Assembly: GCF_021401125.1 (NCBI RefSeq)
Contig: NZ_JACBFQ010000004.1
Coordinates: 62,001-126,000 of the forward strand
DNA length: 64,000 nt
From: Xanthobacter sp. NM-59
GTDB taxonomy: Bacteria; Pseudomonadota; Alphaproteobacteria; Rhizobiales; Xanthobacteraceae
Reading direction: 5' to 3'
Of the stretch, positions 1-64,000 are shown piece by piece; position 1 is the stretch's first letter, and each line of letters begins with the position of its first letter. The position numbers and the translations under genes were made by a program. The notes under the pieces were generated by a model. That model was not told the DNA's origin and searched no databases. It saw only the letters and a program-made list of their open reading frames with translations.

Positions 1-17
1 ATCAGTCATAGCGTGTC

Positions 18-932
18 TCAGCGATCCAGCAGGAAGTCGATGTGGATGCGGTTGAAGGTGTCGGGGTCCTCATATTGCGGCCAGTGCCCGCAATTTTCCA
101 TCACCACGAAGCGGCTACCCTTCACCATGTTCGCCATGCGCTGGCCCACTTCCACCGAAGCGGTCGGGTCATGGGTGGTCCACAGCACCAGGGTGTCGGC
201 GGTGATGCGGCCGAGTTCCTCGGGGGTGAGCAGGTTGCGCATGCGCACATCCATGTCCTGGAGGCACATGATGCGTTCCATGGCCTCCACCATGCCCGGG
301 CGGCGGAAGCAGGCGAAGCGCGCCTCCACCAGGTCCTCGGTGACGATGGTGGGGTCGAGCATCAGGAATTCCAGGCGCTTGCGGGTGGCCTCCCGGTCGG
401 GCGAGCGCACGGCGGCAAGGCTCAGGGTCTTGAGGCGCTCCATCACCTTGGGGTCGGCGATCATGCCGCCGGCGGTGTTCAGCACCAGCCGGTCCACGCG
501 CTCGGGATAGGTGGCGGCAAAGCGCGCCGCCACCCAGCCGCCCAGGGATTCGCCCGAAAGGTGCACCTTCTCGACGCCCAGCGCGTCGATGAGATCGTGC
601 AGATGCTCCACATAATCGGAGATCTCGTAATTGCGGGCCGGCTTGTCGGTGAAGCCGTGGCCCAGCATGTCCACCGCCAGCACCCGGAAATGCTCGGCGT
701 GGGGCAGGATGTTGCGGTGATAGGCCTCGAGATGGCCGGAGACGCCGTGAAGCAGGATCAGCACCGGGCCCGAGCCGGCCTCCAGCACGCGCGTGCGAAC
801 GCCCTTGGCGTCAATATAGTGCAGGTGCACGTCCCCACCCGCGATGGCGGACCACAGAGAGCGCAGCTCGGGCTGGGTGGTGGAGGTGGGGTGAGGGGAT
901 GCTGGGACCGTGGTCCGGGCCGCTTCCGACAT
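18..932 (-). CDS. mhpC: meta-cleavage product hydrolase (MhpC/BphD-like alpha/beta hydrolase)
   Basis: This 304-residue cytoplasmic alpha/beta hydrolase probably performs the C-C bond hydrolysis that follows extradiol ring cleavage, releasing 2-hydroxypenta-2,4-dienoate and a dicarboxylate such as succinate. The oxyanion segment LLHGVSGH, the nucleophile elbow GESLGG, the acid in TTHDPT and the catalytic histidine in NCGHWP are all visible in the expected order. The ATG at 932 (MSEAARTT) is chosen because GAGGAA lies about 8 nt upstream; an upstream extension to 1010 has no family character. It is transcribed towards the window edge, tandem with the LysR gene and opposite to the hca-mhp operon that would make its substrate. 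It is slightly longer than E. coli MhpC. The exact substrate is inferred from context. Confidence 0.8.
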   Translation of the reverse strand: MSEAARTTVPASPHPTSTTQPELRSLWSAIAGGDVHLHYIDAKGVRTRVLEAGSGPVLILLHGVSGHLEAYHRNILPHAEHFRVLAVDMLGHGFTDKPARNYEISDYVEHLHDLIDALGVEKVHLSGESLGGWVAARFAATYPERVDRLVLNTAGGMIADPKVMERLKTLSLAAVRSPDREATRKRLEFLMLDPTIVTEDLVEARFACFRRPGMVEAMERIMCLQDMDVRMRNLLTPEELGRITADTLVLWTTHDPTASVEVGQRMANMVKGSRFVVMENCGHWPQYEDPDTFNRIHIDFLLDR

Positions 933-1033
933 GGCGTGTTCCTCGGCTGTGTTTTGAAAGCCGGGGCAAGATGGAGAACAGCACCGGGACCACGCCAATA
1001 CATAATCCATCGCATATTAAGATGCGTTGCGTC

Positions 1034-1927
1034 TCAGTCGGCGCTCTGCGCGAGGGCTTCGAGCACAAGTTCCCGAAAGGCGGCCAGCTCGGGCATGTCG
1101 TTTTCGCAGTGCCAGACCATGGCAAGATCCACGAAAGTCTGGCGGCCGCGGAACGGGCGCGTGGTGACATTTCGGAACAGCAGATGCTCCACATAGTCAG
1201 GCAGAATGGAAAATCCGGTTCGCAGCCCGACCAGGGTCATCATCGTCATCACGTTGTCGACGTCCTGGACTGGCGTAACCTCCGCTTTATTGGCCTTGAG
1301 AAATCCTTCAACGATATCGTGCAGGCCGCCGGCATGGCCGGGTGAAATCCTTAGAAACGGGATCTTGGCGAGCTCCGTGATGTCGACTTCCTCAACGCGG
1401 GCGAGGGGGTGGTCGGCGGGGATCACCGCCACCAGCCGCTCGCGCAGGACGGAGACGTGCCGGAGGGCGGGGTCCTTCACCGGCAGGCGCAGAAAGCCCA
1501 CATCGATATCCCGGCGCGATAGCGCCTCTTCCTGTTCCATGGTGGTGAGGCTGCGAAAGACGAGGTTGAGCTCGGGAAAGCGCGCCCGCATCACCGTCAG
1601 CATGGAGGGAAAGATCTTTACCTCCGCTGACGGCAGGAAGCCGATGACGAGACGGCGCTCATCCAGCTGAGCCGCGCGCCGCGCCATTTCCACCGCCCGA
1701 TGGGCTTGGGCGAGCACCAGGCGGGCCTCATCGAGGAAGACCCGCCCGGCTTCGGTGAGGGCCACCCGCCTCTTGGTCCGGGTGAGCAAAGGCGTGCCGA
1801 TCTCCTCCTCCAGGTCACGGATCTGCTGGCTGAAGGAGGGCTGCGCGGTACGCAGGCGCGCCGCCGCGCGGGTGAAGTTCAGCTCCTCGGCGACGGCGAC
1901 GAAATAGCGAAGGTGTCTCAGCTCCAT
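1034..1927 (-). CDS. hcaR: LysR-family regulator, HcaR-like
   Basis: This is a 297-residue LysR-type transcription factor with an N-terminal winged helix-turn-helix (about residues 1-60, AAARLRTAQPSFSQQI) and a C-terminal effector-binding domain. Its beginning MELRHLRYFVAVAEELNFT and its length match the E. coli HcaR/CatR-type group. The start at 1927 is preferred over one six codons upstream because LysR proteins of this group begin MELRHL. It is divergent from hcaE across about 140 bp, the arrangement of an activator that senses the pathway substrate or an intermediate. It probably controls the hca-mhp operon and perhaps mhpC, which follows it on the same strand. The inducer is not visible from sequence. 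Confidence 0.85.
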   Translation of the reverse strand: MELRHLRYFVAVAEELNFTRAAARLRTAQPSFSQQIRDLEEEIGTPLLTRTKRRVALTEAGRVFLDEARLVLAQAHRAVEMARRAAQLDERRLVIGFLPSAEVKIFPSMLTVMRARFPELNLVFRSLTTMEQEEALSRRDIDVGFLRLPVKDPALRHVSVLRERLVAVIPADHPLARVEEVDITELAKIPFLRISPGHAGGLHDIVEGFLKANKAEVTPVQDVDNVMTMMTLVGLRTGFSILPDYVEHLLFRNVTTRPFRGRQTFVDLAMVWHCENDMPELAAFRELVLEALAQSAD

Positions 1928-2067
1928 GGGCGCAGTTAGACGCAAAATGTCTCATACAGCAAGGAAGAAAATATTTCTGGTTGTTCTAAGTCGATGTTTA
2001 GTGTCGCCCATCTCAAGGCTTGGTCCACAACCAACGAACCAAGCAGCCACAAAGGGAGGATCGGCGT
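1928..2067. promoter_or_regulatory. hcaR-hcaE divergent promoter region
   Basis: The 140 bp between hcaR and hcaE is visibly richer in A+T than its surroundings. It contains a weak inverted repeat, CTAA-N8-TTAG, near 1987-2002, which could be part of a LysR-type binding site. A strong ribosome-binding site, AAAGGGAGGA, lies just before the hcaE ATG. No clear sigma70 promoter can be fixed by eye, so this is a region call only. Confidence 0.4.
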
Positions 2068-3432
2068 ATGGACGACAAGCTCGGCGTCCGTAGTCTCATC
2101 GACGTGCAGCGCGGTACGATCAAACCGGCCATCTATACCGATCAGGCGATCTATGAGCTTGAGCTGGAGCGGATCTTCGCGCGCTCCTGGCTGTTTCTGG
2201 CTCACGAATGCATGATTCCGAAGGCGGGTGACTTCTTCACTACCTTCATGGGTGAGGATCCGGTGATCGTGGTGCGCCAGAAGGATGGCTCGGTCGCCGC
2301 CTTCCTCAACCAGTGCCGCCATCGCGGCATGAAGCTGTGCCATGCGGATGAGGGCAATACCCGCTCTCTCACCTGCCCTTATCACGGCTGGGCCTATGGC
2401 CTGGACGGCGCGCTGACCTCGGTGCCGCTGGAGGAAGAGGCCTATCGCAACAAGCTCGACAAGTCGAAGTGGGGCATGCGCAAGGTTCCGCGCCTTGCCA
2501 CCTATAAAGGCCTGATCTTCGGCAATTGGGACGAGAGCGCGCCGAGCCTTGAGGATTATCTGGGCGACATGGCCTGGTATCTCGATGGCTTCCTCGATCG
2601 TCGCGAAGGTGGAACCGAGATTGTCGGCGGTATCCACAAGTGGGTGATCGAGTGTAATTGGAAGTTCGCGGCCGAACAGTTCTGCTCCGATCAGTATCAC
2701 GCGCCCTATACACACGGCTCGGCCGTGCAGGTGCTTCAGCCGGTGCCCACCAACAAGCCCGACGGCTCGCCCCTGGGTGAGGGGCAGACCGCAAAGCCCG
2801 CCTGGGCCAATGGCCTGGGTGGCGTGCAGTTCGCCGGAAACGGCCATGGCAGCGCATTCTTCTTTACCGAAAGCGCCGATGCCAATGTGTGGGTGGGTGG
2901 CGCGGTCTCCAATTACTTCCGCGAGACCTATCCGGAATCGGAACGTCGCCTCGGCCGCGTGCGGGCTTTGCGCCTCGCGGGCCACAACACCATGTTCCCG
3001 ACCCTGTCCTGGCTCAATGGCACACAGACGCTGCGCGTGTGGCATCCGCGCGGGCCGAACCAGATCGAGGTGTGGGCCTTCTGCATCGCTGACAAGGCCG
3101 CGCCTGAAGAGGTGAAGGAGGCTCTGAAGAAGAGCCACGCCCGCGCCTTCGGTCCCGCCGGCTTCCTGGAGCAGGACGATTCCGAGAATTGGGTGGAAGT
3201 GCAGAAGGTATTGCGCGGCCACATGGCGCAGAAGACTGAATTCTGCGTCCAGATGGGCCTGGGACTGGAGGAGCGCCGCACCGACGGCATTCCGGGCGTC
3301 ACCAACTACACCTTCGCGGAAACCGCCGCGCGCGGCTTCTACCAGCGCTGGGCGGACATGATGACCGCTGAAAGCTGGGACGAGATCGACGCTCTCAACA
3401 CCTCGTTCGTGAAGGAGGTCGTCAATGCTTGA
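2068..3432 (+). CDS. hcaE: 3-phenylpropionate/cinnamate dioxygenase, alpha subunit
   Basis: This is the 454-residue large catalytic subunit of a Rieske non-haem iron ring-hydroxylating dioxygenase. The Rieske centre is complete ([10 protein letters not shown] ... CPYHGW, about residues 80-105), and the mononuclear iron site follows in DQYHAPYTH. Blocks such as [28 protein letters not shown](A)FFFTE and RALRLAGHN match E. coli HcaE closely, as does the length (453 residues there). The start at 2068 (MDDKLG) follows AAAGGGAGGA; a longer reading from 2020 lacks such a site. It opens the operon, and its stop overlaps the hcaF start by 8 nt. It would insert O2 into the ring of 3-phenylpropionate or cinnamate to give the cis-dihydrodiol. 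Related substrates cannot be excluded. Confidence 0.9.
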
Positions 3433-3982
3433 GGCCGTCGCCCGCATCGCGCCGCTGGCGGAGCCCGCCGGCGCCGTCACCCCGCAGCTTCAGCACGAGG
3501 TGGAGCAGTTCCTGTACCTGGAAGCCGCTCTGCTCGACGAGCGCCGGTTCCGGGAGTGGCTGGACCTTCTGGCGGAGGACATCTCCTACGTGCTCGGCAC
3601 CAACACCCTGGCCCAGGTGCGGGACCGCCGGCGCGGCCTGCAGCCGCCCACCACCTACATCTTCAACGAGGACAAGTACCAGCTGGAGCGGCGCATTGCC
3701 CGCCTCGAAACGGGCATGGCCTGGTCGGAGGAGCCGGCCTCGCGCACGCGGCATTTTGTGTCCAACGTACGGATCCTCTCGGTGGTCGGGGACGAGTTGG
3801 AGCTCGCCTGTAACTACATGGTCCACCGTGCCGCCAAGGCGCGCGACCATCACACCTTCATCGGCACCCGTCGCGATCGCCTGCGGCGCGCGGAAACGGC
3901 TGGCGGATGGGAATTGTTCGGCCGCGATCTGGAACTCGACGAGTTCACCCTGATGTCGGCCAATATCAGCATCCTGTTGTGA
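3425..3982 (+). CDS. hcaF: 3-phenylpropionate/cinnamate dioxygenase, beta subunit
   Basis: This is the 185-residue small subunit of the dioxygenase, the structural SnoaL-like partner that forms an alpha3beta3 complex with HcaE. The blocks [33 protein letters not shown] and EEPASRTRH are typical of HcaF/BphA2 proteins. The C-terminus [10 protein letters not shown] also matches the family pattern. The ATG lies inside the last codons of hcaE (8-nt overlap), which suggests translational coupling and equal subunit supply. It has no catalytic metal site of its own, as expected. hcaC begins 2 nt after its stop. Confidence 0.9.
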
Positions 3983-3984
3983 TC

Positions 3985-4305
3985 ATGGATAAAATTCACG
4001 TCTGCTCCACGGCGGACCTGCCACCCGGCGAAGCGCGCCGGGTGGACACGTCCCCGGCCGTCGCCGTCTTCAATCTGGACGGTGAATTCTACGCCCTCGC
4101 GGATCTGTGCACCCACGGCAACGCTTCCATGGCCGAAGGCTATTTGGAAGATGATTGCACGGTGGAATGCCCGGTTCACACCGCCCGTTTCTGCCTGAAG
4201 ACCGGCAAGGCGCTCACACAGCCCGCCACTGTCGATCTCGCCACCTTCGAGGTGCAGGTGGAGGGCGATGAAATCTATGTGCTCGTGCCCCAAGGAGGCG
4301 CCTGA
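3985..4305 (+). CDS. hcaC: Rieske-type ferredoxin of the dioxygenase
   Basis: This 106-residue Rieske [2Fe-2S] ferredoxin shuttles electrons from the flavoprotein HcaD to the oxygenase. The cluster ligands are visible as CTHG (C-x-H) and CPVH (C-x2-H), about 17 residues apart. The length equals that of E. coli HcaC. The start at 3985 (MDKIHV) is chosen because it lies directly after the hcaF stop and gives the family length; the open frame extends further upstream without homology. Its TGA overlaps the hcaB ATG by 1 nt, so the two are probably coupled. Confidence 0.9.
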
Positions 4306-5117
4306 TGGGCGCGCTCGACGGGCAGGTGGCCCTCATCACCGGCGGCGGCTCGGGCCTCGGCCGGGCCCTGGTGGAGCGCTTTCTTGGCGAAGGCGCGCGT
4401 GTCGGCGTGCTGGAGCGCTCGGCGGAGAAGGTGGCTGCGCTCACGGCCGACTTCGGCGCGGATGTCGTGGCGGTGGCCGGCGACGTGCGCTCCATGGCCG
4501 ACAATGACAAAGCAGTGGCTGAGACCGTCGCCCGCTTCGGCCAGCTCGACTGCTTCATCGGCAATGCGGCGGTGTGGGACCATGGGGCGAGCCTCATGGA
4601 CATGGCGCCGGAGCGCCTGCCGGATGCCTTCGACGAACTCTTCGCCATCAATGTGAAGGGCTATCTGCTGGGGGCGAAGGCGGCGGCGCCGGCGCTGGTG
4701 AAGTCGCAGGGCTCCATCATCTTTACCCTGTCGAATTCCGCATTCTATCCGGGTGGCGGCGGGCCGCTCTACACCGCCTCCAAGCATGCGGGGGTCGGGC
4801 TGGTGCGACAGCTCGCCTATGAGCTCGCGCCGAAGGTGCGGGTGAATGCGGTGGCGCCGAGCGGCATGGCGAGCGACCTGCGCGGGCCCGAGGCCCTTGG
4901 CCAGCAGGACCAGCGCATCATGGATTCGCGCTCGCCGGAAGCCATCCGCGCCATCCTGCCCCTGCAGTTCTTCCCGGAGCCGAAGGACTTCACCGGCCCT
5001 TACGTGCTGCTGGCCTCGCGGGCCGACAACCGGACCCTTTCGGGGGTGATGATCAATGCGGATTGCGGGCTTGGAATCCGCGGCATTCGCCACGTGGCCG
5101 GAGGCCTTGAACTCTAA
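4305..5117 (+). CDS. hcaB: cis-dihydrodiol dehydrogenase (SDR family)
   Basis: This 270-residue short-chain dehydrogenase oxidises the cis-dihydrodiol made by HcaEF to the catechol, reducing NAD+. It shows the cofactor motif TGGGSGLG near the N-terminus, the structural NAAVWD (NAG-type) block, a catalytic serine in [10 protein letters not shown] and YTASK as the Tyr-x3-Lys pair. The last stretch ([16 protein letters not shown]) and the length match E. coli HcaB. It overlaps hcaC by 1 nt. The coding end is part of a three-copy tandem duplication that runs past the stop codon, described separately. Confidence 0.9.
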
Positions 5118-5174
5118 AGGTGGCCGGAGGCCTTGAACTCTGAGACCTGGCCCGAGGCCTTGAACTCTAGAGGC
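5095..5174 (+). repeat. three tandem copies of the hcaB 3' end
   Basis: A unit of 26-27 bp with core GAGGCCTTGAACTCT occurs at 5095-5120, 5121-5147 and 5148-5174. The first copy encodes the last residues and TAA stop of hcaB; the second and third continue the same words into the spacer but end in TGA and TAG. A further partial copy (GGCCCGGGCCTCG) may follow. The array occupies the junction between hcaB and mhpB. Slipped-strand duplication or the scar of an insertion would both produce it. Confidence 0.85.
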
Positions 5175-5266
5175 GGCCCGGGCCTCGCACGCGGGATGCT
5201 CCGGCCCCGCGCCAACAAGAATGGCAGCCCGTGACGGCGCCGACACAAAGGGAGGAAAGTTGCGCC

Positions 5267-6211
5267 ATGGCCATCAAGCTCATGTGCGTCTCGCACAGCC
5301 CGATGATGGATTTCATCCATCCGGCGCCGGAGGTGGAGGAGGCCGCGCGCGGCACTTTCGCCGAGCTGGCGCGGGAGGTGGCGGCCTACGATCCCGAACT
5401 GATCGTGGTGTTCGCGCCCGACCATTTCAACGGCTTCTTCTATGATCTGATGCCGCCTTTCTGCATCGGCCTGCGCGCCAAGTGCGCGGGGGATTGGGAC
5501 ATTGGCGAGGGGCCGCTGAATGTACCGGAGGCGCTGGCCCTCGATCTGGTGCGGGCGGTGCAGGCGGAAGACGTGGACATCGCCTATTCCTACCGCATGC
5601 AGGCGGACCACGGCTTCACCCAGCCGCTGGAGCTGCTGGCCGGCTCGGTGGCGCGCTATCCCACCATTCCGATCTTCATCAACGGGGCGGCGAAGCCCTT
5701 TCCGCCCTGCCGACGCGCGCTGAAGCTGGGCGAGGCGGTGGGCCGGTTCCTGGCCGGGCGGCCAGAGCGCATCCTCATCGTCGGTTCCGGCGGCCTGTCC
5801 CATGATCCGCCGACGCCCCAGTTCGGCACCGTGCCGCCGGACGTGGAGGAATTCCTCATCGCCGGCCGCAATCCCACGCCGCAGGCCCGCCAGACGCGGC
5901 AGGAACGGGTGGTGGCGAACGGGCGCGCGCTGGCCCAGGGCCAGGGCAGCTCTCAGCCGCTCGATCCGGAATGGGACCTCGGCCTCATCGACAATTTCGT
6001 CACCGGCGACCTCGATCGCTTCCTGACCATGACCGATGAGGAAATCCGCGCCAAAGGCGGGCGCGGCGGGCAGGAAATCCGCGCCTGGATCGCCGCGTTC
6101 GGTTGCCTGAAGGCGGCCGGCGCCTACCGGGCCGCCACGCGCTACTACCATCCCATCGACGAGTGGATCGCCGGCATGGGCATGGTCAGCGCTGACAGCC
6201 TCGCATCGTGA
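5267..6211 (+). CDS. mhpB: 2,3-dihydroxyphenylpropionate 1,2-dioxygenase (class III extradiol)
   Basis: This 314-residue ring-cleaving dioxygenase of the LigB/MhpB superfamily opens the catechol ring meta to the hydroxyls using Fe(II) and O2. It has the same length as E. coli MhpB and shares CVSHSPMMD, FAPDHFNGFFYDLMPPFC, YRMQADHGFTQPLE, IFINGAA and GSGGLSHDPP, which include the conserved histidines of the iron site and acid-base catalysis. The C-terminal YYHPIDEWIAGMG is also a family block. The start at 5267 follows GGAGGAAAG. It lies between hcaB and hcaD, whereas E. coli keeps hca and mhp genes in separate operons, so this operon is a fusion of both pathways. Confidence 0.93.
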   Translation: MAIKLMCVSHSPMMDFIHPAPEVEEAARGTFAELAREVAAYDPELIVVFAPDHFNGFFYDLMPPFCIGLRAKCAGDWDIGEGPLNVPEALALDLVRAVQAEDVDIAYSYRMQADHGFTQPLELLAGSVARYPTIPIFINGAAKPFPPCRRALKLGEAVGRFLAGRPERILIVGSGGLSHDPPTPQFGTVPPDVEEFLIAGRNPTPQARQTRQERVVANGRALAQGQGSSQPLDPEWDLGLIDNFVTGDLDRFLTMTDEEIRAKGGRGGQEIRAWIAAFGCLKAAGAYRAATRYYHPIDEWIAGMGMVSADSLAS

Positions 6212-6221
6212 GGGGGCGGCC

Positions 6222-7475
6222 ATGAATGTGATGACCCGCCCCGTCAGCGAGGGGCCCGTGCATGTGGTGGTGGGCGGCGGCCAGGCGGGCGCCGCCGCGG
6301 CCAGCGCCATGCGCGAGGCGGGCTTTGCCGGCCGCATCGTGCTGGTCGGTGCCGAGCCCCATCTGCCCTATGAGCGCCCGCCGCTCTCCAAGGATGTGCT
6401 GGTGAAGCCGGAGACGGCCCATTTCGCCATCCATCCCGAAAGCTACTATGCGGAAAAGGGAATCGAGTGCCGGTTCGGCGATGCCGCCGTGCACTTCGAC
6501 CTGGATGAAAAGCGCCTGGAGCTGGCCTCCGGCGAGACGCTCGCCTTCGACAAGCTGCTGTTGGCCACCGGCGCGCGGGCGCGGGCCTATCCTCTGCTCG
6601 ACCAGCTCGGCAGCGGCGTCTACACCCTGCGCACCCTGGACGATGCGGAGGCCCTGCGCGGCCATATCTGGCCGGGCCGCCGCGTTCTCGTGGTGGGCGG
6701 CGGCGTCATTGGGCTGGAGGTGGCCGCGAGCGCGGTGGCCATGGGCGCCGCGGTGACGGTGATCGAGCGTGGTGAGCGCCTGATGGCGCGCGGGGCCCCG
6801 GCGCCCATGGTGGAGGTGCTGACTGCTCTTCACCGCGAGCACGGCGTCGTCTTCGAGCTGGGCGCCGAGCTGGTGGAGGCGACCCGCGCCAATACTCGCG
6901 AGATCACGCTGAAGGCGGCGGATGGCCGTGTCTTCACTGGCGATCTGGTGGTGTACGGTATCGGTGTGGAGCTGAATGCGGACCTCGCCATTTCCGCCGG
7001 CCTCAGGGTTGAGGACGGTATTGTGGTGGACGAGTGCGGCCGCACCAGTCATCCGGCCGTCTACGCCGCCGGCGACGTGGCCCGCCAATGGAACCCCGCT
7101 TTCGGCTCCCACCTGCGGTTCGAAACCTGGGCCAATGCGCAGAACCAGGGCACCGGCGTCGGCCGGTCCATGGTGACGGGGGAGCCCTGCGGCTTCGAGG
7201 TGCCTTGGTATTGGACCGACCAATATGGCCACAATTTCCAGGTCGCCGGCGCGCAGCAGGCGGACGAGTGGCTGCGGCGCGGCGATGAGGGGGCGCTGAA
7301 GTCCACCGTGTTCGGCCTCAAGGACGGCGTGGTGGTGGGCGCCTTCACCATCGACAATGGCCGCGAGATGCGCCCGGCGCGGGCGATGATCGCCGCCGGC
7401 TACCGGGTGGGCGACCGCGCCCTTCTCGCCAACCCCAGGACGGACCTGCGCAAGGTCGCTGACGGCCGGCTCTGA
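6222..7475 (+). CDS. hcaD: ferredoxin-NAD(+) reductase component of the dioxygenase
   Basis: This 417-residue FAD-dependent pyridine nucleotide-disulfide-type reductase passes electrons from NADH to the HcaC ferredoxin. The N-terminal FAD fold shows [13 protein letters not shown] and the family block [10 protein letters not shown] second dinucleotide fold for NADH appears at [15 protein letters not shown] (about residue 155). YAAGDVA and the segment [12 protein letters not shown] are the usual C-terminal FAD contacts of BphA4/HcaD proteins. The ATG follows GGGGCGGCC, a modest ribosome-binding site, 10 nt after mhpB. It completes the three-component oxygenase electron chain. Confidence 0.9.
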
Positions 7476-7603
7476 GCCATTCCTGCATTCGCGCGCGGCG
7501 ATGGGGCCTTGTCCTTGCGTCGCGCGCACGTGGTCGCGGTTTTTTTAGAATTGAACAATGGAGCCAGACCATTGCGGCCCGTGGCTCCGGGGAGTTTCTC
7601 CAT
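7476..7603 (+). terminator. hcaD-mhpF spacer with possible weak terminator or attenuator
   Basis: This 128-bp gap divides the operon. Around 7519-7546 a short GC-rich inverted repeat (CGCG ... CGCGG) is followed by seven T residues (7540-7546), the outline of a weak intrinsic terminator. A GGGGAG ribosome-binding site precedes mhpF. Read-through could lower expression of mhpF-mhpE relative to the upstream genes. The stem is short, so the call is tentative. Confidence 0.35.
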
Positions 7604-8545
7604 ATGACCAAGATGAAAGCAGCAATCATCGGTTCGGGGAACATCGGCACCGACCTGATGATCAAGATCATGCGCACGTCGAAGAATTTGGAGATGGGTG
7701 CCATGGTGGGCATCGATCCCAAGTCGGATGGCCTCGCCCGCGCCGCGCGGCTGGGCGTTCCGGTGACCCATGAGGGCATCGAGGGGCTGCGCGCCATGCC
7801 GAATTATGGCGAGATCGGCGTGGTGTTCGACGCTACCTCCGCCGGGGCCCACATCCGCAACAACGAGCTGCTCCAGAAGGACGGCAAGAAGGTCATCGAC
7901 CTGACGCCGGCGGCCATCGGTCCCTTCACCATCCCCGCCATCAATGGCGACGCCAATATCGACGAGCCCAACGTCAACATGGTCACCTGCGGCGGGCAGG
8001 CCACCATTCCCATGGTGCATGCCGTGAAGCGCGCCACCGGCCGGGTGATCTGGGGCGAGATCGTCGCCTCCATCTCCTCCCGTTCGGCGGGTCCCGGCAC
8101 GCGGGCGAACATCGACGAATTCACCGAAACCACGTCCAAGGCCATCGAGGTGCTGGGCGGGGCGGAGCGCGGCAAGGCGGTCATCATCCTCAACCCGGCC
8201 GAGCCGCCGCCCATCATGCGTGACACGGTCTTCACTCTCAGCCAGGGCGGCTCGCGCGAGGCGATCGAGGCATCCATCCAGCAGATGGCCGCGGCCGTGC
8301 AGAAATACGTGCCCGGCTACCGGCTGAAGCAGAAGGTGCAGTTCGAGGACATTCCGAGCAACGCGCCGGTGCGCATTCCGGGCCTCGGCTATCAGTCGGG
8401 GCTGAAGACCACCATTCTGCTGGAAGTGGAAGGGGCGGCGCACTACCTGCCCGCTTATGCCGGCAATCTCGACATCATGACCTCGGCCGCCCTCATCACC
8501 GCCGATCACTGGGCCGCCAAGGCGCTTGCGAAGGAGGCCGCGTGA
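7604..8545 (+). CDS. mhpF: acetaldehyde dehydrogenase (acylating)
   Basis: This 313-residue CoA-acylating dehydrogenase converts acetaldehyde to acetyl-CoA with NAD+ and normally forms a substrate-channelling complex with the aldolase MhpE. The N-terminal Rossmann motif [10 protein letters not shown] is clear. The catalytic cysteine is in [14 protein letters not shown], and [20 protein letters not shown] is a family hallmark. The ATG at 7604 follows GGGGAG with a 9-nt gap. Its TGA overlaps the mhpE ATG by 1 nt, consistent with coupled translation of the two partners. Confidence 0.93.
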
Positions 8546-9579
8546 TGGCCCGTCCCAACCCGAACAAGATCTATATCCAGGACGTGACCCTGCGCGACGG
8601 CATGCATGCCGTGCGCCATCAATACAGCCTCGATACCGCCCGCGAAATCGCCCGCGCCCTGGATGCGGCGAAGGTGGACGCCATCGAGATCACCCATGGC
8701 GACGGGCTCACTGGCTCCACCTTCAATTACGGCTTCGGCGCTCATGACGACGTGGAGTGGATTGCCGCCGTGGCGGAGGTGTGCACCCATGCGGTGCCCA
8801 CCGTGCTGCTGCTGCCCGGCATCGGTACGGTGCATGACCTGAAGGAGGCCTACAAGGCCGGCGCCCGCTCGGTGCGCATCGCCACCCACTGCACCGAGGC
8901 CGACGTCTCGCGCCAGCATATAGAGGTGGCGCGCGAGATGGGCATGGACACGGTGGGCTTCCTGATGATGGCCCACATGCTGGAGCCCGAAAAGCTGGTG
9001 GAGCAGGGCAAGCTCATGGAGAGCTACGGCGCCGAATGCGTCTATGTGACGGATTCGGCCGGCGCGCTGCTGCCGGAGGATTATTTCGTCCGCGTGAAGG
9101 CCATGCGCGAGGCCTTGAAGCCTGAGACCGAGATCGGCGTGCACACCCATCACAACCTGACGCTGGGTGTCGCCAATGCGGTGGCGGGCATCGAGGCGGG
9201 CGCTGTGCGGGTGGATGCCTCGTTGGCGGGCATGGGCGCGGGCGCGGGCAATGCGCCGCTGGAAGCCCTCATCGCAGTTCTGGAGCGCAAGGGCATTGCC
9301 ACCGGCTGCGACCTCTACGGCCTGATGGACGCGGCGGACGACTTGGTGCGCCCCCTGCAGGACCGCCCGGTGCGCGTGGACCGGGAGAGCCTCGCCCTGG
9401 GCTATGCCGGCGTCTACTCCAGCTTCCTGCGTCATGCGGAAAATGCCTCCAAGCTCTATGGCGTGGACACACGCGAGATCCTGGTGGAGCTCGGCAAGCG
9501 CCGCATGGTCGGCGGCCAGGAAGACATGATCGTCGATGTTGCCCTCGACATGCTGAAGGCCCGCGACGCGGCCGAGTGA
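8545..9579 (+). CDS. mhpE: 4-hydroxy-2-oxovalerate aldolase
   Basis: This 344-residue HMGL-like class II aldolase splits 4-hydroxy-2-oxopentanoate into pyruvate and acetaldehyde, which is channelled to MhpF. The start region [17 protein letters not shown] carries the catalytic Arg-Asp pair. The metal-binding histidines are in the block GVHTHHNL, and [13 protein letters not shown] is the conserved glycine-rich loop. The ATG at 8545 overlaps the mhpF stop; a GTG three bases earlier is also in frame but less likely. It is the last gene of the operon before a strong hairpin at 9626. Confidence 0.93.
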
Positions 9580-9625
9580 GCCGCGACGCCGCGCTGGTGC
9601 AGGGGCCGGCGCGGCTGGCCGGGCG

Positions 9626-9662
9626 GCCAAAGGCCCGTGGGGCTCCCCCGCGGGCCTTTGGC
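9626..9662. terminator. bidirectional hairpin between mhpE and a LysR gene
   Basis: A perfect 12-bp stem pairs GCCAAAGGCCCG (9626-9637) with CGGGCCTTTGGC (9651-9662). Four further G-C pairs close around a CTC loop. It lies between convergent genes and ends 2 bp before the stop codon of the minus-strand LysR gene. There is no long T-tract, so termination strength is inferred from the stem alone. The word CGGGCCTTTGG recurs in a second convergent terminator at 18091. Confidence 0.7.
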
Positions 9663-9663
9663 G

Positions 9664-10566
9664 TCAGGAAACCGTCAGCGGATGATAGTGCTCGCGGATG
9701 CTGGCGACGAAGGCGCTGCATGCGTCGGAATTGGCCTCCATCCGCCAGGCCAGGGCCACATGGTGCTCGGCCGTGGGCTCGGCGAGCTCGATATAGGTCA
9801 CGTCCGCCACATGGCTGCGGATGAGGGAGCGCGGGACGATGGACACCCCCATGCCCTGGCTCACCAAGGCGATGACCGTAAACCAGCTCTGGATGCGGTA
9901 ATTGAGGTGCGGCTCCACATGGGCGGAGCGCAGCAGCCCCACGATGCGATCGTGATAATGGGCGGCGAAATCGCGCGCGAACACCAGGATGCGCTCGCCC
10001 GACAGCTCCCGCAGTGACACCTGGCTGCGCCCCGCCAGACGGTGCTGGCGCGGCACGCAGCACATGAGGCGCTCCACTTCCAAGGGCAGGGTGGCGATGG
10101 CGTCCGGAAAGGGCGTCGCGTGCACGAAGCCCACATCGATCTTGTGGCTGATGAGCTGCTCGATCTGCCGGGTGGAATTCATCTCCTGCAAATGCAGCTC
10201 CACCTGCGGGAAGCGTTCCTGAAAATCCTTCAGCAAAGCCGGCAGGCGGCGATAGAGCATGGAGGGCACGAAGGCCACGGTGAGCTTGCCCACCGTACCG
10301 CGCGCCGTCTGCCCCGCGATCTCCTGCGCCGAGCGCAGCTGGCCGAGAATGCGCGCCGCATGCTCCGCGAACACCACCCCGGCGGGGGTGAGGCGCACCG
10401 TCTTGCTCGAGCGGTCGATGAGCTGGAAGCCCAGATGCTCCTCCAGCTGCTTCAGGCTGGCGCTGAGCGGCGGCTGGGAGATGTTCAGCAGGCGCGCCGC
10501 CCGGCCGAAATGAAGCTGCTCGGACAGAACCAGGAAGTGCTGCAGCTGCCGGAAGGTGATGGCCAT
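9664..10566 (-). CDS. LysR-family transcriptional regulator
   Basis: This is a 300-residue LysR-type regulator. The N-terminal helix-turn-helix lies in ARLLNISQPPLSASLKQLEEH, and the rest is a periplasmic-binding-protein-like effector domain containing QGMGVSIVPRS, a common effector-pocket segment. It starts MAITFRQLQHFL at 10566. It is divergent from the acyl-CoA dehydrogenase gene across about 130 A+T-rich bp, so it probably controls the acyl-CoA dehydrogenase/CoA-transferase/TRAP operon. It is only distantly similar to the HcaR-like protein at 1034-1927, so the two regulators likely answer different ligands. Confidence 0.85.
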   Translation of the reverse strand: MAITFRQLQHFLVLSEQLHFGRAARLLNISQPPLSASLKQLEEHLGFQLIDRSSKTVRLTPAGVVFAEHAARILGQLRSAQEIAGQTARGTVGKLTVAFVPSMLYRRLPALLKDFQERFPQVELHLQEMNSTRQIEQLISHKIDVGFVHATPFPDAIATLPLEVERLMCCVPRQHRLAGRSQVSLRELSGERILVFARDFAAHYHDRIVGLLRSAHVEPHLNYRIQSWFTVIALVSQGMGVSIVPRSLIRSHVADVTYIELAEPTAEHHVALAWRMEANSDACSAFVASIREHYHPLTVS

Positions 10567-10696
10567 GGCTCAGATGATATCCATTTCGCTATCACGGAAT
10601 ACAAAATCGATATTGGATTAGAGATCATAACTCAACCATCCTCTCTGCAACGGATCAATGCCGAGATAATCGGCCGAGTGGGAGGAGGGTTTGCCT
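10567..10696. promoter_or_regulatory. divergent LysR control region
   Basis: This 130-bp A+T-rich spacer contains a GATA-N10-TATC inverted repeat near 10569-10586 and a second partial dyad, ATAC-N7-GATAT-like, near 10601-10615. Either could be a LysR-type site of the T-N11-A class. A very strong ribosome-binding site, GGAGGAGGG (10681-10689), precedes the plus-strand gene. Confidence 0.45.
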
Positions 10697-12412
10697 GTGG
10701 CGGTGCATCGCAATATTCCGGACAGTTCCGGCTGGAACGTGTTCCACGCCGACCCGGGGTTTCTGGACCTGCTGCGGGTCTATCTGAGCGACGACATGCT
10801 GGAGCGGGTGCTGCCGCATCTGGAGCATATGGGGGAACTGGTGGGCGGTCGGCTCGACGAGCTGGCCCTCACCGCGGACAAGAACCCGCCCACCCTCACC
10901 ATCCGCGCCCGCAACGGCGCGCCGGATGAAAAGGTGACCAAGCACCCGGCCTATGTGGCGCTGGAGCAGGTGGCGTTCGGTGATTTCGGCCTAGCCGCCA
11001 TGTCCCACCGCCCCGGTGTGTTCGGCGCGCCGGACAAGCTGCCGCCGATCGTGAAATATGCTCTGGTCTATCTGTTCGTGCAGGCGGAATTCGGCCTGTG
11101 CTGCCCGCTGAGCATGACGGATTCCCTCACCCGCACTCTGGTGAAATTCGGCGCTCCGGACCTCGTCGCGCGCTATTTCGACGATCTCACCAGCCAGGAT
11201 CTGGAGACGCTGGCCCAGGGCTCCATGTTCATGACGGAGCAGGTGGCGGGCTCGGATGTGGGCGCCATCGAGTGCACCGCACGCCTCGAGGATGGCGTGT
11301 GGAAGCTCTATGGCGACAAGTGGTTCTGCTCCAATCCCGACGCTGCTCTGGGCATGGTTCTGGCGCGTCCGGAAGGGGCGGGGCCGGGCACCAAGGGGCT
11401 CTCCTTGTTCCTGCTGCCGCGCCACCTGCCGGACGGGCGGCGCAACGCCTATCGCATCCTGCGGCTGAAGGAGAAGATGGGCACCCGCTCCATGGCCTCT
11501 GGCGAGATCATGCTGGAGGGGGCGCAGGCCTATCTGGTGGGCGAGCCCAATTCCGGCTTCAAGCAGATGACGGACATGATCAACATGTCGCGCCTGGCCA
11601 ATGGCGTGCGCTCCGCCGGGCTGATGCGCCGCTCGGTGAACGAGGCGCTGTTCGTGGCCCGCAACCGCACGGCGTTCGGCTCCCGGCTGGCGGACTTGCC
11701 GCTGATGCGCCGGCAGCTCGCCAAGATGCAGGTGACGGCCGAGCAGGGCCGCTCCATGGTGTTCCACACCGCCAAGGTGCTGGAGGCGGCGGATGCGGGC
11801 GATGCGCGCAGCGTCAAGGTGCTGCGCATCCTCACCCCGCTCATCAAGTTCCGCACCTGCCGTGATGCCCGCAAGGTGGCGGGCGACGCCATGGAGGTGC
11901 GCGGCGGCTGCGGCTATATCGAGGAGTGGTCCGACGCCCGCGTGCTGCGCGACGCCCATCTGGGCTCCATTTGGGAGGGCACCAGCAACATCGTGGCCCT
12001 GGACGTGGCCCGCGCCGCGCGGCGCGAGGGGGCGCTCGCGGCGCTCGCCGATTATCTCGATGACCTGCAACGGGAAACGGGTGCCGCGCGCATGCCGGCG
12101 GGCCTTGCCGAAACGCTGAAATCGGCGCTCGGCTTCATGGATGAAGTGGCGCAGGACCGCGCCCGCGAGGCGGATGTGCGCCAGGCAGCCTCGGCCGTCT
12201 ACAACGCCGCCTCCGCCACCGTGCTGAGCTGGGAGAATGCGCGCATCGAGGAGCGCACCAACGCCCGCTCGGGCGCGCGTCTCGCGCTCGCCGGTGCGGT
12301 GCTGCGGCACAAGCTTCTGCCCCGCGATCCCCTGCGCGGCGGCGATGATGCGGCGGAACTCGCGACCCTGCTCGGCGAGGACACTCCCACGACCCGCGAG
12401 GCGGCGGAATGA
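10697..12412 (+). CDS. acyl-CoA dehydrogenase family protein
   Basis: This 571-residue flavoprotein belongs to the acyl-CoA dehydrogenase superfamily and is closest in layout to the AidB/long acyl-CoA dehydrogenase group, which is longer than the usual 380 residues. Visible signatures are MFMTEQVAGSDVGA (FAD/substrate loop), KWFCSNPDA, the central RTAFGSRLADLP and the C-terminal GGCGYIEEW...LGSIWEGTSNI, which matches the IYEGT-like FAD/substrate block. The GTG at 10697 is preferred because GGAGGAGGG sits 7 nt upstream; a TTG at 10691 is too close. It overlaps the CoA-transferase start by 4 nt. A role in oxidising a CoA ester of the transported acid is inferred from the operon. Confidence 0.85.
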   Translation: MAVHRNIPDSSGWNVFHADPGFLDLLRVYLSDDMLERVLPHLEHMGELVGGRLDELALTADKNPPTLTIRARNGAPDEKVTKHPAYVALEQVAFGDFGLAAMSHRPGVFGAPDKLPPIVKYALVYLFVQAEFGLCCPLSMTDSLTRTLVKFGAPDLVARYFDDLTSQDLETLAQGSMFMTEQVAGSDVGAIECTARLEDGVWKLYGDKWFCSNPDAALGMVLARPEGAGPGTKGLSLFLLPRHLPDGRRNAYRILRLKEKMGTRSMASGEIMLEGAQAYLVGEPNSGFKQMTDMINMSRLANGVRSAGLMRRSVNEALFVARNRTAFGSRLADLPLMRRQLAKMQVTAEQGRSMVFHTAKVLEAADAGDARSVKVLRILTPLIKFRTCRDARKVAGDAMEVRGGCGYIEEWSDARVLRDAHLGSIWEGTSNIVALDVARAARREGALAALADYLDDLQRETGAARMPAGLAETLKSALGFMDEVAQDRAREADVRQAASAVYNAASATVLSWENARIEERTNARSGARLALAGAVLRHKLLPRDPLRGGDDAAELATLLGEDTPTTREAAE

Positions 12413-13620
12413 GCGCCGCTAAAGCCACCGGCGCGCTTGCCGGCCTGAAGGTGGTGGATCTCAGCCGCGTGCTGGGCGGGCCGTTCGCCACCCAGGTGCT
12501 GGGCGACCACGGCGCCGACATCATCAAGATCGAGCCGCCCCAGGGCGACGAAACCCGCGAATGGGGGCCGCCCTTTCTGGACGGCACCGCCTCTTATTTC
12601 CTCGGCGTGAACCGCAACAAGCGCTCCATGGCCCTGGACCTCACCCACCCCACCGGCCGCGAGGTTCTGCTGCGCCTGCTGGAAGATGCGGACGTGCTGG
12701 TGGAGAATTTCAAGACCGGCACCCTGGAGAAATGGGGGCTGGGCTATGAGGAGGTGCTTGCCAAGCGCTTTCCGCGCCTTATCCATTGCCGGGTGAGCGG
12801 CTTCGGCGCCGATGGGCCCCTGGGCGGCCTGCCGGGCTATGATGCGGTGCTGCAGGCCATGGGCGGCCTGATGAGCGTGAACGGCGCGGAGGGCGGCGAG
12901 CCCACCCGCGTCGGCCTGCCGGTGGTGGACATGGTGACCGGCCTCAACGCCACCCTCGGGATCCTGCTGGCATTGCACAATCGGGTTGAGACCGGGCGCG
13001 GGCAGTTCGTGGAAGCGACCTTGTTCGATTCCGCGCTGTCGCTTTTGCATCCCCATGCGGCGAACTACTTCCTGTCCGGCAAGCTTCCCCAGCGCTCGGG
13101 CAATAATCATCCCAATATCGCGCCGTATTCCACTTATGCCACCGCCACCCGCCCCATTTATCTGGCGGTGGGCAATGACCGGCAGTTCCGCAAGCTGTGC
13201 GCGGTCATCGGAGCGCCCGAACTGGGCGGCGATCCGCGTTTCCTCACCAATGGGGTACGGGTGGAGAACCGGGAGGCGCTGCGCATCGCCCTGGAAGAGC
13301 AGCTGAAGGCGTTTGACGGGGTGGAGCTGGCGGCCCGGCTGATCGCCGCCGGGGTGCCGGCGGGTGCCATCCTGGACGTGTCGGAGGCTCTCGCCCAGCC
13401 CCATGCCCGCCATCGCGGCATGGTGGTGGAGATGGGGGCCTATCGCGGGCTCGGCGCGCCGGTGCGGCTGAGCGAGGCGGCGCCCAGCTATCGCCGCCCG
13501 CCGCCGGCCTTCGGCCAGCACACGGCCGAGATTCTCGCGGAAGCGGGATATGGCCCAGAGGAGACGGATCAATTCTTGAGTGATGGTGTCGTGCCACGCC
13601 AACGCGCCCATCACAACTGA
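12409..13620 (+). CDS. CaiB/BaiF family III CoA-transferase
   Basis: This 403-residue protein belongs to the family III CoA-transferases, which move CoA between carboxylic acids through an aspartyl-anhydride intermediate. The N-terminal GLKVVDLSRVLGGPFATQ and ADIIKIEPP are hallmark blocks, and the catalytic aspartate is the D of LPVVDMVTG. ENFKTGTLEKWGLGYE and HRGMVVEM also fit. It is coupled to the acyl-CoA dehydrogenase gene by a 4-nt ATGA overlap. In this setting it would activate an imported aromatic or aliphatic acid without ATP; the donor and acceptor are unknown. Confidence 0.9.
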   Translation: MSAAKATGALAGLKVVDLSRVLGGPFATQVLGDHGADIIKIEPPQGDETREWGPPFLDGTASYFLGVNRNKRSMALDLTHPTGREVLLRLLEDADVLVENFKTGTLEKWGLGYEEVLAKRFPRLIHCRVSGFGADGPLGGLPGYDAVLQAMGGLMSVNGAEGGEPTRVGLPVVDMVTGLNATLGILLALHNRVETGRGQFVEATLFDSALSLLHPHAANYFLSGKLPQRSGNNHPNIAPYSTYATATRPIYLAVGNDRQFRKLCAVIGAPELGGDPRFLTNGVRVENREALRIALEEQLKAFDGVELAARLIAAGVPAGAILDVSEALAQPHARHRGMVVEMGAYRGLGAPVRLSEAAPSYRRPPPAFGQHTAEILAEAGYGPEETDQFLSDGVVPRQRAHHN

Positions 13621-13653
13621 TCAACGCCAATAAAGATCAGAGTTCGGGAGGAA

Positions 13654-14802
13654 ATGATGAGGATGTTCAATGTGCGGGCGGCATTACTGGCCGCCGGGCT
13701 CGCCGTGGCCGCCATGCCCGCCCTGGCGGCCGATGAGAAGCCCAGCGCCCCCAAGCTGCCGTCCAGCATGGTCTGGGCCACTTACGATGTGGGCTCCAGC
13801 GGCTTCGTGGAGGCCTCCGCCATCGCGGACGCTTTCGGCAAGACCTATGGCACGCGGGTGCGGCTGATGCCGTCGGGCACCTCCATCGCCCGCCTGCTGC
13901 CGCTGAAGACCGGCCGCGCCCAATATGGCTGGCTCGCGGACGAGCTCTATTTCGCGACTGAGGGCACCTATGATTTCGCGGCCGCCGATTGGGGCCCGCA
14001 GGATCTGCGTGTGCTGGCCGGGCGGCCCTCCACTTTCGGCCTCGCCACCGCCGCCAATAGCGGCATCGCCACGGTGGCGGAGGTGAAGGGCAAAAGGGTG
14101 CCGCGCATCAAGGCTAACCCCTCCATCAATATCAAGGTGGAGGCCATGCTGGCCTTTGGCGGCCTCAGCTGGGACGATGTGAAAGTGGTGGAAGTGCCCT
14201 CCTATGGCGCCGCTCTCCAGGCGCTGGTGGACGGGCAGGTGGATGTGGCCGGCACCACGCCCACGGCCGCTGCGCTCTACGAGCTGGAATCCCAGCGCGG
14301 CATCGCCTGGGTGCCCCTGCCCAAGGACAATGCGGCGGGCTGGAAGGCCATCACCTCGGTGGCGGACTTCTTCGCGCCCGTCACTGCCACCGCCGGCGCT
14401 GGCCTCTCGCCGCAGAAGCCGGCGGAGCTGTTCGCCGTGCGCTATCCCATGATCTCCGTCTATGCCAATGCGACGGACGATGATGTGTATCAGTTCCTGA
14501 AGGCGCTGGACCAGACCTACGGCCTCTACCAGGGCGCCACCAGCGCCATGCCGGCCTGGCGGATGTCCGAGGCAGGCACGGCGCCCTCGGATGCTCCCTT
14601 CCACCCCGGCGCGGTCCGCTATCTCAAGGAAATCGGCGTGTGGACCGACAAGGACGAAGCCTGGAACGTGCGCCGCATGGCCCGGCTGAAGTCGGTGCAG
14701 GCCGCCTGGACGACCGCACGCGCGCTCGCCGCCGAGAAGAAGGTGGCCGATTCCGACTGGCCGACCTTCTGGGACGCTTATCGCAAGCAGAACCTCAACT
14801 GA
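13654..14802 (+). CDS. TAXI-type TRAP transporter solute-binding protein
   Basis: This 382-residue periplasmic receptor belongs to the TAXI family of TRAP transporters. The N-terminus has a clear signal peptide (VRAALLAAGLAVAAMPALAADE, broken here as hydrophobic core then ALA|A). The mature part starts WATYDVGSSG, followed by MPSGTSIARLLPLKTGRAQYG, the usual TAXI ligand-binding opening. The ATG follows GGGAGGAAATG at suitable spacing. It lies 33 nt downstream of the CoA-transferase and is followed by a hairpin and the fused permease. The ligand is probably the acid handled by the neighbouring CoA enzymes, but this is inference. Confidence 0.88.
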   Translation: MMRMFNVRAALLAAGLAVAAMPALAADEKPSAPKLPSSMVWATYDVGSSGFVEASAIADAFGKTYGTRVRLMPSGTSIARLLPLKTGRAQYGWLADELYFATEGTYDFAAADWGPQDLRVLAGRPSTFGLATAANSGIATVAEVKGKRVPRIKANPSINIKVEAMLAFGGLSWDDVKVVEVPSYGAALQALVDGQVDVAGTTPTAAALYELESQRGIAWVPLPKDNAAGWKAITSVADFFAPVTATAGAGLSPQKPAELFAVRYPMISVYANATDDDVYQFLKALDQTYGLYQGATSAMPAWRMSEAGTAPSDAPFHPGAVRYLKEIGVWTDKDEAWNVRRMARLKSVQAAWTTARALAAEKKVADSDWPTFWDAYRKQNLN

Positions 14803-14809
14803 CCTGAGT

Positions 14810-14832
14810 GCCGCCGGCCGCGTGCCGGCGGC
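14810..14832 (+). terminator. hairpin between the TAXI receptor and permease genes
   Basis: A perfect 9-bp stem pairs GCCGCCGGC (14810-14818) with GCCGGCGGC (14824-14832) around a CGCGT loop, 8 nt after the receptor stop. A second, weaker hairpin (GCGCGGG/CCCGCGC) follows near 14850. There is no T-tract. Such hairpins often stabilise the receptor mRNA so that more binding protein than permease is made. Confidence 0.5.
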
Positions 14833-14926
14833 GAACGGGTTCGCGCAAGGCCCGCGCGGGAATGAGCCCGCGCGCCGGCCGATGGCCCGCGTCCACCGGC
14901 ACGGGCTCGCCCAGAAGGAGTCTGCC

Positions 14927-16906
14927 ATGTCTTCGGCAAAGTCCCCCGCGCCGCGCTCCTGCGGGGAGCCGGCCGCCGCCACCGTCGAGGCGCTGCCTCT
15001 GCCGCCGCCGCGCGTGCGCGGGCCCGCCCTTGCTGCCCTGCTGGCGCTCGGCGGCGCCGGCCTCGCCATCATCCTGGCGCAGAGCTTCAATGTGGAGATT
15101 GGCGGCGTGCTGCCGCTGCTGGCCAATCGCTATTACTATGTGCTGATCGGCCTGTTCCTGGCGGCCGCCTTCCTGCTGCAGCCGGCCAGCCCCCGCCACC
15201 GGCAGGTGACGGTGTTCGACTGGACCTGCGCCGCGCTCGCGCTCGCCTCCTGCGGCTATCTGGCGGTGGAGGCGGAAACCATCATCACCAGCGGCTGGGA
15301 AGTGGTGGCGCCGTTCTCGGCTGTGGCCGTGTGCGCGGTGGTGGTGGCGCTGGCGCTGGAAGCGGTGCGCCGCACGGGCGGCCTGGCTCTGCTCGCCATC
15401 TGCGTGGTGTTCGCGTCCTATCCCCTGTTCGCGGGCTACATGCCGGGCTTCCTGTGGGGCACCGAGCTCACCTTGTCCGAAACCCTGGCGGCCCATGTGA
15501 TGGGCGCGGAAAGCGTCATCGGCATGCCGGTGCGGGTGGTGGCGGACACGCTGGTGGGCTTCATCATCTTCGGCTCGGTGCTGAGCGTGATGGGGGGAGG
15601 GCAGTTCTTCATGGACCTGTCCATGGCCCTCATGGGCCGCAGCCGTGGCGGGCCGGCCAAGGTGGCGGTGCTCTCCAGCGCCCTGTTCGGCTCGCTCTCG
15701 GGCAGCGTGGTCTCGAACGTGCTCACCACCGGGCGCCTCACCATTCCCGCCATGCAGCGGGCGGGCTATCCGGCCACCTATGCCGGCGCCATCGAAGCCT
15801 GCGCCTCCACCGGCGGAACGCTGATGCCGCCGGTGATGGGCGCGGTGGCCTTCATCATGGCCTCGTTCCTCGACACCTCCTACACCACCATCATCATCGC
15901 GGCGGTGGTGCCCTCGATGCTCTATTACCTCGCGCTGTTCATCCAGGCCGATGCCTTTGCGGCGCGCACCGGCATTCGTGGGGTGGGGCGCGACCAGCTG
16001 CCGAACCTTCTCGCCACCGTCCGGGGCGGGTGGCATCATTTGGTTTCGCTCGTGTCGCTGGTGGTGCTGCTGTTCATCGCCAGCCCGGGCCATGCGGCCT
16101 ATTACGCCACCGCCATCATGCTGGTGCTGGGCGTGGTGGCGACGCGGCGGGTGCTGCCGCTCGCGACCGTGCGCGCGCTGCTGCTCGATGTGACGAGCAA
16201 CATCGCCTATCTGGTGGCCACCTTGTGCGGCATCGGCCTCATCGTGGGCTCGCTGGCCATGACCGGCGTGGGCAGCGCCTTCTCCCGTGAGCTGATCCTC
16301 TATGGCGGCAACAATGTGCTGCTGCTCTTGATCCTGGGCGCCCTCACCTCGTTCGTGCTGGGCATGGGGATGACGGTTTCCGCCTGCTACATCTTCCTGG
16401 CGACGGTGCTGGCACCGGCGCTGGTGGGGCTGGGGCTGAACCCGCTGGGGGCGCACCTGTTCGTGCTCTATTGGGGCATGCTCTCCTACATCACCCCGCC
16501 GGTGGCGCTGGCCGCCATCGCCGCCGCGCAGATCGCCGGGGGCAAGGGGTTGGAGACGGGCTTCGCCGCCATGCGGCTGGGGCTGGTGCTGTTCATCCTG
16601 CCCTTCATGTTCGTCTACAATCCCGGCCTGCTGCTGCAGGGCGATGTGGTGAACATCGTGGTCTCCGTCACCACCGCCATTATCGCCACGGTGCTGCTCG
16701 CCTGCGCGGTGGAAGGCTATCTCTATCGGGTGGGGCCCATCGGCCGAATGGAGCGGGTGGCGCTGCTGGCCGGCGCTCTGCTGGTGATGGTGCCGAACCG
16801 CGACAGCGAGCTTCTGGGCGCGGGCCTGCTGGCGGTGCTCATGGGCGCCATGGTTGTGCGCCGCCGCTGGGCCCGTGTGCCCGCCGAGGTGCCGCAGGAC
16901 GTGTAG
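14927..16906 (+). CDS. TRAP transporter fused permease (4TM/12TM)
   Basis: This 659-residue inner-membrane protein combines the small (DctQ-like) and large (DctM-like) TRAP subunits in one chain, as is normal in TAXI systems. Many hydrophobic segments are visible; the DctM-like part includes GSLSGSVVSNVLTTGRLTIP and ASTGGTLMPPVMGAVAF, both family hallmarks, and the C-terminal half has YWGMLSYITPPVALAA. The start at 14927 follows AAGGAG; the open frame extends upstream through non-family sequence. With the preceding receptor it forms a Na+- or H+-driven uptake system. Confidence 0.9.
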   Translation: MSSAKSPAPRSCGEPAAATVEALPLPPPRVRGPALAALLALGGAGLAIILAQSFNVEIGGVLPLLANRYYYVLIGLFLAAAFLLQPASPRHRQVTVFDWTCAALALASCGYLAVEAETIITSGWEVVAPFSAVAVCAVVVALALEAVRRTGGLALLAICVVFASYPLFAGYMPGFLWGTELTLSETLAAHVMGAESVIGMPVRVVADTLVGFIIFGSVLSVMGGGQFFMDLSMALMGRSRGGPAKVAVLSSALFGSLSGSVVSNVLTTGRLTIPAMQRAGYPATYAGAIEACASTGGTLMPPVMGAVAFIMASFLDTSYTTIIIAAVVPSMLYYLALFIQADAFAARTGIRGVGRDQLPNLLATVRGGWHHLVSLVSLVVLLFIASPGHAAYYATAIMLVLGVVATRRVLPLATVRALLLDVTSNIAYLVATLCGIGLIVGSLAMTGVGSAFSRELILYGGNNVLLLLILGALTSFVLGMGMTVSACYIFLATVLAPALVGLGLNPLGAHLFVLYWGMLSYITPPVALAAIAAAQIAGGKGLETGFAAMRLGLVLFILPFMFVYNPGLLLQGDVVNIVVSVTTAIIATVLLACAVEGYLYRVGPIGRMERVALLAGALLVMVPNRDSELLGAGLLAVLMGAMVVRRRWARVPAEVPQDV

Positions 16907-16937
16907 CGTCGTCAGCGACGGCAAGGGCCGACCCGCA

Positions 16938-16975
16938 AGCTACCACGCCCCTTCTTTAGAAGGGGCGTGGTAGCT
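16938..16975. terminator. 18-bp perfect palindromic hairpin
   Basis: AGCTACCACGCCCCTT (16938-16953) pairs perfectly with its complement at 16960-16975; C-G and T-A pairs extend the stem to 18 bp around a TT loop. It lies 32 nt after the permease stop and 90 nt before the antitoxin gene. There is no following T-run. It may terminate the TRAP operon or be a mobile palindromic repeat. Confidence 0.6.
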
Positions 16976-17023
16976 GCCGTCAGGGGCAAGCGCACGGCGC
17001 GGGTGGTCTGCTTGCGGGAGGCC

Positions 17024-17053
17024 TCAGTTGAGCCTAATCTCAGGCCCAACTGA
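17024..17053. promoter_or_regulatory. inverted-repeat operator of the toxin-antitoxin operon
   Basis: TCAGTTGAGCCT (17024-17035) and AGGCCCAACTGA (17042-17053) form a 12-bp dyad with one mismatch and a 6-bp spacer. It ends just before the ribosome-binding site and 12 nt before the antitoxin ATG. Antitoxins with Xre-like domains commonly repress their own operon through such dyads, so this is the likely autoregulatory site. Confidence 0.6.
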
Positions 17054-17065
17054 AAAGAGGCGACG

Positions 17066-17500
17066 ATGATGCTTGCATTTTCGAGCGTTGCCGATGTGCT
17101 GGGCCTGCCGGTGAAGGAAATTGCCGCGCGCTCGCCTTTGGGGCTGATGTCGCGGATCGAGAGCGGCCTGCCCCTGGGCACGCTGGAGCATGTGGCGCGG
17201 CTGGTGGCGCCCGATGACGCGCAATTCAAATACCGCCTGGTGCCCAAGGCCACCTTTGAGCGGCGCAAGGGCACGCAGCGCCTTTCCGCCGAGGAGGGCA
17301 CGCGGCTGGCGCGGCTCGCGCGGGCGTGGGCCTTCGCGCTGGAGGTGTGGCAGGATGCGGACGAGGCCCGCGACTTCCTGTTCCGCCCCCACGCCATGCT
17401 GGAAGACCGGCGCCCCATCGACCTGGTTCTTCAGAGTGAGATCGGCGCCGAGCTGGTGCTCGACATCCTCGGCCGGCTGAAATACGGCACCGCCGCGTGA
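17066..17500 (+). CDS. Xre/MbcA/ParS-type antitoxin (DUF2384)
   Basis: This 144-residue protein is the antitoxin of a RES-Xre toxin-antitoxin pair. The N-terminal half contains an Xre-like region (ADVLGLPVKEIAARSPLGLMSRIESGLP), and the C-terminal half has the DUF2384 signature seen in RPIDLVLQSEIGAELVLDILGRLKYG, whose end normally inserts into the toxin active site. The ATGATG start follows AAGAGGCGACG. It overlaps the toxin gene by 4 nt (GTGA), and a 12-bp dyad lies just upstream of its ribosome-binding site. It would bind and block the toxin and repress the operon. Confidence 0.9.
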   Translation: MMLAFSSVADVLGLPVKEIAARSPLGLMSRIESGLPLGTLEHVARLVAPDDAQFKYRLVPKATFERRKGTQRLSAEEGTRLARLARAWAFALEVWQDADEARDFLFRPHAMLEDRRPIDLVLQSEIGAELVLDILGRLKYGTAA

Positions 17501-17979
17501 CGGCGCAGGTCCTCGACCGCACCTTGTTCAGCTACCGGATCGGCGATCCCAACGGCGCCTTTCCCATCTTCGACGCCACCGGCTCCACCCTCGCGCCGGG
17601 GCGGTGGAACACGCCGGGCAGCCCGCTGATCTATTCGAGCGAGCATTATTCCACCGCTTTGCTGGAGAAGCTGGTGCATGGCAGCGGGCGCCTGCCGCCG
17701 AACCAGCATTATGTGGAGATCACCCTGCCGCGGGGCCTCACTTACGAGGTGTTCTCGCCGCCCGCTTTGCCGGGGTGGGACGCGATGCCGGCGACGGTGA
17801 GCAAGGCCTTTGGGGAGAGCTGGTGCCGGGAGCGGCGCAGCGCCATTCTGCTGGTGCCGAGCGCGGTCGCTCGCCTCGACCGCAACGTGCTCATCAATCC
17901 CGCCCATCCCGACTTCGCGATGATCACGGCAGGGCTGCACGAGCCGGTGTTCTGGGACCGGCGGCTGTTCGGCGCGTAA
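17497..17979 (+). CDS. RES-domain toxin
   Basis: This 160-residue RES-family toxin is related to enzymes that destroy cellular NAD+. Recognisable parts are LFSYRIGD, the arginine-tryptophan-asparagine block APGRWNTPGSPLIYSSEHYSTALLE (conserved R, Y and E of the fold), a serine-containing SAILLVPSAV and NVLINPAHPDF near the end. It starts with GTG in a 4-nt overlap with the antitoxin gene, the usual arrangement that keeps toxin below antitoxin. Its length is typical of the family, and no key block appears lost, so the pair is probably functional. Confidence 0.9.
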   Translation: MTAQVLDRTLFSYRIGDPNGAFPIFDATGSTLAPGRWNTPGSPLIYSSEHYSTALLEKLVHGSGRLPPNQHYVEITLPRGLTYEVFSPPALPGWDAMPATVSKAFGESWCRERRSAILLVPSAVARLDRNVLINPAHPDFAMITAGLHEPVFWDRRLFGA

Positions 17980-18065
17980 AGCGCCCCATCCCATCCGCCC
18001 CGGTCTTCGAGCGGTGCCAAGTGGGCCACGCTTATGGGCCACGCTCAAGCGCCGCGCGGGTTTAA

Positions 18066-18101
18066 CCAAAGGGCCCATGAGCCCTGCTCACGGGCCTTTG
18101 G
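18066..18101. terminator. convergent hairpin terminator
   Basis: CCAAAGG (18066-18072) pairs with CCTTTGG (18095-18101); after a one-base bulge CCC/GGG and TGAG/CTCA continue the stem around a CCCTG loop. It lies between the convergent RES toxin and serine hydrolase genes, 3 bp before the latter's stop. The right arm word CGGGCCTTTGG is shared with the hairpin at 9626-9662. Confidence 0.6.
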
Positions 18102-18103
18102 TA

Positions 18104-19285
18104 TCAGGGCTTCGGCACATAGGCCTCGTAAAGGTGCTGCTGCACCTCGGCGGCGGCGGTTTCCGCATAGGGGCCGGGGAAGTTGGTCACCACCACCACG
18201 GCGCGATCGGCCTTCGGGTCCACCAGGATCTTGGCGAGGTTCATGGAGTTGGAGCCGTTATGGGCGAGGAGGGGGGTCTTCGCCCAGTCGAACTTCACGA
18301 TGCCCCAGCCGAAGCCATATTCCCCCTGCGCCGGCGTGCCGGGCGCGGGATGGGGCCTCGGGGGCGTGCGCACGTGGGGGCGCTGAATCTCAGCCAGGGT
18401 CTCCGGCTTGACGATGGGCGGCCCGCGCCGGGCGCCGCCGGCGTTCCAATCCGCCCAGCGCGCGAAATCGAGCACCGACATGTGGGCGCTGCCGGCCGGT
18501 CCCATCACCGGCGGCACATCAGCCGCCGGGCCCCACGGCATGGGCTTGGCGCGGCCCTCATCGCCCAGCGAATGGCCGATGGCCGCATCATAGCGCCCAG
18601 TGGTGGCCTGGGGGCCGAAGCCGGCGGTGGTGAGGCCGAGGGGCTTGTAGATGCGCTCCTCCACCAGCCGTTCCCACGGCTGGCCCGACACCTGCTCCAG
18701 CATGGCGCCGGCAATGAGATAGCCGAAATTGGCGTATTGGAAGGGCGAGCCCTTGGGCACCTTGGGCGCGTGGTGCTTCCAGCGGTTGACGGCATCGATG
18801 CGCTGGTCGCGCGGATTCTTCTCGAAAGCGGCGGGGCTCATATAGATGTCGAGCATGTCCGGCGTGTCGGTGGGAATGCCGCTGGAATGGCTCAACAGCT
18901 GCTCGAGGGTGACGGCGGCGAGCTTCGGATTCATGTCCGGAACCGCCTTGCCCAGCACCTCGCCCACCGTGCTCTTCCAGCTGAGCCGCCCCTCATCCAC
19001 CAGGGTGCCGGCGACGGTGGCCGTCAGGGCCTTGGTGTCGGAGCCGAGGTGGAAGCGGTCATTGATGGTGACGGGAACATCCAGGCCGATGGCCCTTTTG
19101 CCCACCGAGCCCGCCGCCACGATCTCGCCCTTGGAGGTGACCGCCGCCGCCAGCGCCGGGAGCTGATATTTCGCCCGCACCCCTTCCAGATAGGTGTCGA
19201 GATTGTCCATGGCCCGCGCCGCCGGCGCCAGCGCCAGCGCGGTGATCACCCCGAGCATGAGAGCGCGGAAGCGCGAGCGGCCCAT
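18104..19285 (-). CDS. exported serine hydrolase of the beta-lactamase fold
   Basis: This 393-residue protein belongs to the class C beta-lactamase/esterase/DD-peptidase superfamily. An N-terminal signal peptide (ALMLGVITALALAPAARA) directs it out of the cytoplasm. The catalytic SxxK is in HLGSDTKALTATV and the YxN motif in YANFGYLIAG; a C-terminal LLAHNGSNSMN fits the HxG (KTG-equivalent) region. The ATG at 19285 follows GGAGAA; six more upstream codons are possible but lack a better site. It is the last gene of a five-gene operon, 24 nt after the GMC gene. True beta-lactamase activity is less likely than esterase, amidase or transferase activity. Confidence 0.82.
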   Translation of the reverse strand: MGRSRFRALMLGVITALALAPAARAMDNLDTYLEGVRAKYQLPALAAAVTSKGEIVAAGSVGKRAIGLDVPVTINDRFHLGSDTKALTATVAGTLVDEGRLSWKSTVGEVLGKAVPDMNPKLAAVTLEQLLSHSSGIPTDTPDMLDIYMSPAAFEKNPRDQRIDAVNRWKHHAPKVPKGSPFQYANFGYLIAGAMLEQVSGQPWERLVEERIYKPLGLTTAGFGPQATTGRYDAAIGHSLGDEGRAKPMPWGPAADVPPVMGPAGSAHMSVLDFARWADWNAGGARRGPPIVKPETLAEIQRPHVRTPPRPHPAPGTPAQGEYGFGWGIVKFDWAKTPLLAHNGSNSMNLAKILVDPKADRAVVVVTNFPGPYAETAAAEVQQHLYEAYVPKP

Positions 19286-19309
19286 TGTGCTTCTCCCTGC
19301 CACGCCGGA

Positions 19310-20938
19310 TCAGGCCGCCGCCGTGGCGACCTTGGCCTTCTCCACCAGATGGCCCGCCAACCGATGCGCCAGCGCCATGATGGTGAGTGTCAGGTGCTTG
19401 TCAGGCAACACCGGCACCACGCCGCCGTCGCAGACATAGAGATTGTCGAGGTCGTGGCACTTCAGGTTCGCGTCCACCACGCCCCGCGCCGGATCCCCCG
19501 AAATGGCGGTGGTGCCGGCATAGTGGATGCCCGTTCCCGTATTGTCGGTGCCGGTGCTGATGAGGGTGGATGAGGTGTGCCGCAGCACGCGCCGGCCCCA
19601 TTTCAGCATGGCTTCCATCATGGCCTCGGTTTCGGCCGATACGGAAAAGTCCACGGTCACATGCGGCACGCCGAAGGCGTCCGTGGTGGTTCCGGGGCGC
19701 ACGCGGTTGCGGGGGGTGGGGTCGCCGGCGCAGAACAGGCCCAGCGTCACGTAGCTGTGGAACATCATCCGCGCCAGCCACTCTTTCATGAAGGGCGGGA
19801 AGCGCTGCATCTCGGAGAGATAATAGGGCACGTCCGGCAGGCCGTGGATGGCGTGGCCGATGAAGGGAAATTCGACGCCATCCCGCGTCTTGCCCCGCGA
19901 CAGCAGAATGAGATGGTCGCCATAGCCCACGTCATAGTCGCGATGCTTGCCCCACAGGCGCCAGAGCGAGGTGGAAAGCACCGCCTTCGGATTGTCCTGA
20001 AGGCGCAGGCCCAGCTGGCCATGGGGGTTGCCCAGGCCCTGGGGCGCGGCCTCGTCGGCGGAGTTGAAGAGGATGCGCGGCGTCTCCACGGCGCCGGTGG
20101 CCAGCACCACCACGTCGGCCGTGAGCACGCGCCGCTCGCCGCTCGCCATGTCGCGATATTCCACCCCGCTCACGCGGGCGGTGCCGGGTTCGCGCAGCAC
20201 CCGCACCACCTTGGCACCGGTGCGCAGCTCGTAATTGTCGCGCCCCTGGATCTCCGGCAGCAGGCGCGCGGTGAACTTGTAGACCGACCCCACCGGGCAG
20301 CCGGACGTGCAGATGCCCGTTGAGACGCAGGAATGCGGCCCACCCGCGCGCGTGTCGATGGCCTTGCGGTTGGGAATGGCGTGGGAGTGCGGCTCGCCCA
20401 GGGACTTGACCGCCGCCACGATCATCTCATCCGCCGGCCGCAGGGGCTTGGGCGGCACGAACACGCCATCGGGCAGCTCGGGAATGGCTTCCTTGGTGCC
20501 GCACACCACGATGCGGCTCTCCACCGCGTCATAATGGGGCGCGAGGGCGGAATAGCCGAACGGCCAGGTGGAAAAGTCCTTTTCCGCGAACCGGACGCTG
20601 ACGCCATTCCACAGATTCTGCAGGCCGTTGACGGCCAGGATCTGATAGTGGCGGAAGCTGCCCTCGGGCCATCCGGTGGAGCCCTCCGGCCCCTTGGCGT
20701 ACAAAGGGTGGATGAACAGGTTTTCGAGCGGGTCGACAGGCCAGGTGGACTTGGGGCGCACGCCGAAATCCAGCCGCGCGCCGGGCGGGTCCACCTTCTC
20801 GAAATGGTCGTCGGCAAGGCGCCCGCCCTGCTCCAGCGATACCACTTTCAGGCCCGCCTTCGCGAGCTCATAGGCCAGGATGCCTCCGCCGGCGCCCGTG
20901 CCGACAACGCACACATCGCAATGGGCAGCCTCAGCCAC
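19310..20938 (-). CDS. GMC-family FAD oxidoreductase
   Basis: This 542-residue flavoprotein of the glucose-methanol-choline family has the FAD motif VVGTGAGGGILAYELAKAG at its start. The cysteine-rich block CVSTGICTSGCPVGSV is seen in gluconate/glucoside dehydrogenase and pyranose-oxidase-like branches. The catalytic pair is probably the His of GTGIHYAGT and the His of LPDKHLTLT, and the C-terminal NLYVCDGGVVP is the FAD block. No signal peptide is visible. It begins with GTG after TAGGAGGC and overlaps the preceding 100-residue gene by 8 nt, which suggests a two-subunit enzyme. A sugar or cyclitol substrate is inferred from the adjacent sugar porters and aminotransferase. Confidence 0.85.
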   Translation of the reverse strand: MAEAAHCDVCVVGTGAGGGILAYELAKAGLKVVSLEQGGRLADDHFEKVDPPGARLDFGVRPKSTWPVDPLENLFIHPLYAKGPEGSTGWPEGSFRHYQILAVNGLQNLWNGVSVRFAEKDFSTWPFGYSALAPHYDAVESRIVVCGTKEAIPELPDGVFVPPKPLRPADEMIVAAVKSLGEPHSHAIPNRKAIDTRAGGPHSCVSTGICTSGCPVGSVYKFTARLLPEIQGRDNYELRTGAKVVRVLREPGTARVSGVEYRDMASGERRVLTADVVVLATGAVETPRILFNSADEAAPQGLGNPHGQLGLRLQDNPKAVLSTSLWRLWGKHRDYDVGYGDHLILLSRGKTRDGVEFPFIGHAIHGLPDVPYYLSEMQRFPPFMKEWLARMMFHSYVTLGLFCAGDPTPRNRVRPGTTTDAFGVPHVTVDFSVSAETEAMMEAMLKWGRRVLRHTSSTLISTGTDNTGTGIHYAGTTAISGDPARGVVDANLKCHDLDNLYVCDGGVVPVLPDKHLTLTIMALAHRLAGHLVEKAKVATAAA

Positions 20939-21233
20939 GGGCGCCTCCTATGGGCCACTCGCCCACGCTGGCCAGGAAGGCGGGCGAGGCAAAGCGCATG
21001 TATTCCAGGAAATCGGCGAACAGCGGCGCGTCGGCGCCGAGGTCGGCCCGCGTGAGCTTGGCGCCGCCGGCGGGCACGCGGGTGCTCAGCCCCTCCAGCG
21101 CGGCGTGAAGCTGGTGGTTGGCAAGTGCGATCCGGGTCAGGTCGCCGAGCAGCGGGCGCAGGGGGCGCCTATAGGGGCTCAGCTCCACCAGGGCGGCCAT
21201 GAGGCGCCGGGCATCGTCGGGGGTGATCGACAT
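20931..21233 (-). CDS. small putative GMC-oxidoreductase partner protein
   Basis: This 100-residue soluble protein has no motif that I recognise with certainty. It is helix-rich, contains DARRLMAALVELSP and ADAPLFADFLEYMRFASPAFLASVGEWP, and lacks a signal peptide or cysteines. It overlaps the GMC gene by 8 nt and follows the sugar porter stop by 11 nt, so it is probably a small subunit or maturation partner of the GMC enzyme, analogous in position to the small subunits of gluconate or glucoside dehydrogenases. The start at 21233 (MSITPDD) is chosen over one five codons upstream because GAGGAG lies at proper spacing. Confidence 0.65.
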   Translation of the reverse strand: MSITPDDARRLMAALVELSPYRRPLRPLLGDLTRIALANHQLHAALEGLSTRVPAGGAKLTRADLGADAPLFADFLEYMRFASPAFLASVGEWPIGGARG

Positions 21234-21244
21234 GGCCTGTCTCC

Positions 21245-22618
21245 TCACAGGGCGCGGGATGCCAGCGGGGCGGTGCCCAGCTCACGGAACGGGCGCCCGC
21301 TCTTCAGGTGGCGCTCGATATCCTCCAGGCTGACGCCGCTGGTCTCCGGCACCGCACGCAGGGTGAAGGCGAGCCCGGCGATGCACACCAGGGCATAGAT
21401 GGCGAACACCCCGGCCAGGCCCAGCTCCGCCACCAGCACGGGGAAGGAGAACACCACCAGGAAGTTGAAGCCCCAGTTCACCAGCGAAGCCAGGCTCATG
21501 CCCAGCGAGCGCACGTTGAGCGGAAACACTTCCGCCATCATCACCCAGGGCAGCGGCCCGATGCTGATGGCGAAGGCGGAGATGTAGAGAAGCAGCCCGC
21601 CGAGGGCGACCACACCCAGGGAGGGGCTGCCGGTGGCGGAACTGATGGCGATGGCGCCGAGCGCGACGGCCGTGCCCGCGAAGCCCAGCAGCAGAAGCAG
21701 CCGGCGGCCCAGGCGATCAATCAGCAGCATGCCGACGATGGTCATGAGCACATTGACCGCGCCCACGCCCGCGGTGGCCAGGATCTGGGTGGAGGTGGAA
21801 TCGAAGCCGGAAATCTGGAACACCGTGGGGGCGTAATAGATCACCGCATTGATGCCCGAGAGCTGCTGCAGCAGGAACAGGCCCATGCTCACATAAAGGG
21901 CCGGGCGCAGTTGCGGGGTGAAAAGGTCGGACAACCGGCCGGGCTTGAGATCCGCCACGGAGGCGGAGCGGATCTCGCTCAGCTCCTTTTCTACGTCCGG
22001 ATGCGTTTCCGGCACGTTGCGCAGGTGGGCGAGGGCGCGGCGCGCCTCGGTCTGGCGGCCGCGCGCCATCAGCCAGCGCGGCGTATCGGTCTGGGAGAAG
22101 ATGCCGAAGAACAGCACCAGCGCGGGCAGGGCGCCCATGGCGAACATCCAGCGCCAGGAATCCGAGAGCAGGTAGCCCACCACATAGGCGCCCAGAATGC
22201 CCAGGGTGACCGCGAGCTGGTAAATGGACACCAGCATGCCACGCTGCGCCGTGGGCGCGCTTTCGGAGATGTAGAGCGGCGCCATCATGGCCGCCATGCC
22301 CACCGCCACGCCGATGACGAGCCGGGCCGCCGTGAGCGACCACAAATCCCAGGCGAGCGCGCTGCCGAGCGCGCCGCAGATGAACAGGAGCGCCGCGCCC
22401 AGCAGCATGCGCCGCCGCCCGGAGGCGGGGGCGATGCGCCCGCCGATCAGCGCGCCGGCGAGGGCGCCGAAGGGCACCGCCGCCGTCATGACCCCTTCCG
22501 CCAGGGGATCAATGCCGAAGTCGGTCCTCAGCGGGCCGAGTGCACCGGCGATCACGCCTTCGTCGAAGCCGAACAGGGCACCCGCGAGGCCGGCAATGGC
22601 GGCGATGAAATAGATCAT
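21245..22618 (-). CDS. sugar porter (MFS, SP family)
   Basis: This 457-residue protein is a 12-segment major facilitator of the sugar porter family, likely a sugar:H+ symporter in the inner membrane. It begins directly with the first membrane segment (AGLAGALFGFDEGVIAGAL). Family marks include the loop 2-3 GGRIAPASGRRR, the loop 6 sequence DTPRWLMARGR, QQLSGINAVIYYAP in helix 7 and VPETSGVSLEDIERHL at the end. QQLSGINAV is the sugar-contacting helix. It lies 48 nt after the aminotransferase gene and 11 nt before the small partner gene, inside the operon. Confidence 0.88.
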   Translation of the reverse strand: MIYFIAAIAGLAGALFGFDEGVIAGALGPLRTDFGIDPLAEGVMTAAVPFGALAGALIGGRIAPASGRRRMLLGAALLFICGALGSALAWDLWSLTAARLVIGVAVGMAAMMAPLYISESAPTAQRGMLVSIYQLAVTLGILGAYVVGYLLSDSWRWMFAMGALPALVLFFGIFSQTDTPRWLMARGRQTEARRALAHLRNVPETHPDVEKELSEIRSASVADLKPGRLSDLFTPQLRPALYVSMGLFLLQQLSGINAVIYYAPTVFQISGFDSTSTQILATAGVGAVNVLMTIVGMLLIDRLGRRLLLLLGFAGTAVALGAIAISSATGSPSLGVVALGGLLLYISAFAISIGPLPWVMMAEVFPLNVRSLGMSLASLVNWGFNFLVVFSFPVLVAELGLAGVFAIYALVCIAGLAFTLRAVPETSGVSLEDIERHLKSGRPFRELGTAPLASRAL

Positions 22619-22666
22619 GAACGCTTCTCCAAGCGCGCGGACGGCTCCCGGGGCCGGGATGCCGCC

Positions 22667-23989
22667 TCAGCCGAGGACGACCCGCGCCACTTTGCGCACG
22701 GCGAGGATGATGTCCTCCACATCCGCGTCGGTCAGGGTCGAGGCGATGGCGATGAGGGCGCTGCGGGCATGCAGCGCATCGCAATGGGGCAGGGCGCCGG
22801 CGCTGTAATCATAATCGGCGCCGAAGGCGTTGGCCGGATGGGTCCAGGGGAAGCCGTCGCGGCTGTTGGAGCGCTTGTGCACCAGGCTCGGGATGTTCGA
22901 GTACCAATGCATGCCCCATTCACGCATGGTCACGCAGGCCAAGCTCCCGGGCGGCCCGGAAATGCCCTCCGCCCGCACGCATTCGATGAAGCGCTTCGCG
23001 GTGGCTTCGTCGGGCAGCATCATGATGAGGAAGGGGCCGCTGTCGCCCGCCGGGTCCGGAATGGTGCGGAAGGAGAGGCCGGGAATGTCCGAAAGGGCGT
23101 TGCGGATGCGCCATTTGGCATCGCGCATGGCCCCCGTGATCTTCGGCAGCTTGCGCAGCTGGGCGAGGGCCATGGCACCGGCCAGCTCCGACATGCGCGC
23201 GCCCACGCCCCACAGCTGGCAATCCTCGTCCGAGGTGTCGAGCCGGCCCTGGGCGTTGCGCGGGTAGCCGAGATCGTGCAGCGCCACGATGCGGCGGAAG
23301 AGCTCGTCGTCATTGCTCGTGATCAGGCCGCCGTCGCCGGAGGTCATGTTCTTGTTGAGCTGGAACGAGAAGATGGCGATGTCGCCGAACGTGCCCACCG
23401 GCTGGCCGTGGGAGCTGGCGCCGGCGGTCTGGGCGCAATCCTCGATGAGGCGCAGGCCCTTCTCGCGGCAGATGCGCGCCACCTCCTGCACGCGGCCGGG
23501 CGCGCCGCTCATGTGCACCATCAGCACCGCGCGGGTGTGGGGGCCGATCTTGCGGACGAGGTCCTCGGGGTCGAGGGTGAAGGTGTCGTCGATGTCCACC
23601 AGGCGCGGAATGGCACCGGCGCGCACCACCGCGCTCACGCACGACACCCACAGATAGCCGGGCACCAGCACCTCGTCGCCCGGGCCGAGGCCCAGCGCCG
23701 ACACCGCGATGGACAGGGCCGCCGTGCCGCAGGAGACGCCCAGCGCGTGGCGGTGGCCGAAGGTGGAGCACCATTCGCTTTCCAGCGTGTCCACCATGTG
23801 CTGCAGGTCCGGGCCATAAAAGCGGAACGGGCTGCGGGCGCGCACCACACGTTCCACCAGCTCCAGCTCCTCGGCGCCGATCCAATGGGCGCCCGGCAGC
23901 TCCCACGGCAGGGGCGCGGTGCGCACCGGCTCCCCTCCATCGATGGCCAGACGGTTGGCGTGTTCGCGAGCGACGGTCGTGGGGGACAT
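22667..23989 (-). CDS. DegT/DnrJ/EryC1/StrS-type sugar or cyclitol aminotransferase
   Basis: This 440-residue PLP-dependent aminotransferase belongs to the DegT/StrS family, which transfers an amino group from glutamate or glutamine to keto sugars or keto cyclitols. Visible marks are GVSCGTAALSIAVSALGLGPGDEV, RLIEDCAQTAGAS (Asp that contacts the PLP ring nitrogen) and FSFQLNKNMTSGDGG with the Schiff-base lysine. The length and the GGEPVR opening resemble cyclitol aminotransferases such as StsC/BtrS and NtdA-type enzymes. The start at 23989 follows AGGAGCAAGG. It opens a five-gene minus-strand operon. The keto substrate could be made by the downstream GMC enzyme. Confidence 0.85.
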   Translation of the reverse strand: MSPTTVAREHANRLAIDGGEPVRTAPLPWELPGAHWIGAEELELVERVVRARSPFRFYGPDLQHMVDTLESEWCSTFGHRHALGVSCGTAALSIAVSALGLGPGDEVLVPGYLWVSCVSAVVRAGAIPRLVDIDDTFTLDPEDLVRKIGPHTRAVLMVHMSGAPGRVQEVARICREKGLRLIEDCAQTAGASSHGQPVGTFGDIAIFSFQLNKNMTSGDGGLITSNDDELFRRIVALHDLGYPRNAQGRLDTSDEDCQLWGVGARMSELAGAMALAQLRKLPKITGAMRDAKWRIRNALSDIPGLSFRTIPDPAGDSGPFLIMMLPDEATAKRFIECVRAEGISGPPGSLACVTMREWGMHWYSNIPSLVHKRSNSRDGFPWTHPANAFGADYDYSAGALPHCDALHARSALIAIASTLTDADVEDIILAVRKVARVVLG

Positions 23990-24059
23990 GCCTTGCTCCT
24001 GCACCCAACGCTTGCGCCCGCACCCAGGATTTTTGGGCGAACGCCTTTCGCGCTGGTCA

Positions 24060-24073
24060 GCATATACCTATGC
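24060..24073. promoter_or_regulatory. dyad in the divergent aminotransferase/porter promoter
   Basis: GCATA-N4-TATGC forms a perfect 5-bp dyad in the 173-bp A+T-richer gap between the divergent aminotransferase and sugar porter genes. A related word (CATATCTTTGCTT) recurs near 24132. A repressor operator controlling both directions is plausible, but no regulator gene lies next to it. Confidence 0.35.
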
Positions 24074-24162
24074 TTCAGCTCGGCCCTGAGCCGCAAGCGA
24101 GAGCGCGGGAAAATCTTGCCCATTCGGACAACATATCTTTGCTTGACAGGCGAGGTTTGCTG

Positions 24163-25500
24163 GTGAAAGTCGTCGTTCTTACCTCCGCGCTGGTGCTGTG
24201 TTTCGGCGCACTGTTTGGCTTCAGCACCGCATCCATTGCCGGCGTCCTGGCTGATATCACGGCGGATTTCAGTCTTTCCACGCACGCGGTCGAGATGATC
24301 GTGACAGCGCTGCTGGTGGGCTGCTTCGTGGGGGCGGCAAGCGCGGCACCGGTGTCTTCGCGCATTGGGCGCAAGCCATCGCTGTTTCTCGCGGTGGTCT
24401 TTGCTTTAGTTGGCTATGGGCTGATCCTGCTGGTGGGGCAGGTGCCGTTCGGCCCGCAACTGCTGGCGGGCGCGCGCGTTCTGATTGGCCTTGGTGTCGG
24501 CCTTTCTTCCATGGTTGTGCCAATGTACGCGGCCGAGGTGACCGCCGCGCGCTACCGTGGGGCAGTTGTGTCCATGTACCAACTCGCGATCACGGTTGGA
24601 ATACTTGGCGGCTATTCTGTACCTCTCGCGCTGATGAATGTCGCGTCGTGGCCGGTGATGCTGGCGCTTGGGCTGGTGATCGTCGTGGCGTGCGGTCTCG
24701 TGGTCGGGACGCTGCCGGAAAGCCCGCGCTGGCTGCAGGGCCAGGGCCGCACGGGCGAGGCGCAGGCGGCTGCGCGCGTGTTCGGCATTGCCGATGAGAT
24801 GGGGGAGGCCGCGCCGGGCGCGGCGGCGCTGCCCTTGCGCGCGGTGCTTCGCCAGGGCAGCACCCTGGCGGTGCTCGGCCTGTGCAGCGCGTTGTTCGTG
24901 CTGCAGAACTTCTCGGGCATCGACGGCATTCTCTATTACGCGCCGCACATTTTCACGGAGCTCGGCTTCTCCGCCGGCCTCGCGTCCCTGGCGGCGACGT
25001 TCGGGCTTGGCCTTGTCAATGTGCTGGCGACGGTGGCGGCCATGGTGCTGGTGGACCGGCTCGGCCGGCGGCCGCTGCTGATCGGCGGCTCGGCTGTGAT
25101 GGTGTGCGCCTTGGCGGCGGTGGTGGCGGCCGCCACCTTCGATTGGCCGTTCGTGGCGCTGGGCGGCCTCAGCCTCTACATCGTTGCGTTCGCCTTGAGC
25201 CTGGGGCCGCTGCCTTATGTGCTGATGTCGGAGCTGTTCCCGGCGGCCATTCGCGAGCGCGGCATCGCCCTGGCCTCAGCCACCAGCTGGCTGTTCAACG
25301 GCATCGTCGCCGCCACTTTCCTCTCGGTGGTGGGGGTGATGGGCCTTGCGGCGACGATCGGCATCTTCCTGGCGGTGTGCGTGGTCTCGCTGCTGGTGGC
25401 GCTGACGGTGACGCCCGAGACGCGCGCGGTGCCCCTGGAGCGCATCGAGGATGACGTGCTGGCCGGCAAGCCCCTGCGCGCCATCGGGGGAGGAGGCTGA
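24163..25500 (+). CDS. second sugar porter (MFS, SP family)
   Basis: This 12-segment sugar porter, 445 residues from the chosen start, is a paralogue of the one at 21245-22618. It shows FGFSTASIAGVL in helix 1, RIGRKPSL in loop 2-3, LPESPRWLQGQGR in loop 6, QNFSGIDGILYYAPH in helix 7, LVDRLGRRPLL and VTPETRAVPLERIEDD at the end. The GTG at 24163 is preferred because AGGCGAGG lies 7 nt upstream and translation then begins at the first membrane segment; the frame is open from an ATG at 24070, which would add 31 polar residues. It is divergent from the aminotransferase operon and probably co-regulated with it. FSGIDG replaces the LSGIN of the paralogue, so specificity may differ. Confidence 0.85.
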   Translation: MKVVVLTSALVLCFGALFGFSTASIAGVLADITADFSLSTHAVEMIVTALLVGCFVGAASAAPVSSRIGRKPSLFLAVVFALVGYGLILLVGQVPFGPQLLAGARVLIGLGVGLSSMVVPMYAAEVTAARYRGAVVSMYQLAITVGILGGYSVPLALMNVASWPVMLALGLVIVVACGLVVGTLPESPRWLQGQGRTGEAQAAARVFGIADEMGEAAPGAAALPLRAVLRQGSTLAVLGLCSALFVLQNFSGIDGILYYAPHIFTELGFSAGLASLAATFGLGLVNVLATVAAMVLVDRLGRRPLLIGGSAVMVCALAAVVAAATFDWPFVALGGLSLYIVAFALSLGPLPYVLMSELFPAAIRERGIALASATSWLFNGIVAATFLSVVGVMGLAATIGIFLAVCVVSLLVALTVTPETRAVPLERIEDDVLAGKPLRAIGGGG

Positions 25501-25509
25501 GCGCCTCTC

Positions 25510-25980
25510 TCAGCCCTGGCTGTCAAGGAAGCGGCGGAAGGCGCTGAGTGTCTTTTCCGAAACGTAGTGCTCCATCCCCTCGGCGTCGGTCTCCGCCGCC
25601 TCGCGCGGCACGCCGACGGCCAGCAGGAAGTCCACCACCAGGCGATGGCGGGCCCGCACCCGCTCCGCCATGGCGGCGCCGGCCTCGGTGAGGAACACGC
25701 CGCGATAGGGACGCGAGGTCACAAGCCCCTCGCGCTTCAGGCGGGCGATGGCTTTGGTGGCGGTGGGGTGGGTCACGCCCAGCCGGCGGGCAATGTCGGT
25801 CACCCGTGCCTCGCCATGGGCGTTCAGCAGGTCGGCGATGAGCTCGGTGTAATCCTCGGGAATCTCCGCCGAGCGGGCGGTTCGGGCGCGGTTGAAGCGG
25901 CGCACCTCGGCGGCTTCCGCGGCGCGCAGGTCTATGGGGGCGGGCTCTCCGCCGCTGGCACCCTTGTGCTCGGACGTCAA
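25510..25980 (-). CDS. mntR: manganese-responsive regulator MntR (DtxR family)
   Basis: This 156-residue DtxR-family metalloregulator has a winged helix (about residues 45-105: YTELIADLLNAHGEARVTD, then LGVTHPTATKAIARLKREGLV) and a dimerisation/metal domain with EHYVSEKTLSAFRRFL, where the conserved Glu-His pair sits. It is a short MntR without an SH3-like domain. The start is a TTG at 25980 preceded by GGGGGAG. It is divergent from mntH, and a perfect 16-bp palindrome lies in the mntH promoter, so it should repress mntH when Mn(II) is sufficient. The N-terminal tail of about 35 residues is longer than usual. Confidence 0.88.
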   Translation of the reverse strand: MTSEHKGASGGEPAPIDLRAAEAAEVRRFNRARTARSAEIPEDYTELIADLLNAHGEARVTDIARRLGVTHPTATKAIARLKREGLVTSRPYRGVFLTEAGAAMAERVRARHRLVVDFLLAVGVPREAAETDAEGMEHYVSEKTLSAFRRFLDSQG

Positions 25981-26299
25981 TCGCTCCCCCGTGACAGGCC
26001 CGCAGGGAGATCAGCCATGGGGCACCGGGGTGGGCGCGCGGCCGATCGCGAACAGGAAGACGCTCCCATTATCTGGTCGGGGTGGGGCTTTGCAACTCGC
26101 CTCGCCCCGCCATCCACCGACGCCGGCCCGCATTTGCCGCCGGGGACATGCCGAATGGCGTCGGGCCCCGGCCGCAAGGCGCTTTCGGGACAGCCCGGCG
26201 CTGCCCGGATCCTGTCAGCACGGTGTCGCCGAAATGAGGCTATTGCATGAGGTGTAGCCATGGCTACATTATAGAGCAACTGCAACGCGGGCCTGCCCC
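25981..26299. promoter_or_regulatory. mntR-mntH intergenic control region
   Basis: The 319-bp gap contains no convincing gene. Its right end holds a candidate mntH promoter, TTGCAT at 26243-26248 and CATTAT at 26267-26272 with an 18-bp spacer, and the palindrome at 26253-26268 fills that spacer. The remaining left part shows no structure I can name. Confidence 0.6.
26253..26268. promoter_or_regulatory. perfect 16-bp palindrome, putative MntR operator
   Basis: TGTAGCCATGGCTACA is a perfect inverted repeat lying between the -35 and -10 candidates of mntH, 31 bp upstream of the mntH ATG. Binding of MntR here would block RNA polymerase. The sequence itself is direct; the regulator is inferred from the adjacent mntR gene. 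Confidence 0.8.
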
Positions 26300-27652
26300 A
26301 TGCCCTCTTCGCCTTTTTCGACCGGACCGGTGCCCGAGGCGCCGACATCCCTGTCCCCCAGCCTGGCATCGGCCGGGGGCGGATCGGTCACACAGCGCAC
26401 CAATGCCGCCATCGCCGAGGTGCTGTCCGGCCGCCGGCGGGGCGGCACGCTGCTGTTCATGGGCCCGGCGGTGGTGGCCTCCATCGCCTACATGGACCCG
26501 GGCAATTTCGCGACGAACATCCAGGCCGGCGCGCATTATGGCTATGCGCTGCTCTGGGTGGTGGTGGCGGCCAATCTGGTGGCCATGCTGTTCCAGGCGC
26601 TGTCCGCCAAGCTCGGCATCGCCACCGGGCGCAATCTGGCGGAGATGTGCCGTTCCGAGCTGCCCAGGCCAATGGTGTGGGCGATGTGGGTGGTGAGCGA
26701 GGTGGCGGCGATGGCCACAGACCTCGCCGAATTCCTTGGCGGCGCCATCGGCCTGTCGCTGCTGTTCGGCCTGCCGCTGCTGGTGGGCATGGGCATCACC
26801 GCCATCGTCACCTACGGCATCCTGATGTTCGAGCGCTATGGCTTCCGGCCCATGGAGCTCATCATCGGCGGTCTCGTGGGGCTCATCGGCCTGTGCTATC
26901 TGGCCGAGCTGTTCATTGCGCCGGTGGATTGGGGTGCGGCGCTCACCGGCGCGGTGACGCCGCAGATTCCCGACGGGCAGGCGCTGATGATCGCCGTGGG
27001 TATCATCGGCGCCACCGTCATGCCACATGCCCTGTACCTGCATTCGGGCCTGACCCAGAACCGCACCACGCCGGAAAATATCGCCCAGCGTCGGCTGCTG
27101 GTGCGCTTCTCCAACCGGGAAGTGATGCTGGCGCTTTCGGTCGCCGGGCTCGTCAACATGGCCATGGTCATCATGGCCGCAAGCGCGTTCCATCTCGGCC
27201 ACTCGGACGTGGCGGAGATCGAGACAGCCTACCACACGCTCACGCCGCTGCTGGGCGCGGGCGCGGCGGGCATCTTCCTCGTTTCGCTCATCGCCTCAGG
27301 CGTCTCCAGCTCGGTGGTGGGCACCATGGCGGGGCAGATGATCATGCAGGGCTTTGTGGGGTTCCGCATTCCGCTGCTGGTGCGCCGGCTCGTCACCATG
27401 GTGCCGGCCTTCGTGGTGGTGGCCATGGGCGTGAACACCACCTACGCCCTGGTGCTGAGCCAGGTGGTGCTGTCCATCGCCCTGCCGGTGCCCATGATTG
27501 CCCTGGTGATGTTCACCCGCCGGCGTGATCTCATGGGCGAGTTCGCCAATGGCCCGCTCACCACGATTTTCGCGGTTATCGGCAGCGTGCTGGTGCTGGG
27601 GCTGAACGCGGTGCTGCTGTTGCAGACGTTCGGCGTCGACCTCGGCGTGTGA
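26300..27652 (+). CDS. mntH: Mn(II)/divalent metal transporter, Nramp family
   Basis: This 450-residue inner-membrane Nramp transporter imports Mn(II) with protons. The helix 1 motif MDPGNFATN (DPGN) holds the metal-binding Asp and Asn, and MPHALYLHSG in helix 6 provides the metal-contact segment (MPH). TTYALVLSQVVLSIALPVPM fits helix 10. About eleven hydrophobic segments are visible. The ATG at 26300 starts a polar N-terminal tail of about 40 residues. A hairpin terminator follows at 27660. Control by Mn(II)-MntR is supported by the promoter palindrome. Confidence 0.93.
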   Translation: MPSSPFSTGPVPEAPTSLSPSLASAGGGSVTQRTNAAIAEVLSGRRRGGTLLFMGPAVVASIAYMDPGNFATNIQAGAHYGYALLWVVVAANLVAMLFQALSAKLGIATGRNLAEMCRSELPRPMVWAMWVVSEVAAMATDLAEFLGGAIGLSLLFGLPLLVGMGITAIVTYGILMFERYGFRPMELIIGGLVGLIGLCYLAELFIAPVDWGAALTGAVTPQIPDGQALMIAVGIIGATVMPHALYLHSGLTQNRTTPENIAQRRLLVRFSNREVMLALSVAGLVNMAMVIMAASAFHLGHSDVAEIETAYHTLTPLLGAGAAGIFLVSLIASGVSSSVVGTMAGQMIMQGFVGFRIPLLVRRLVTMVPAFVVVAMGVNTTYALVLSQVVLSIALPVPMIALVMFTRRRDLMGEFANGPLTTIFAVIGSVLVLGLNAVLLLQTFGVDLGV

Positions 27653-27659
27653 GGTCCGG

Positions 27660-27682
27660 GCGCCCGCGGAGCTTGCGGGCGC
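27660..27682 (+). terminator. mntH terminator hairpin
   Basis: GCGCCCGC (27660-27667) pairs perfectly with GCGGGCGC (27675-27682) around a 7-nt loop, 7 nt after the mntH stop, followed by the moderately T-rich GTGTCGTTTGCTC. Confidence 0.6.
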
Positions 27683-27719
27683 GTGTCGTTTGCTCGGCTT
27701 GGACGCTCACGCGGGGGCG

Positions 27720-27790
27720 TTCACTCTTGCCGCCATTCACTCTTGCCGCCATTCACTCTTGCCGCCATTCACTCTTGCCGCCATTCACTC
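27720..27790. repeat. 16-bp tandem repeat, four full copies plus a partial one
   Basis: The unit TTCACTCTTGCCGCCA starts at 27720, 27736, 27752 and 27768 without any mismatch, and a fifth copy begins at 27784 but diverges after seven bases. The fifth, partial copy contains the stop codon of the minus-strand YbaK-type gene (27785). Perfect identity indicates recent expansion or ongoing length variation. No spacer is present, so it is not a CRISPR array. Confidence 0.95.
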
Positions 27791-28249
27791 CTGGCGAACA
27801 TTCGCCGGCGCCGCGCCGGTCATCTCGGCCAGCAGCGCCGCGCGGGTGCGGAAGACGTGGAGCGGCGAGCCCGCCGCGGCCCAGATGGGGTCGAGCGCCA
27901 TCAAGTCCTCATCGATGACAACGATGAGCGGCGCTGCATGCCCCACCGGCGAGACGCCACCCACGGCGAAGCCCGTCTTCCGCGCGACCCAATCCGGATC
28001 GGCCGGCTTCACCGCAAGGCCGGTGATGGCCGAGACCTTCTTGCGGTCAATGCGGTTGGCACCGGAAGCGATCACCAGCACGGCCTCGTCGCCAGCACGG
28101 AACACGATGGATTTCGCGATCTGTGCCAGCGCGCAACCCACGGCCGCGGCGGCGTCCGCCGCGCTGTGGGTGCCTTCCGAAAAGGCCATGATGCTGTCCT
28201 CGTGCCCGGCCGCGAGAAGGGCCTGGCGCACGCGTTCCACGCCCTCCAT
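27785..28249 (-). CDS. YbaK/EbsC-type aminoacyl-tRNA deacylase family protein
   Basis: This 154-residue protein belongs to the YbaK/ProX trans-editing family, which hydrolyses mischarged aminoacyl-tRNA. It shows AQIAKSIVFRAGDEAVLVIASGANRID, the invariant lysine (K in IAKSI) and GFAVGGVSPVGH, the GxxPxG-type loop that contacts substrate. It begins MEGVERVRQAL and has the normal length of the family. Its stop lies in the last, degenerate copy of the 16-bp tandem repeat. It begins 9 nt after the amide hydrolase gene and may be cotranscribed with it. The tRNA substrate cannot be told from sequence. Confidence 0.85.
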   Translation of the reverse strand: MEGVERVRQALLAAGHEDSIMAFSEGTHSAADAAAAVGCALAQIAKSIVFRAGDEAVLVIASGANRIDRKKVSAITGLAVKPADPDWVARKTGFAVGGVSPVGHAAPLIVVIDEDLMALDPIWAAAGSPLHVFRTRAALLAEMTGAAPANVRQE

Positions 28250-28258
28250 GACCGCGCC

Positions 28259-29479
28259 TCAGCCCAGCTTGGCGGCCAGGAGCTCGGCCGCGACGTTCGC
28301 CACGGGCAGCGCGCCAACGGCGTTGAGCGGCAACGCCTTCACTTCGTCCGCGCCCTTCAGGGCCGCGAAATCGAGGCTCACATAGTTCATCCCGGCATAG
28401 GTGCGCACCAGGAAGCGTCCCCCGGCAAGGTCGGTGAGGGAGGTCCAGGAGGTATATTCGGTGGTGGTGTCGGCCTCGCCATCGGGCTCCGCGCCCTCCA
28501 CCTCCAGGCCGCCGGCGCCGCGCGGGTCCACGGTGATGCCCTTCGGCCGGTCGAAATTGTTCATCACATGGGCCAGGGCCGAGAGCGCCGCCTCGGGCGC
28601 AGCGCGCTCCGCATACTGGGCATAATAGGCCGCGCGCACGAACCGGCCGACGGCCGTGTTGGAGGCCGGCAGGCCGGCGGTGGCAATGCCGGAATCCGGC
28701 TGGCGCACATTCAGCTTGCCGAACGTGCCGGAGGACCGGTCCAGGTTCGTCAAATACGAGTAATTGTTCATGTTGGTGAGATGCCACGGGAAATCCGGCC
28801 CGTTGGTCATCACGCCGATGGGATTGTCATAGACATTCTGCTTGCCGTCCGCGAACTCGATGACCAGCGAGCCGCCGGCCCGGTCATGGACGATGAAGTG
28901 GAATGGCGTGCGCGCACCGTGCAGGGCCTCGAGGGCGGAGAGCAGGACGGGCTGCGCGGCAAGGGCGGTCTTCACCTGGTCCGTGGTCTCGAACTGCCCG
29001 AGGGTCCACACGCCGAGGTCGATGGCCGCCAGAGCCGCCTTGGTCTTCTGGAAACCGATGGCGGGCCCTGCCGCGTCGGCGAAGGCCAGCAGGCTGAAGG
29101 TGAGGCCCTTTTCGTTCACGCCTTCCACCAGCTTGAGGTCCGCCACCGTACCGTTGGGAACGGTGATGCCGACAATGGCGTGGCGCGTCTCGAACACCAG
29201 CGGATCGCGCCCCGGCACGGCGGAGCTGACCTTCCGCCCGGCCGGCAGATAGGTGAGCAGGTAGGGCAGCTCCATGGGCAGTTCCAGGGTGCGCCCGGCA
29301 TAGACGCCGCCTTTATTGTCCCGATAGAGCAGGGCGGTGCAGGCCACCACGGCGTCCACCCCCGTATGGGGCGTGAGCAGGGCCAGCAGGGCGAACGCTG
29401 CGAACAGCGCCAGTGTCAGAGCGGACGGGCGGAACCGGCTTGCGAAGATCTTTGCGACACGGGTCTTGGTGGCGAACAT
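28259..29479 (-). CDS. linear amide C-N hydrolase, choloylglycine hydrolase (Ntn) family
   Basis: This protein of about 406 residues belongs to the penicillin V acylase/bile salt hydrolase family of N-terminal-nucleophile hydrolases. A hydrophobic signal segment (LTLALFAAFALLALLTPH) is followed by VVACTALLYRDNKGG, where the cysteine would become the catalytic N-terminus after processing, as in exported family members. YAGRTLELP carries the conserved Arg, and MTNGPDFPWHLTNMNNYSYL has the conserved Asn/Asp block. The ATG at 29479 has GGAG 5-8 nt upstream; an ATG at 29494 is also possible. Substrates may be N-acyl amides, including acyl-homoserine lactones; this is only a family possibility. Confidence 0.82.
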   Translation of the reverse strand: MFATKTRVAKIFASRFRPSALTLALFAAFALLALLTPHTGVDAVVACTALLYRDNKGGVYAGRTLELPMELPYLLTYLPAGRKVSSAVPGRDPLVFETRHAIVGITVPNGTVADLKLVEGVNEKGLTFSLLAFADAAGPAIGFQKTKAALAAIDLGVWTLGQFETTDQVKTALAAQPVLLSALEALHGARTPFHFIVHDRAGGSLVIEFADGKQNVYDNPIGVMTNGPDFPWHLTNMNNYSYLTNLDRSSGTFGKLNVRQPDSGIATAGLPASNTAVGRFVRAAYYAQYAERAAPEAALSALAHVMNNFDRPKGITVDPRGAGGLEVEGAEPDGEADTTTEYTSWTSLTDLAGGRFLVRTYAGMNYVSLDFAALKGADEVKALPLNAVGALPVANVAAELLAAKLG

Positions 29480-29557
29480 CTCGGCTCCGGCCATGGAATG
29501 ACAACCTCGGATGAGGGCGGGTCCGCCTGAACCCGCCGGTAGGATTTGCAGCAGGCT

Positions 29558-29596
29558 AGAGCATTTTCCGGTTTCACGGAATCCGGGAAATGCTCT
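29558..29596. repeat. dispersed palindromic element
   Basis: An imperfect hairpin of about 39 bp has outer arms AGAGCATTT (left) and AAATGCTCT (right) and an inner CCGG ... CCGG dyad. A shorter relative with arms GCATTTTC/GAAAATGC lies at 54079-54111. Palindromes built on GCATTTTC are a frequent intergenic repeat type in alphaproteobacteria. It sits in the 272-bp spacer between the amide hydrolase and glutamate decarboxylase genes, which otherwise shows nothing recognisable except the terminator at 29724. Confidence 0.65.
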
Positions 29597-29723
29597 CGCC
29601 TGTTGAGTTGCTGCGTTATCTTCGCTTGAACTGCGGTCTACTTCGCTCAAGTCCTCCTTGAGCCATCCCCGTCGCCGCCGACGGGCGACGGGACGTCCCA
29701 AGTCTTCGCCGGCCTTGACCTTT

Positions 29724-29748
29724 GGCGGGCCCCACGCAGGGGCCCGCC
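29724..29748 (-). terminator. glutamate decarboxylase terminator hairpin
   Basis: GGCGGGCCCC (29724-29733) pairs perfectly with GGGGCCCGCC (29739-29748) around a 5-nt loop, 3 bp beyond the stop codon of the glutamate decarboxylase gene on the minus strand. No strong T-run follows. Confidence 0.6.
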
Positions 29749-29751
29749 CCG

Positions 29752-31170
29752 TCAGTTATGGTTGAAGCCGCTCGCTTCCGCCGAGGTGAGCGGCGCCGTC
29801 ACCGGATGCTTCTCGAAATAATCGAGCGTGCGCTTGGTGTCGTCCACCAGCAGGCTCGCGAGATCGCGGCTCACCCCGTGCCGCACCAGGATGCGCTGGA
29901 TCACCAGATCCTCGCGATGGGCGGGCATGGAATAAGCGGGCACCTGCCAGCCGCGGCTGCGCAGCCGGTCGGCCACGTCATAAAGGGTGGAGCCGCCAAT
30001 GCTCGCATTGTCCTTCAGCTTCCAGCACAAGGCGGGAATGCCGGCCTTGCGATCGCCATTGAAGAGCACCTCGAACGGGCCCAGGGCGGCGATTTCCTGC
30101 GCAAGGTATTCGGCGGTGTCGTAGCAGGCGTTCTGGATCTTGGCGTAGCCTTCGCGGCCGAGGCGCATGAAATTATAGTATTGAGTAATCACCTGCCCGC
30201 CGGGGCGCGAGAAGTTCAGCGCGAAGGTGGGCATGTTGCCGCCCAGATAATTCACGTTGAACACCAGGTCTTCCGGCAGGTCGGCGGCTTCGCGCCACAC
30301 CACCCAGCCCACGCCCAGGGGCGCGAGGCCGAACTTGTGGCCCGAGGAGTTGATGGACTTCACCCGCGGCAGGCGGAAATCCCATTCCAGCTCGGGCGCG
30401 CAGAAGGGGGCGAGGAAGCCTCCGGAGGCGCCGTCCACATGGATCGGGATATCGAGCCCGGTGTCTTTCTGAAGCTGGTCGAGGGCGTCGCTGACCGCCT
30501 TCACCGGCTCGTATTGGCAGGTGAAGGTGACGCCCAGGGTGGGCACCACGCCGATGGTGTTCTCATCCACCCGCTTCAGCACTTCTTCCGGGCTCATGAT
30601 GAGCCGGTCGCCCTCGAGCGGGATCTCGCGGAGCTCAACATCGAAATAGCGGGCGAACTTGTGCCAGCAGATCTGCACTGGCCCGGTGATCATGTTGGGC
30701 TTGTCGGTGGGCTTGCCGGCCGCCGCGCGCTTCTTGCGCCACTGCCACTTGAGCGCGAGGCCGCCCAGCATGGCGGCTTCCGAAGAGCCGACCGTGGAAC
30801 AGCCGATGGTCTCGCGCGGGGAGGGGGAGTTCCACAGGTCCGCCAGCATGCGCACGCAGCGCTCTTCAATGGCGGCGGTTTGCGGATACTCGTCCTTGTC
30901 GATCATGTTCTTGTCGATGGACAAGGCCATGAGGTCCTGGATCTCCTGATCCACCCAGGTCTGGCAGAAGGTGGCGAGGTTCTGGCGGGAGTTGCCGTCC
31001 AGCATCAGCTCGTCGCGCACGGCGGTGAACACGTGGCGAGGGTCGTGTTCCTTGGTCGGGAAATTGAACTTGGGAAGCTGGCCATGCAGGTCGCTCGACG
31101 AGTAGACGTCGTCGAGAAGCTCGTCCCGCAGCGCGCCGGCGGCGCGGGCCTTGGAGAGATCAGAAGTCAA
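29752..31170 (-). CDS. gadB: glutamate decarboxylase
   Basis: This 472-residue PLP enzyme of decarboxylase group II converts glutamate to 4-aminobutyrate and CO2, consuming a proton. The PLP lysine is in [28 protein letters not shown] has the Asp that holds the PLP nitrogen, and [20 protein letters not shown] is the substrate/PLP phosphate block typical of GadA/GadB. TTG at 31170 follows GAGGAGG at good spacing and gives the full family length. No GadC antiporter gene is in the window, so acid resistance by export is not demonstrated; feeding a GABA shunt is an alternative. Confidence 0.93.
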
Positions 31171-31822
31171 AGGCGGCCTCCTCAGTGTCGGATGTCACCA
31201 TGCCGGCGGCTCGGGTGTGCGCGCGGCGTGTGCGGGAATGCAGCTCTGTGCGAGGTGCGCTTGAGGGTGGGGAGCAGCTCCGCCAGCTCGGCCAGCGGTA
31301 TCGTTACGGGTGAAGATGGCGAGAGGGGAGACGTCGCGGGGGCTCGATGCCGACGCCAAGGGCCGGGCGAACCATCGCCAGCGCGGCAAATCGCTCCCGA
31401 CCTGTGGGCAGGGGCGGGCGCGCGGCGGACGAGGTGCGTTCGCGTCGAATACACGGACAGGCTGACGCTCCATCGATGGCGCCCGGAGCGGGTCTTGGAT
31501 GCGTGCGCGGCGTTGCGAGAGCCGCCACCGAAAGCACGGATATAGATCGATGGACCAGCGGTCGCATCGCGCGGCTCCGCCTCAAACCTCCGCCCCCAAC
31601 CGTTTCCCATTACCCGCAGTAAGCGACAATCCACGCGCGAAGGCAAGGGGCGCCATCGCCGGGCGTGCACTGGACGCGACACGGCGGCGCGCCGGCCCAC
31701 CCCGGCCGGTGAGGCCGGCGCTTGGGCCTGGGCCTGCGGCAGCTATCGCTGAGAATGGGGCGCGAAGGCCTGCGGCGGGCACAGCACCCGCCGGGGGCGG
31801 AGGGGCGCGCCCTCCGCCGCGA
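31171..31822. other. intergenic region without recognised gene
   Basis: The 652 bp between the glutamate decarboxylase start and the prfB stop holds no open frame with family character or a convincing ribosome-binding site. It must contain the promoter for the decarboxylase and the prfB terminator; only the hairpin at 31796-31818 is clear. Confidence 0.6.
31796..31818 (-). terminator. prfB terminator hairpin
   Basis: GGCGGAGGG (31796-31804) and CCCTCCGCC (31810-31818) form a perfect 9-bp stem with a 5-nt loop, 4 bp beyond the prfB stop on the minus strand. A second dyad (CGGCGGG/CCCGCCG) lies just beyond near 31772-31792. No T-tract is seen. Confidence 0.5.
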
Positions 31823-32953
31823 TCAGTCCACGTCGTCGACGCTCTCGGGGCCTCCGCCATAGGCGCGCTGGGCGAGGGCGGCCTGCATGAAGGTGTCCAG
31901 GTCGCCGTCGAGCACTTCCTGCGGGGTGCCGGACGAGACGCCGGTGCGCAGGTCCTTCACCAGCTGATAGGGCTGGAGCACATAGGAGCGAATCTGGTGG
32001 CCCCAGCCAATATCGGTCTTGGCGGCCTGCTCCGCGGCGGCTTCCGCCTCGCGCTTCTTCAGCTCCATCTCGTACAATTTCGCGCGCAGCATGTTCCAGG
32101 CGGTGGCGCGATTCTTGTGCTGGGAGCGGTCACCCTGGCTCACCACCGCGATGCCGGTGGGAATGTGGGTGAGGCGAACCGCCGATTCGGTCTTGTTCAC
32201 GTGCTGGCCGCCCGCGCCGCCGGAGCGCATGGTATCCACCCGCACGTCGGCCTCGTTGATCTCCACCACGATGCGGTCGTCGATCACCGGGTAGACGTCG
32301 ACGGAGGAGAAGGAGGTCTGGCGCCGGGCATTCGAATCGAACGGCGAGATGCGCACCAGCCGGTGCACGCCCGCCTCGGTCTTCAGCCAGCCATAGGCGT
32401 TGTGGCCCTTCACCATGATGGTGGCGGACTTCAAGCCGGCCTGCTCGCCCGCGCTTTCATCCACCAGCTCCACCTTGAAGCCGTGTCGTTCCGCCCAGCG
32501 GGTGTACATCCGCAGCAGCATCTCGGCCCAGTCCTGACTGTCGGTGCCGCCGGCGCCGGCATGGACCTCGAGATAGGTGTCGTTGGAATCGGCCTCGCCG
32601 GAAAGCAGGGATTCGAGCTCGCGCCGCGCGAGCTCGGCCTTCAGCGCCTGGAGTGCGCCGGCAGCTTCGGCAATGACGCCTTCATCACCCTCCGCCTCGC
32701 CAAGCTCGATCAGCTCCACATTGTCCGCGAGGTCGCGCGCGATCCGGTCGATGGCGGTGAGGCCATCTTCCAGCGTCGTGCGTTCCTGCATGATCTTCTG
32801 GGCCCGGTCCGGCTCGTCCCACAAAGTGGGATCCTCCACCATGGCGTTCAGCTCGGCCAGGCGTCGGCGAGAGCGGTCCACGTCCAGGTGGGACCGCAGC
32901 AGGTCCAACGATTGATTGATCTCGTCGACTTTCGCGGCGAGTTCCGCGCGCAT
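31823..32953 (-). CDS. prfB: peptide chain release factor 2
   Basis: This 376-residue class I release factor terminates translation at UGA and UAA. The RF2 stop-recognition block is [15 protein letters not shown] (SPF), and the peptidyl-transferase motif [13 protein letters not shown] contains GGQ. The start at 32953 ([12 protein letters not shown]) gives the normal RF2 N-terminus. The entire reading frame from that ATG is continuous, so the in-frame UGA and +1 programmed frameshift found in E. coli and many other prfB genes is absent. It lies downstream of the GGDEF-EAL gene on the same strand, separated by 168 bp. Confidence 0.95.
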
Positions 32954-33121
32954 GGCTTCATGGTCTCCGGATGGGGCCGCGGAAAATAGCGGCCGCGCGC
33001 GCAGGTGTAAACGGCGCAGCTGTGAATGGAAGCAGGGAAAGTCCCACCTTCGCGCTTCTGGCGCACTTTTTGCCACTGTCGAGCCGCCAGCGGCCCCGAA
33101 GTGGAGCGCGGGTCGCGACGG

Positions 33122-35691
33122 TCAGGCGCGGCTGGCGGTGGGGCGGGTGTTGTGCTGAAGCCGGGTGACGAACCAGGCCTCGAAATCCTCGGTGGCGAGC
33201 GGGCGAGCGAACAGGTAGCCCTGCGCGGCGTGGCACTTGAGCTCGCGCAGCAGCGCCATCTGGGCCTCGGTTTCCACCCCTTCGGCCACCACGGACATGC
33301 CCAGGCTCTGACCGATGCGGATCACGGCGGTGGCAAGGGCCTGGGAGTTCTGGTCCTGCTCCAGGCTCATCATGAAGGAGCGGTCGATCTTCAGCTCCGC
33401 GATGGGCAGGCGCGCCAGGGCGGAAAGGCTGGAATAGCCGGTGCCGAAATCGTCCATGGCGATGTGCACCCCGAGCGCCTCGATGGCGCGTGCGGTGGCG
33501 AGCGAATTGGGGTGCTGGTCCATCATCACCCGCTCGGTGATCTCGACACGGATATCACTCGGCTGGATGTTGTATCGCTTCAGGCCGTCGGCGATGACAT
33601 CGACGATTGTGCCGCTACGGAAGCTCAGCGGCGAGAGGTTGACGGAAATGTGGGGCACCGGCAGGCCCTCGGCCCGCCACTTCGCGATCTGGGCGCAGGC
33701 GGTTTCCACGCCCCATTGATCGATCCCGTCCACCAGGCCGTATTCCTCGGCCAGGGCGATAAAGCGGGGGGCTGGCACGTCGCCATGGATGGGGTCATGC
33801 CACCGGCTGAGAGCTTCCACCCCGTGGAGCGAGCCGTCGGTGATGCACACCTGCGGCTGGTAGTATTGCTTCAGGGCCTTGTTCTGGATGGCCTTGCGCA
33901 AGGCCACCGACAGCACCAGCCGGTTCTGAACGCGCTGGTTGAGGTCCTCGGTGAAAAAGCGGAACTTGCCCCGGCCTTCACGCTTCGCCTCGTACATGGC
34001 GGTGTCGGCGTGCTTCAGCAGCGTTTCGGCGTCGCGCCCATGCTCGGGGAACAGGGTGATGCCGATGCTCACCGTCATCGCGAGGTTGAGCCCCTCGATA
34101 TTGACGGGCGCGGCCAGATATTCGAGCAACCGGCCGGAGATGCGGGCGGCTTCGTCACCGCGGCAATTGTGGATGAGGATGACGAACTCATCCCCGCCGA
34201 TGCGGCCCACCACGTCGCCGGTGCGCAACTGAGCCTTCAGGCGCCGGGAAATTTCCACCAGCAGGCGGTCGCCGGTGGTGTGGCCCAGAGTGTCGTTGAC
34301 GTCCTTGAAGTGATCCAGATCGAGAAACAGCAGCGCCAGTGGCAGCTTCAGCGCTTCCGCGCGCAGCAGCTCGTCGCTCATCAGGTGCAGAATCTCACCA
34401 CGATTCGGCAGGCCCGTGAGGGGATCCATTGAGGCGAGGCGCGCGATATGGCGCTTGGATTCCTGCCGCTCCATGGCCAGCGCGCACAGATGGATGCAGG
34501 CGTTGACGATCTGCTCATCCCAGGCGGTGGGGGCGCGACGGTCCGTGAAATAGAAGGCGAAGGTGCCGGCCACCTTGCCGGAGCGCAGCTTCACCGGGAC
34601 CGACCAGCAGGCGAGCAGATTGGCCGGCAAAGGCAGCCAGCGGAAATCGTCCCAACGCGGATCGGTGGCGATGTCCTCCACCAGCACCGGCTCGCCGAGA
34701 AACGCGCAGCTGCCGCACGACCCGACGTCCGGCCCGATGGCAACACCTTCCACGGCAGCGACGAAACTCTGGGGAAGGCTGGGCCCGGCGACCGGCTGCA
34801 GAAGGCCGTCATCGGTCACCGAAATAATGGAGGTGACAACGCCGGGGGCGATAGCTTCCACTTTCCGGCAGACGAGATCCGCGACGGCGTCGAGCGGTTC
34901 GTCCGAAACCACGGCGGCGAGAACATCCCGCCGCAGCTCTTCGATCTGCTTGATTTGGGTGATGTCAGCCAGAACGGCGACGATGTTCGCGATCTCGCCG
35001 GTCGAGTTGTCGATCACACGGTTGAAAGTCGCAGACACCCAGACGCCCCTTCCTGAGCTATCGGACAACAGTACCTCTTCAGTGAATTCCGGCAACTGTT
35101 TTAGGCGATCGGTAAGCTGACTTGTTAACGCTCTTGTGCCGGAATCGGTCGTGAGAAGGGCGAAAGGCTCTTGTCCGAGAACGTCGTCAACCGTGTAGCC
35201 GAACCGGTCTGTGAATGCGCGGTTGATGTAGACCGCCTCCGACCGGCTGTTCAGAACCAGGACGATGCGCCCCGTGGTTTCCGCAACCAGGGAGAGAATG
35301 CGCATCTGCTCGCGCTGGCGCACGTCCGCGGTGATCTCGCGGACAAAGGCTGCATAATAGGTCTTGTCGCCCAACTCAGCGCGGGACAAGGCCAGCTGGC
35401 CCCAGGCCACGCTGCCATCTTCCCGCTCGATGGGAACATCGCGTGTGGTGCCGACGATCTTGGTGACGCCAGTGCGGCGCTGGGTGTTGACGAATTCGTC
35501 GTGTTGGCCGCGCCAACGCAGGGGCACGAGCTCGGCGACATTGCGGCCCAGCACATCGGCGCGCGGGCGGCACCAGAGCCTTTCGGCGGCGTCGTTGAAA
35601 AAGATGACGTTGTTTTGTCGTCTATGAAAACAACGGCGTCCAGGCACTGGCTAAGTGCCAGCTGGTTGAGATCCTGGACCTCCTCATCCAT
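33122..35691 (-). pseudogene. DosP-like PAS-PAS-GAF-GGDEF-EAL cyclic-di-GMP protein with apparent frameshift
   Basis: This is a cyclic-di-GMP signalling protein of about 856 residues if one base is restored. The order is PAS, PAS (about 118-232), GAF (about 250-395), GGDEF (RTGD-x5-GGDEF, so both the I-site and active site are intact) and EAL (GVEALSRW). The layout and the first PAS (NNVIFFNDAAERLW, RGQHDEFV) resemble E. coli DosP; the His in RGQHDEFV aligns with DosP's haem ligand. The first 26 codons (MDEEVQ ... VVFIDDK, from 35691) are in one frame and the rest in another. Adding one A in the four-base run at 35613-35616 would join them as DDKNNVIFF. A sequencing error, a recent mutation or frameshifting are all possible. 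The long frame alone (33122-35647) still encodes GAF, GGDEF and EAL. Confidence 0.75.
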
Positions 35692-35943
35692 CGCGTCGCC
35701 CCCGCGCTGCTTGATCCCCTGCAAGGTCACGCGAGCGCGCTACCGATGCCATTGGGCGAGGTTACATTGCGCGGTACCAATCGATACCGTCAAGCTCATC
35801 CATAGCTTGGCCGTAACACAATTTCGCCCCAAGGCTGTGTGCAGGGCCGCTTTGGCCGCGCCAACAAAGGGTTAACCAAGAGTGACGAAAGCCGTGGGTT
35901 CGCCGCGGCGGGCTCTGTGGGGACGAGAAGGGAAGGGAGTGGA

Positions 35944-35983
35944 CAAAAAGATGAGGGCGGCGGCCCGTTGGAACCGCCACCCT
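35944..35983 (-). terminator. mrcA intrinsic terminator
   Basis: On the minus strand, a stem of ten pairs (AGGGTGGCGG with CCGCCGCCCT, one G-T pair) just after the mrcA stop is followed by CATC and five T residues. The plus-strand arms are 35954-35963 and 35974-35983, and the A-run is 35944-35949. This is a good intrinsic terminator. Confidence 0.75.
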
Positions 35984-35987
35984 GTTT

Positions 35988-38399
35988 TCAGTAGAGTCCG
36001 CCCGTTCCCGCGCTGGAGCCGGACCCAATGCCGCCATCGGATGCCCCGGAGGAATCGGAGACCGAGTAGCTGTCGGGCGGGGCCGTGCCGGGCTTGAAGC
36101 CTTCGAGGATGGCGTTGCTATCGCCCGCGCCCGTGCGCTGCCCGCTCTTGCGGTCGATCCGCACCAGCTTGATGCCGGCGGGCACCTTGAAGGGAATGGC
36201 GGGGCGGTCGGCCAGCGCCACTTTCATGAAGTCGCGCACGACCGGCGCCGAGAGGTGGCCGCCGGTGGCGCCCTTGCCCATGGGGCGGGGGCGGTCATAG
36301 CCGAGATAGACACCCACCACCACTTCAGGAGTGAAGCCGACGAACCAGGCGTCCTTCTCGTCATTGGTGGTGCCGGTCTTGCCGGCGATGGGCTTGCCCA
36401 GCTCCTTCAGGGCGGTGCCGGTGCCGTGCTGCACCACGCCTTCCATCATGGAGGTGATCTGGTAGGCCGTCATGGGGTCCAGCACCTGGGGCCGGCGATC
36501 GATGAGCGTCGGCTCGGGCTGGTTGGCCCAGTGGTCGGCATCGCAGCCGCGGCACTCGCGCTCGTCGTGGCGGTAGATGGTGTGGCCGTAACGGTCCTGG
36601 ATCCGGTCGATGAGCGAGGGCGTCACCTTGCGCCCGCCATTGGCGATCATGGCGTAGGCACCCACCATGCGCATCAGCGTGGTTTCGCCGGCGCCCAGCG
36701 CCATGGAGAGCATGGGCGGCATGTTGTCATAGATGCCGAAGCGCTTGGCGTATTCAGCGATGATCGGCATGCCGATGTCGTTGGCGAGGCGCACCGTCAT
36801 CACGTTGCGCGACTGCTCGAGGCCGAAGCGCAGCGTCTGCGGGCCGTAGAACTTGTTGGAATAGTTGGTGGGCCGCCACGTGGCCTGGCCCGCCTGCTCC
36901 AGCTCGAAGGGCGCGTCCACCACGATGGAGGACGGCGTATAGCCATTGTCCAGCGCCGCCGAATAGACGAACGGCTTGAACGACGAGCCCGGCTGCCGCA
37001 TGGCCTGGGTGGCGCGGTTGAACTGGCTCTCGTCATAGGAGAAGCCGCCGGAAAGGGCGATCACGCGGCCGGTGGTCGGCTCCATCACCACCATCGCGCC
37101 CTCGATGGCGGGGATCTGGTGGAGGCGGAACTGGCCCTGGCGGCCGGCCATGGGCTCCACATAGACCACGTCGCCGGTCTTCAGGATGGAGTTCAGCGCG
37201 CGGCGGGTCCATTTGGCGCCGTCGGCGGTGATGAGGCCCACCTCGCGCTCGGTGGAGCGCGCGCCGGACTTGGTACGCGGCGGCTGCAGGCCGATGCGGG
37301 CGTTGTCCTTGTTCACGTCCAGCACCACGGCGAGGCGCCAGGGGATGTCGTTGAACTCCTTTACCTCGCCCAGCTTGGCGCCCCAGTCGGCGCCGGTAAT
37401 GTCGATGTGGGTGACAGGCTTGCGCCAGCCGCGCTCCTCGTCGAACCGAACCAGGCCTTCCGAAAGGGTCTTCTTGGCCAGCACCTGCAGCTTGGGATCC
37501 AGCGGCGTGCGCACGGAGAGGCCGCCCGTATAGAGCTTGTTCTCGCCATAGCGCTCGAAAATCTGACGGCGCACTTCCTCAGCGTAATATTCAGCGGCGA
37601 AGATCTGCGCGCCGGAGGGGCGGGGCGTCACGTCAAGCGGCGACTTCTTGGCGGCCTCGCCGTCCTCGGGGGACACGAAGCCGTTCTCCACCATGCGGTC
37701 GATCACCCAGTTGCGGCGATCGGTGGCGCGGGCGCGCTCGCGGAAGGGGTTGTAGGTGGAAGGCGCCTTCGGCAAGGCGGCGAGGTAGGCCACCTCCTGC
37801 ACGTTCAGCTCTTCCACGGACTTGTCGAAATAGACCAGCGCGGCGGCGGCGATGCCGTAGGCGCCCATGCCGAGATAGATCTCGTTGAGGTACAGTTCCA
37901 GGATGCGGTCCTTGGAATAGGCGCGCTCGATGCGCAGCGCCAGGAGCGCTTCCTTGATCTTGCGGTCGATGGAGACCTCGTTGGTCAAAAGGAAGTTCTT
38001 GGCCACCTGCTGGGTGATGGTGGAGGCGCCCTGGGGCCGGACGTTCTTGCCGTAATTCTGCAGATAGAAGCTGGCGGCGCGGAAAATGCCCGTGGGGTCG
38101 ACGCCGCCGTGCTCGTAGAAATTCTTGTCCTCGGCCGAGAGGAAGGCCTCGATGACCAGCTTGGGCACGGACTGGATGGGGATGTAGAGCCGCCGCTCCT
38201 TGGCGTACTCAGCCACCAGCGATCCGTCGGCCGCGTGCACCCGCGTCATCACCGGCGGTTCGTAATTCTGGAGCTGGGTATAGTCCGGCAGGTCCTTGGA
38301 GTACTTCCAGACGAAATAGGTCGCGCCCGCCGCGCCCACCAGCAGCACCAGGGTGAACAGAGCGAACAGGAAGCCCAGAAACCTCAGCAGCAGCCTCAT
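35988..38399 (-). CDS. mrcA: penicillin-binding protein 1A (bifunctional peptidoglycan synthase)
   Basis: This 803-residue class A penicillin-binding protein polymerises and cross-links peptidoglycan in the periplasm. An N-terminal membrane anchor (LLRFLGFLFALFTLVLLVGAA) is followed by the glycosyltransferase domain with SAEDKNFYEHGG and STITQQVAKNFLL. The transpeptidase domain has SxxK in QPGSSFKPF, SxN in EQSRNVM and KTG in IAGKTGTTND. The C-terminal tail is low-complexity and Gly/Ser-rich (GGIGSGSSAGTGGLY). The ATG at 38399 starts directly before the anchor. It follows the amidase gene, as in related genomes. Confidence 0.93.
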   Translation of the reverse strand: MRLLLRFLGFLFALFTLVLLVGAAGATYFVWKYSKDLPDYTQLQNYEPPVMTRVHAADGSLVAEYAKERRLYIPIQSVPKLVIEAFLSAEDKNFYEHGGVDPTGIFRAASFYLQNYGKNVRPQGASTITQQVAKNFLLTNEVSIDRKIKEALLALRIERAYSKDRILELYLNEIYLGMGAYGIAAAALVYFDKSVEELNVQEVAYLAALPKAPSTYNPFRERARATDRRNWVIDRMVENGFVSPEDGEAAKKSPLDVTPRPSGAQIFAAEYYAEEVRRQIFERYGENKLYTGGLSVRTPLDPKLQVLAKKTLSEGLVRFDEERGWRKPVTHIDITGADWGAKLGEVKEFNDIPWRLAVVLDVNKDNARIGLQPPRTKSGARSTEREVGLITADGAKWTRRALNSILKTGDVVYVEPMAGRQGQFRLHQIPAIEGAMVVMEPTTGRVIALSGGFSYDESQFNRATQAMRQPGSSFKPFVYSAALDNGYTPSSIVVDAPFELEQAGQATWRPTNYSNKFYGPQTLRFGLEQSRNVMTVRLANDIGMPIIAEYAKRFGIYDNMPPMLSMALGAGETTLMRMVGAYAMIANGGRKVTPSLIDRIQDRYGHTIYRHDERECRGCDADHWANQPEPTLIDRRPQVLDPMTAYQITSMMEGVVQHGTGTALKELGKPIAGKTGTTNDEKDAWFVGFTPEVVVGVYLGYDRPRPMGKGATGGHLSAPVVRDFMKVALADRPAIPFKVPAGIKLVRIDRKSGQRTGAGDSNAILEGFKPGTAPPDSYSVSDSSGASDGGIGSGSSAGTGGLY

Positions 38400-38745
38400 C
38401 TCGCAGGGCCCCTCCACATCGTTGAACGCATGCCCCAACGGCATGCCGGCCATCTACCTGCGCCGCACCGCACGCGCGGCGACATCGCATTACCGCGACT
38501 CGGCTTCGCTGCGAAGCGGCAGATGCCGGTGCGTAGCCGTTCCCGCACCGCTTCGCCATCACAAGGCCGCGACACGCGCGCGGACCATCCGAAGATGGCG
38601 ACGGCTCGCGACGGGCCAATATCAGGCGGTACCGGCGGGCGGTAGCGGCTGGCGACAGCCGGCCCTTGCCCCTATGGCGGGCAAACATGGCCGCTTCGCG
38701 ACCACGCGGATGGGGAGTTGGGTGAGGGGCGGGTTGCGTGGGCGC
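38400..38745. other. intergenic region upstream of mrcA
   Basis: The 346 bp between the amidase stop and the mrcA start contain no gene I can support. They should hold the amidase terminator and an mrcA promoter, but no clear -10/-35 pair or hairpin with a T-tract is visible. Confidence 0.5.
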
Positions 38746-40140
38746 TCAGCGGCCGGCCTTGCCCGGCTCGGCGCGCTCGCCCTTGGCATTCTCGGCGCGG
38801 GCCGTCTGCCCGTCGGCGGGGGTGGCGTGGGCCACGCGCGGACCGAAGAAGTCGTTGACCGCCTCCACCATGGCGTCCGCAACCTCGTTGCGCCAGGTGT
38901 CGGAGGTGAGCAGCTTCAGATCCTCGCGGCTGGACATGTAGCCGAGCTCCACCAGCACCGAGGGGACGTCATGGGCCCGCAGCACGCGGAAGCCGGCGGA
39001 CTTGAGCGCGCCGTGATGGGTGCGCGCCACGCTTTTCATCTGGTGCACCAGCTGGCGGGCGAAATGGGCGGAAAAGCTGCGGGTCTCGCGCTGGGCGAGA
39101 TCCACCAGAATGCCCGCGACGGCATCCGATTCATCGCTCAGGTCCACGCCGGCGATGAGGTCGGCCTTGTTCTCCTGGTCGGCGAGGCGGGCGGCGTCGG
39201 CGTCGCTGGCGGTCTCGGAGAGGGTGTAGACGCTGGCGCCGCGGGCCTTGCCATCATTGCGGGCGAGGGCGTCCGCGTGGAGCGAGATGAACAGGGCCGC
39301 CTGATGCGCGCGGGCGATGCGCACGCGCTCGCCGAGGGGAATGAAGGTGTCGGTGCTGCGGGTCATCACCACCCGGTAGATGCCCAGCTTCTCCAGCTTG
39401 TCGCGCAGCACCAGCCCGGTTTCCAGCACGATATTCTTTTCCGCGTACGAGCTGTAGCCGGTGGTGCCGGTATCGATGCCGCCGTGGCCGGGATCGATCA
39501 CGATCACGGGGCGGGTGTCTCCAGCCGGCGGAACGATGGGTTCGGGCGTGGCCGCTTGGGGGCGGGTGGCGGTGGCCAGGGTGCGGGCGAAGGTGGCGGC
39601 GTCGGTCGGCACCAGGTCCAGCACCAGCCGAGCGGGCTGGTCGTCCACGGCGTCAAGAATGAAGCTCTTGTCGATGGAAACGGGGCCGCCCACCTCCAGC
39701 ACCATGCGGGCCTTGCCGGGCGCGAACACGCCATAGCGCAGGGCGCTCACCAGCCCGCGCTGCATCGGCTGCGGCGCCATGGAGAACACCACATCGTCGA
39801 GGTCCACCACCACCCGGTAGGGATTGGCGAGGGTGAAGGTGCGGATATCCACCGCCCGGTCCAGGTCGAGCACCATGCGGGTGCGCTGGCCGTCGCCGGC
39901 GAGGCGGGCTTCACGGGCAAGGGTGGGCAGGCGGGCCGCCGCGGGCGCGGCCGGCCGCGTGATGCTTCCGGTCGCCTCCGGCGCGGGGGCTTCGGCATTG
40001 CGGCCGGCGGCGGCGGCCGGCATGCAGAGAGCGGTGCCGCACAGCGCAACGAGCAGCGCGCGGCGAATCGGGCCGCCCCTGCAGGACCGGGCCGCCGCTC
40101 GGAAAAGTCTGGTGTGCCAGGCGGTTTGGACCATGCGCAT
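38746..40140 (-). CDS. amiC: N-acetylmuramoyl-L-alanine amidase with AMIN domain
   Basis: This protein of about 464 residues is a zinc amidase that cleaves septal peptidoglycan between muramic acid and the peptide. A signal peptide (ALLVALCGTALCMPAAAAG) comes first, then an AMIN domain (about 70-185; PYRVVVDLDDVVFSM, FAPGKARMVLEV) for cell-wall targeting, then the amidase_3 domain with VIVIDPGHGGIDTGT, the Glu in EKNIVLETG and FISLHADAL as zinc ligands. VPSVLVELGYMSS closes the active site. Two near ATG starts (40140 and 40134) are possible. The order amidase-mrcA-prfB downstream of rne is conserved in alphaproteobacteria. Confidence 0.9.
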   Translation of the reverse strand: MRMVQTAWHTRLFRAAARSCRGGPIRRALLVALCGTALCMPAAAAGRNAEAPAPEATGSITRPAAPAAARLPTLAREARLAGDGQRTRMVLDLDRAVDIRTFTLANPYRVVVDLDDVVFSMAPQPMQRGLVSALRYGVFAPGKARMVLEVGGPVSIDKSFILDAVDDQPARLVLDLVPTDAATFARTLATATRPQAATPEPIVPPAGDTRPVIVIDPGHGGIDTGTTGYSSYAEKNIVLETGLVLRDKLEKLGIYRVVMTRSTDTFIPLGERVRIARAHQAALFISLHADALARNDGKARGASVYTLSETASDADAARLADQENKADLIAGVDLSDESDAVAGILVDLAQRETRSFSAHFARQLVHQMKSVARTHHGALKSAGFRVLRAHDVPSVLVELGYMSSREDLKLLTSDTWRNEVADAMVEAVNDFFGPRVAHATPADGQTARAENAKGERAEPGKAGR

Positions 40141-40935
40141 CCCGTCGTGCCGGTGACCGGGCGGCGGCGATGGCCAATGGGGCCCGCGCCGCACGTCCTT
40201 AACGGATAGGGGCAGGTGCGTTAACCTTTGGTTGACACCTCGCCGCCGGCTGGGGATAGCGCCTGCGGCGTCGTGGTCGCGACACGGGTGAAGTGCTGTG
40301 TCGGCAAGCCGTCGCGCCCTGGCGTCCCGCTGCGAGGGACCGTCGGCACACGCATAAACCTTGCCAAGCGGGAATGAGGGCGTCTACAAAAGGCGCGTAC
40401 ACAGTTCGCGTTCCGGACCAGGCTCTTCGGCCACCGGCTGCCGCGGCTGCCGCGGGTGTTCCTCTTCAGGCCCGGAAGTACGCGTGGCCCTGGTGCAGCG
40501 CGCTTTCCGGCCTTAGTGGCCCACTCCTCGTCGTCGGTCGCTCTCTTTCGGCGCAGCGCGCCAGCAAGGAGAGCCGGCGGCATTTCGAGCGGCGGTCCCG
40601 GCGACCCTTCCGAAACATGCCTTCGAGGAACGTTCTGGAGAATCGGGCGGGCGTGTGCCGTAGCCGGATCGGGGCCTTGGCTCCGGGGCCGGTTGGACCT
40701 TTCATCGAGGACCGGGTAGCCGAGGGCATGGACTTTTATCCGCACGACCGGCGCGTTCGCCGCGCCAGAGTGTGCCCCGACGTCGAGGGTGTGAACGACA
40801 CGCCCCGGCGCGACCGATCCTCTGACTCTTTCCGTCATCACATCCGGCGTTCGAACGGCGTTCCGGCGGGGGTCTGCGACACCTCCCGGCGCCTGTGGCG
40901 GAGCTGTGGCTCCGGCGCCGTGAAGAGAGAATTCA
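40141..40935 (+). promoter_or_regulatory. rne promoter and long 5' leader
   Basis: The 795 bp between the divergent amidase gene and rne hold no gene I can support. A sigma70-like promoter, TTGACA (40232-40237) and GATAGC (40255-40260) with a 17-bp spacer, points towards rne and would give a leader of about 670 nt. RNase E genes are known to control their own mRNA through structured leaders in E. coli; whether this leader does so is inference. Confidence 0.4.
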
Positions 40936-43900
40936 ATGGCGAACAAGATGCTCATCGATGCGACCCACCCGGAGGAAACCCGGGTCGTGGTCGTGCGCGG
41001 GAACAGGGTCGAAGAATTCGACTATGAGTCCGCCACCCGCAAGCAGCTGCGGGGCAACATCTATCTGGCCAAGGTCACGCGCGTGGAGCCCTCGCTCCAG
41101 GCCGCGTTCATCGAATATGGCGGCAACCGCCACGGCTTCCTCGCCTTCAGCGAGATCCACCCCGATTACTACCAGATCCCGGTCGCCGACCGCCTGGCGC
41201 TGATCGAGGAGGAGGAGCGCGCCGCGCGCCTCGCCGAGGATGAGGCCGACATGCGCGAGAAGCGCCGCGAGCGCGGCCGGTCGCGCAAGAGCCGCGCCGA
41301 TGCCGCCGTCAGCGAAGAGGTGGAGGAGGCCGATGCCGCCGCCGCTCCGGAAGCCGCGACCGCCGAGCCGGCGGCTGAAGGCGTGGAGGCGGCTGCCGTT
41401 TCCGCTGCGGAGCCCGATTCCGCCGTTGATGCCGAGCCGGCGACTGCGGTCGAGCCGGTCGAGAACGCGCCTGTAGATGAGGCGTCGGCTGATGCCCCCG
41501 TCGCCGCCGAAGCTGAAAGCGCGCCCGAGGCCAAGCCCGCTGAAGAGCCGTCCGAGGCGCCGGCGGAGGCCGCTCCCGTGCACGCGCATGTGGATACGGT
41601 GACCGCGCTGCTCGCCACGGCGGAAGCCGCAGAGGCGGAAGAGGAGCGCGAGGAGGCTGCGGCCGAGGCTGCGCTGGGCACCGCGCTGCCGGCGCCCGCA
41701 CAGCAGGTGGTCGCCCTTGAGGCTCACGCCGAGGAGGCCGAGCGCCGTCATGAGGCCGAGGAGGGTGAGGTCCAGCCCGCTCCCATCCTGCCTGAGGACG
41801 AGGACGCCCCCGCCGAGGCCCGCCAGCCCCAGGACGACGAGGAAGAGGACGAGGACGACGGCGACGTCGACCAGATCGACGAGGAAGAGGAAATCGAGCA
41901 CCTGGGCTCCGACGAGGACGCCCTCGAGGAGGTGCCCGAGCGCGCGCCCCAGCGTCGCGCCCGTACCTATAAGATCCAGGAGGTCATCCGCCGTCGCCAG
42001 GTGATGCTGGTGCAGGTGGTGAAGGAAGAGCGCGGCAATAAGGGCGCGGCTCTCACCACCTATCTGTCCCTCGCCGGCCGCTATTCGGTGCTGATGCCCA
42101 ACACCGCCCGGGGCGGCGGCATCTCCCGCAAGATCACCAATGCCGTGGACCGCAAGCGCCTGAAGGAAGTGGTGCAGGACCTGGAGGTGCCGGAGGGGAT
42201 GGGCATCATCCTGCGCACCGCCGGCGCCAACCGCACCAAGACCGAGATCAAGCGCGACTTCGAATATCTCCTGCGTCTGTGGGAGACGGTGCGCGAGCTC
42301 ACGTTGTCGTCCGCCGCGCCGAGCCTTGTCTATGAGGAGGGATCGCTCATCAAGCGGGCCATCCGCGACCTCTACAACAAGGACATCGACGAGGTGCAGG
42401 TGGCCGGCGAGGACGGCTACAAGGAGGCCAAGGACTTCATGCGCATGCTCATGCCGAGCCATGCCAAGGCGGTCCTGCCCTATCGTGAGCCGCAGCCCAT
42501 CTTCGCCCGTTACGGGGTGGAGCAGCAGCTCGACGCCATGTTCTCCCCGGTGGTTCAGCTCAAGAGCGGCGGCTACATTGTCATCAACCCGACGGAGGCG
42601 CTGGTCTCCATCGACGTGAACTCCGGCCGCGCCACCCGCGAGCACCATATCGAGGACACCGCGCTCAAGACGAACGTGGAAGCCGCCGAGGAAATCGCGC
42701 GCCAGCTGCGGCTGCGCGACCTCGCGGGCCTGATCGTCATCGACTTCATCGACATGGAGGAGAAGCGCAATAACCGGGCGGTCGAGCGCAAGCTCAAGGA
42801 TTGCCTGAAGAACGACCGGGCGCGCATCCAGATCGGCCGCATCTCCCATTTCGGCCTGCTCGAAATGTCGCGCCAGCGCATCCGCACCGGCGTGCTGGAA
42901 AGCTCCATCGAGGTGTGCCCCCATTGCGGTGGCACCGGTCATGTGCGCTCGGCGGCCTCGGTCTCGCTCCAGCTCCTGCGCGCTCTGGAAGAGCAGCTGT
43001 TGCGCTCGGCTTCCAATAATCTCATCGCCCGCACCCGGGCCGAGGTGGCGCTCTATGTGCTCAACCACAAGCGCGCTCACCTGCGCGACCTGGAAGAGCG
43101 CTTCAACGTCACCTTGACCATCGAGGCAGACGAGACGGTGACCGGCCACCAGCCGTTCATCATCGACAAGGGCGACCTCGCCGCTCCGCCTGCGCCCGCG
43201 CCGCGCGCGGCTCCGGTGGTGCACCCCGATTCCATCGCTCCCGATGAGGCATTCGTCGAGGAGGAGGAAGACGAGGTCGATGAGACCTTGGAGGCCGACG
43301 CCGAGGGCGATGCGGCCGACAAGGCCGACGAGAACAATCGTCGTCGTCGTCGCCGCCGCCGCCGGCGGCGCCCGGGTGAGCGGGACGAGACCCGCGAGTC
43401 GGAGGCCGATGGCGAGGACGAAGAGGAAGTCTCCGCCGAGGCCGAGGAGGCCGAGGGCGAAGAGGAGCCGGTGTCCGAGGACGAGTCGGGCGAGGATGAC
43501 GCCAATGATCGGCGCCGCCGTCGCCGCGGCCGCCGGGGCGGCCGCCGCAATCGCCGCGAGCGGGATGGTGAGGACGGTGCCGCGGAGGGTGAAGCGGGTG
43601 AGGGTGAACTCACCGCTGATGAGACTGCCGGCGAAGGGGAAGAGGAACAGCCCGCTCCGGTCGCCGAGCCGGTGGCAGCAGCGGCTGAAGCCGAGCCCGT
43701 GACCGCGCCGGTCGTGGAGGCTCCTGAAGTCGTTGCCGCTGAGGCCGCACCGGCTGCCAGCGAGCCTGCGGAGCCCGAAACCGGCCGCCGTCGCCGTCGC
43801 TCGACGGTGCGCGAGAAGGCTCCTGCGGTGGCGAAGACTGAGGATGCCGAGCCGATTGCCGGGGAGGGCGAGGCTGCGCCCGCCTCCGAGGCGCCGGCCA

Positions 43901-44097
43901 TCGCGTCCGAGCCGGCCGTGGAGGCCAAGGCTGAACCAGGTGAGCCCGCGGACGCAGGCAAGACGGAAGAGGTGGCTCCGGCTGCGGAGCCCTTGGCCGG
44001 CGAGCCTTCCACTGAAACGCCGGCTGCCCCTCCCGCGGATACGCCTTCGGCAAAGCCGCGCTCGGGCTGGTGGCAGCGTAAATTGTTCGGCGGCTGA
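40936..44097 (+). CDS. rne: ribonuclease E
   Basis: This 1053-residue endoribonuclease starts mRNA decay and processes rRNA and tRNA precursors. The S1 domain (VRGNRVEEFDYESATRK, NIYLAKVTRVEPSLQAAF) is interrupted after about residue 85 by a 250-residue acidic Ala/Glu/Pro-rich insertion, then resumes. The catalytic core shows SIDVNSGR and IVIDFIDM with the metal-binding Asp residues, and CPHCGGTGH is the zinc link that joins dimers. The last 300 residues alternate acidic and Arg-rich blocks ([29 protein letters not shown]), a natively unstructured scaffold for degradosome partners and RNA. A textbook terminator follows. Confidence 0.95.
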   Translation: MANKMLIDATHPEETRVVVVRGNRVEEFDYESATRKQLRGNIYLAKVTRVEPSLQAAFIEYGGNRHGFLAFSEIHPDYYQIPVADRLALIEEEERAARLAEDEADMREKRRERGRSRKSRADAAVSEEVEEADAAAAPEAATAEPAAEGVEAAAVSAAEPDSAVDAEPATAVEPVENAPVDEASADAPVAAEAESAPEAKPAEEPSEAPAEAAPVHAHVDTVTALLATAEAAEAEEEREEAAAEAALGTALPAPAQQVVALEAHAEEAERRHEAEEGEVQPAPILPEDEDAPAEARQPQDDEEEDEDDGDVDQIDEEEEIEHLGSDEDALEEVPERAPQRRARTYKIQEVIRRRQVMLVQVVKEERGNKGAALTTYLSLAGRYSVLMPNTARGGGISRKITNAVDRKRLKEVVQDLEVPEGMGIILRTAGANRTKTEIKRDFEYLLRLWETVRELTLSSAAPSLVYEEGSLIKRAIRDLYNKDIDEVQVAGEDGYKEAKDFMRMLMPSHAKAVLPYREPQPIFARYGVEQQLDAMFSPVVQLKSGGYIVINPTEALVSIDVNSGRATREHHIEDTALKTNVEAAEEIARQLRLRDLAGLIVIDFIDMEEKRNNRAVERKLKDCLKNDRARIQIGRISHFGLLEMSRQRIRTGVLESSIEVCPHCGGTGHVRSAASVSLQLLRALEEQLLRSASNNLIARTRAEVALYVLNHKRAHLRDLEERFNVTLTIEADETVTGHQPFIIDKGDLAAPPAPAPRAAPVVHPDSIAPDEAFVEEEEDEVDETLEADAEGDAADKADENNRRRRRRRRRRRPGERDETRESEADGEDEEEVSAEAEEAEGEEEPVSEDESGEDDANDRRRRRRGRRGGRRNRRERDGEDGAAEGEAGEGELTADETAGEGEEEQPAPVAEPVAAAAEAEPVTAPVVEAPEVVAAEAAPAASEPAEPETGRRRRRSTVREKAPAVAKTEDAEPIAGEGEAAPASEAPAIASEPAVEAKAEPGEPADAGKTEEVAPAAEPLAGEPSTETPAAPPADTPSAKPRSGWWQRKLFGG

Positions 44098-44108
44098 CCG
44101 TCGTTTTC

Positions 44109-44143
44109 CCGCCGGTGGCTCGTGCCACCGGCGGTTTTGTTTT
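44109..44143 (+). terminator. rne intrinsic terminator
   Basis: CCGCCGGTGGC (44109-44119) and GCCACCGGCGG (44124-44134) form a perfect 11-bp stem with a TCGT loop, followed by TTTTGTTTT. This is the clearest intrinsic terminator in the window. Confidence 0.93.
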
Positions 44144-44664
44144 GGGCCGACGCGGGGGTGAGCTACGCGGAGGCCTTTTGAAGCGGGGGCAGGGCCCCCC
44201 GTTGGCGCGGCGAGTTGGCGAGTGCGCCGAATTTCCCCCGCGTTCAGTGGCGCGCGGGTTTCTGCCGGCTGGTCGCTGTGGTCAACCACGCCGCAATGCC
44301 TCGAGGCCCCGACGCAGACAAGCGGGCCGCAGATAGGCTGGTCACCCCGTCACCTCATCCTTGGCCCTGAGCCGCTGCCCGAGCGGGTGCCTACCTGAAC
44401 GGCTGTGTTTGCAGTCGCGGGAGAGGTGCTCTGTCGGGCCGGCCCTTTCGCTGCGCGTATCACGCACCCCGGCATCCATGTCATGGGCTGGGGGTGGTGC
44501 CGGGCGGGGCCCTCGTGTCGCCGTGGGCGGGGCTTGGTTGGGCGTGCGCTCGGGCGACTGCCGAGGCGTGCCCTCGAAAGGGATGCTGTCGCGAAGGGCG
44601 TGGGGATGGCCGCGCGAGGCGATTTCGCGGGTTCACGGATGGGCTCCGGCGGGCTGGGCCTGCC
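44144..44664. other. intergenic region without recognised gene
   Basis: The 521 bp between the rne terminator and the ABC permease stop contain no frame with family character. Several short frames are open on both strands only because of high G+C. Nothing else is recognised. Confidence 0.55.
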
Positions 44665-45864
44665 TTAAAACATCCGTGCTGCGCGGTGGGTCAGCCAAAC
44701 CGCGGCAAGACCACCCGCCAGCGCGAACGCCAGCAGCACCGAAAGCGGCAAGACGAGCACTTCCGGAGCCGCGCCGCGCCACAGGGCATCCTGATAGGCC
44801 TCGATGCCCCAGGCTGTCGGGGTCAGCTGTCCCAGGCGCTGCAGCCAGTCGGGCATGAGGACGCGCGGGGCGATGGCGCCTCCGGCCACGGAGAAGAGCA
44901 GCACCAGGATCGTCGAAAGGGCGCGGACCTGTTGCCGGGTGCGGCAGGCCGCCGCCAGCGCGAGCGCCACCCCGGCCGCCGCTGCCGCACAGGCGAGGGA
45001 CACCAGCAGAAAGGCCGACAGGTGGGCGGTGACGCCCACCCCGTGGACCAGCTGCGCCACCGTGAACAGCACGACCGCCAGGGCGAGCCCCTGGAGCACC
45101 AGAAACGCGAACTTGCCCAACAGCAGCGCGCCGAGGCCGCCTGGTGCCATGAGCACACGGTCGAACACCCCGCAGCGGCGCTCTTCCACCAGGCTCGCGG
45201 CCCCCCGCAGGGCCGCGACCAGCAGGAACAGCAGGGTGATGGCGGCGGCATAATAGATGACGCCGGGCTGCGCCGGCGCGCGTGACACCGCCTGGTTGGC
45301 GATCAGCGCGCCGCCGCCGTTGGCGGCCCGTTCGGGCGCGCGGGCCATGGCCTCCTTCAGGCGCCGTGTCTGCTCACTGCTGAAGGGGCCCGCCAGCTCC
45401 TCAATCTGCATGGCCGCGCGCGACAGTGTGGCGGCACGAAACGCGGCGTCGAACACGGTGTGGATGCGCCCCATCAGCACGGCGCCCGCCAGCGCGCGTC
45501 CGGGATCGGTAATGACCAGAAAGGGCGGCTCCGGCGTAGCCACGGCAGGGTCATCCCGCACCACCAGGCCCACATCCACGCCACCCGCGTGCACCTGGGC
45601 CTCGACCTTCGCGGCGGCGTCAGGGCCCGTGAGGAGGGTCAGGCGGGTGCCGGGGGTGGCCGCCAGTGCGTCGAGGACGGCAGCAGCGGTAGGGGCGTCG
45701 GTGAGGCGGGCGGCGGCCACCGAGAGGGAACCGGCACCGCCGGCGCTCTCCGCAAAGATGGCGGCGAACAGCAGGAACAGCAGCGGCGGCAGAACGAAGG
45801 TCGTGATCAGCGCGCCGCGATCACGCAAGAAAGACAGCGCCATGGCGCCCATCACCGCGCCCAT
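44665..45864 (-). CDS. ABC-2 type transporter permease
   Basis: This 399-residue membrane protein has the YhhJ/YadH-like ABC-2 permease layout: one N-terminal membrane helix (ALITTFVLPPLLFLLFAAIFAES), a large extracytoplasmic domain of about 160 residues, then about five hydrophobic segments. EERRCGVFDRVLMAPGGLGALLLGKF is the cytoplasmic coupling region, and the exporter-like NxLTPTAWGIEA block appears as QLTPTAWGIEAYQDALW. The ATG at 45864 overlaps the ATPase stop by 1 nt, so the two form one exporter. It is the last gene of a three-gene operon. The exported substrate is unknown. Confidence 0.85.
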   Translation of the reverse strand: MGAVMGAMALSFLRDRGALITTFVLPPLLFLLFAAIFAESAGGAGSLSVAAARLTDAPTAAAVLDALAATPGTRLTLLTGPDAAAKVEAQVHAGGVDVGLVVRDDPAVATPEPPFLVITDPGRALAGAVLMGRIHTVFDAAFRAATLSRAAMQIEELAGPFSSEQTRRLKEAMARAPERAANGGGALIANQAVSRAPAQPGVIYYAAAITLLFLLVAALRGAASLVEERRCGVFDRVLMAPGGLGALLLGKFAFLVLQGLALAVVLFTVAQLVHGVGVTAHLSAFLLVSLACAAAAAGVALALAAACRTRQQVRALSTILVLLFSVAGGAIAPRVLMPDWLQRLGQLTPTAWGIEAYQDALWRGAAPEVLVLPLSVLLAFALAGGLAAVWLTHRAARMF

Positions 45865-46856
45865 CACGCGTCCCGACCGGTGATGGCGCCGTAGATGGCG
45901 GCAAGCCCTGCGGTCCTCAAGGTGAGCGCGCGCGGCGGCAGGCCCAGGGAATCCAGGCGCGACAGCAGCTCGCTCACCGCCCGTGGGGAATCGGAAATGA
46001 GGCCGTGCGCATGCGCCCCTTCCAACGTGAAGCCCAAGGCCGAAAGGAACCCCGCCTGAAGCTGCGAGGGCGGGGTGCTGAAGGCGAGCTCCACCAGCCG
46101 CCGGTGCGCGAAATCCTGTGCGGCGAGGGTGCGTACGGCGCCTTCCAGGGCCAGTCGTCCGGCCTTGAGAATGGCGACGCGTTCCGCCACCCGCTCGGCG
46201 AGCTCGAAATCCTGGGTGATCAGCAGCACGCCCAGCCCTTCGCCCGCGAGGGTTCGCAGCAGGCTCACCAGATCCTCGCGCCCGAGGGCATCCATGCCGG
46301 CGGTGAGCTCGTCGAGCAGCAACAGGCGCGGGCGCCCCACCAAAGCCGCTGCGAGATTGGCGCGCCGTTGCCACTCTTCGGAAAGGCGATCAATGCGCTG
46401 GTCCTGCCGCGCGGCGGTTCCGGTGCGGTCCAGGGCCTGGGTCACGCTCTCGCGGACCTCTCTCAGGCCCAGGCCCGAGAGCTCGGCGAAGATGGAGAGG
46501 TTTTCGGCGATCGTGAGTGTAGGGTAGAGGGCGATGTCCTGCGGCACGAGGCCGATTTTCCCCCGCGCCTCGGCGCGGGTGACGGGAACACCGCAGATCC
46601 GCACCTGCCCGGCGCGCGCCGGCAGGCGGCCGCAGATGGCACGCACCAGGGTGGACTTGCCCGCTCCGCCGGGGCCCATCAGCACCGTAATGCAGCCCGC
46701 CGGCACGGTCAGGTCCACGTTGTGCAGCACCCGAAGTCGCCCGTAACCGGCATCGAGCCCGGTCACCGCGAGCGCGGGTTCTTCGCCCGCCGCAGGCGGC
46801 GGACCGGCCGGCGGGGGCTCCGGTGGCTGCACGAGGCGCAGGTGCGAGGGGGGCAT
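45864..46856 (-). CDS. ABC transporter ATPase with degenerate signature
   Basis: This nucleotide-binding subunit of about 330 residues has Walker A GPGGAGKST (about 61-69), Q-loop VPQDIALYP and Walker B LLLLDELTAGMD. Two motifs depart from consensus: the LSGGQ signature reads LSEEWQRR, and the H-loop position after LLIT is Gln rather than His (LLITQDFE). After residue 230 there is an extra 100-residue C-terminal domain. It overlaps the permease gene by 1 nt and follows the prenyl-synthase-like gene by 19 nt; a GTG at 46868 is an alternative start. Coupling to export is inferred from the permease. Confidence 0.85.
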   Translation of the reverse strand: MPPSHLRLVQPPEPPPAGPPPAAGEEPALAVTGLDAGYGRLRVLHNVDLTVPAGCITVLMGPGGAGKSTLVRAICGRLPARAGQVRICGVPVTRAEARGKIGLVPQDIALYPTLTIAENLSIFAELSGLGLREVRESVTQALDRTGTAARQDQRIDRLSEEWQRRANLAAALVGRPRLLLLDELTAGMDALGREDLVSLLRTLAGEGLGVLLITQDFELAERVAERVAILKAGRLALEGAVRTLAAQDFAHRRLVELAFSTPPSQLQAGFLSALGFTLEGAHAHGLISDSPRAVSELLSRLDSLGLPPRALTLRTAGLAAIYGAITGRDA

Positions 46857-46875
46857 GGGCGCGCTCACGGCCGGC

Positions 46876-47793
46876 TCAGCATGGCCTGGCCTCCACCACG
46901 TCGCCGAAGGCAGAGCGCAGGAACAGGCGCAGGGGCTCGTGGCCTTCGTCATTGGGGCCGAGGCGCCGCGAGGCGTCGCCGGCGCCCATCACATGCTCGG
47001 CCAGCAGCTCGCGGGTGCGCGCCGCGCGCAGAGGGGCGCGGGGGGCAGAAGCATCGCGCGTGGCGTCGAGCAGGTGATACGCATGCCCCACATGGCTGGC
47101 GAAAAAGATGAGGTGGGCCAGCCGCTCCTCCTCCAGCCGCGCCACCCGGCCGGCGAACTCGGCGGCGAGGGGGAACAGAAGGCTGCTCGTGCGCCGGCTG
47201 ACCTCATCCCCGGTTGGTGCCGGGTGGCCGGTCGGGCGCAGATCGTCAAAGCGCACGCCGCACAGGCCGAGGGAGCCAACCGCCAGGGACAGGGAGGTCC
47301 CCGCCTGGAGCCGCACGCATTCGTCCACGCCGGGCGCATCCGCCACCACGCCAAAGGCGCGCGAGAGCAGGGAGATGGCGGCCAGAAGGGCCACATCATC
47401 CCCACAGTGCCCAACGCCGGCAGGCTGCGACTGGAGTCTTGCGGCGTGGTTGTTGCGGGGCAGGGTGTCCATGAAGCGGGAGGCCGCGTCGACCATCTCC
47501 AGCGCACAGCCCAAGTCGAGCACCGCGTGCTCGGACATGTCGAGCTGAAGGGCGGCGGCGATGGCGAGCAGGGGCGCCAGCCTCTTGCCCGGGCTGAGCA
47601 GAATGTCGCGCATGGCGGCATGCAGGGCCCCCGGGTGGAGGGCCGTCGGCGGCACCAGCTGGCCGAGCCGACGCTCGATTATTGCGTGCAGATAGGAGGA
47701 ATTCGCGCCATGGAGCCCAGGCGGAGCACACTCGGCCGCGAGGGGAGAGGCTTCCTCCCGCGGGGCGCTGCCCTGGCTTGCCTTGTGCCTCAT
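46876..47793 (-). CDS. prenyl diphosphate synthase-like protein with lost catalytic motifs
   Basis: This 305-residue protein follows the pattern of trans-isoprenyl diphosphate synthases: AMRDILLSPGKRLAPLLAIAAAL (conserved GGKRxRP-like block, about 60-82), ALEMVDAASRFMDTLP in place of the first Asp-rich motif, CGDDVALLAAISLLSRAF (GDxLL-like) and YHLLDATRD in place of the second. Both DDxxD motifs that bind Mg-diphosphate are missing: the first keeps one Asp, the second has LDATRD. It is probably not an active synthase and may bind or sense a prenyl lipid. It is the first gene of the operon with the ABC exporter. ATG at 47793 or GTG at 47799 may be the start. Confidence 0.7.
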   Translation of the reverse strand: MRHKASQGSAPREEASPLAAECAPPGLHGANSSYLHAIIERRLGQLVPPTALHPGALHAAMRDILLSPGKRLAPLLAIAAALQLDMSEHAVLDLGCALEMVDAASRFMDTLPRNNHAARLQSQPAGVGHCGDDVALLAAISLLSRAFGVVADAPGVDECVRLQAGTSLSLAVGSLGLCGVRFDDLRPTGHPAPTGDEVSRRTSSLLFPLAAEFAGRVARLEEERLAHLIFFASHVGHAYHLLDATRDASAPRAPLRAARTRELLAEHVMGAGDASRRLGPNDEGHEPLRLFLRSAFGDVVEARPC

Positions 47794-48143
47794 GACCACC
47801 TGCTCTTCACGACCTTCGCCCGATGCCCGCGAACGCGCCGTCGACAGCTCGTCCGGGCCGACTTTAGATCATTCTCTCTGAACCGCTACTAGGGCATTTC
47901 CCCGTTTGCGGGGTGGGCGAAACGCGTCAGCTGACTGCGCCGGGTGGCTTTCCTCGCCCCAAAAGCGCCGGAGACCATGCCATCGCGCAGGATGTGGCCC
48001 GTGCGTTGCTGGCAGCACCGCGGGAGGGGATGGCCGGGAGTTCGTCCCCTGAGACTTGTTCACGAGCCTTGCCCGTGAGCGCGCCCTTTTTGCTGGGAGG
48101 ACGGCGCAGGTGCCTGAGCCCGTGGGGGGCGGCGTCGCGGGCC
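47794..48143. other. intergenic region with a short repeated hairpin
   Basis: This 350-bp gap separates two minus-strand genes and contains no supported gene. A 14-bp hairpin, CCCCGTTTGCGGGG, is at 47900-47913 and recurs identically at 54239-54252. The sequence just before it (AGGGCATTTC) resembles the arm of the palindromic element at 29558. Confidence 0.55.
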
Positions 48144-48968
48144 TCAATTGGCCCAGTGATCGAGCCACATCTTCTCGCCGATGGTGCAGGACACCCGCGG
48201 CTGGGCCGAGCTGGCGGGCACCACGAGGCTGGGCGCCGGCGGCGGCACCACGCCGGCCACCTCCATCACCAGCTTGGTTTTCACCGCGCGGGCGAACTCG
48301 GAAATATGCTCCACCGGAATCACGAAGGCGCCAGGGCCGCCGATGACGCAATCCTCGTAATAGAGATCAAGCTCGGGGGCATCCACGGCGGCGGCGGAGC
48401 CGCGCTTCATGACCAGCGGCAGGCCGTTCACGGTGATGCCGCGCTCCACCACCGAGTCACGCGCCACCACGACCGGCGGACCCTGGTTGTTCACGCCGTC
48501 TCCGGAAATGTCGATCACCCGGCGCAGGCCCCGAAAGCCGTTGAGGTCGAACTGGTCGGCGCTGTAGAGCAGGGCGCCCGAGATGGAGGTGCGGTAGACC
48601 CGGTGCAGCGGCGCGGCGCGGATGGCGTCCGCGAAGGTCTGGGCGGATTGCGGGCCGTCGATGAGCTGCCACTTCACCGCCACGTCCTGCTCGCTCTCGC
48701 CGGCCCATTCCACATAGACGACCGCGATGCGGCCATTCGGGCCCAGTCGCAGGGCTTCCAGGAATTCGGGGGAGGTGATGGCAGCGGCATAGCCGTCGCG
48801 CTGGAGGGCCTGCTCCTCGGTGTCCATGGAATAGGAGATGTCCACCGCCAGGACCAACTCCACATCCACCGGCAGGCGCCCGTCATCCGCCGCCGCGGGC
48901 CGCGCCTCCTGGGCCGCAAGGGCCAGGCCCAGCAGCCACGATCCGTACCACAGCCTGCGCGTCATCAT
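48144..48968 (-). CDS. DUF1194 protein with von Willebrand factor A-like fold
   Basis: This 274-residue protein carries a signal peptide (WLLGLALAAQEARPAAADD) and then a von Willebrand A-like domain with a MIDAS-type metal site, LAVDISYSMDTEEQALQ (Asp-x-Ser-x-Ser). RRVIDISGDGVNNQG contains a second characteristic acidic loop. Such DUF1194 proteins are exported and of unknown role. The ATG at 48968 follows GGGGAG at suitable spacing. It is alone on the minus strand, downstream of ribB but separated by the terminator at 49148-49190. Confidence 0.82.
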   Translation of the reverse strand: MMTRRLWYGSWLLGLALAAQEARPAAADDGRLPVDVELVLAVDISYSMDTEEQALQRDGYAAAITSPEFLEALRLGPNGRIAVVYVEWAGESEQDVAVKWQLIDGPQSAQTFADAIRAAPLHRVYRTSISGALLYSADQFDLNGFRGLRRVIDISGDGVNNQGPPVVVARDSVVERGITVNGLPLVMKRGSAAAVDAPELDLYYEDCVIGGPGAFVIPVEHISEFARAVKTKLVMEVAGVVPPPAPSLVVPASSAQPRVSCTIGEKMWLDHWAN

Positions 48969-49147
48969 CACCCATGCTCCCCTGCGTCGGGCATCCGCGA
49001 CATGTCGTCGCGATGATGCTGACATCATCGGAGCGGGTGCAAAAGAGCTTAGCCGTCTCCCTTGGTTGCGCCGGTGCGGCGCAAAGGGGCATGAATGAAG
49101 GATTGCGGCCCGAAGAGGGAGTGTCGTGCCGTCGTCACAATTAGTTG

Positions 49148-49190
49148 AAGACGAGGCCCCTGCACGCCATTTGTGCATGGGCCTCGTCTT
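49148..49190 (-). terminator. ribB intrinsic terminator
   Basis: AAGACGAGGCCC (49148-49159) and GGGCCTCGTCTT (49179-49190) form a perfect 12-bp stem; TGCAC/GTGCA extends it inside. It lies 6 bp beyond the ribB stop on the minus strand and would stop transcription before the DUF1194 gene. Confidence 0.8.
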
Positions 49191-49196
49191 TCTGCC

Positions 49197-50507
49197 TCAC
49201 TGATCGAGGGTTTCGGTCTCGATGATCTCGATGCCGAAGCCGCCCAGGCCCACATAGGTGCGGGCCTTGGAGGCGAGCAGGCGGATGGAGACGATGCCGA
49301 GATCCCGCAGGATCTGGGCGCCCAGGCCCACCTCGCGCCAGTGGCGATCGCGCTCGACCTCGCTGGAGGTCTTCTCCCCCGCGCCCAAGGCGGAGGGGGG
49401 CACGCCGGCGGTGCCGTCACGCAGATAGACCAGCACGCCGCGGCCCTCAGCCTCGATGCGCTCCAGCGCCTTCTGGATGGACTTGCCGCCAGCGAAAGCG
49501 TCGGCGATGGGGTCCGCCCGATGCAGGCGCACCAGCACCTTCTCGCCATCGCCGATGCGGCCCTTCACCAGGGCCAGATGGTTCACCGAATCAAAGGGGG
49601 TGGTGAAGGAATAGCCCTGCAGCTCACCCACGCAGGTGGGCACGGGGAACTCTGCCGCCCGGGTCACCAGCTTCTCGCGGGATTGGCGGTAGGCGATGAG
49701 GTCGGCCACCGAAATGCTGGTGAGCTTGTGGGTTTCGGCGAACTCGGCCACCTGGGGGCCGCGCTTCACCGTGCCGTCGTCATTCACCAGCTCGGAGATG
49801 ACGCCCACGGGCGGCAGGCCGGCGAGGCGGCACAGGTCCACCGCCGCCTCGGTATGGCCGGAGCGCATGAGCACGCCGCCTTCCTTGGCGATAAGCGGGA
49901 ACACATGGCCCGGCCGCACGAAATCCGCCGCGCCCATGTTGGGATTGGCCAGCGCGCGCACGGTGTTGGTGCGCTCTTCCGCCGAAATGCCGGTGGTGGT
50001 GCCGTGCTTCACGTCGATGGAGATGGTGAAGGCTGTGCCCAGCGGCGCGTCGTTGTTCGACACCATGGGGTCGAGCCGCAGGCGCTTGGCCTCGGAGGGC
50101 GGCAGCGGGGCGCACACGATGCCGGACGTGTTGCGGATGACGAAAGCCATCTTCTCCGGCGTCGCCAGTGAGGCGGCGAGGATGAGGTCGCCTTCATTCT
50201 CACGGTCGTCGTCATCGGTGACGACGATGATTTCACCACGGGCGAAAGCTTCGATGGCGGCCTGGACGCGGGCCTGGGTACTGTCGGTCACGGCGGAACC
50301 TCGCAGACTGAGCGGAGGAAGACCGAGGAAATCGTTGGGCGTCACCTCGTGGCCGGTGGCCTCTGCGATCCTCTCGGCCGTCTCGCGGGAGATCCAGGCC
50401 CTCTCGTCATTGCACAAAGCGGTGACGCTGGCGGGAGATAGCCCCACCTTGCGCGCGAACGCGCTGCGCTTTGTTCCATTGCTCGAAAGCCATTCCGCGA
50501 GCTTCAT
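49197..50507 (-). CDS. ribB: HTH-RibB-RibA-like fusion: DHBP synthase with N-terminal Cro/CI-type HTH
   Basis: This 436-residue protein has three parts. Residues 1-63 are a Cro/CI-like helix-turn-helix (KRSAFARKVGLSPASVTALCNDE, ISRETAERIAEATG). Residues about 75-285 are 3,4-dihydroxy-2-butanone-4-phosphate synthase, which supplies the four-carbon unit of riboflavin: VTDDDDRENEGDLI, TGISAEERT, RPGHVFPL and RSGHTEAAVDLCRLAG are intact. Residues about 300-436 resemble GTP cyclohydrolase II but the zinc cysteines are absent (VRLHRADPIADAF instead of the C-x2-GD...C-x-C block), so only the first reaction is likely. The frame is continuous, and two TGAA-N-TTCA dyads lie in its promoter, so autoregulation is plausible. 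A GTG at 50291 with GAGG upstream could also start a RibB without HTH. Confidence 0.9.
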   Translation of the reverse strand: MKLAEWLSSNGTKRSAFARKVGLSPASVTALCNDERAWISRETAERIAEATGHEVTPNDFLGLPPLSLRGSAVTDSTQARVQAAIEAFARGEIIVVTDDDDRENEGDLILAASLATPEKMAFVIRNTSGIVCAPLPPSEAKRLRLDPMVSNNDAPLGTAFTISIDVKHGTTTGISAEERTNTVRALANPNMGAADFVRPGHVFPLIAKEGGVLMRSGHTEAAVDLCRLAGLPPVGVISELVNDDGTVKRGPQVAEFAETHKLTSISVADLIAYRQSREKLVTRAAEFPVPTCVGELQGYSFTTPFDSVNHLALVKGRIGDGEKVLVRLHRADPIADAFAGGKSIQKALERIEAEGRGVLVYLRDGTAGVPPSALGAGEKTSSEVERDRHWREVGLGAQILRDLGIVSIRLLASKARTYVGLGGFGIEIIETETLDQ

Positions 50508-50525
50508 GGGCTCAGCATAACAGGG

Positions 50526-50575
50526 TGAATTTCAGTGACAATAAAATTTCTTGAAATTCAGCCATACTGAAATCC
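50526..50575. promoter_or_regulatory. candidate operators for the HTH-RibB protein
   Basis: Two perfect dyads, TGAATTTCA (50526-50534) and TGAAATTCA (50552-50560), share the form TGAA-N-TTCA with centres 26 bp apart. A half-site TGAAATCC follows at 50568-50575. They lie 19-68 bp upstream of the HTH-ribB start in an A+T-rich stretch of the 219-bp divergent gap. Binding by the fused HTH domain is a prediction. Confidence 0.55.
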
Positions 50576-50726
50576 GGCCGGCGCCGCAGGGGATGCAGCC
50601 GGCTCCCAGAGCCTGAGAGAGCCCCGCGCGGCGGCTCGCGTCAAGGCTTGCGAGCTCTCCACTTGCGATCCCGGCTTGCGATCCGTGAGCGGCGACGTCA
50701 CTCTCAAGCTGAAGCGGAGGGGCGTC

Positions 50727-51290
50727 ATGCAAAAGTGGCTCGCGGCCCATTGGGTCGCCGGTGCGGCCTTCATGTGCGGGGCGCTGCTGCTGGTGCTGCC
50801 CTTCACCGGCGGCGGGGCGGAGCGCATCATCTATCTCGCCGGGCCCGTCTATATGCTCCACCAGGTCGAAGAGCATCTGGGCGATCGCTTCCGTGCCTTC
50901 GTCAATGCGCGCGTGTTCGGCGGGGTCGAGGCGCTCACCGTGGCGGACGTGCTGTGGATCAACCTGCCCGGCGTGTGGGGAATCAACCTGCTGGCGCTCT
51001 ATGCGGCCCATTGGCTGGCGCCCGGCTGGGGGCTGGCGGCGCTCTATCTCATCCTGCTGAACGGCATCGCCCATGTGGGCATGGCGGTGGGGCTGAAGGG
51101 CTACAATCCCGGCCTCGGCACCGCTGTGGTGCTGTTCATCCCGTTCGGTCTCTACGGCATCGCGGCGGTGCCGGGCACGCTGGCCCAGAACCTCTTCGGC
51201 CTCGCGGTGGCGGTGCTGGTGCACGCGGCCATCATGGTGGCCGTGAAGCGCAACGCCGCGCGGGGCCGCGCCGCAGCCCTCAGCGCGTGA
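50727..51290 (+). CDS. HXXEE-motif membrane protein
   Basis: This 187-residue protein has several hydrophobic segments and the name-giving His-x-x-Glu-Glu motif in [14 protein letters not shown] (about residue 48). An Asn-x-x-x-His-like pair later ([11 protein letters not shown]) and a Tyr-containing block [10 protein letters not shown] fit the HXXEE family of unknown function. The start at 50727 (MQKWLAAHW) follows GCGGAGGGG. It is divergent from the HTH-ribB gene and its 3' end overlaps the convergent aroC gene by 11 bp. A role linked to flavin or to chorismate is not evident. Confidence 0.75.
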
Positions 51291-52392
51291 ACGGCCAGTG
51301 GGCGCCTTCGCCCACCTGGCCGCGATGGCGCAACAGGTGGTCGGCGAGCACGCACCACACCATGGCCTCACCCACCGGCACGGCGCGGATGCCCACGCAG
51401 GGGTCGTGGCGGCCCTTGGTGAACAGCTCCGTCTCTTCGCCGAACTTGTCCACCGTGCGCCGGGGCGTGAGGATGGAGGAGGTGGGCTTCACCGCGAACC
51501 GCGCCACAATGGGCGCCCCGGTGGAGATGCCGCCCAGGATACCGCCTGCATGGTTGGCCAGGAATTGCGGGTGGCCCTCATTGCCGCGCCGCATCTCGTC
51601 GGCATTCTCCTCGCCGGTGAGGCGGGCGGCGTTGAAGCCCTCGCCGATCTCCACCGCCTTCACCGCATTGATGCCCATGAGGGCGGCGGCGAGGTCCGCG
51701 TCGAGCTTGCCATAGAGCGGCGCGCCGAGGCCCGCCGGCACCCCTTCCGCCACCACTTCCACCACGGCCCCCACGGAGGAGCCGGCCTTGCGGATGGAGT
51801 CGAGGTAGTCGGTCCAGGCAGGCACGGTTTCCGCATCCGGGCAGAAGAAGGGGTTGTTGCCCACCTCGTCCCAGTTCCAGCGGCTGCGGTCGATGGCGAT
51901 ATCGCCGATCTGGGTCAGGGCCGCGCGCACGGTGACGCCCGGCAGCACCTTGGCCGCGATGGCGCCGGCCGCCACCCGCGTCGCCGTCTCGCGCGCGGAG
52001 GAGCGCCCGCCGCCGCGATGGTCGCGGATACCGTATTTGATGTCATAGGTGAAATCGGCATGGCCCGGCCGGTAGGCGCCGGCGATGTCGGCATAATCCT
52101 TGGAGCGCTGGTCCACATTCTCGATGAGAAGGGCGATGGGCGTGCCCGTGGTGACGAGGCCACCTTCCGGATGCTCCAGGGTGCCGGAGAGCACCTTCAC
52201 CGCATCCGGCTCGCGGCGCTGGGTGGTGAAGCGCGAGGTGCCCGGCCGGCGCCGGTCGAGGGCGGCCTGAACCTCCTCCACCGTGAAGCGCAGATTGGGC
52301 GGGCAGCCGTCCACCACGCAGCCGATGGCCGGCCCGTGGCTTTCGCCGAAAGTGGTGACGCGAAAAAGCTGCCCGAAGGTATTGAACGACAT
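51280..52392 (-). CDS. aroC: chorismate synthase
   Basis: This 370-residue enzyme makes chorismate from 5-enolpyruvylshikimate-3-phosphate using reduced FMN, the last step of the shikimate pathway. [18 protein letters not shown] at the N-terminus, [42 protein letters not shown] and [10 protein letters not shown] are all family hallmarks. The length is normal. Its 3' end overlaps the convergent HXXEE gene by 11 bp. The aroC-ribB neighbourhood with fabI nearby is usual for Hyphomicrobiales, and FMN supply by RibB is a plausible functional link. Confidence 0.95.
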
Positions 52393-52552
52393 GGCCCGAC
52401 CTATTCTGCTGCGCCCGCCCCATAGACGACATCACGCAGATTGGAAACCACTCCGCCGCAGGTGCGGTATTATAGTGCGTTAATGTCACTCTGAAGGTGC
52501 CATGGCACGCGAGAAGTGATAAGAGGAGGGGGACGGAGCCTCATTTCCCGCC

Positions 52553-53866
52553 ATGCCTTTCCTTGAAATCCTCATCGTTGTCGCCCTGGTGCTGTTGAAT
52601 GCGGTGCTTGCGGCGGCGGAGCTTTCCATTGTCTCGTCCCGGCCTGCGCGGCTGAAGACCATGGCGGAGCGCGGGCGCTCCGGCGCCCACGCAGCCTTGG
52701 CCCTTGGCGCCGAGCCGGGCCGATTCCTTTCCACGGTGCAGATCGGCATCACCCTTATCGGCATCGTGGCCGGCGCTTTCTCCGGCGCGGCCCTGGGCTC
52801 ACAGCTGGGCGATGCGCTGCGTGATGCGGGCATGCCTGCGAGCGTTGCCGGGCCAGTTGGCTACACCGCCGTGGTGGCGGCCATCACCTACGTCTCGCTG
52901 GTGATTGGCGAGCTGATTCCCAAGCGCCTCGCTCTGCAGAACCCCGAACGGCTGGCCTGCATGGTGGCGCCGCTGATGGTCGGCCTTTCCAAGGTGTCCG
53001 CGCCGGCGGTGTGGCTGCTGGACGCCTCCACCCGCCTGGTGCTGCGCCTGATGGGCGAGGGGGGCGACCGCGACAATGCGGTGACCGACGAGGAGATTCG
53101 CGCCATCATCACCGAGGCGGAGACGGCTGGCGTCATTGAGCCCGCAGAGCGTCGCATGATTTCCGGCGTGATGCGGCTGGCGGATCGGCCGGTGACCGCG
53201 ATCATGACGCCCCGCACCGATGTGGAGTGGGTGGACATTTCCAAGAGCCCGGACGAAGTGCGTGCCGAGCTTCTCGAAACGCCCCATTCGCGCCTGCCCG
53301 CCTGCGAGGGCTCGCCGCAGGAGACCATTGGCGTCATCCAGGCCAAGCGCGTGCTTGATGCCTATCTGAAGGGCGAGAATCCCGATCCGCGCGATTTCGT
53401 GCAGCCCGCCCCCTTCCTGGTGGAGACGGTGGGCGCGCTGGAGGCCATGCGCATCCTGCGCGGCTCGGAAGTGCCCATGGGCATCGTCGTGGACGAATAT
53501 GGCGACATGGCCGGCGTGGTGACAGGCTACGATTTGCTCGACGCCATCACCTCCACCGTGCCCGTGGACACCCAGACTGAGCGCCACATCGTGGAGCGCC
53601 AGGACGGCTCCTACCTGGTGGACGGAGACACGCCCATCGACGAGCTGATGGAGCTGATCGACGTCGAACTCCCGGTGGACGAGGGCTTCCACACGGTGGC
53701 GGGCTTCGCCCTCTCGCGCATCAAGGAACTGCCCGAGGAGGGCGCGGTGTTCCACGCCCATGGCTGGCGCTTCGAAATCGTGGACATGGACGGCCGGCGC
53801 ATCGACAAGCTCCTGGTCTCGCGCCCCCACGTGCTGCACCGCCAGAAGGTGGCCGGGTCGGAGTGA
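52553..53866 (+). CDS. hemolysin-family/CorC-HlyC membrane protein (DUF21, CBS pair, CorC domain)
   Basis: This 437-residue protein has an N-terminal DUF21 membrane domain (about 1-190; ILIVVALVLLNAVLAAAELSIVSSR, ITYVSLVIGELIPKRLAL), a CBS domain pair (about 215-335; TPRTDVEWVDISK, VDEYGDMAGVVTGYDLL) and a C-terminal CorC/HlyC domain (about 350-430; DGSYLVDGDTPIDELM). VIGELIPK is a hallmark of the CNNM/CorB-type group, which is linked to Mg(II) or Co(II) handling. The ATG begins a signal-anchor. It is divergent from aroC by 160 bp. The older haemolysin label is a family name only. Confidence 0.88.
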   Translation: MPFLEILIVVALVLLNAVLAAAELSIVSSRPARLKTMAERGRSGAHAALALGAEPGRFLSTVQIGITLIGIVAGAFSGAALGSQLGDALRDAGMPASVAGPVGYTAVVAAITYVSLVIGELIPKRLALQNPERLACMVAPLMVGLSKVSAPAVWLLDASTRLVLRLMGEGGDRDNAVTDEEIRAIITEAETAGVIEPAERRMISGVMRLADRPVTAIMTPRTDVEWVDISKSPDEVRAELLETPHSRLPACEGSPQETIGVIQAKRVLDAYLKGENPDPRDFVQPAPFLVETVGALEAMRILRGSEVPMGIVVDEYGDMAGVVTGYDLLDAITSTVPVDTQTERHIVERQDGSYLVDGDTPIDELMELIDVELPVDEGFHTVAGFALSRIKELPEEGAVFHAHGWRFEIVDMDGRRIDKLLVSRPHVLHRQKVAGSE

Positions 53867-53875
53867 GGAAGGCCG

Positions 53876-53908
53876 CCGCGGGCGATTGCGGTATTCCGCA
53901 GCCCGCGG
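53876..53908 (+). terminator. hairpin terminator after the CorC-like gene
   Basis: Outer arms CCGCGGGC (53876-53883) and GCCCGCGG (53901-53908) enclose a second stem TGCGG/CCGCA (53887-53891 and 53896-53900). It lies 10 bp after the stop. No T-run follows. Confidence 0.55.
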
Positions 53909-54078
53909 TCAGCGCCCGCGCGCTTGGCGGCGCCGGTTCGATGGCTGTCCTGCCGGGCTCGTCCTCGGCCTCCGTTGGTCTTCCCAGCTTGTGCCCGCCT
54001 TGCACCCCTCACCGCCGGGAACGCGGGCGAGGGCTTTTGCGGTGAGTTGAACGGACCGATTGGAAGGCTTCGGCAAGG

Positions 54079-54111
54079 GCATTTTCTGTTTTCGCGAAAT
54101 CGGGAAAATGC
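54079..54111. repeat. second copy of the dispersed palindromic element
   Basis: GCATTTTC (54079-54086) and GAAAATGC (54104-54111) form the outer arms, with TTTCGCGAAA inside. It resembles the element at 29558-29596 in its GCATTTTC arms and length of about 35 bp. Confidence 0.6.
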
Positions 54112-54311
54112 GCTAGCCCTTTGCATTTCTGCGCTTTTCCCACACGCGCCGGCGTCCACCTCGCGCCAAGCGCTGTCACGGCTGCCGCACGCTTGGGGCG
54201 CCACAGCCCGGCGGATGGCTTGAAGCGGCCATCCCCTTCCCCGTTTGCGGGGCGGGGCGGTGACGCCGCAATCCGCCCCTAAAATCGGCTCCATCGCGCT
54301 GGCCGGCCGTC

Positions 54312-55064
54312 TCAATCCCGTCGCGCGAGTGAGCGCAGGAAGCCCTCGTATTCCTCGGTCAGCTCCATATCCACGGCGAACGCATTCTTCAGGAGGATGT
54401 TGGCGATGAAGGCCTGGTCGTTCTTCGGATCGGCCAGGGTGTCACGCAGCACCGGCACCGTGTCCTCGATGTGCTTGAGGAAGGCGATGCCCTTTTCCAG
54501 GGTTTCGTTCCACTTGGCGCGGTGCCACAGGGCCAGCGGATACATGATTTCGCTCACGAAATTGGATTTGCGCGCCTTCTCGAAGAAGCGCAGGCCCGCG
54601 CTCCAATTCTCCTTGGCGCGCAGCGGCGGGGGCGGGATGTCGCCGAGCAGCATTTTCTTGCCCGCCTGGCCCACGAAATCATCCAGCGTCACCGGCGCGT
54701 CGATCTGGGAGCGGAAGTGCCACAGGGCGAAATTGCCAGGATATTCCTTGCCCATGGCCTCGATCAGGGCGGCTTCCACCTTGTCCACGGCGGCTTTGTC
54801 GCCCTTCAGCGCGGCGGTCATGCAGAAGGCGAACAGCGTGTCGTTTCCCACATTATGGACGCCGCCAGTCGCAAGCTGCTGGGGCGTGAGGGCGGGCGTC
54901 TTGCCGTCCACCGGGGCCACCGGCTCACCGGCGCGCTGGGCCATGATGTAGGACGTGATCTCCAGCCACGGCATGTAATTGGCAATGAAGGCATCCGGGT
55001 CCACGTGCACGATGGCCAGATTGAGGGGCATCTTGCGCTTTTGCAGCTCGGCCATGTCGGTCAT
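54312..55064 (-). CDS. hypothetical protein, 250 residues
   Basis: I do not recognise this family. The protein is soluble, without signal peptide or membrane segment, and begins MTDMAELQKRKMPLNLAIVHVDPDAF. Visible features are a hydrophobic segment NDTLFAFCMTAALKG, the block FALWHFRSQIDAPVTLDDFVGQAGKK and a C-terminal helical part (EEYEGFLRSLARRD). The ATG at 55064 follows AGGGGATTTCC, a good ribosome-binding site. It stands alone on the minus strand, convergent with the CorC-like gene. Base composition is like its neighbours, so it is probably a resident gene. Confidence 0.7.
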   Translation of the reverse strand: MTDMAELQKRKMPLNLAIVHVDPDAFIANYMPWLEITSYIMAQRAGEPVAPVDGKTPALTPQQLATGGVHNVGNDTLFAFCMTAALKGDKAAVDKVEAALIEAMGKEYPGNFALWHFRSQIDAPVTLDDFVGQAGKKMLLGDIPPPPLRAKENWSAGLRFFEKARKSNFVSEIMYPLALWHRAKWNETLEKGIAFLKHIEDTVPVLRDTLADPKNDQAFIANILLKNAFAVDMELTEEYEGFLRSLARRD

Positions 55065-55411
55065 GGAAATCCCCTGAAATGTGAGAGCGTAGGGCAGAAA
55101 GAACGCAGGCGGGAAACGCGGGGCGAGGGCCCGGCCCGAGCGGAAGCGTCGCCTTCGCGACACCGCACGCGCGAACAAGTTGTCGCAGCAAGAAAAATGC
55201 CAAGGTGCGGCAGGTCCGCCCCGGCCTCGGCCGCGCGGGAGCGATGGCCTCCATGCGAATCGAAGGTGTCGGAAGCCAGGGCGGCGCCGCGCACTGCGCT
55301 TCGCCCGAACCACTCATTGTTGTGGGTGCTCGTCCGCCGGCAGGCCGGGCCTTCCGCTCAATGCTGTGCGGGATCGGTGCCGCGCGACTCTCGCTGGGGT
55401 GCGCTTCGCGC
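55065..55411. other. intergenic region without recognised gene
   Basis: The 347 bp between the 250-residue protein gene and the histidine phosphatase gene show no supported gene and no clear hairpin or promoter. Confidence 0.5.
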
Positions 55412-56014
55412 TCAGTCGGCCACGTCGAAGCGGCCGCCGGACACCACATAGACGGCGCCCTGGCGCACCGGCAGTACCGCGGCTTCTTCCGCGGGCATGC
55501 CCGCGAGCACGTGCAGCGCCGCGCGAATGACGCCGCCATGGGTGACGATCACCGCATCGCCCGGCAGCTCGGAAATCGCGGATGTCACGCGGCGGGAGAG
55601 ATCCACATAGCTCTCGCCCTCGGGCGGCACGAAGCGCCACGGGTCGCGATCACGCTTGCGCACGGCGTCGAAATCCCGCCGGCGCAGCTCCGGCCAGGTC
55701 TGGCCCTCCCAGCGTCCGAAGGAGAGTTCGGCGAAGCGGATGTCGGTGGAAAAATCATGCGCCGGCAGGTCGAGGCTGGTGCGCAGAATGCGCATGGTCT
55801 CGGTGGCCCGCACCAGGGGGCTCGAAATGAAGGCCAGCTCCTCCGGCGGTCCGGCGAGCTGATGCAGTACGCGCCCGACGCTTCCGGCCTGGATGCGGCC
55901 GAGCGCGTTGAGCGGCACATCCCGGCGCCCCTGCAGGCGACCGGCCACATTCCAGTCCGTCTCTCCATGGCGGACCAGAAAAAAGCGGTGCCGCTCATCG
56001 GAGGCGGGACTCAT
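55412..56014 (-). CDS. histidine phosphatase family protein
   Basis: This 200-residue protein belongs to the phosphoglycerate mutase-like histidine phosphatases. The catalytic RHGETDWN is near the N-terminus, FISSPLVRATETM carries the second Arg, RFAELSFGRWEGQ has the conserved Glu, and VIVTHGGVIRAAL has the second His. A start at 56014 (MSPASDE) is preferred, but an ATG at 56071 is in frame and neither has a strong ribosome-binding site. It is followed upstream by the 171-residue exported protein and fabI, the arrangement seen near aroC in many Hyphomicrobiales. The substrate cannot be predicted. Confidence 0.83.
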   Translation of the reverse strand: MSPASDERHRFFLVRHGETDWNVAGRLQGRRDVPLNALGRIQAGSVGRVLHQLAGPPEELAFISSPLVRATETMRILRTSLDLPAHDFSTDIRFAELSFGRWEGQTWPELRRRDFDAVRKRDRDPWRFVPPEGESYVDLSRRVTSAISELPGDAVIVTHGGVIRAALHVLAGMPAEEAAVLPVRQGAVYVVSGGRFDVAD

Positions 56015-56180
56015 GCCGGCGGAAGCCGGGGCCGCCCCGACGGAGCCCCTCGGGTGGGTCGAAGAGATCATGGCCGCTGCCCCATCGGTGAAGACGCCGC
56101 TTGCTCGCAGGGGCGCGCGGAACCACGGAGTGGGCGAATCATCTGCACACGCGGCGCGGGGGCCGCTTTTGCCCAGGTCA

Positions 56181-56696
56181 TCAGCGCGCGGGCACCGCGA
56201 CGACGTGGTCGTACCACGCGCCAAGGGAGGGGTAGGTCACGCGCAAGGTCACGGTCTGGCCCGGGGCGCGGCGGCCCTTGTACTGCACCACGGCGCCCTT
56301 GGCCGGATGGCCGACGCACAGATTGGTGGCGCCGCCATCAATGCCGGTGGCGACGAAGCGGCCGTAGGCCACGCTCACCTTCGCGCCAGGCGGGGCCGAC
56401 AGCACCTTGATGGTGGGCACCTGGCTCTGCTGGCAATTGTAGTCGGACGTTCCCGCCGCGAAGATGCCGCCCTTGGGGAGCTGCGCCGCGGGGCCCATGC
56501 CGATCATGTAGGAAATGCCCGGCTGGCTGGGTGTCACATAGTTCGGGAAGAAAGCGCCGCCGGGACCGAAGACGCGATCCCGGAGCGGGTATTGCTCCAG
56601 GGTGGGCAGGCTCTGCGCGCCGGCGCAGGTCGCCGCCGCGCCCAGGGCGAGCGGGGTGGCGAGCGCGGCAAGGACGAGGCGCAGGGCTGTCCGCAT
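56181..56696 (-). CDS. exported hypothetical protein
   Basis: This 171-residue protein has a signal peptide (LVLAALATPLALGAAATCAGAQS) and a mature part that I do not recognise as a named family. Visible blocks are FGPGGAFFPNYVTPSQPGISYMIG, AAGTSDYNCQQSQVP (one Cys), VATGIDGGATNLCVG (second Cys, so a disulfide is possible) and a beta-rich end TVTLRVTYPSLGAWYDHVV. The start at 56696 follows AGGAGACAGATC. It lies 35 nt downstream of fabI in the same direction and may be cotranscribed with it. Confidence 0.7.
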   Translation of the reverse strand: MRTALRLVLAALATPLALGAAATCAGAQSLPTLEQYPLRDRVFGPGGAFFPNYVTPSQPGISYMIGMGPAAQLPKGGIFAAGTSDYNCQQSQVPTIKVLSAPPGAKVSVAYGRFVATGIDGGATNLCVGHPAKGAVVQYKGRRAPGQTVTLRVTYPSLGAWYDHVVAVPAR

Positions 56697-56731
56697 GATC
56701 TGTCTCCTGTTGGCGCGCCGCGAGGGCCGAC

Positions 56732-57559
56732 TCACTCCTTGACCAGAGCGAGATCCGGCGCCTCGGGATGCTTCATGCCAACGATATGATATCCGGCGTC
56801 CACATGGTGGATCTCACCGGTCACACCTCGCGACAAATCCGAAAGGAGGTACACGCTGGTGTCGCCCACCTCGTCGGTGGTGACGGTGCGGCGCAGCGGA
56901 GAGTTCAGCTCGTTCCACTTCAGGATGTAGCGGAAATCACCGATTCCCGAGGCGGCCAGCGTCTTGATGGGGCCAGCGGAAACGGCATTCACGCGAATCG
57001 CCTTGGGGCCCAGGTCGGCGGCAAGATACCGCACCGAGGCTTCCAGGGCCGCCTTGGCCACGCCCATCACGTTGTAATGGGGCATCCACTTCTCGGCGCC
57101 GTAATAGGTGAGGGTCAGAAGCGAGCCGCCATCGTTCATCAGCTTTTCCGCCCGCTTCGCGATGGCGGTGAAGGAATAGCAGGAGATGAACATGGTCTTG
57201 GTGAAATTGTCCGCCGTGGTGTCCACATAGCGGCCGTCGAGCTCGTCCTTGTTGGAAAAGGCGATGGCGTGCACCACGAAATCGAGCTTGCCGAACAGCT
57301 TTTCGGTTTCCGCGAACACCGCGTCCAGGGTGTCGGGCTCGGTCACGTCGCAATGGCCGACAAGGTGCCCACCCAGCTCGGCGGCCAGCGGCTCCACGCG
57401 CTTCTTCAGCGGCTCACCCTGATAGGTGAGGGCGATCTCAGCGCCCGCAGCACGCGCGGCCTTGGCGATTCCGTAGGCGATGGATCGATTGTTGGCGACA
57501 CCGAGAATCAGCCCGCGCTTGCCCTTCAGAAGACCGCTCGCGAAACCGTCCGTCGCCAT
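56732..57559 (-). CDS. fabI: enoyl-[acyl-carrier-protein] reductase (NADH)
   Basis: This 275-residue SDR-type enzyme reduces the enoyl-ACP double bond in each fatty acid elongation round. The N-terminal GKRGLILGVANNRSIAYGIA is the FabI cofactor block. The catalytic pair is in LTYYGAEKWMPHYNVMGVAKAAL (Tyr-x6-Lys). LSDLSRGVTGEIHHVDAGYHIVGM is the hallmark end. The ATG at 57559 follows GGAG at 8 nt; an upstream extension to 57616 is not supported. It lies 120 bp from a tRNA-Pro gene on the other strand. Triclosan-type inhibitors target this family. Confidence 0.95.
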   Translation of the reverse strand: MATDGFASGLLKGKRGLILGVANNRSIAYGIAKAARAAGAEIALTYQGEPLKKRVEPLAAELGGHLVGHCDVTEPDTLDAVFAETEKLFGKLDFVVHAIAFSNKDELDGRYVDTTADNFTKTMFISCYSFTAIAKRAEKLMNDGGSLLTLTYYGAEKWMPHYNVMGVAKAALEASVRYLAADLGPKAIRVNAVSAGPIKTLAASGIGDFRYILKWNELNSPLRRTVTTDEVGDTSVYLLSDLSRGVTGEIHHVDAGYHIVGMKHPEAPDLALVKE

Positions 57560-57735
57560 TTGCCCATACTCCACATGATCAAGCCGTTGATGCCGCACGG
57601 TCGCACCTTCTGGCAAAGGAACGCCCCTTCGGCCGGCTTCCTATGACATGGGGCCATCCACCGTTCAAGCGAGCATGGCTCAACTTGGCACTTGCATCGG
57701 GAGGAAAGGGCATGTTAGAGGCATCGCCCTGGCCA

Positions 57736-57812
57736 CGGAGTGTAGCGCAGTCTGGTAGCGCACCACGTTCGGGACGTGGGGGTCGCAGGTTCAAATCCTG
57801 CCACTCCGACCA
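57736..57812 (+). tRNA. tRNA-Pro(CGG)
   Basis: A 77-nt cloverleaf is present with acceptor stem CGGAGTG/CACTCCG, discriminator A and genomically encoded CCA (57810-57812). The anticodon stem CCACGT/ACGTGG frames the loop TTCGGGA with anticodon CGG, which reads CCG proline codons. The T arm GCAGG TTCAAAT CCTGC is standard. Confidence 0.96.
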
Positions 57813-58500
57813 GTGGCTTCAGAGGTTTCCATGACCAGATGGAAGCCGCGCCGGCAGAACGAAGGGACAAAGTTCCCGTCTGCACACAACGGCGCTCCGA
57901 CATTGACTGCGGAAATGCCGCAAACAGCCAGTCGGCCTTGTTTCTTTTCCAAAATCCAGAAATCGCATGTTGGGCTCAGGGGCGCAGCGCCTAGATTCCC
58001 TGGAGCTTGAAGCTGCCGGCCTGCGAATCGCGCGCGGCATCGGCGTGTGATTCGCGGTCTTGCCGGTGGAGAATCGCCGCGTGCCTCGCGCTGCACGCGA
58101 TTCCGGTGGGCCGCATGTGCGCAAGCCGATCGGAAAATGTGGTGGAGACCGTCTGTGCCTGGTCCCATCATCATCTCTCAGTTGGGCGATGGTTATCCCT
58201 CTGACCGGCGACGGTAAGAAAAAATCGCGCGCGGCTGAATTGTGAATTCATCCGTTATGCAGCGTTTGCTGAAAAACACGCCGGCGACGGTCATTGGTCT
58301 CTCTCCGATTTCAGGAATATGGATCTGCGGAGTCGTCTGCTGGGGGGGGGGCGAGCGGGCTCGCGCTGGGCGTCATCATCCGGCGGCGTTCATCGGGTTT
58401 GCATGCGGCCAGGAAAGGCTGCCTCGCTGGGTTCCGCATCTGCAGGGGGCCCCGGTATCGGTTCTCCATTCACGCGCCTGGTGATGAGCCTGATCCCTGT

Positions 58501-58713
58501 CGCACCGATCGCCTGGCGGATCGCGCCGTACCCACCCTGATCTTTCGGGGCGAATCAGATCTGGCTGGCGGTGCGGACGTCGCGTCTCGCTACATGCGGT
58601 CCAGCGCGATAAGGCTCCACATCCTGCGCTGCGATCATGGTGTCGTGCGGCCGGTCGCCAGCGGAAATGGGGTCGCCGAACGAACGGCCGCTTTTGTGGA
58701 GGGGCTGCGTCGG
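58501..58713 (+). pseudogene. possible decayed alpha/beta hydrolase fragment
   Basis: About 70 codons resemble the end of an alpha/beta hydrolase: PTLIFRGESD has the form of the strand and Asp loop before the catalytic acid, IRLHILRCDHGVV resembles the strand and loop with the catalytic His, and TAAFVEGLRR fits the last helix. There is no upstream nucleophile elbow in the same frame, so it would be a remnant. The similarity is weak and could be chance. Confidence 0.25.
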
Positions 58714-58779
58714 TCGGTTGGATGGGCCTCGCCGCGCGCCCGGGGGCAGAGCACGGGCCTGCCGTCTGGCGAAATCGTC

Positions 58780-58813
58780 CCCAAGCGCAAATGCTGGCCC
58801 AAGCGCAAATGCT
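58780..58813 (+). repeat. short direct repeat, two copies
   Basis: The word CCCAAGCGCAAATGCT occurs at 58780-58795 and 58798-58813, separated by GG. It lies in the gene-poor stretch after tRNA-Pro. No function is evident. Confidence 0.8.
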
Positions 58814-58911
58814 CGGCCCTTCAGCGGGCTGGCCGATCGTCGCCTGCGCTCTGTTTCCCCAATCCGGGCGCGGCCAAGCAACGCCCACGGGCGTGGTGCG
58901 CGGGCGAGCTC

Positions 58912-59073
58912 CTAGAAAATCTCCAGCCCGTCCCGCACCGTATCGTTCAGGCCGGGGGCCTGCTGGCGATCGAGCCGGTTGAAGATCTCCCGCAGGCGGG
59001 CTTCGACGCGCAGCATCCAAATAAGCGCGGCCACCGTCACGATGGCGAGAATCGCGGTCGTCATGGGTTCCAT
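58912..59073 (-). CDS. small single-helix membrane protein (putative)
   Basis: This 50-53-residue frame encodes MTTAILAIVTVAALIWMLR, a membrane helix, then a charged tail VEARLREIFNRLDRQQ that could be amphipathic. ATGs at 59073 and 59064 are both possible, and AGGATGG precedes the latter. No family is recognised. The N-out single-helix architecture and ribosome-binding site make it a plausible small gene, but chance opening cannot be excluded. Confidence 0.45.
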   Translation of the reverse strand: MEPMTTAILAIVTVAALIWMLRVEARLREIFNRLDRQQAPGLNDTVRDGLEIF

Positions 59074-59261
59074 CCTGATGTCCGGAGCGCAGCTGGGAGG
59101 TCGCTCCAACGGTCCAGAAAACACCATTCCGCCAAATACGCCGGCGAGCTCGGGAAAGGTTGCAGGAAGTTGCGCAACCTATCAATTGCAAAATGGCCGG
59201 CTGCGTCATCTTACCCCCCAATGCGCGCGGCGGATCCGCCGAAAGGGGGATGGATCCGCCT

Positions 59262-59780
59262 TCAGGCGAGATCCAGCCGCCATGCAGCCGAAAGGCTGTA
59301 GCGCATGGGCGCGAAGCGGCGCCAAAGCCGCGTCATGTCGTCGAGCGAGAGGTCCTCGCGATGGGCCTCGCAGATACGACCGGCGGTGATGCCTTCGTCG
59401 CAGCTCAGCCGATGCGCGGCCTTCGCGAGGCTTGCTGCGTCGAACAGGGGCTCTGCAGAGAGAGTCATGGCCGCGCGCGCCATCAGGCGATGGATCGCCG
59501 TGTCCTCGGGCGCGAAGGCGCCGATCAGCAGCCGCAGCTGCCATTGGCCGGCGCCGCGGGTGCCTTGCCCCGCCGCCAGCGGGCGGGGGGCAAGGGGAGA
59601 GGCGGCTGGCGCCAGGCCGTGCAGATGCACGAACAGGCCGTATTCGGGCGCGCGCCAGGGGGAGCTCACCAGCGCCGCGGGACTGTCCGGCAGGTCCGAA
59701 ACCGCGCTTTCGAGGCGGGCGCGGAGGGCTTCCACGGCGATGGCGGGGAGGTCGGCTTCACGCATGTCCGGCTGGGTCAT
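59262..59780 (-). CDS. hypothetical protein, 172 residues
   Basis: I do not recognise the family of this soluble protein with confidence. The segment QWQLRLLIGAFAPEDTAIHRLMARAAMTLS slightly resembles Pvc16/DUF4255-type proteins, but no phage-tail-like genes are nearby, so that reading is weak. AGGAAAGAGCC precedes the ATG, a good ribosome-binding site. It begins 30 nt after the MFS transporter stop and is probably the third gene of the operon that starts at 62341. Confidence 0.6.
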   Translation of the reverse strand: MTQPDMREADLPAIAVEALRARLESAVSDLPDSPAALVSSPWRAPEYGLFVHLHGLAPAASPLAPRPLAAGQGTRGAGQWQLRLLIGAFAPEDTAIHRLMARAAMTLSAEPLFDAASLAKAAHRLSCDEGITAGRICEAHREDLSLDDMTRLWRRFAPMRYSLSAAWRLDLA

Positions 59781-59810
59781 GGCTCTTCCTTTCCTGCGGA
59801 CCGGTCCGCG

Positions 59811-60995
59811 TCAGGAGGCGTCGCGCAGCCTCCAGGCGGCCAGGGCGAAGAGCGTGCAGGATATGGCCGCGAATATGGCGAGGCCGTGCACATGGGCCTG
59901 CATGGACACGCCCGCCAGAAGCGGGCCCAGCAGCGCGCCAAAGCCCCAGAACAGGCCACTGACCGCGTAGATGCCCACAAGGTCGCCCCCCTTGAAGCGG
60001 GCCCCGACGATGGTGATCATGATGGTGTAGATGCCCACGAACGCGCCGCCCCACACGAACAGCAGGCCGTATGTCGCGACCGCATGGCCCAGCGCCAGCG
60101 GCCACACGGCGGCACCCAGGGCTGCGAACACGGCGAGCGCGATCACCAGCCGCCGGCGGTCCACCGTGTCGCCAAGCCAGCCGATGGGCAGTTGCAACAG
60201 GATGGCGCCGACCATCATCACCGACATCAGCCGCGTGGCATCCTGCTCGCCCCAGCCCAGGCCGATGGCGTAGAGGGCCAGGAAGGAGAGGCCGGCCGTC
60301 TCGATGGCCGCATTGAGCGCGGTGGCGCCCAGGGCGAGCGGGGCCAGGCGCAGATAGTGCACCGGCGAATCCACGCTCGGCTCGTCGAAATGGGGCGCCG
60401 GCACGCGCGGCGAGGCGATGAACACCACCGCCGCCAGGCAGATGGCCGCCCCGAGCCCATAGGGCAGCAGCCCGCCGGAGCCCACCAGCGACAGGATGAA
60501 GGGCCCCAGCGCCAGCCCGACCGAGAGCGCGGCCGTATAGGCGGCCATGGCGCGGGCGCGGGTGCTCTCCGTCGAAAGGGCGTTGATCCAGGTTTCGGAG
60601 GTCACGAACAGCGCCTCCGCCGCCATGCCCAGCACTAGCCGCAGGGGGAACCACAGCCAGATGGAGGGCACCGCCGGAAACGCCATGAGGGTGAGCGTCG
60701 ACAGGCCAAGCGAGCCGATGATGATGCGCCTGGCCCCGAACCGCGCCACCATGCGGGGCAGCAGCAGGGCGGTGACGAGCACGCCCACGGCATGCATGGC
60801 GGCATTGGCGCCGATGACGGTCTGTGACACGCCATGCTGGGCAAGCCCCAGCGCCACCAGCGGCGCGCTCAGCGAATAGGTGAGGCCGAACACCGCGGCG
60901 GTGGCGATGACCGCGGCCCGGGCCAGGATATGGCCGCCAGCGGCATCACCGCTGGCTTGCGGCGTGGAGAGTTCGGCGGCGTCGGGGCCCGTCAT
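59811..60995 (-). CDS. MFS transporter, YcaD-like
   Basis: This 394-residue protein has about twelve hydrophobic segments and the general layout of the YcaD/UMF-type major facilitators. Family-like blocks are FGLTYSLSAPLVALGL in helix 1, RFGARRIIIGSL in loop 2-3, SETWINALSTESTRARAMAAYTAA in the middle of the first half and GWLGDTVDRRRLVIAL in the second half. The start at 60995 overlaps the preceding gene by 4 nt (ATGA), and AGGAAAGC is just upstream. Substrate unknown; export of small molecules is likely. Confidence 0.82.
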   Translation of the reverse strand: MTGPDAAELSTPQASGDAAGGHILARAAVIATAAVFGLTYSLSAPLVALGLAQHGVSQTVIGANAAMHAVGVLVTALLLPRMVARFGARRIIIGSLGLSTLTLMAFPAVPSIWLWFPLRLVLGMAAEALFVTSETWINALSTESTRARAMAAYTAALSVGLALGPFILSLVGSGGLLPYGLGAAICLAAVVFIASPRVPAPHFDEPSVDSPVHYLRLAPLALGATALNAAIETAGLSFLALYAIGLGWGEQDATRLMSVMMVGAILLQLPIGWLGDTVDRRRLVIALAVFAALGAAVWPLALGHAVATYGLLFVWGGAFVGIYTIMITIVGARFKGGDLVGIYAVSGLFWGFGALLGPLLAGVSMQAHVHGLAIFAAISCTLFALAAWRLRDAS

Positions 60996-62341
60996 GGCAT
61001 GCTTTCCTGGGTCACGGAGGCGCGCGCCGCGCGCAGGCGGCGGAGGAAGTCGCCGAGACGGATGACGAAGGAGGGGGCGTTGGGCTCGACGATGCGCTTC
61101 AGCGTGCGGGCATAATCGAGCACCAAGCCGGGGGTCCAGCTCATGGCCCCGGCGCGGGAGCGGATGTAGGCGGCGGCCCACAGGTCCGGGTTCAGCAGCA
61201 GCAGGCCCAGGCGCATCCAGGGCAGGCGCGCCGACAGAGCTCCTTCCAGCGCCGAATCGAGCGCGGCGGCCACCGCGACGGAGCAGTTGCGGTTGGTGAG
61301 GTTGTAGGTGTCGTCCTGCCGGTAGCCGGCCCAGTAGGCGCGCAGGCGGCGGGCATCATAGGTGAAGAAGTCCACCCGCTGGTCGGCCTCGCACCAGTTG
61401 GCGGCTTCCTGGGCGTATGAGGGCTGGAAGCGGCCGCGCACATCATTCTCGGCGGACGCCCGCAGGCGGCGGGCGAAATCTGCGGAGCCGCTCTCGATCT
61501 CCTGCGCCGGATAGTGGCTGATATAGAGATCCGGCGTCAGCTCAAGGGCCGAATGGCCGGTGGAGATGTGGCCGTCCGTATCCACGGCGGCGATGTAGCG
61601 GTCGATCAGCAGCCGGCGCCCGCGCACGTCGGCGGAGCCCACCGGGGTCCAGACCCGCACCGTCATGGGCTGGTCGTGGTGCTGGGGGCGCGAGGGCGGG
61701 GCGCCCTCGTCGCTCACCAGGACCGGGGCATTGTCATACCAGTTGCGGACCCCGAACAGGGGCAGCGCCAGAATCGCCACTTCGTCGAGATGGTTGCGCA
61801 GCATCAGGGCGGTGCGCAGGATCACGCCGCCGCTCACCAGAAGCAGCAGGCTGACGCAGACCGGCACGTTGAGTCGGTGCGGAAGGGGCCAATCGGTGAC
61901 CACCAGGCCCGCCAGCACGATCTCCGCCGCGCCGATGGCGGCCATGGTGCGCCAGCGCGGGAAACGCACCATCACCGAGGAGACGATGCGGGCCACGCCA
62001 TCCACCGCGAAGGCGAGGCCGAACAGGATCGCCACCGCCATCTCGTTGTGGAGCGGAAGATCGATGATGAGGCCGCCCAGCACCATCAGCGCCAGCGAAC
62101 GGAGGATGGTGAACAGCCGGCCGGTGGGGCTGGGGCTCGCAATGCCGATCAACAGGCCGAGCAGCCCCTCGAACAGGAACACGTAGCCGAAGAGGTTGGT
62201 GGCCAGTGAAACGGTGCCGTCCACCAGATCGGCGAGGATGACGAGGGCCAGGGCGAACAGCGCCAGGGCGACGATGAGAAGACCCCACCACCGTCGGCGC
62301 AGCGCCTGTGCGCCGACGAGAATGAACGCGAGCTGCACCAT
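60992..62341 (-). CDS. HdeD-like membrane protein fused to a papain-like (permuted NlpC/P60-like) domain
   Basis: This 449-residue protein has two parts. The first 190 residues form about six membrane helices in the style of the HdeD/DUF308 family (LFGYVFLFEGLLGLLIGI, AVAILFGLAFAVDGVARI). The second part (about 215-449) is a soluble domain with GHSALELTPDLYISHYP (His263) followed some 90 residues later by TNRNCSVAVAAALDSAL (Cys353). His before Cys is the order of circularly permuted papain-like folds (PPPDE, LRAT/YiiX type), so it may be a membrane-anchored cysteine peptidase or acyltransferase. It opens an operon with the MFS gene. The catalytic assignment is inference. Confidence 0.7.
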   Translation of the reverse strand: MVQLAFILVGAQALRRRWWGLLIVALALFALALVILADLVDGTVSLATNLFGYVFLFEGLLGLLIGIASPSPTGRLFTILRSLALMVLGGLIIDLPLHNEMAVAILFGLAFAVDGVARIVSSVMVRFPRWRTMAAIGAAEIVLAGLVVTDWPLPHRLNVPVCVSLLLLVSGGVILRTALMLRNHLDEVAILALPLFGVRNWYDNAPVLVSDEGAPPSRPQHHDQPMTVRVWTPVGSADVRGRRLLIDRYIAAVDTDGHISTGHSALELTPDLYISHYPAQEIESGSADFARRLRASAENDVRGRFQPSYAQEAANWCEADQRVDFFTYDARRLRAYWAGYRQDDTYNLTNRNCSVAVAAALDSALEGALSARLPWMRLGLLLLNPDLWAAAYIRSRAGAMSWTPGLVLDYARTLKRIVEPNAPSFVIRLGDFLRRLRAARASVTQESMP

Positions 62342-62413
62342 GGGCTGCTTCCGGAAGATGACACCTCGAACGAGGCGCCGGAAGATGCCCTGAGGCCCGG
62401 GCCGGACGCAATG

Positions 62414-62461
62414 GAGAAAAACGCGCCGCCGGCACCGTGGCGGGCGCCACCGTGCCGGCGG
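62414..62461 (-). terminator. mgtE intrinsic terminator
   Basis: A perfect 15-bp stem (62426-62440 with 62447-62461) with a 6-nt loop lies 45 bp beyond the mgtE stop. On the minus strand it is followed by GCGTTTTTC. It is a strong intrinsic terminator. Confidence 0.85.
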
Positions 62462-62506
62462 TTTCTGAAGGTGCCCCGGGCCGGTCTCAGGCCAGGGCCG
62501 CGGGCA

Positions 62507-63886
62507 TCACAGGATGGTGCCGTGCAGGAAGAGCCAGGCCACCGAGAAGTAGATGACGATGCCGGTGACGTCGACCAGGGTCGCGATGAACGGCGCCGAT
62601 GCGGTGGCCGGGTCGAAGCCCAGCCGCTTCAGCGCGAACGGCAGCAGCGAGCCCGCCATCGAGCCGAAGGTGACGATGCCGATGAGGGCGGCGCCGATGG
62701 TGACGGCCAGCAGCTTCCAGTATTCGCCGTAATCGAAGATGCCGGCCTCCTGCCAGACGGCGATGCGGATGATGCCGATGACGCCCAGGATGGCGCCCAG
62801 CACGATGCCGGTGGGCAGCTCGCGCAGGGCCACGCGCCACCAGTCCCTCAGTGTCACGTCGCGCAGGGCCAGGGCGCGGATGATGAGCGAGGTGGCCTGC
62901 GAGCCGGAATTGCCGCCCGAGCTCATGACCAGCGGGATGAACAGCGCCAGCACGATGGCCTTCTCCAGTTCGTCGGAGAACACCTGCATGGCCGAGGTGG
63001 TGAGCATTTCCGAAAGGAACAGCACGCACAGCCAGCCGGCGCGCTTCTTGATCATCTGCATGAAGGAGATGTCGAGGTAGGGCTCGTCGATGGCCTCCAT
63101 GCCGCCCATGCGCTGGACGTCCTCGGTCTGCTCCTCGATCATGGCGTCGATGACGTCGTCCACGGTGACGATGCCGATGACGTGGCCGGTGCTGTCCACC
63201 ACCGGCAGGGCCAGGAAATTATACTTGGAAATGGTGCGTGCCACGTCCTCACGGGGCAGGGTGGGGGACACGGTGATGGGCGCGTAGGGCTGGGCCACGG
63301 TGGTGATGTTCGCATCCGGCACGCCCGAGATCAGGCGGCGCAGGGTCACCGTGTTCATCAGCCGGCGGGTGGCCGGGTCCAGCACATAGATGGCGTAGAT
63401 GGTCTCGCGGCTGCCTTCCACCGCGCGCACATGGTCGAGGGTCTGCTGCACCGTCCAGTCGGCCGGCACCGAGACGAACTCGGTGGTCATCAGCGATCCG
63501 GCGGTTCCTTCGGGATAGGTCAGAAGGTGGTCGATGGCAGTGCGGGATTCGGTGTTGAGGGCGTTGCGCAGGCGGGCGCGGGCCTCGTCCTCCACCCAGC
63601 GCAGCACGTCGGCCGCGCGGTCGGCGGCCATGCCTTCCAGGATCGCCACCGCCTTGTCCTGGGGCAGCGCCTCGATGACCTCGCAGGCATCGTGGAATTC
63701 CGGCTGGTCCAGCACTTCCACCGCCCACGGCAGGGGCATGGCGGAAACGACGTCGGTGGCTTCCTGCGCCGTCTTGGCGTTCAGGTATTCCACAATGTCG
63801 GCGACGTGCTCGTGGCCGAGCCGCCCCACCAGAGCGTTCGAGGCGGTTCCCGCCATGGCATCGGCGTTGATCTTGCCCACGTTCAT
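62507..63886 (-). CDS. mgtE: magnesium transporter MgtE
   Basis: This 459-residue Mg(II) channel has the cytoplasmic MgtE N domain (about 20-130, ALPQDKAVAILEGMAADRAADVL), a pair of CBS domains (about 135-265, GTAGSLMTTEFVSV and VIGIVTVDDVIDAM) that sense Mg(II), a connecting helix and five membrane helices (FIPLVMSSGGNSGSQATSL is the pore-lining segment). The start at 63886 (MNVGKINAD) follows GGGAG; a GTG five codons earlier is also open. Intracellular Mg(II) bound to the CBS domains closes the pore in known MgtE proteins. A strong terminator follows. Confidence 0.93.
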   Translation of the reverse strand: MNVGKINADAMAGTASNALVGRLGHEHVADIVEYLNAKTAQEATDVVSAMPLPWAVEVLDQPEFHDACEVIEALPQDKAVAILEGMAADRAADVLRWVEDEARARLRNALNTESRTAIDHLLTYPEGTAGSLMTTEFVSVPADWTVQQTLDHVRAVEGSRETIYAIYVLDPATRRLMNTVTLRRLISGVPDANITTVAQPYAPITVSPTLPREDVARTISKYNFLALPVVDSTGHVIGIVTVDDVIDAMIEEQTEDVQRMGGMEAIDEPYLDISFMQMIKKRAGWLCVLFLSEMLTTSAMQVFSDELEKAIVLALFIPLVMSSGGNSGSQATSLIIRALALRDVTLRDWWRVALRELPTGIVLGAILGVIGIIRIAVWQEAGIFDYGEYWKLLAVTIGAALIGIVTFGSMAGSLLPFALKRLGFDPATASAPFIATLVDVTGIVIYFSVAWLFLHGTIL

Positions 63887-63948
63887 CCCCAAATCTCCCA
63901 CCGGAACGCCGGACGCTGCGGGTTCGGGAGCCCGCCTGTGAACCGAAA

Positions 63949-63981
63949 GCCTCCCGCAGCGTCACAGTCGCGACGGGAGGC
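63949..63981. terminator. hairpin upstream of mgtE
   Basis: GCCTCCCG (63949-63956) and CGGGAGGC (63974-63981) form an 8-bp stem around a 17-nt loop, 63 bp upstream of the mgtE start. It could end a gene beyond the window or be part of the mgtE leader. No T-run is seen. Confidence 0.4.
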
Positions 63982-64000
63982 GCCTGTCGATGTCTAAACT

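Follow-up and report, generated by a model that had tools for sequence, protein, structure and literature searches.

A cluster of six genes from Xanthobacter sp. NM-59 probably includes a self-contained cassette that would act on a free sugar by import, oxidation, amination and export. The cassette is found in Xanthobacter and scattered other bacteria, its carriers including strains of Bosea, Stappia, Castellaniella and Reyranella. The strongest sign that the oxidation step supplies the amination step is the replacement of one type of GMC flavoprotein by another beside related DegT aminotransferases.

Gene organization and protein families

The window, i.e. the whole analysed stretch of 64,000 nucleotides, contains a run of five genes on the minus strand. 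In the direction of transcription they encode a DegT/DnrJ/EryC1 aminotransferase (22667..23989), the sugar porter MFS1 (21245..22618), a small helical partner of 100 amino acids (20931..21233), a GMC flavoprotein of the Fe-S type (19310..20938) and a class-C-type serine hydrolase (PF00144; 18104..19285). The gene of the second sugar porter, MFS2 (24070..25500, plus strand), is divergent from this run, and the intergenic region between it and the DegT gene (23990..24069) presumably contains divergent promoters. A sequence-only reading of this DNA had listed these six genes, and all of their coordinates and families were confirmed; it had placed a porter first in the operon, a position that belongs to DegT. 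Likely translation starts were assigned by eye: ATG 21233 for the small partner, preferred over GTG 21248; ATG 23989 for DegT, whose open reading frame opens at GTG 24004; and ATG 19285 for the hydrolase, which has a signal peptide, also by eye. The genes of the GMC protein and the small partner overlap by 8 bases (GTGGCTGA).

DegT matches PF01041 (DegT_DnrJ_EryC1) with 239.6 bits at a cut-off of 19.8. Its K218 (ORF numbering) aligns with the lysine of KdnA, and the PLP-binding position is occupied by lysine in all 79 aligned rows. KdnA (5k8b) is the best PDB match with 217.8 bits, the next scoring 156.8; the match to NtdA is distant (89.6 bits). The structure model of DegT was poor (pLDDT 48.4) and was left out of the interpretation.

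The GMC protein matches both Pfam domains of its family, GMC_oxred_N (PF00732, 53.1 bits, cut-off 23) and GMC_oxred_C (PF05199, 76.5 bits, cut-off 24.6), and in the alignment His472 and His515 occupy the catalytic positions. Its closest solved relative is the FAD-glucose dehydrogenase (GDH) of Burkholderia cepacia (6a2u). According to PMC6719666, that enzyme is periplasmic, works with a Tat hitchhiker subunit and a multiheme cytochrome c subunit, binds FAD covalently at His105, has a His/Asn catalytic pair and ligates a [3Fe-4S] cluster by Cys212, Cys218 and Cys222. These ligands align with Cys204, Cys210 and Cys214 of the window protein (C-x5-C-x3-C; 20297..20329, minus strand), which is predicted from the conserved cysteines to carry a [3Fe-4S] cluster and, like GDH, has a small helical companion. 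Unlike GDH, it has a His/His pair, and its Leu109 aligns with the histidine that binds FAD covalently in GDH; no Tat signal was seen by eye, and no multiheme cytochrome c subunit was found by Pfam among the six genes of the cluster. At one Bosea locus (L034), two genes after GMC, there is a gene for a protein of 1053 residues that matches cytochrome P460 and doubled-CXXCH.

The small partner has no Pfam match at E 1 and no NCBIfam match at E 0.01. A relation to known gamma subunits finds no support in hhalign comparison with 11 PF13618 proteins (0.3%), in the PDB matches of its profile, among which there is no gamma chain, or in the fold search, which listed no match; a shared fold is possible. 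A twin-arginine N-terminal signal was not seen by eye in 11 aligned small proteins. The search with PF12318 gave no match in any genome and is uninformative, given that the controls were equally silent.

Linkage, co-occurrence and oxidase replacement

In all ten stretches fetched around DegT orthologs, MFS2, DegT, MFS1, the small partner and GMC are found together. Since the identical set, hydrolase excluded, recurs in 10/10 stretches, the grouping of these five genes is not due to chance. The hydrolase was rejected as a core gene: eight of the ten stretches extend past GMC (the other two end there), and none of the eight has a match 3' of it. Genes similar to PF00144 occur in or beside the cluster at L051, L055, L056, L058 and L102. 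The single functional unit of the sequence-only reading is supported for five genes, the window hydrolase being accessory.

A broader sample of 79 DegT loci was drawn from the best 80 of 81 matches; it shares strains with another genome set of this analysis, and the two sets of counts were not summed. A GMC match of at least 85% length in one piece is present at 58 of the 79 loci, in 56 cases within 3 kb of DegT. L062 retains only a GMC remnant beside DegT, and at L074 (Zwartia panacis) DegT is kept and no GMC was found nearby; these two loci suggest that certain strains may use DegT for something else. No GMC was found at 19 more distant loci, which were set aside as representing a different use; where inspected, their neighbours are unlike those of the cassette (creatininase, MTTB, ceramidase-like and ABC transporter genes).

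Among 397 genomes of the order, DegT was found in 11 and orthologs of the second porter in 10, both occurring together in 10 and the porter without DegT in none. Fe-S GMC was found in 5/397 genomes, each of them with DegT, and in one of the five (G451) its gene has an internal stop codon. The small partner was found in 5/357 genomes, the same five. All these counts are lower bounds, given that only the best few first-pass candidates per genome were scored. Fisher tests disregard kinship between the genomes, and their values were not taken as probabilities. In plasmids, none of the 1013 records that matched had 60% or more identity with the window DegT. The sequence-only reading had tied its proposal in advance to co-occurrence of the genes elsewhere, and in the relatives and genomes examined they do occur together.

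Two unlike GMC types accompany related DegTs. The window GMC and 30/30 relatives of the Fe-S type have the three-cysteine motif, and this type is always paired with the small partner (30/30). The second type has neither the [3Fe-4S] cysteines nor the small partner (25/25); the GMC proteins of L063, L068 and L073 match it and are outside the motif count. On the DegT tree, built for 78 loci and the window (L102, with its DegT split in two frames, was left out), the GMC type changes five times, and branches with good support require at least three of these changes. Both types have 6'''-hydroxyparomomycin C oxidase among their solved relatives. The proposal that the cluster is an oxidise-then-aminate unit is strongly, though indirectly, supported by linkage, genome co-occurrence, GMC replacement and the match to KdnA, and loses the hydrolase as a member of the core.

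Common to the cassette loci are only DegT, GMC and the porters, plus the small partner with one GMC type. Glucose-related neighbours appear at other loci: glucokinase, OprB and sucrose-phosphate synthase/phosphatase. Glucokinase and an NRPS-like gene are confined to the Reyranella-type branch, where the NRPS-like gene occurs at four loci together with an additional gene of the MFS type. An aminoacylated product at these loci is only a hint, since the HHxxxDG motif was not found in their NRPS-like protein.

Paired porters and porter fusions

Both porters exceed the cut-off of the sugar porter family TIGR00879 (237.8 bits), MFS1 with 373.4 and MFS2 with 277.3 bits; their Sugar_tr scores in Pfam are 360.7 and 282.7 bits, respectively. 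The reference sites are Asp27, Gln288, Gln289, Asn294 and Trp392 of XylE. MFS1, whose closest solved structure is the glucose transporter GlcP, with XylE also close, keeps both the acid of TM1 (Asp19 at XylE Asp27) and the glucose pocket (Gln251-Gln252...Asn257 and Trp358). It thus resembles GlcP, XylE and GLUT in its proton-coupling acid and glucose-contact residues. MFS2 differs from them: Ser52 replaces XylE Asp27, so that the TM1 acid is missing, its pocket reads Gln279-Asn280...Asp285 instead of Gln288-Gln289...Asn294, and Tyr383 stands for Trp392.

This difference recurs in relatives. Independent information comes from the other positions alone, since the porters were grouped by the residue at XylE Asn294. 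Among 112 porters or porter halves, 55 have Asn at this position (N-type, as MFS1) and 57 have Asp (D-type, as MFS2). An acid at the position of Asp27 is present in 55/55 of the Asn group and kept in 2/57 of the Asp group (as Asp), 54/57 of the latter having Asn at the position of Gln289. Exactly one porter of each type is present at 54 of 58 loci (57 fetched loci and the window); at three of the 54 the pair consists of two halves of a fused porter, in which the pocket columns of the C-terminal half align poorly. Judging by these residues, the two porters are a pair preserved across loci: the first combines a predicted proton-coupling acid with a canonical glucose pocket, and the second has Asp in place of the pocket Asn and usually lacks the acid. 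The pocket Asp of the D-type could serve a non-amine substrate. In XylE, according to PMC5491310, loss of the TM1 acid alone does not yield a uniporter.

Further departures from GlcP, XylE and GLUT are the fusions seen in relatives, in which a porter is joined to a second porter or to an enzyme partner subunit. Six betaproteobacteria have an MFS1 that carries the small partner as a C-terminal fusion, which suggests that the dehydrogenase docks on this porter. On the DegT tree all six fusions lie within a single betaproteobacterial branch, and they probably result from one event.

Proposed pathway, alternatives and known systems

In the pathway that we infer, from its chemical steps to direction, docking, electron path and substrate, MFS1 would act as a GlcP-like H+/hexose symporter importing the sugar. 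GMC, which the small partner would dock to the cytoplasmic end of MFS1, would oxidise a single secondary hydroxyl on the sugar in its non-phosphorylated form, its electrons passing through the [3Fe-4S] cluster to an acceptor. DegT would turn the ketone into an amine using an amino donor, and MFS2, with the acid mostly lost in its group and an Asp in the pocket, would release the amino sugar. D-glucose is the favoured substrate, and 3-amino-3-deoxyglucose (kanosamine) the favoured product. In its fullest form the proposal is a porter-docked metabolon in which the small partner would hold a cytosolic flavo-iron-sulfur dehydrogenase at the inner side of the H+/glucose symporter; C3 of glucose would be oxidised during entry, DegT would form kanosamine, and the paralogous porter would release it, its pocket Asp reading the amine; it would be a third kanosamine route, one without UDP-glucose or glucose-6-phosphate, carried by an exchangeable proteobacterial cassette. 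We put this fullest form forward tentatively, as possible but less likely than not.

A disaccharide (sucrose or trehalose) converted by the same logic into an amino disaccharide is an unlikely alternative. It would fit the fused sucrose-phosphate synthase/phosphatase beside DegT and GMC at L052 and L053 (Pfam), the layout of L071, alike by gene size and position, and the cellobiose and oligosaccharide dehydrogenases among the solved relatives of GMC. However, the synthase layout is seen at only three of the 79 loci and is missing from the window cluster, the Reyranella branch carries glucokinase instead, and the nearest relatives of MFS1 are GlcP and XylE, whose pocket residues it keeps.

An aminocyclitol route, with GMC converting myo-inositol to inosose and DegT inosose to inosamine, is improbable. 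Sugar porters do include inositol carriers, and the inosose aminotransferases 7b0d, 2c7t and 5w71 are among the DegT matches, but their scores (133 to 122 bits) are below that of KdnA. Moreover, the glucokinase, OprB and sucrose-phosphate synthase neighbours point to glucose, and no inositol gene is present among the annotated cassette neighbours, which are a part of all neighbours.

Even less probable is catabolic use, in which an amino sugar would be imported and DegT would run in reverse to give a keto sugar. Transaminases are reversible, and two importers would be ordinary in a scavenging operon; yet reduction of the ketone so formed would be unexpected for a flavoenzyme of the GMC family, the cassette loci share no gene beyond the set listed above, and the NRPS-like and further MFS genes at four loci suit synthesis. 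That the neighbours are unrelated, with a non-sugar alcohol as the substrate of GMC and a nucleotide sugar as that of DegT, would agree with the breadth of both families and is hardly credible in view of the linkage, co-occurrence, oxidase replacement and paired sugar porters.

The oxidise-then-aminate pathway for a free sugar has several known counterparts. In Bacillus NtdCAB/KabCAB, as described in PMC8788734 and PMC6522883, a dehydrogenase forms a 3-keto sugar that is aminated by a DegT-family enzyme without a nucleotide sugar; the system acts on glucose-6-phosphate and requires the phosphatase NtdB. The window cassette shares the sequence of dehydrogenase and DegT-family aminotransferase. 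It differs by Pfam in having no phosphatase among the six genes and a GMC oxidoreductase instead of NtdC. In B. subtilis the sugar porter gene glcP adjoins the ntd genes. In the KdnA/KdnB pathway to 8-amino-Kdo, a hydroxyl of a free sugar acid is likewise oxidised before a DegT transaminase acts, KdnB being an alcohol dehydrogenase and not a GMC protein; we know of no paired sugar porters for it. In aminoglycoside biosynthesis the dehydrogenase and aminotransferase pairs KanQ/KanB, GenQ/GenB1 and GenD2/GenS2 also turn a sugar hydroxyl into an amine (PMC5461906). They resemble the cassette in the order of the two enzymes and differ in acting in antibiotic clusters on pseudo-oligosaccharides with the sugar already built in.

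No description of the gene set or its chemistry was found among the literature matches listed, in which subscription journals are thinly covered. The best-known amino-sugar pathways, to our knowledge, use nucleotide sugars or sugar phosphates. If right, the proposal gives a short amino-sugar route using neither, and a free-sugar cassette of four or five genes that brings along its own importer and exporter, matched to each other, could readily be transferred between organisms and used in engineering. It makes testable the separation of amino sugar from sugar by Asp in place of Asn in the pocket of a GLUT-type porter, the docking of an enzyme subunit on a sugar porter, and what the Xanthobacter, Bosea, Stappia, Castellaniella and Reyranella carriers make with the cassette. 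The residue code of the porters, the Fe-S cysteines, the fusions of porter and small partner and the oxidase swap are additions to the sequence-only reading.

Conservation of the gene unit

Five genes of the cluster lie on the minus strand: the DegT aminotransferase (22667–23989), the sugar porter MFS1 (21245–22618), the small partner of 100 residues (20931–21233), the GMC flavoprotein (19310–20938) and a serine hydrolase of family PF00144 (18104–19285), whose signal peptide was judged by eye. The second sugar porter, MFS2 (24070–25500, plus strand), is divergent from them. Past the hydrolase end lies DctM, the large subunit of a TRAP transporter (14822–16906, plus strand). At gathering thresholds Rfam matched the window only once, at a tRNA-Pro gene with anticodon CGG (57736–57812).

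DegT was used as a query against 61 genomes. Orthologs with 77 to 81% identity over almost the full length were found in eight of the 13 further genomes from the genus, as well as in one belonging to another family of the order; one more ortholog, split, is in a genome from the window's own family. MFS2, MFS1, the small partner and GMC adjoin DegT in identical layout in all ten ortholog stretches fetched, as expected from the sequence-only reading that the genes form one unit. That reading had also included the serine hydrolase, which should be removed from the unit: nine of the ten stretches contain no match to it (eight of the ten extend past GMC), and the remaining one contains two weak PF00144 matches on the MFS2 side.

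The scan of genome contigs with the DegT alignment yielded 79 loci (best 80 of 81 matches). A GMC match in one piece covering at least 85% of the query was present in 58 loci, at most 3 kb from DegT in 56 of them and farther in L040 and L051. Locus L062 has a GMC remnant (13% of the query), and the GMC match is absent from 20 loci. On the DegT tree (78 loci and the window) one supported clade of 59 rows (99/92) contains the cassette loci, and 19 of the 20 loci without GMC fall outside it. The locus from Zwartia panacis (L074) is within this clade yet without GMC, and that from Legionella (L083) is outside yet has a GMC of the second type, described below. Three Chloroflexota loci with more distant DegTs (L087, L089, L095) are situated near ABC sugar transporter and ceramidase-like genes (Pfam on L087), and possibly represent another amino-sugar system.

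Co-occurrence was counted in a sample of 397 genomes of the order by per-genome search, so that all counts are lower bounds. Porters matched at E 1e-60 in 15 genomes; ten of these matches are porter-2 orthologs (identity at least 51%), and the other five (38–40% identity) come from genomes that have no DegT ortholog. DegT itself has orthologs in 11 genomes, ten of them common to the porter-2 set; the eleventh, G400, is 76% complete. The Fe-S GMC, the type found in the window, occurs in five genomes, all having DegT, with one internal stop codon in G451. The small partner was found in the same five (of 357 genomes). In the class-wide sample at E 1e-70, the only match among 289 genomes was the window's own genome, hence the cassette is patchy. 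The comparison across genomes that had been proposed thus shows that the cassette genes do recur together in other genomes and loci, and the cluster is a real, conserved unit.

Two GMC oxidases and the small partner

GMC proteins form two groups, the second having 22–33% identity to the window GMC. The motif C-x5-C-x3-C is present in the window and all 30 first-group loci, and in none of the 25 second-group loci. Profile alignment places the three cysteines at the positions of Cys212, Cys218 and Cys222 of Burkholderia cepacia FAD-glucose dehydrogenase, which hold a [3Fe-4S] cluster according to PMC6719666. A profile of 11 small proteins detected the small partner in all 30 first-group loci (weak and broken in L044), and a wider profile did not find it in any of the 49 remaining loci (lowest E 0.78, in L057); therefore, it accompanies the Fe-S type GMC alone. 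It matched no family in Pfam and NCBIfam at the limits used. Its predicted model is all-helical (pLDDT 82.4, pTM 0.64), and fold comparison gave no convincing match.

The small partner is fused to the C-terminus of MFS1 in six of the seven betaproteobacterial Fe-S-type loci (L042, L043, L045, L048, L054, L093), where one open frame of some 580 codons encodes both. The remaining locus, L044, appears broken at the junction. The junction is also open in L029, but has an internal ATG, and this locus was left out of the count. Since the C-terminus of 12-helix sugar porters is cytoplasmic, the fused partner would be sited at the cytoplasmic mouth of the proposed importer and, presumably, so would GMC.

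When GMC groups are mapped onto the DegT tree, five changes are needed, at least three being forced by well supported branches. On one DegT branch, L052 has the second-type GMC and its sisters L053 and L071 the first type, with similar neighbours. Such exchange of oxidases beside related DegTs is expected if both types make the keto substrate of DegT.

The porter pair

Porters or porter halves, 112 in all, were taken from the window and 57 loci, and their alignment was read at pocket and TM1 positions in XylE residue numbering (porters aligned to XylE and GlcP). The Asn294 position is occupied by Asn in 55 sequences and Asp in 57. The Asn kind always has an acid at the Asp27 position (52 Asp, 3 Glu), with Gln-Gln at 288–289 and Trp (36), His (14), Tyr (4) or Phe (1) at the Trp392 position. 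In the Asp kind, position 289 is Asn and position 392 Tyr in 54 of 57 cases, and the TM1 Asp is retained in two. Exactly one porter of each kind was found in 54 of 58 loci; the remaining four yielded a single porter. The five porters returned by genomes that have no DegT ortholog all belong to the Asn kind and have the TM1 Asp. In L052 two sugar porters are joined in a single protein of roughly 900 residues (two Sugar_tr stretches, Pfam); L053 and L071 have a similar double porter by tblastn and ORF length only. In all three the N-half combines a pocket of the Asn type with Glu as the TM1 acid.

The spacing of the pocket motif is the same as that of Gln295, Gln296, Asn301 and Trp410 in STP10, part of the network contacting the C1–C4 hydroxyls of glucose; the STP10 proton pair is Asp42 and Arg142 (PMC6345825). 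The XylE protonation site is Asp27, its counterpart in the uniporter GLUT1 is Asn29, and a change of Asp27 by itself is insufficient for a uniporter (PMC5491310). Judging by these residues, we infer that MFS1 would be a sugar importer and MFS2 an outlet for a sugar with positive charge.

Proposed chemistry and accessory genes

The best solved relative of DegT is KdnA, 8-amino-3,8-dideoxy-manno-octulosonate transaminase (217.8 bits; next 156.8). The nearest solved relatives of the window GMC are FAD-glucose and fructose dehydrogenases, and those of the second type include glucose dehydrogenase, pyranose oxidase and 6'''-hydroxyparomomycin C oxidase. In aminoglycoside routes (KanQ/KanB, GenD2/GenS2) a dehydrogenase and then an aminotransferase act on sugars already in place (PMC5461906). 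In NtdCAB/KabCAB, 3-oxo-glucose-6-phosphate is aminated (PMC8788734, PMC6522883); unlike NtdCAB, the cassette has a GMC oxidase and matched porters and lacks a phosphatase. No description of the cassette was found among the literature matches listed for the gene set and its chemistry (coverage partial). The chemistry is of a known kind, and the transporter arrangement is new to us. The oxidation and subsequent amination of a free sugar suggested initially agrees with the conserved linkage, co-occurrence and GMC exchange on the DegT tree, with the hydrolase outside the core; as far as can be read from sequences, the unit is very probably a cassette for this conversion. Our favourite candidate for the product is kanosamine.

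The accessory genes point to glucose. Reyranella-type loci contain glucokinase (in seven), an OprB porin and a further MFS gene (in five), as judged by Pfam on L057 and grouping by similarity; in Camelimonas (L033) an OprB-group gene is downstream of GMC. A sucrose-phosphate synthase/phosphatase fusion is beside DegT-GMC in L052 and L053 (Pfam), and L071 has a like neighbour by size and tblastn only. In four of the Reyranella-type loci (L057, L060, L080 and L099) the cassette adjoins the gene for an NRPS-like protein with domains A-PCP-C and 1066 residues (Pfam on L057); the canonical HHxxxDG motif was not found in it, and an aminoacylated amino sugar is possible in these loci. PF00144 hydrolases in or beside the cassette occur in strains of different families (window, L051, L055, L056, L058, L102); our guess is that they perhaps trim an exported conjugate. 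In Bosea, a protein of 1053 residues that matches cytochrome P460 and doubled-CXXCH domains is encoded two genes past GMC (L034:15938–19099), and is a possible candidate for the electron acceptor.
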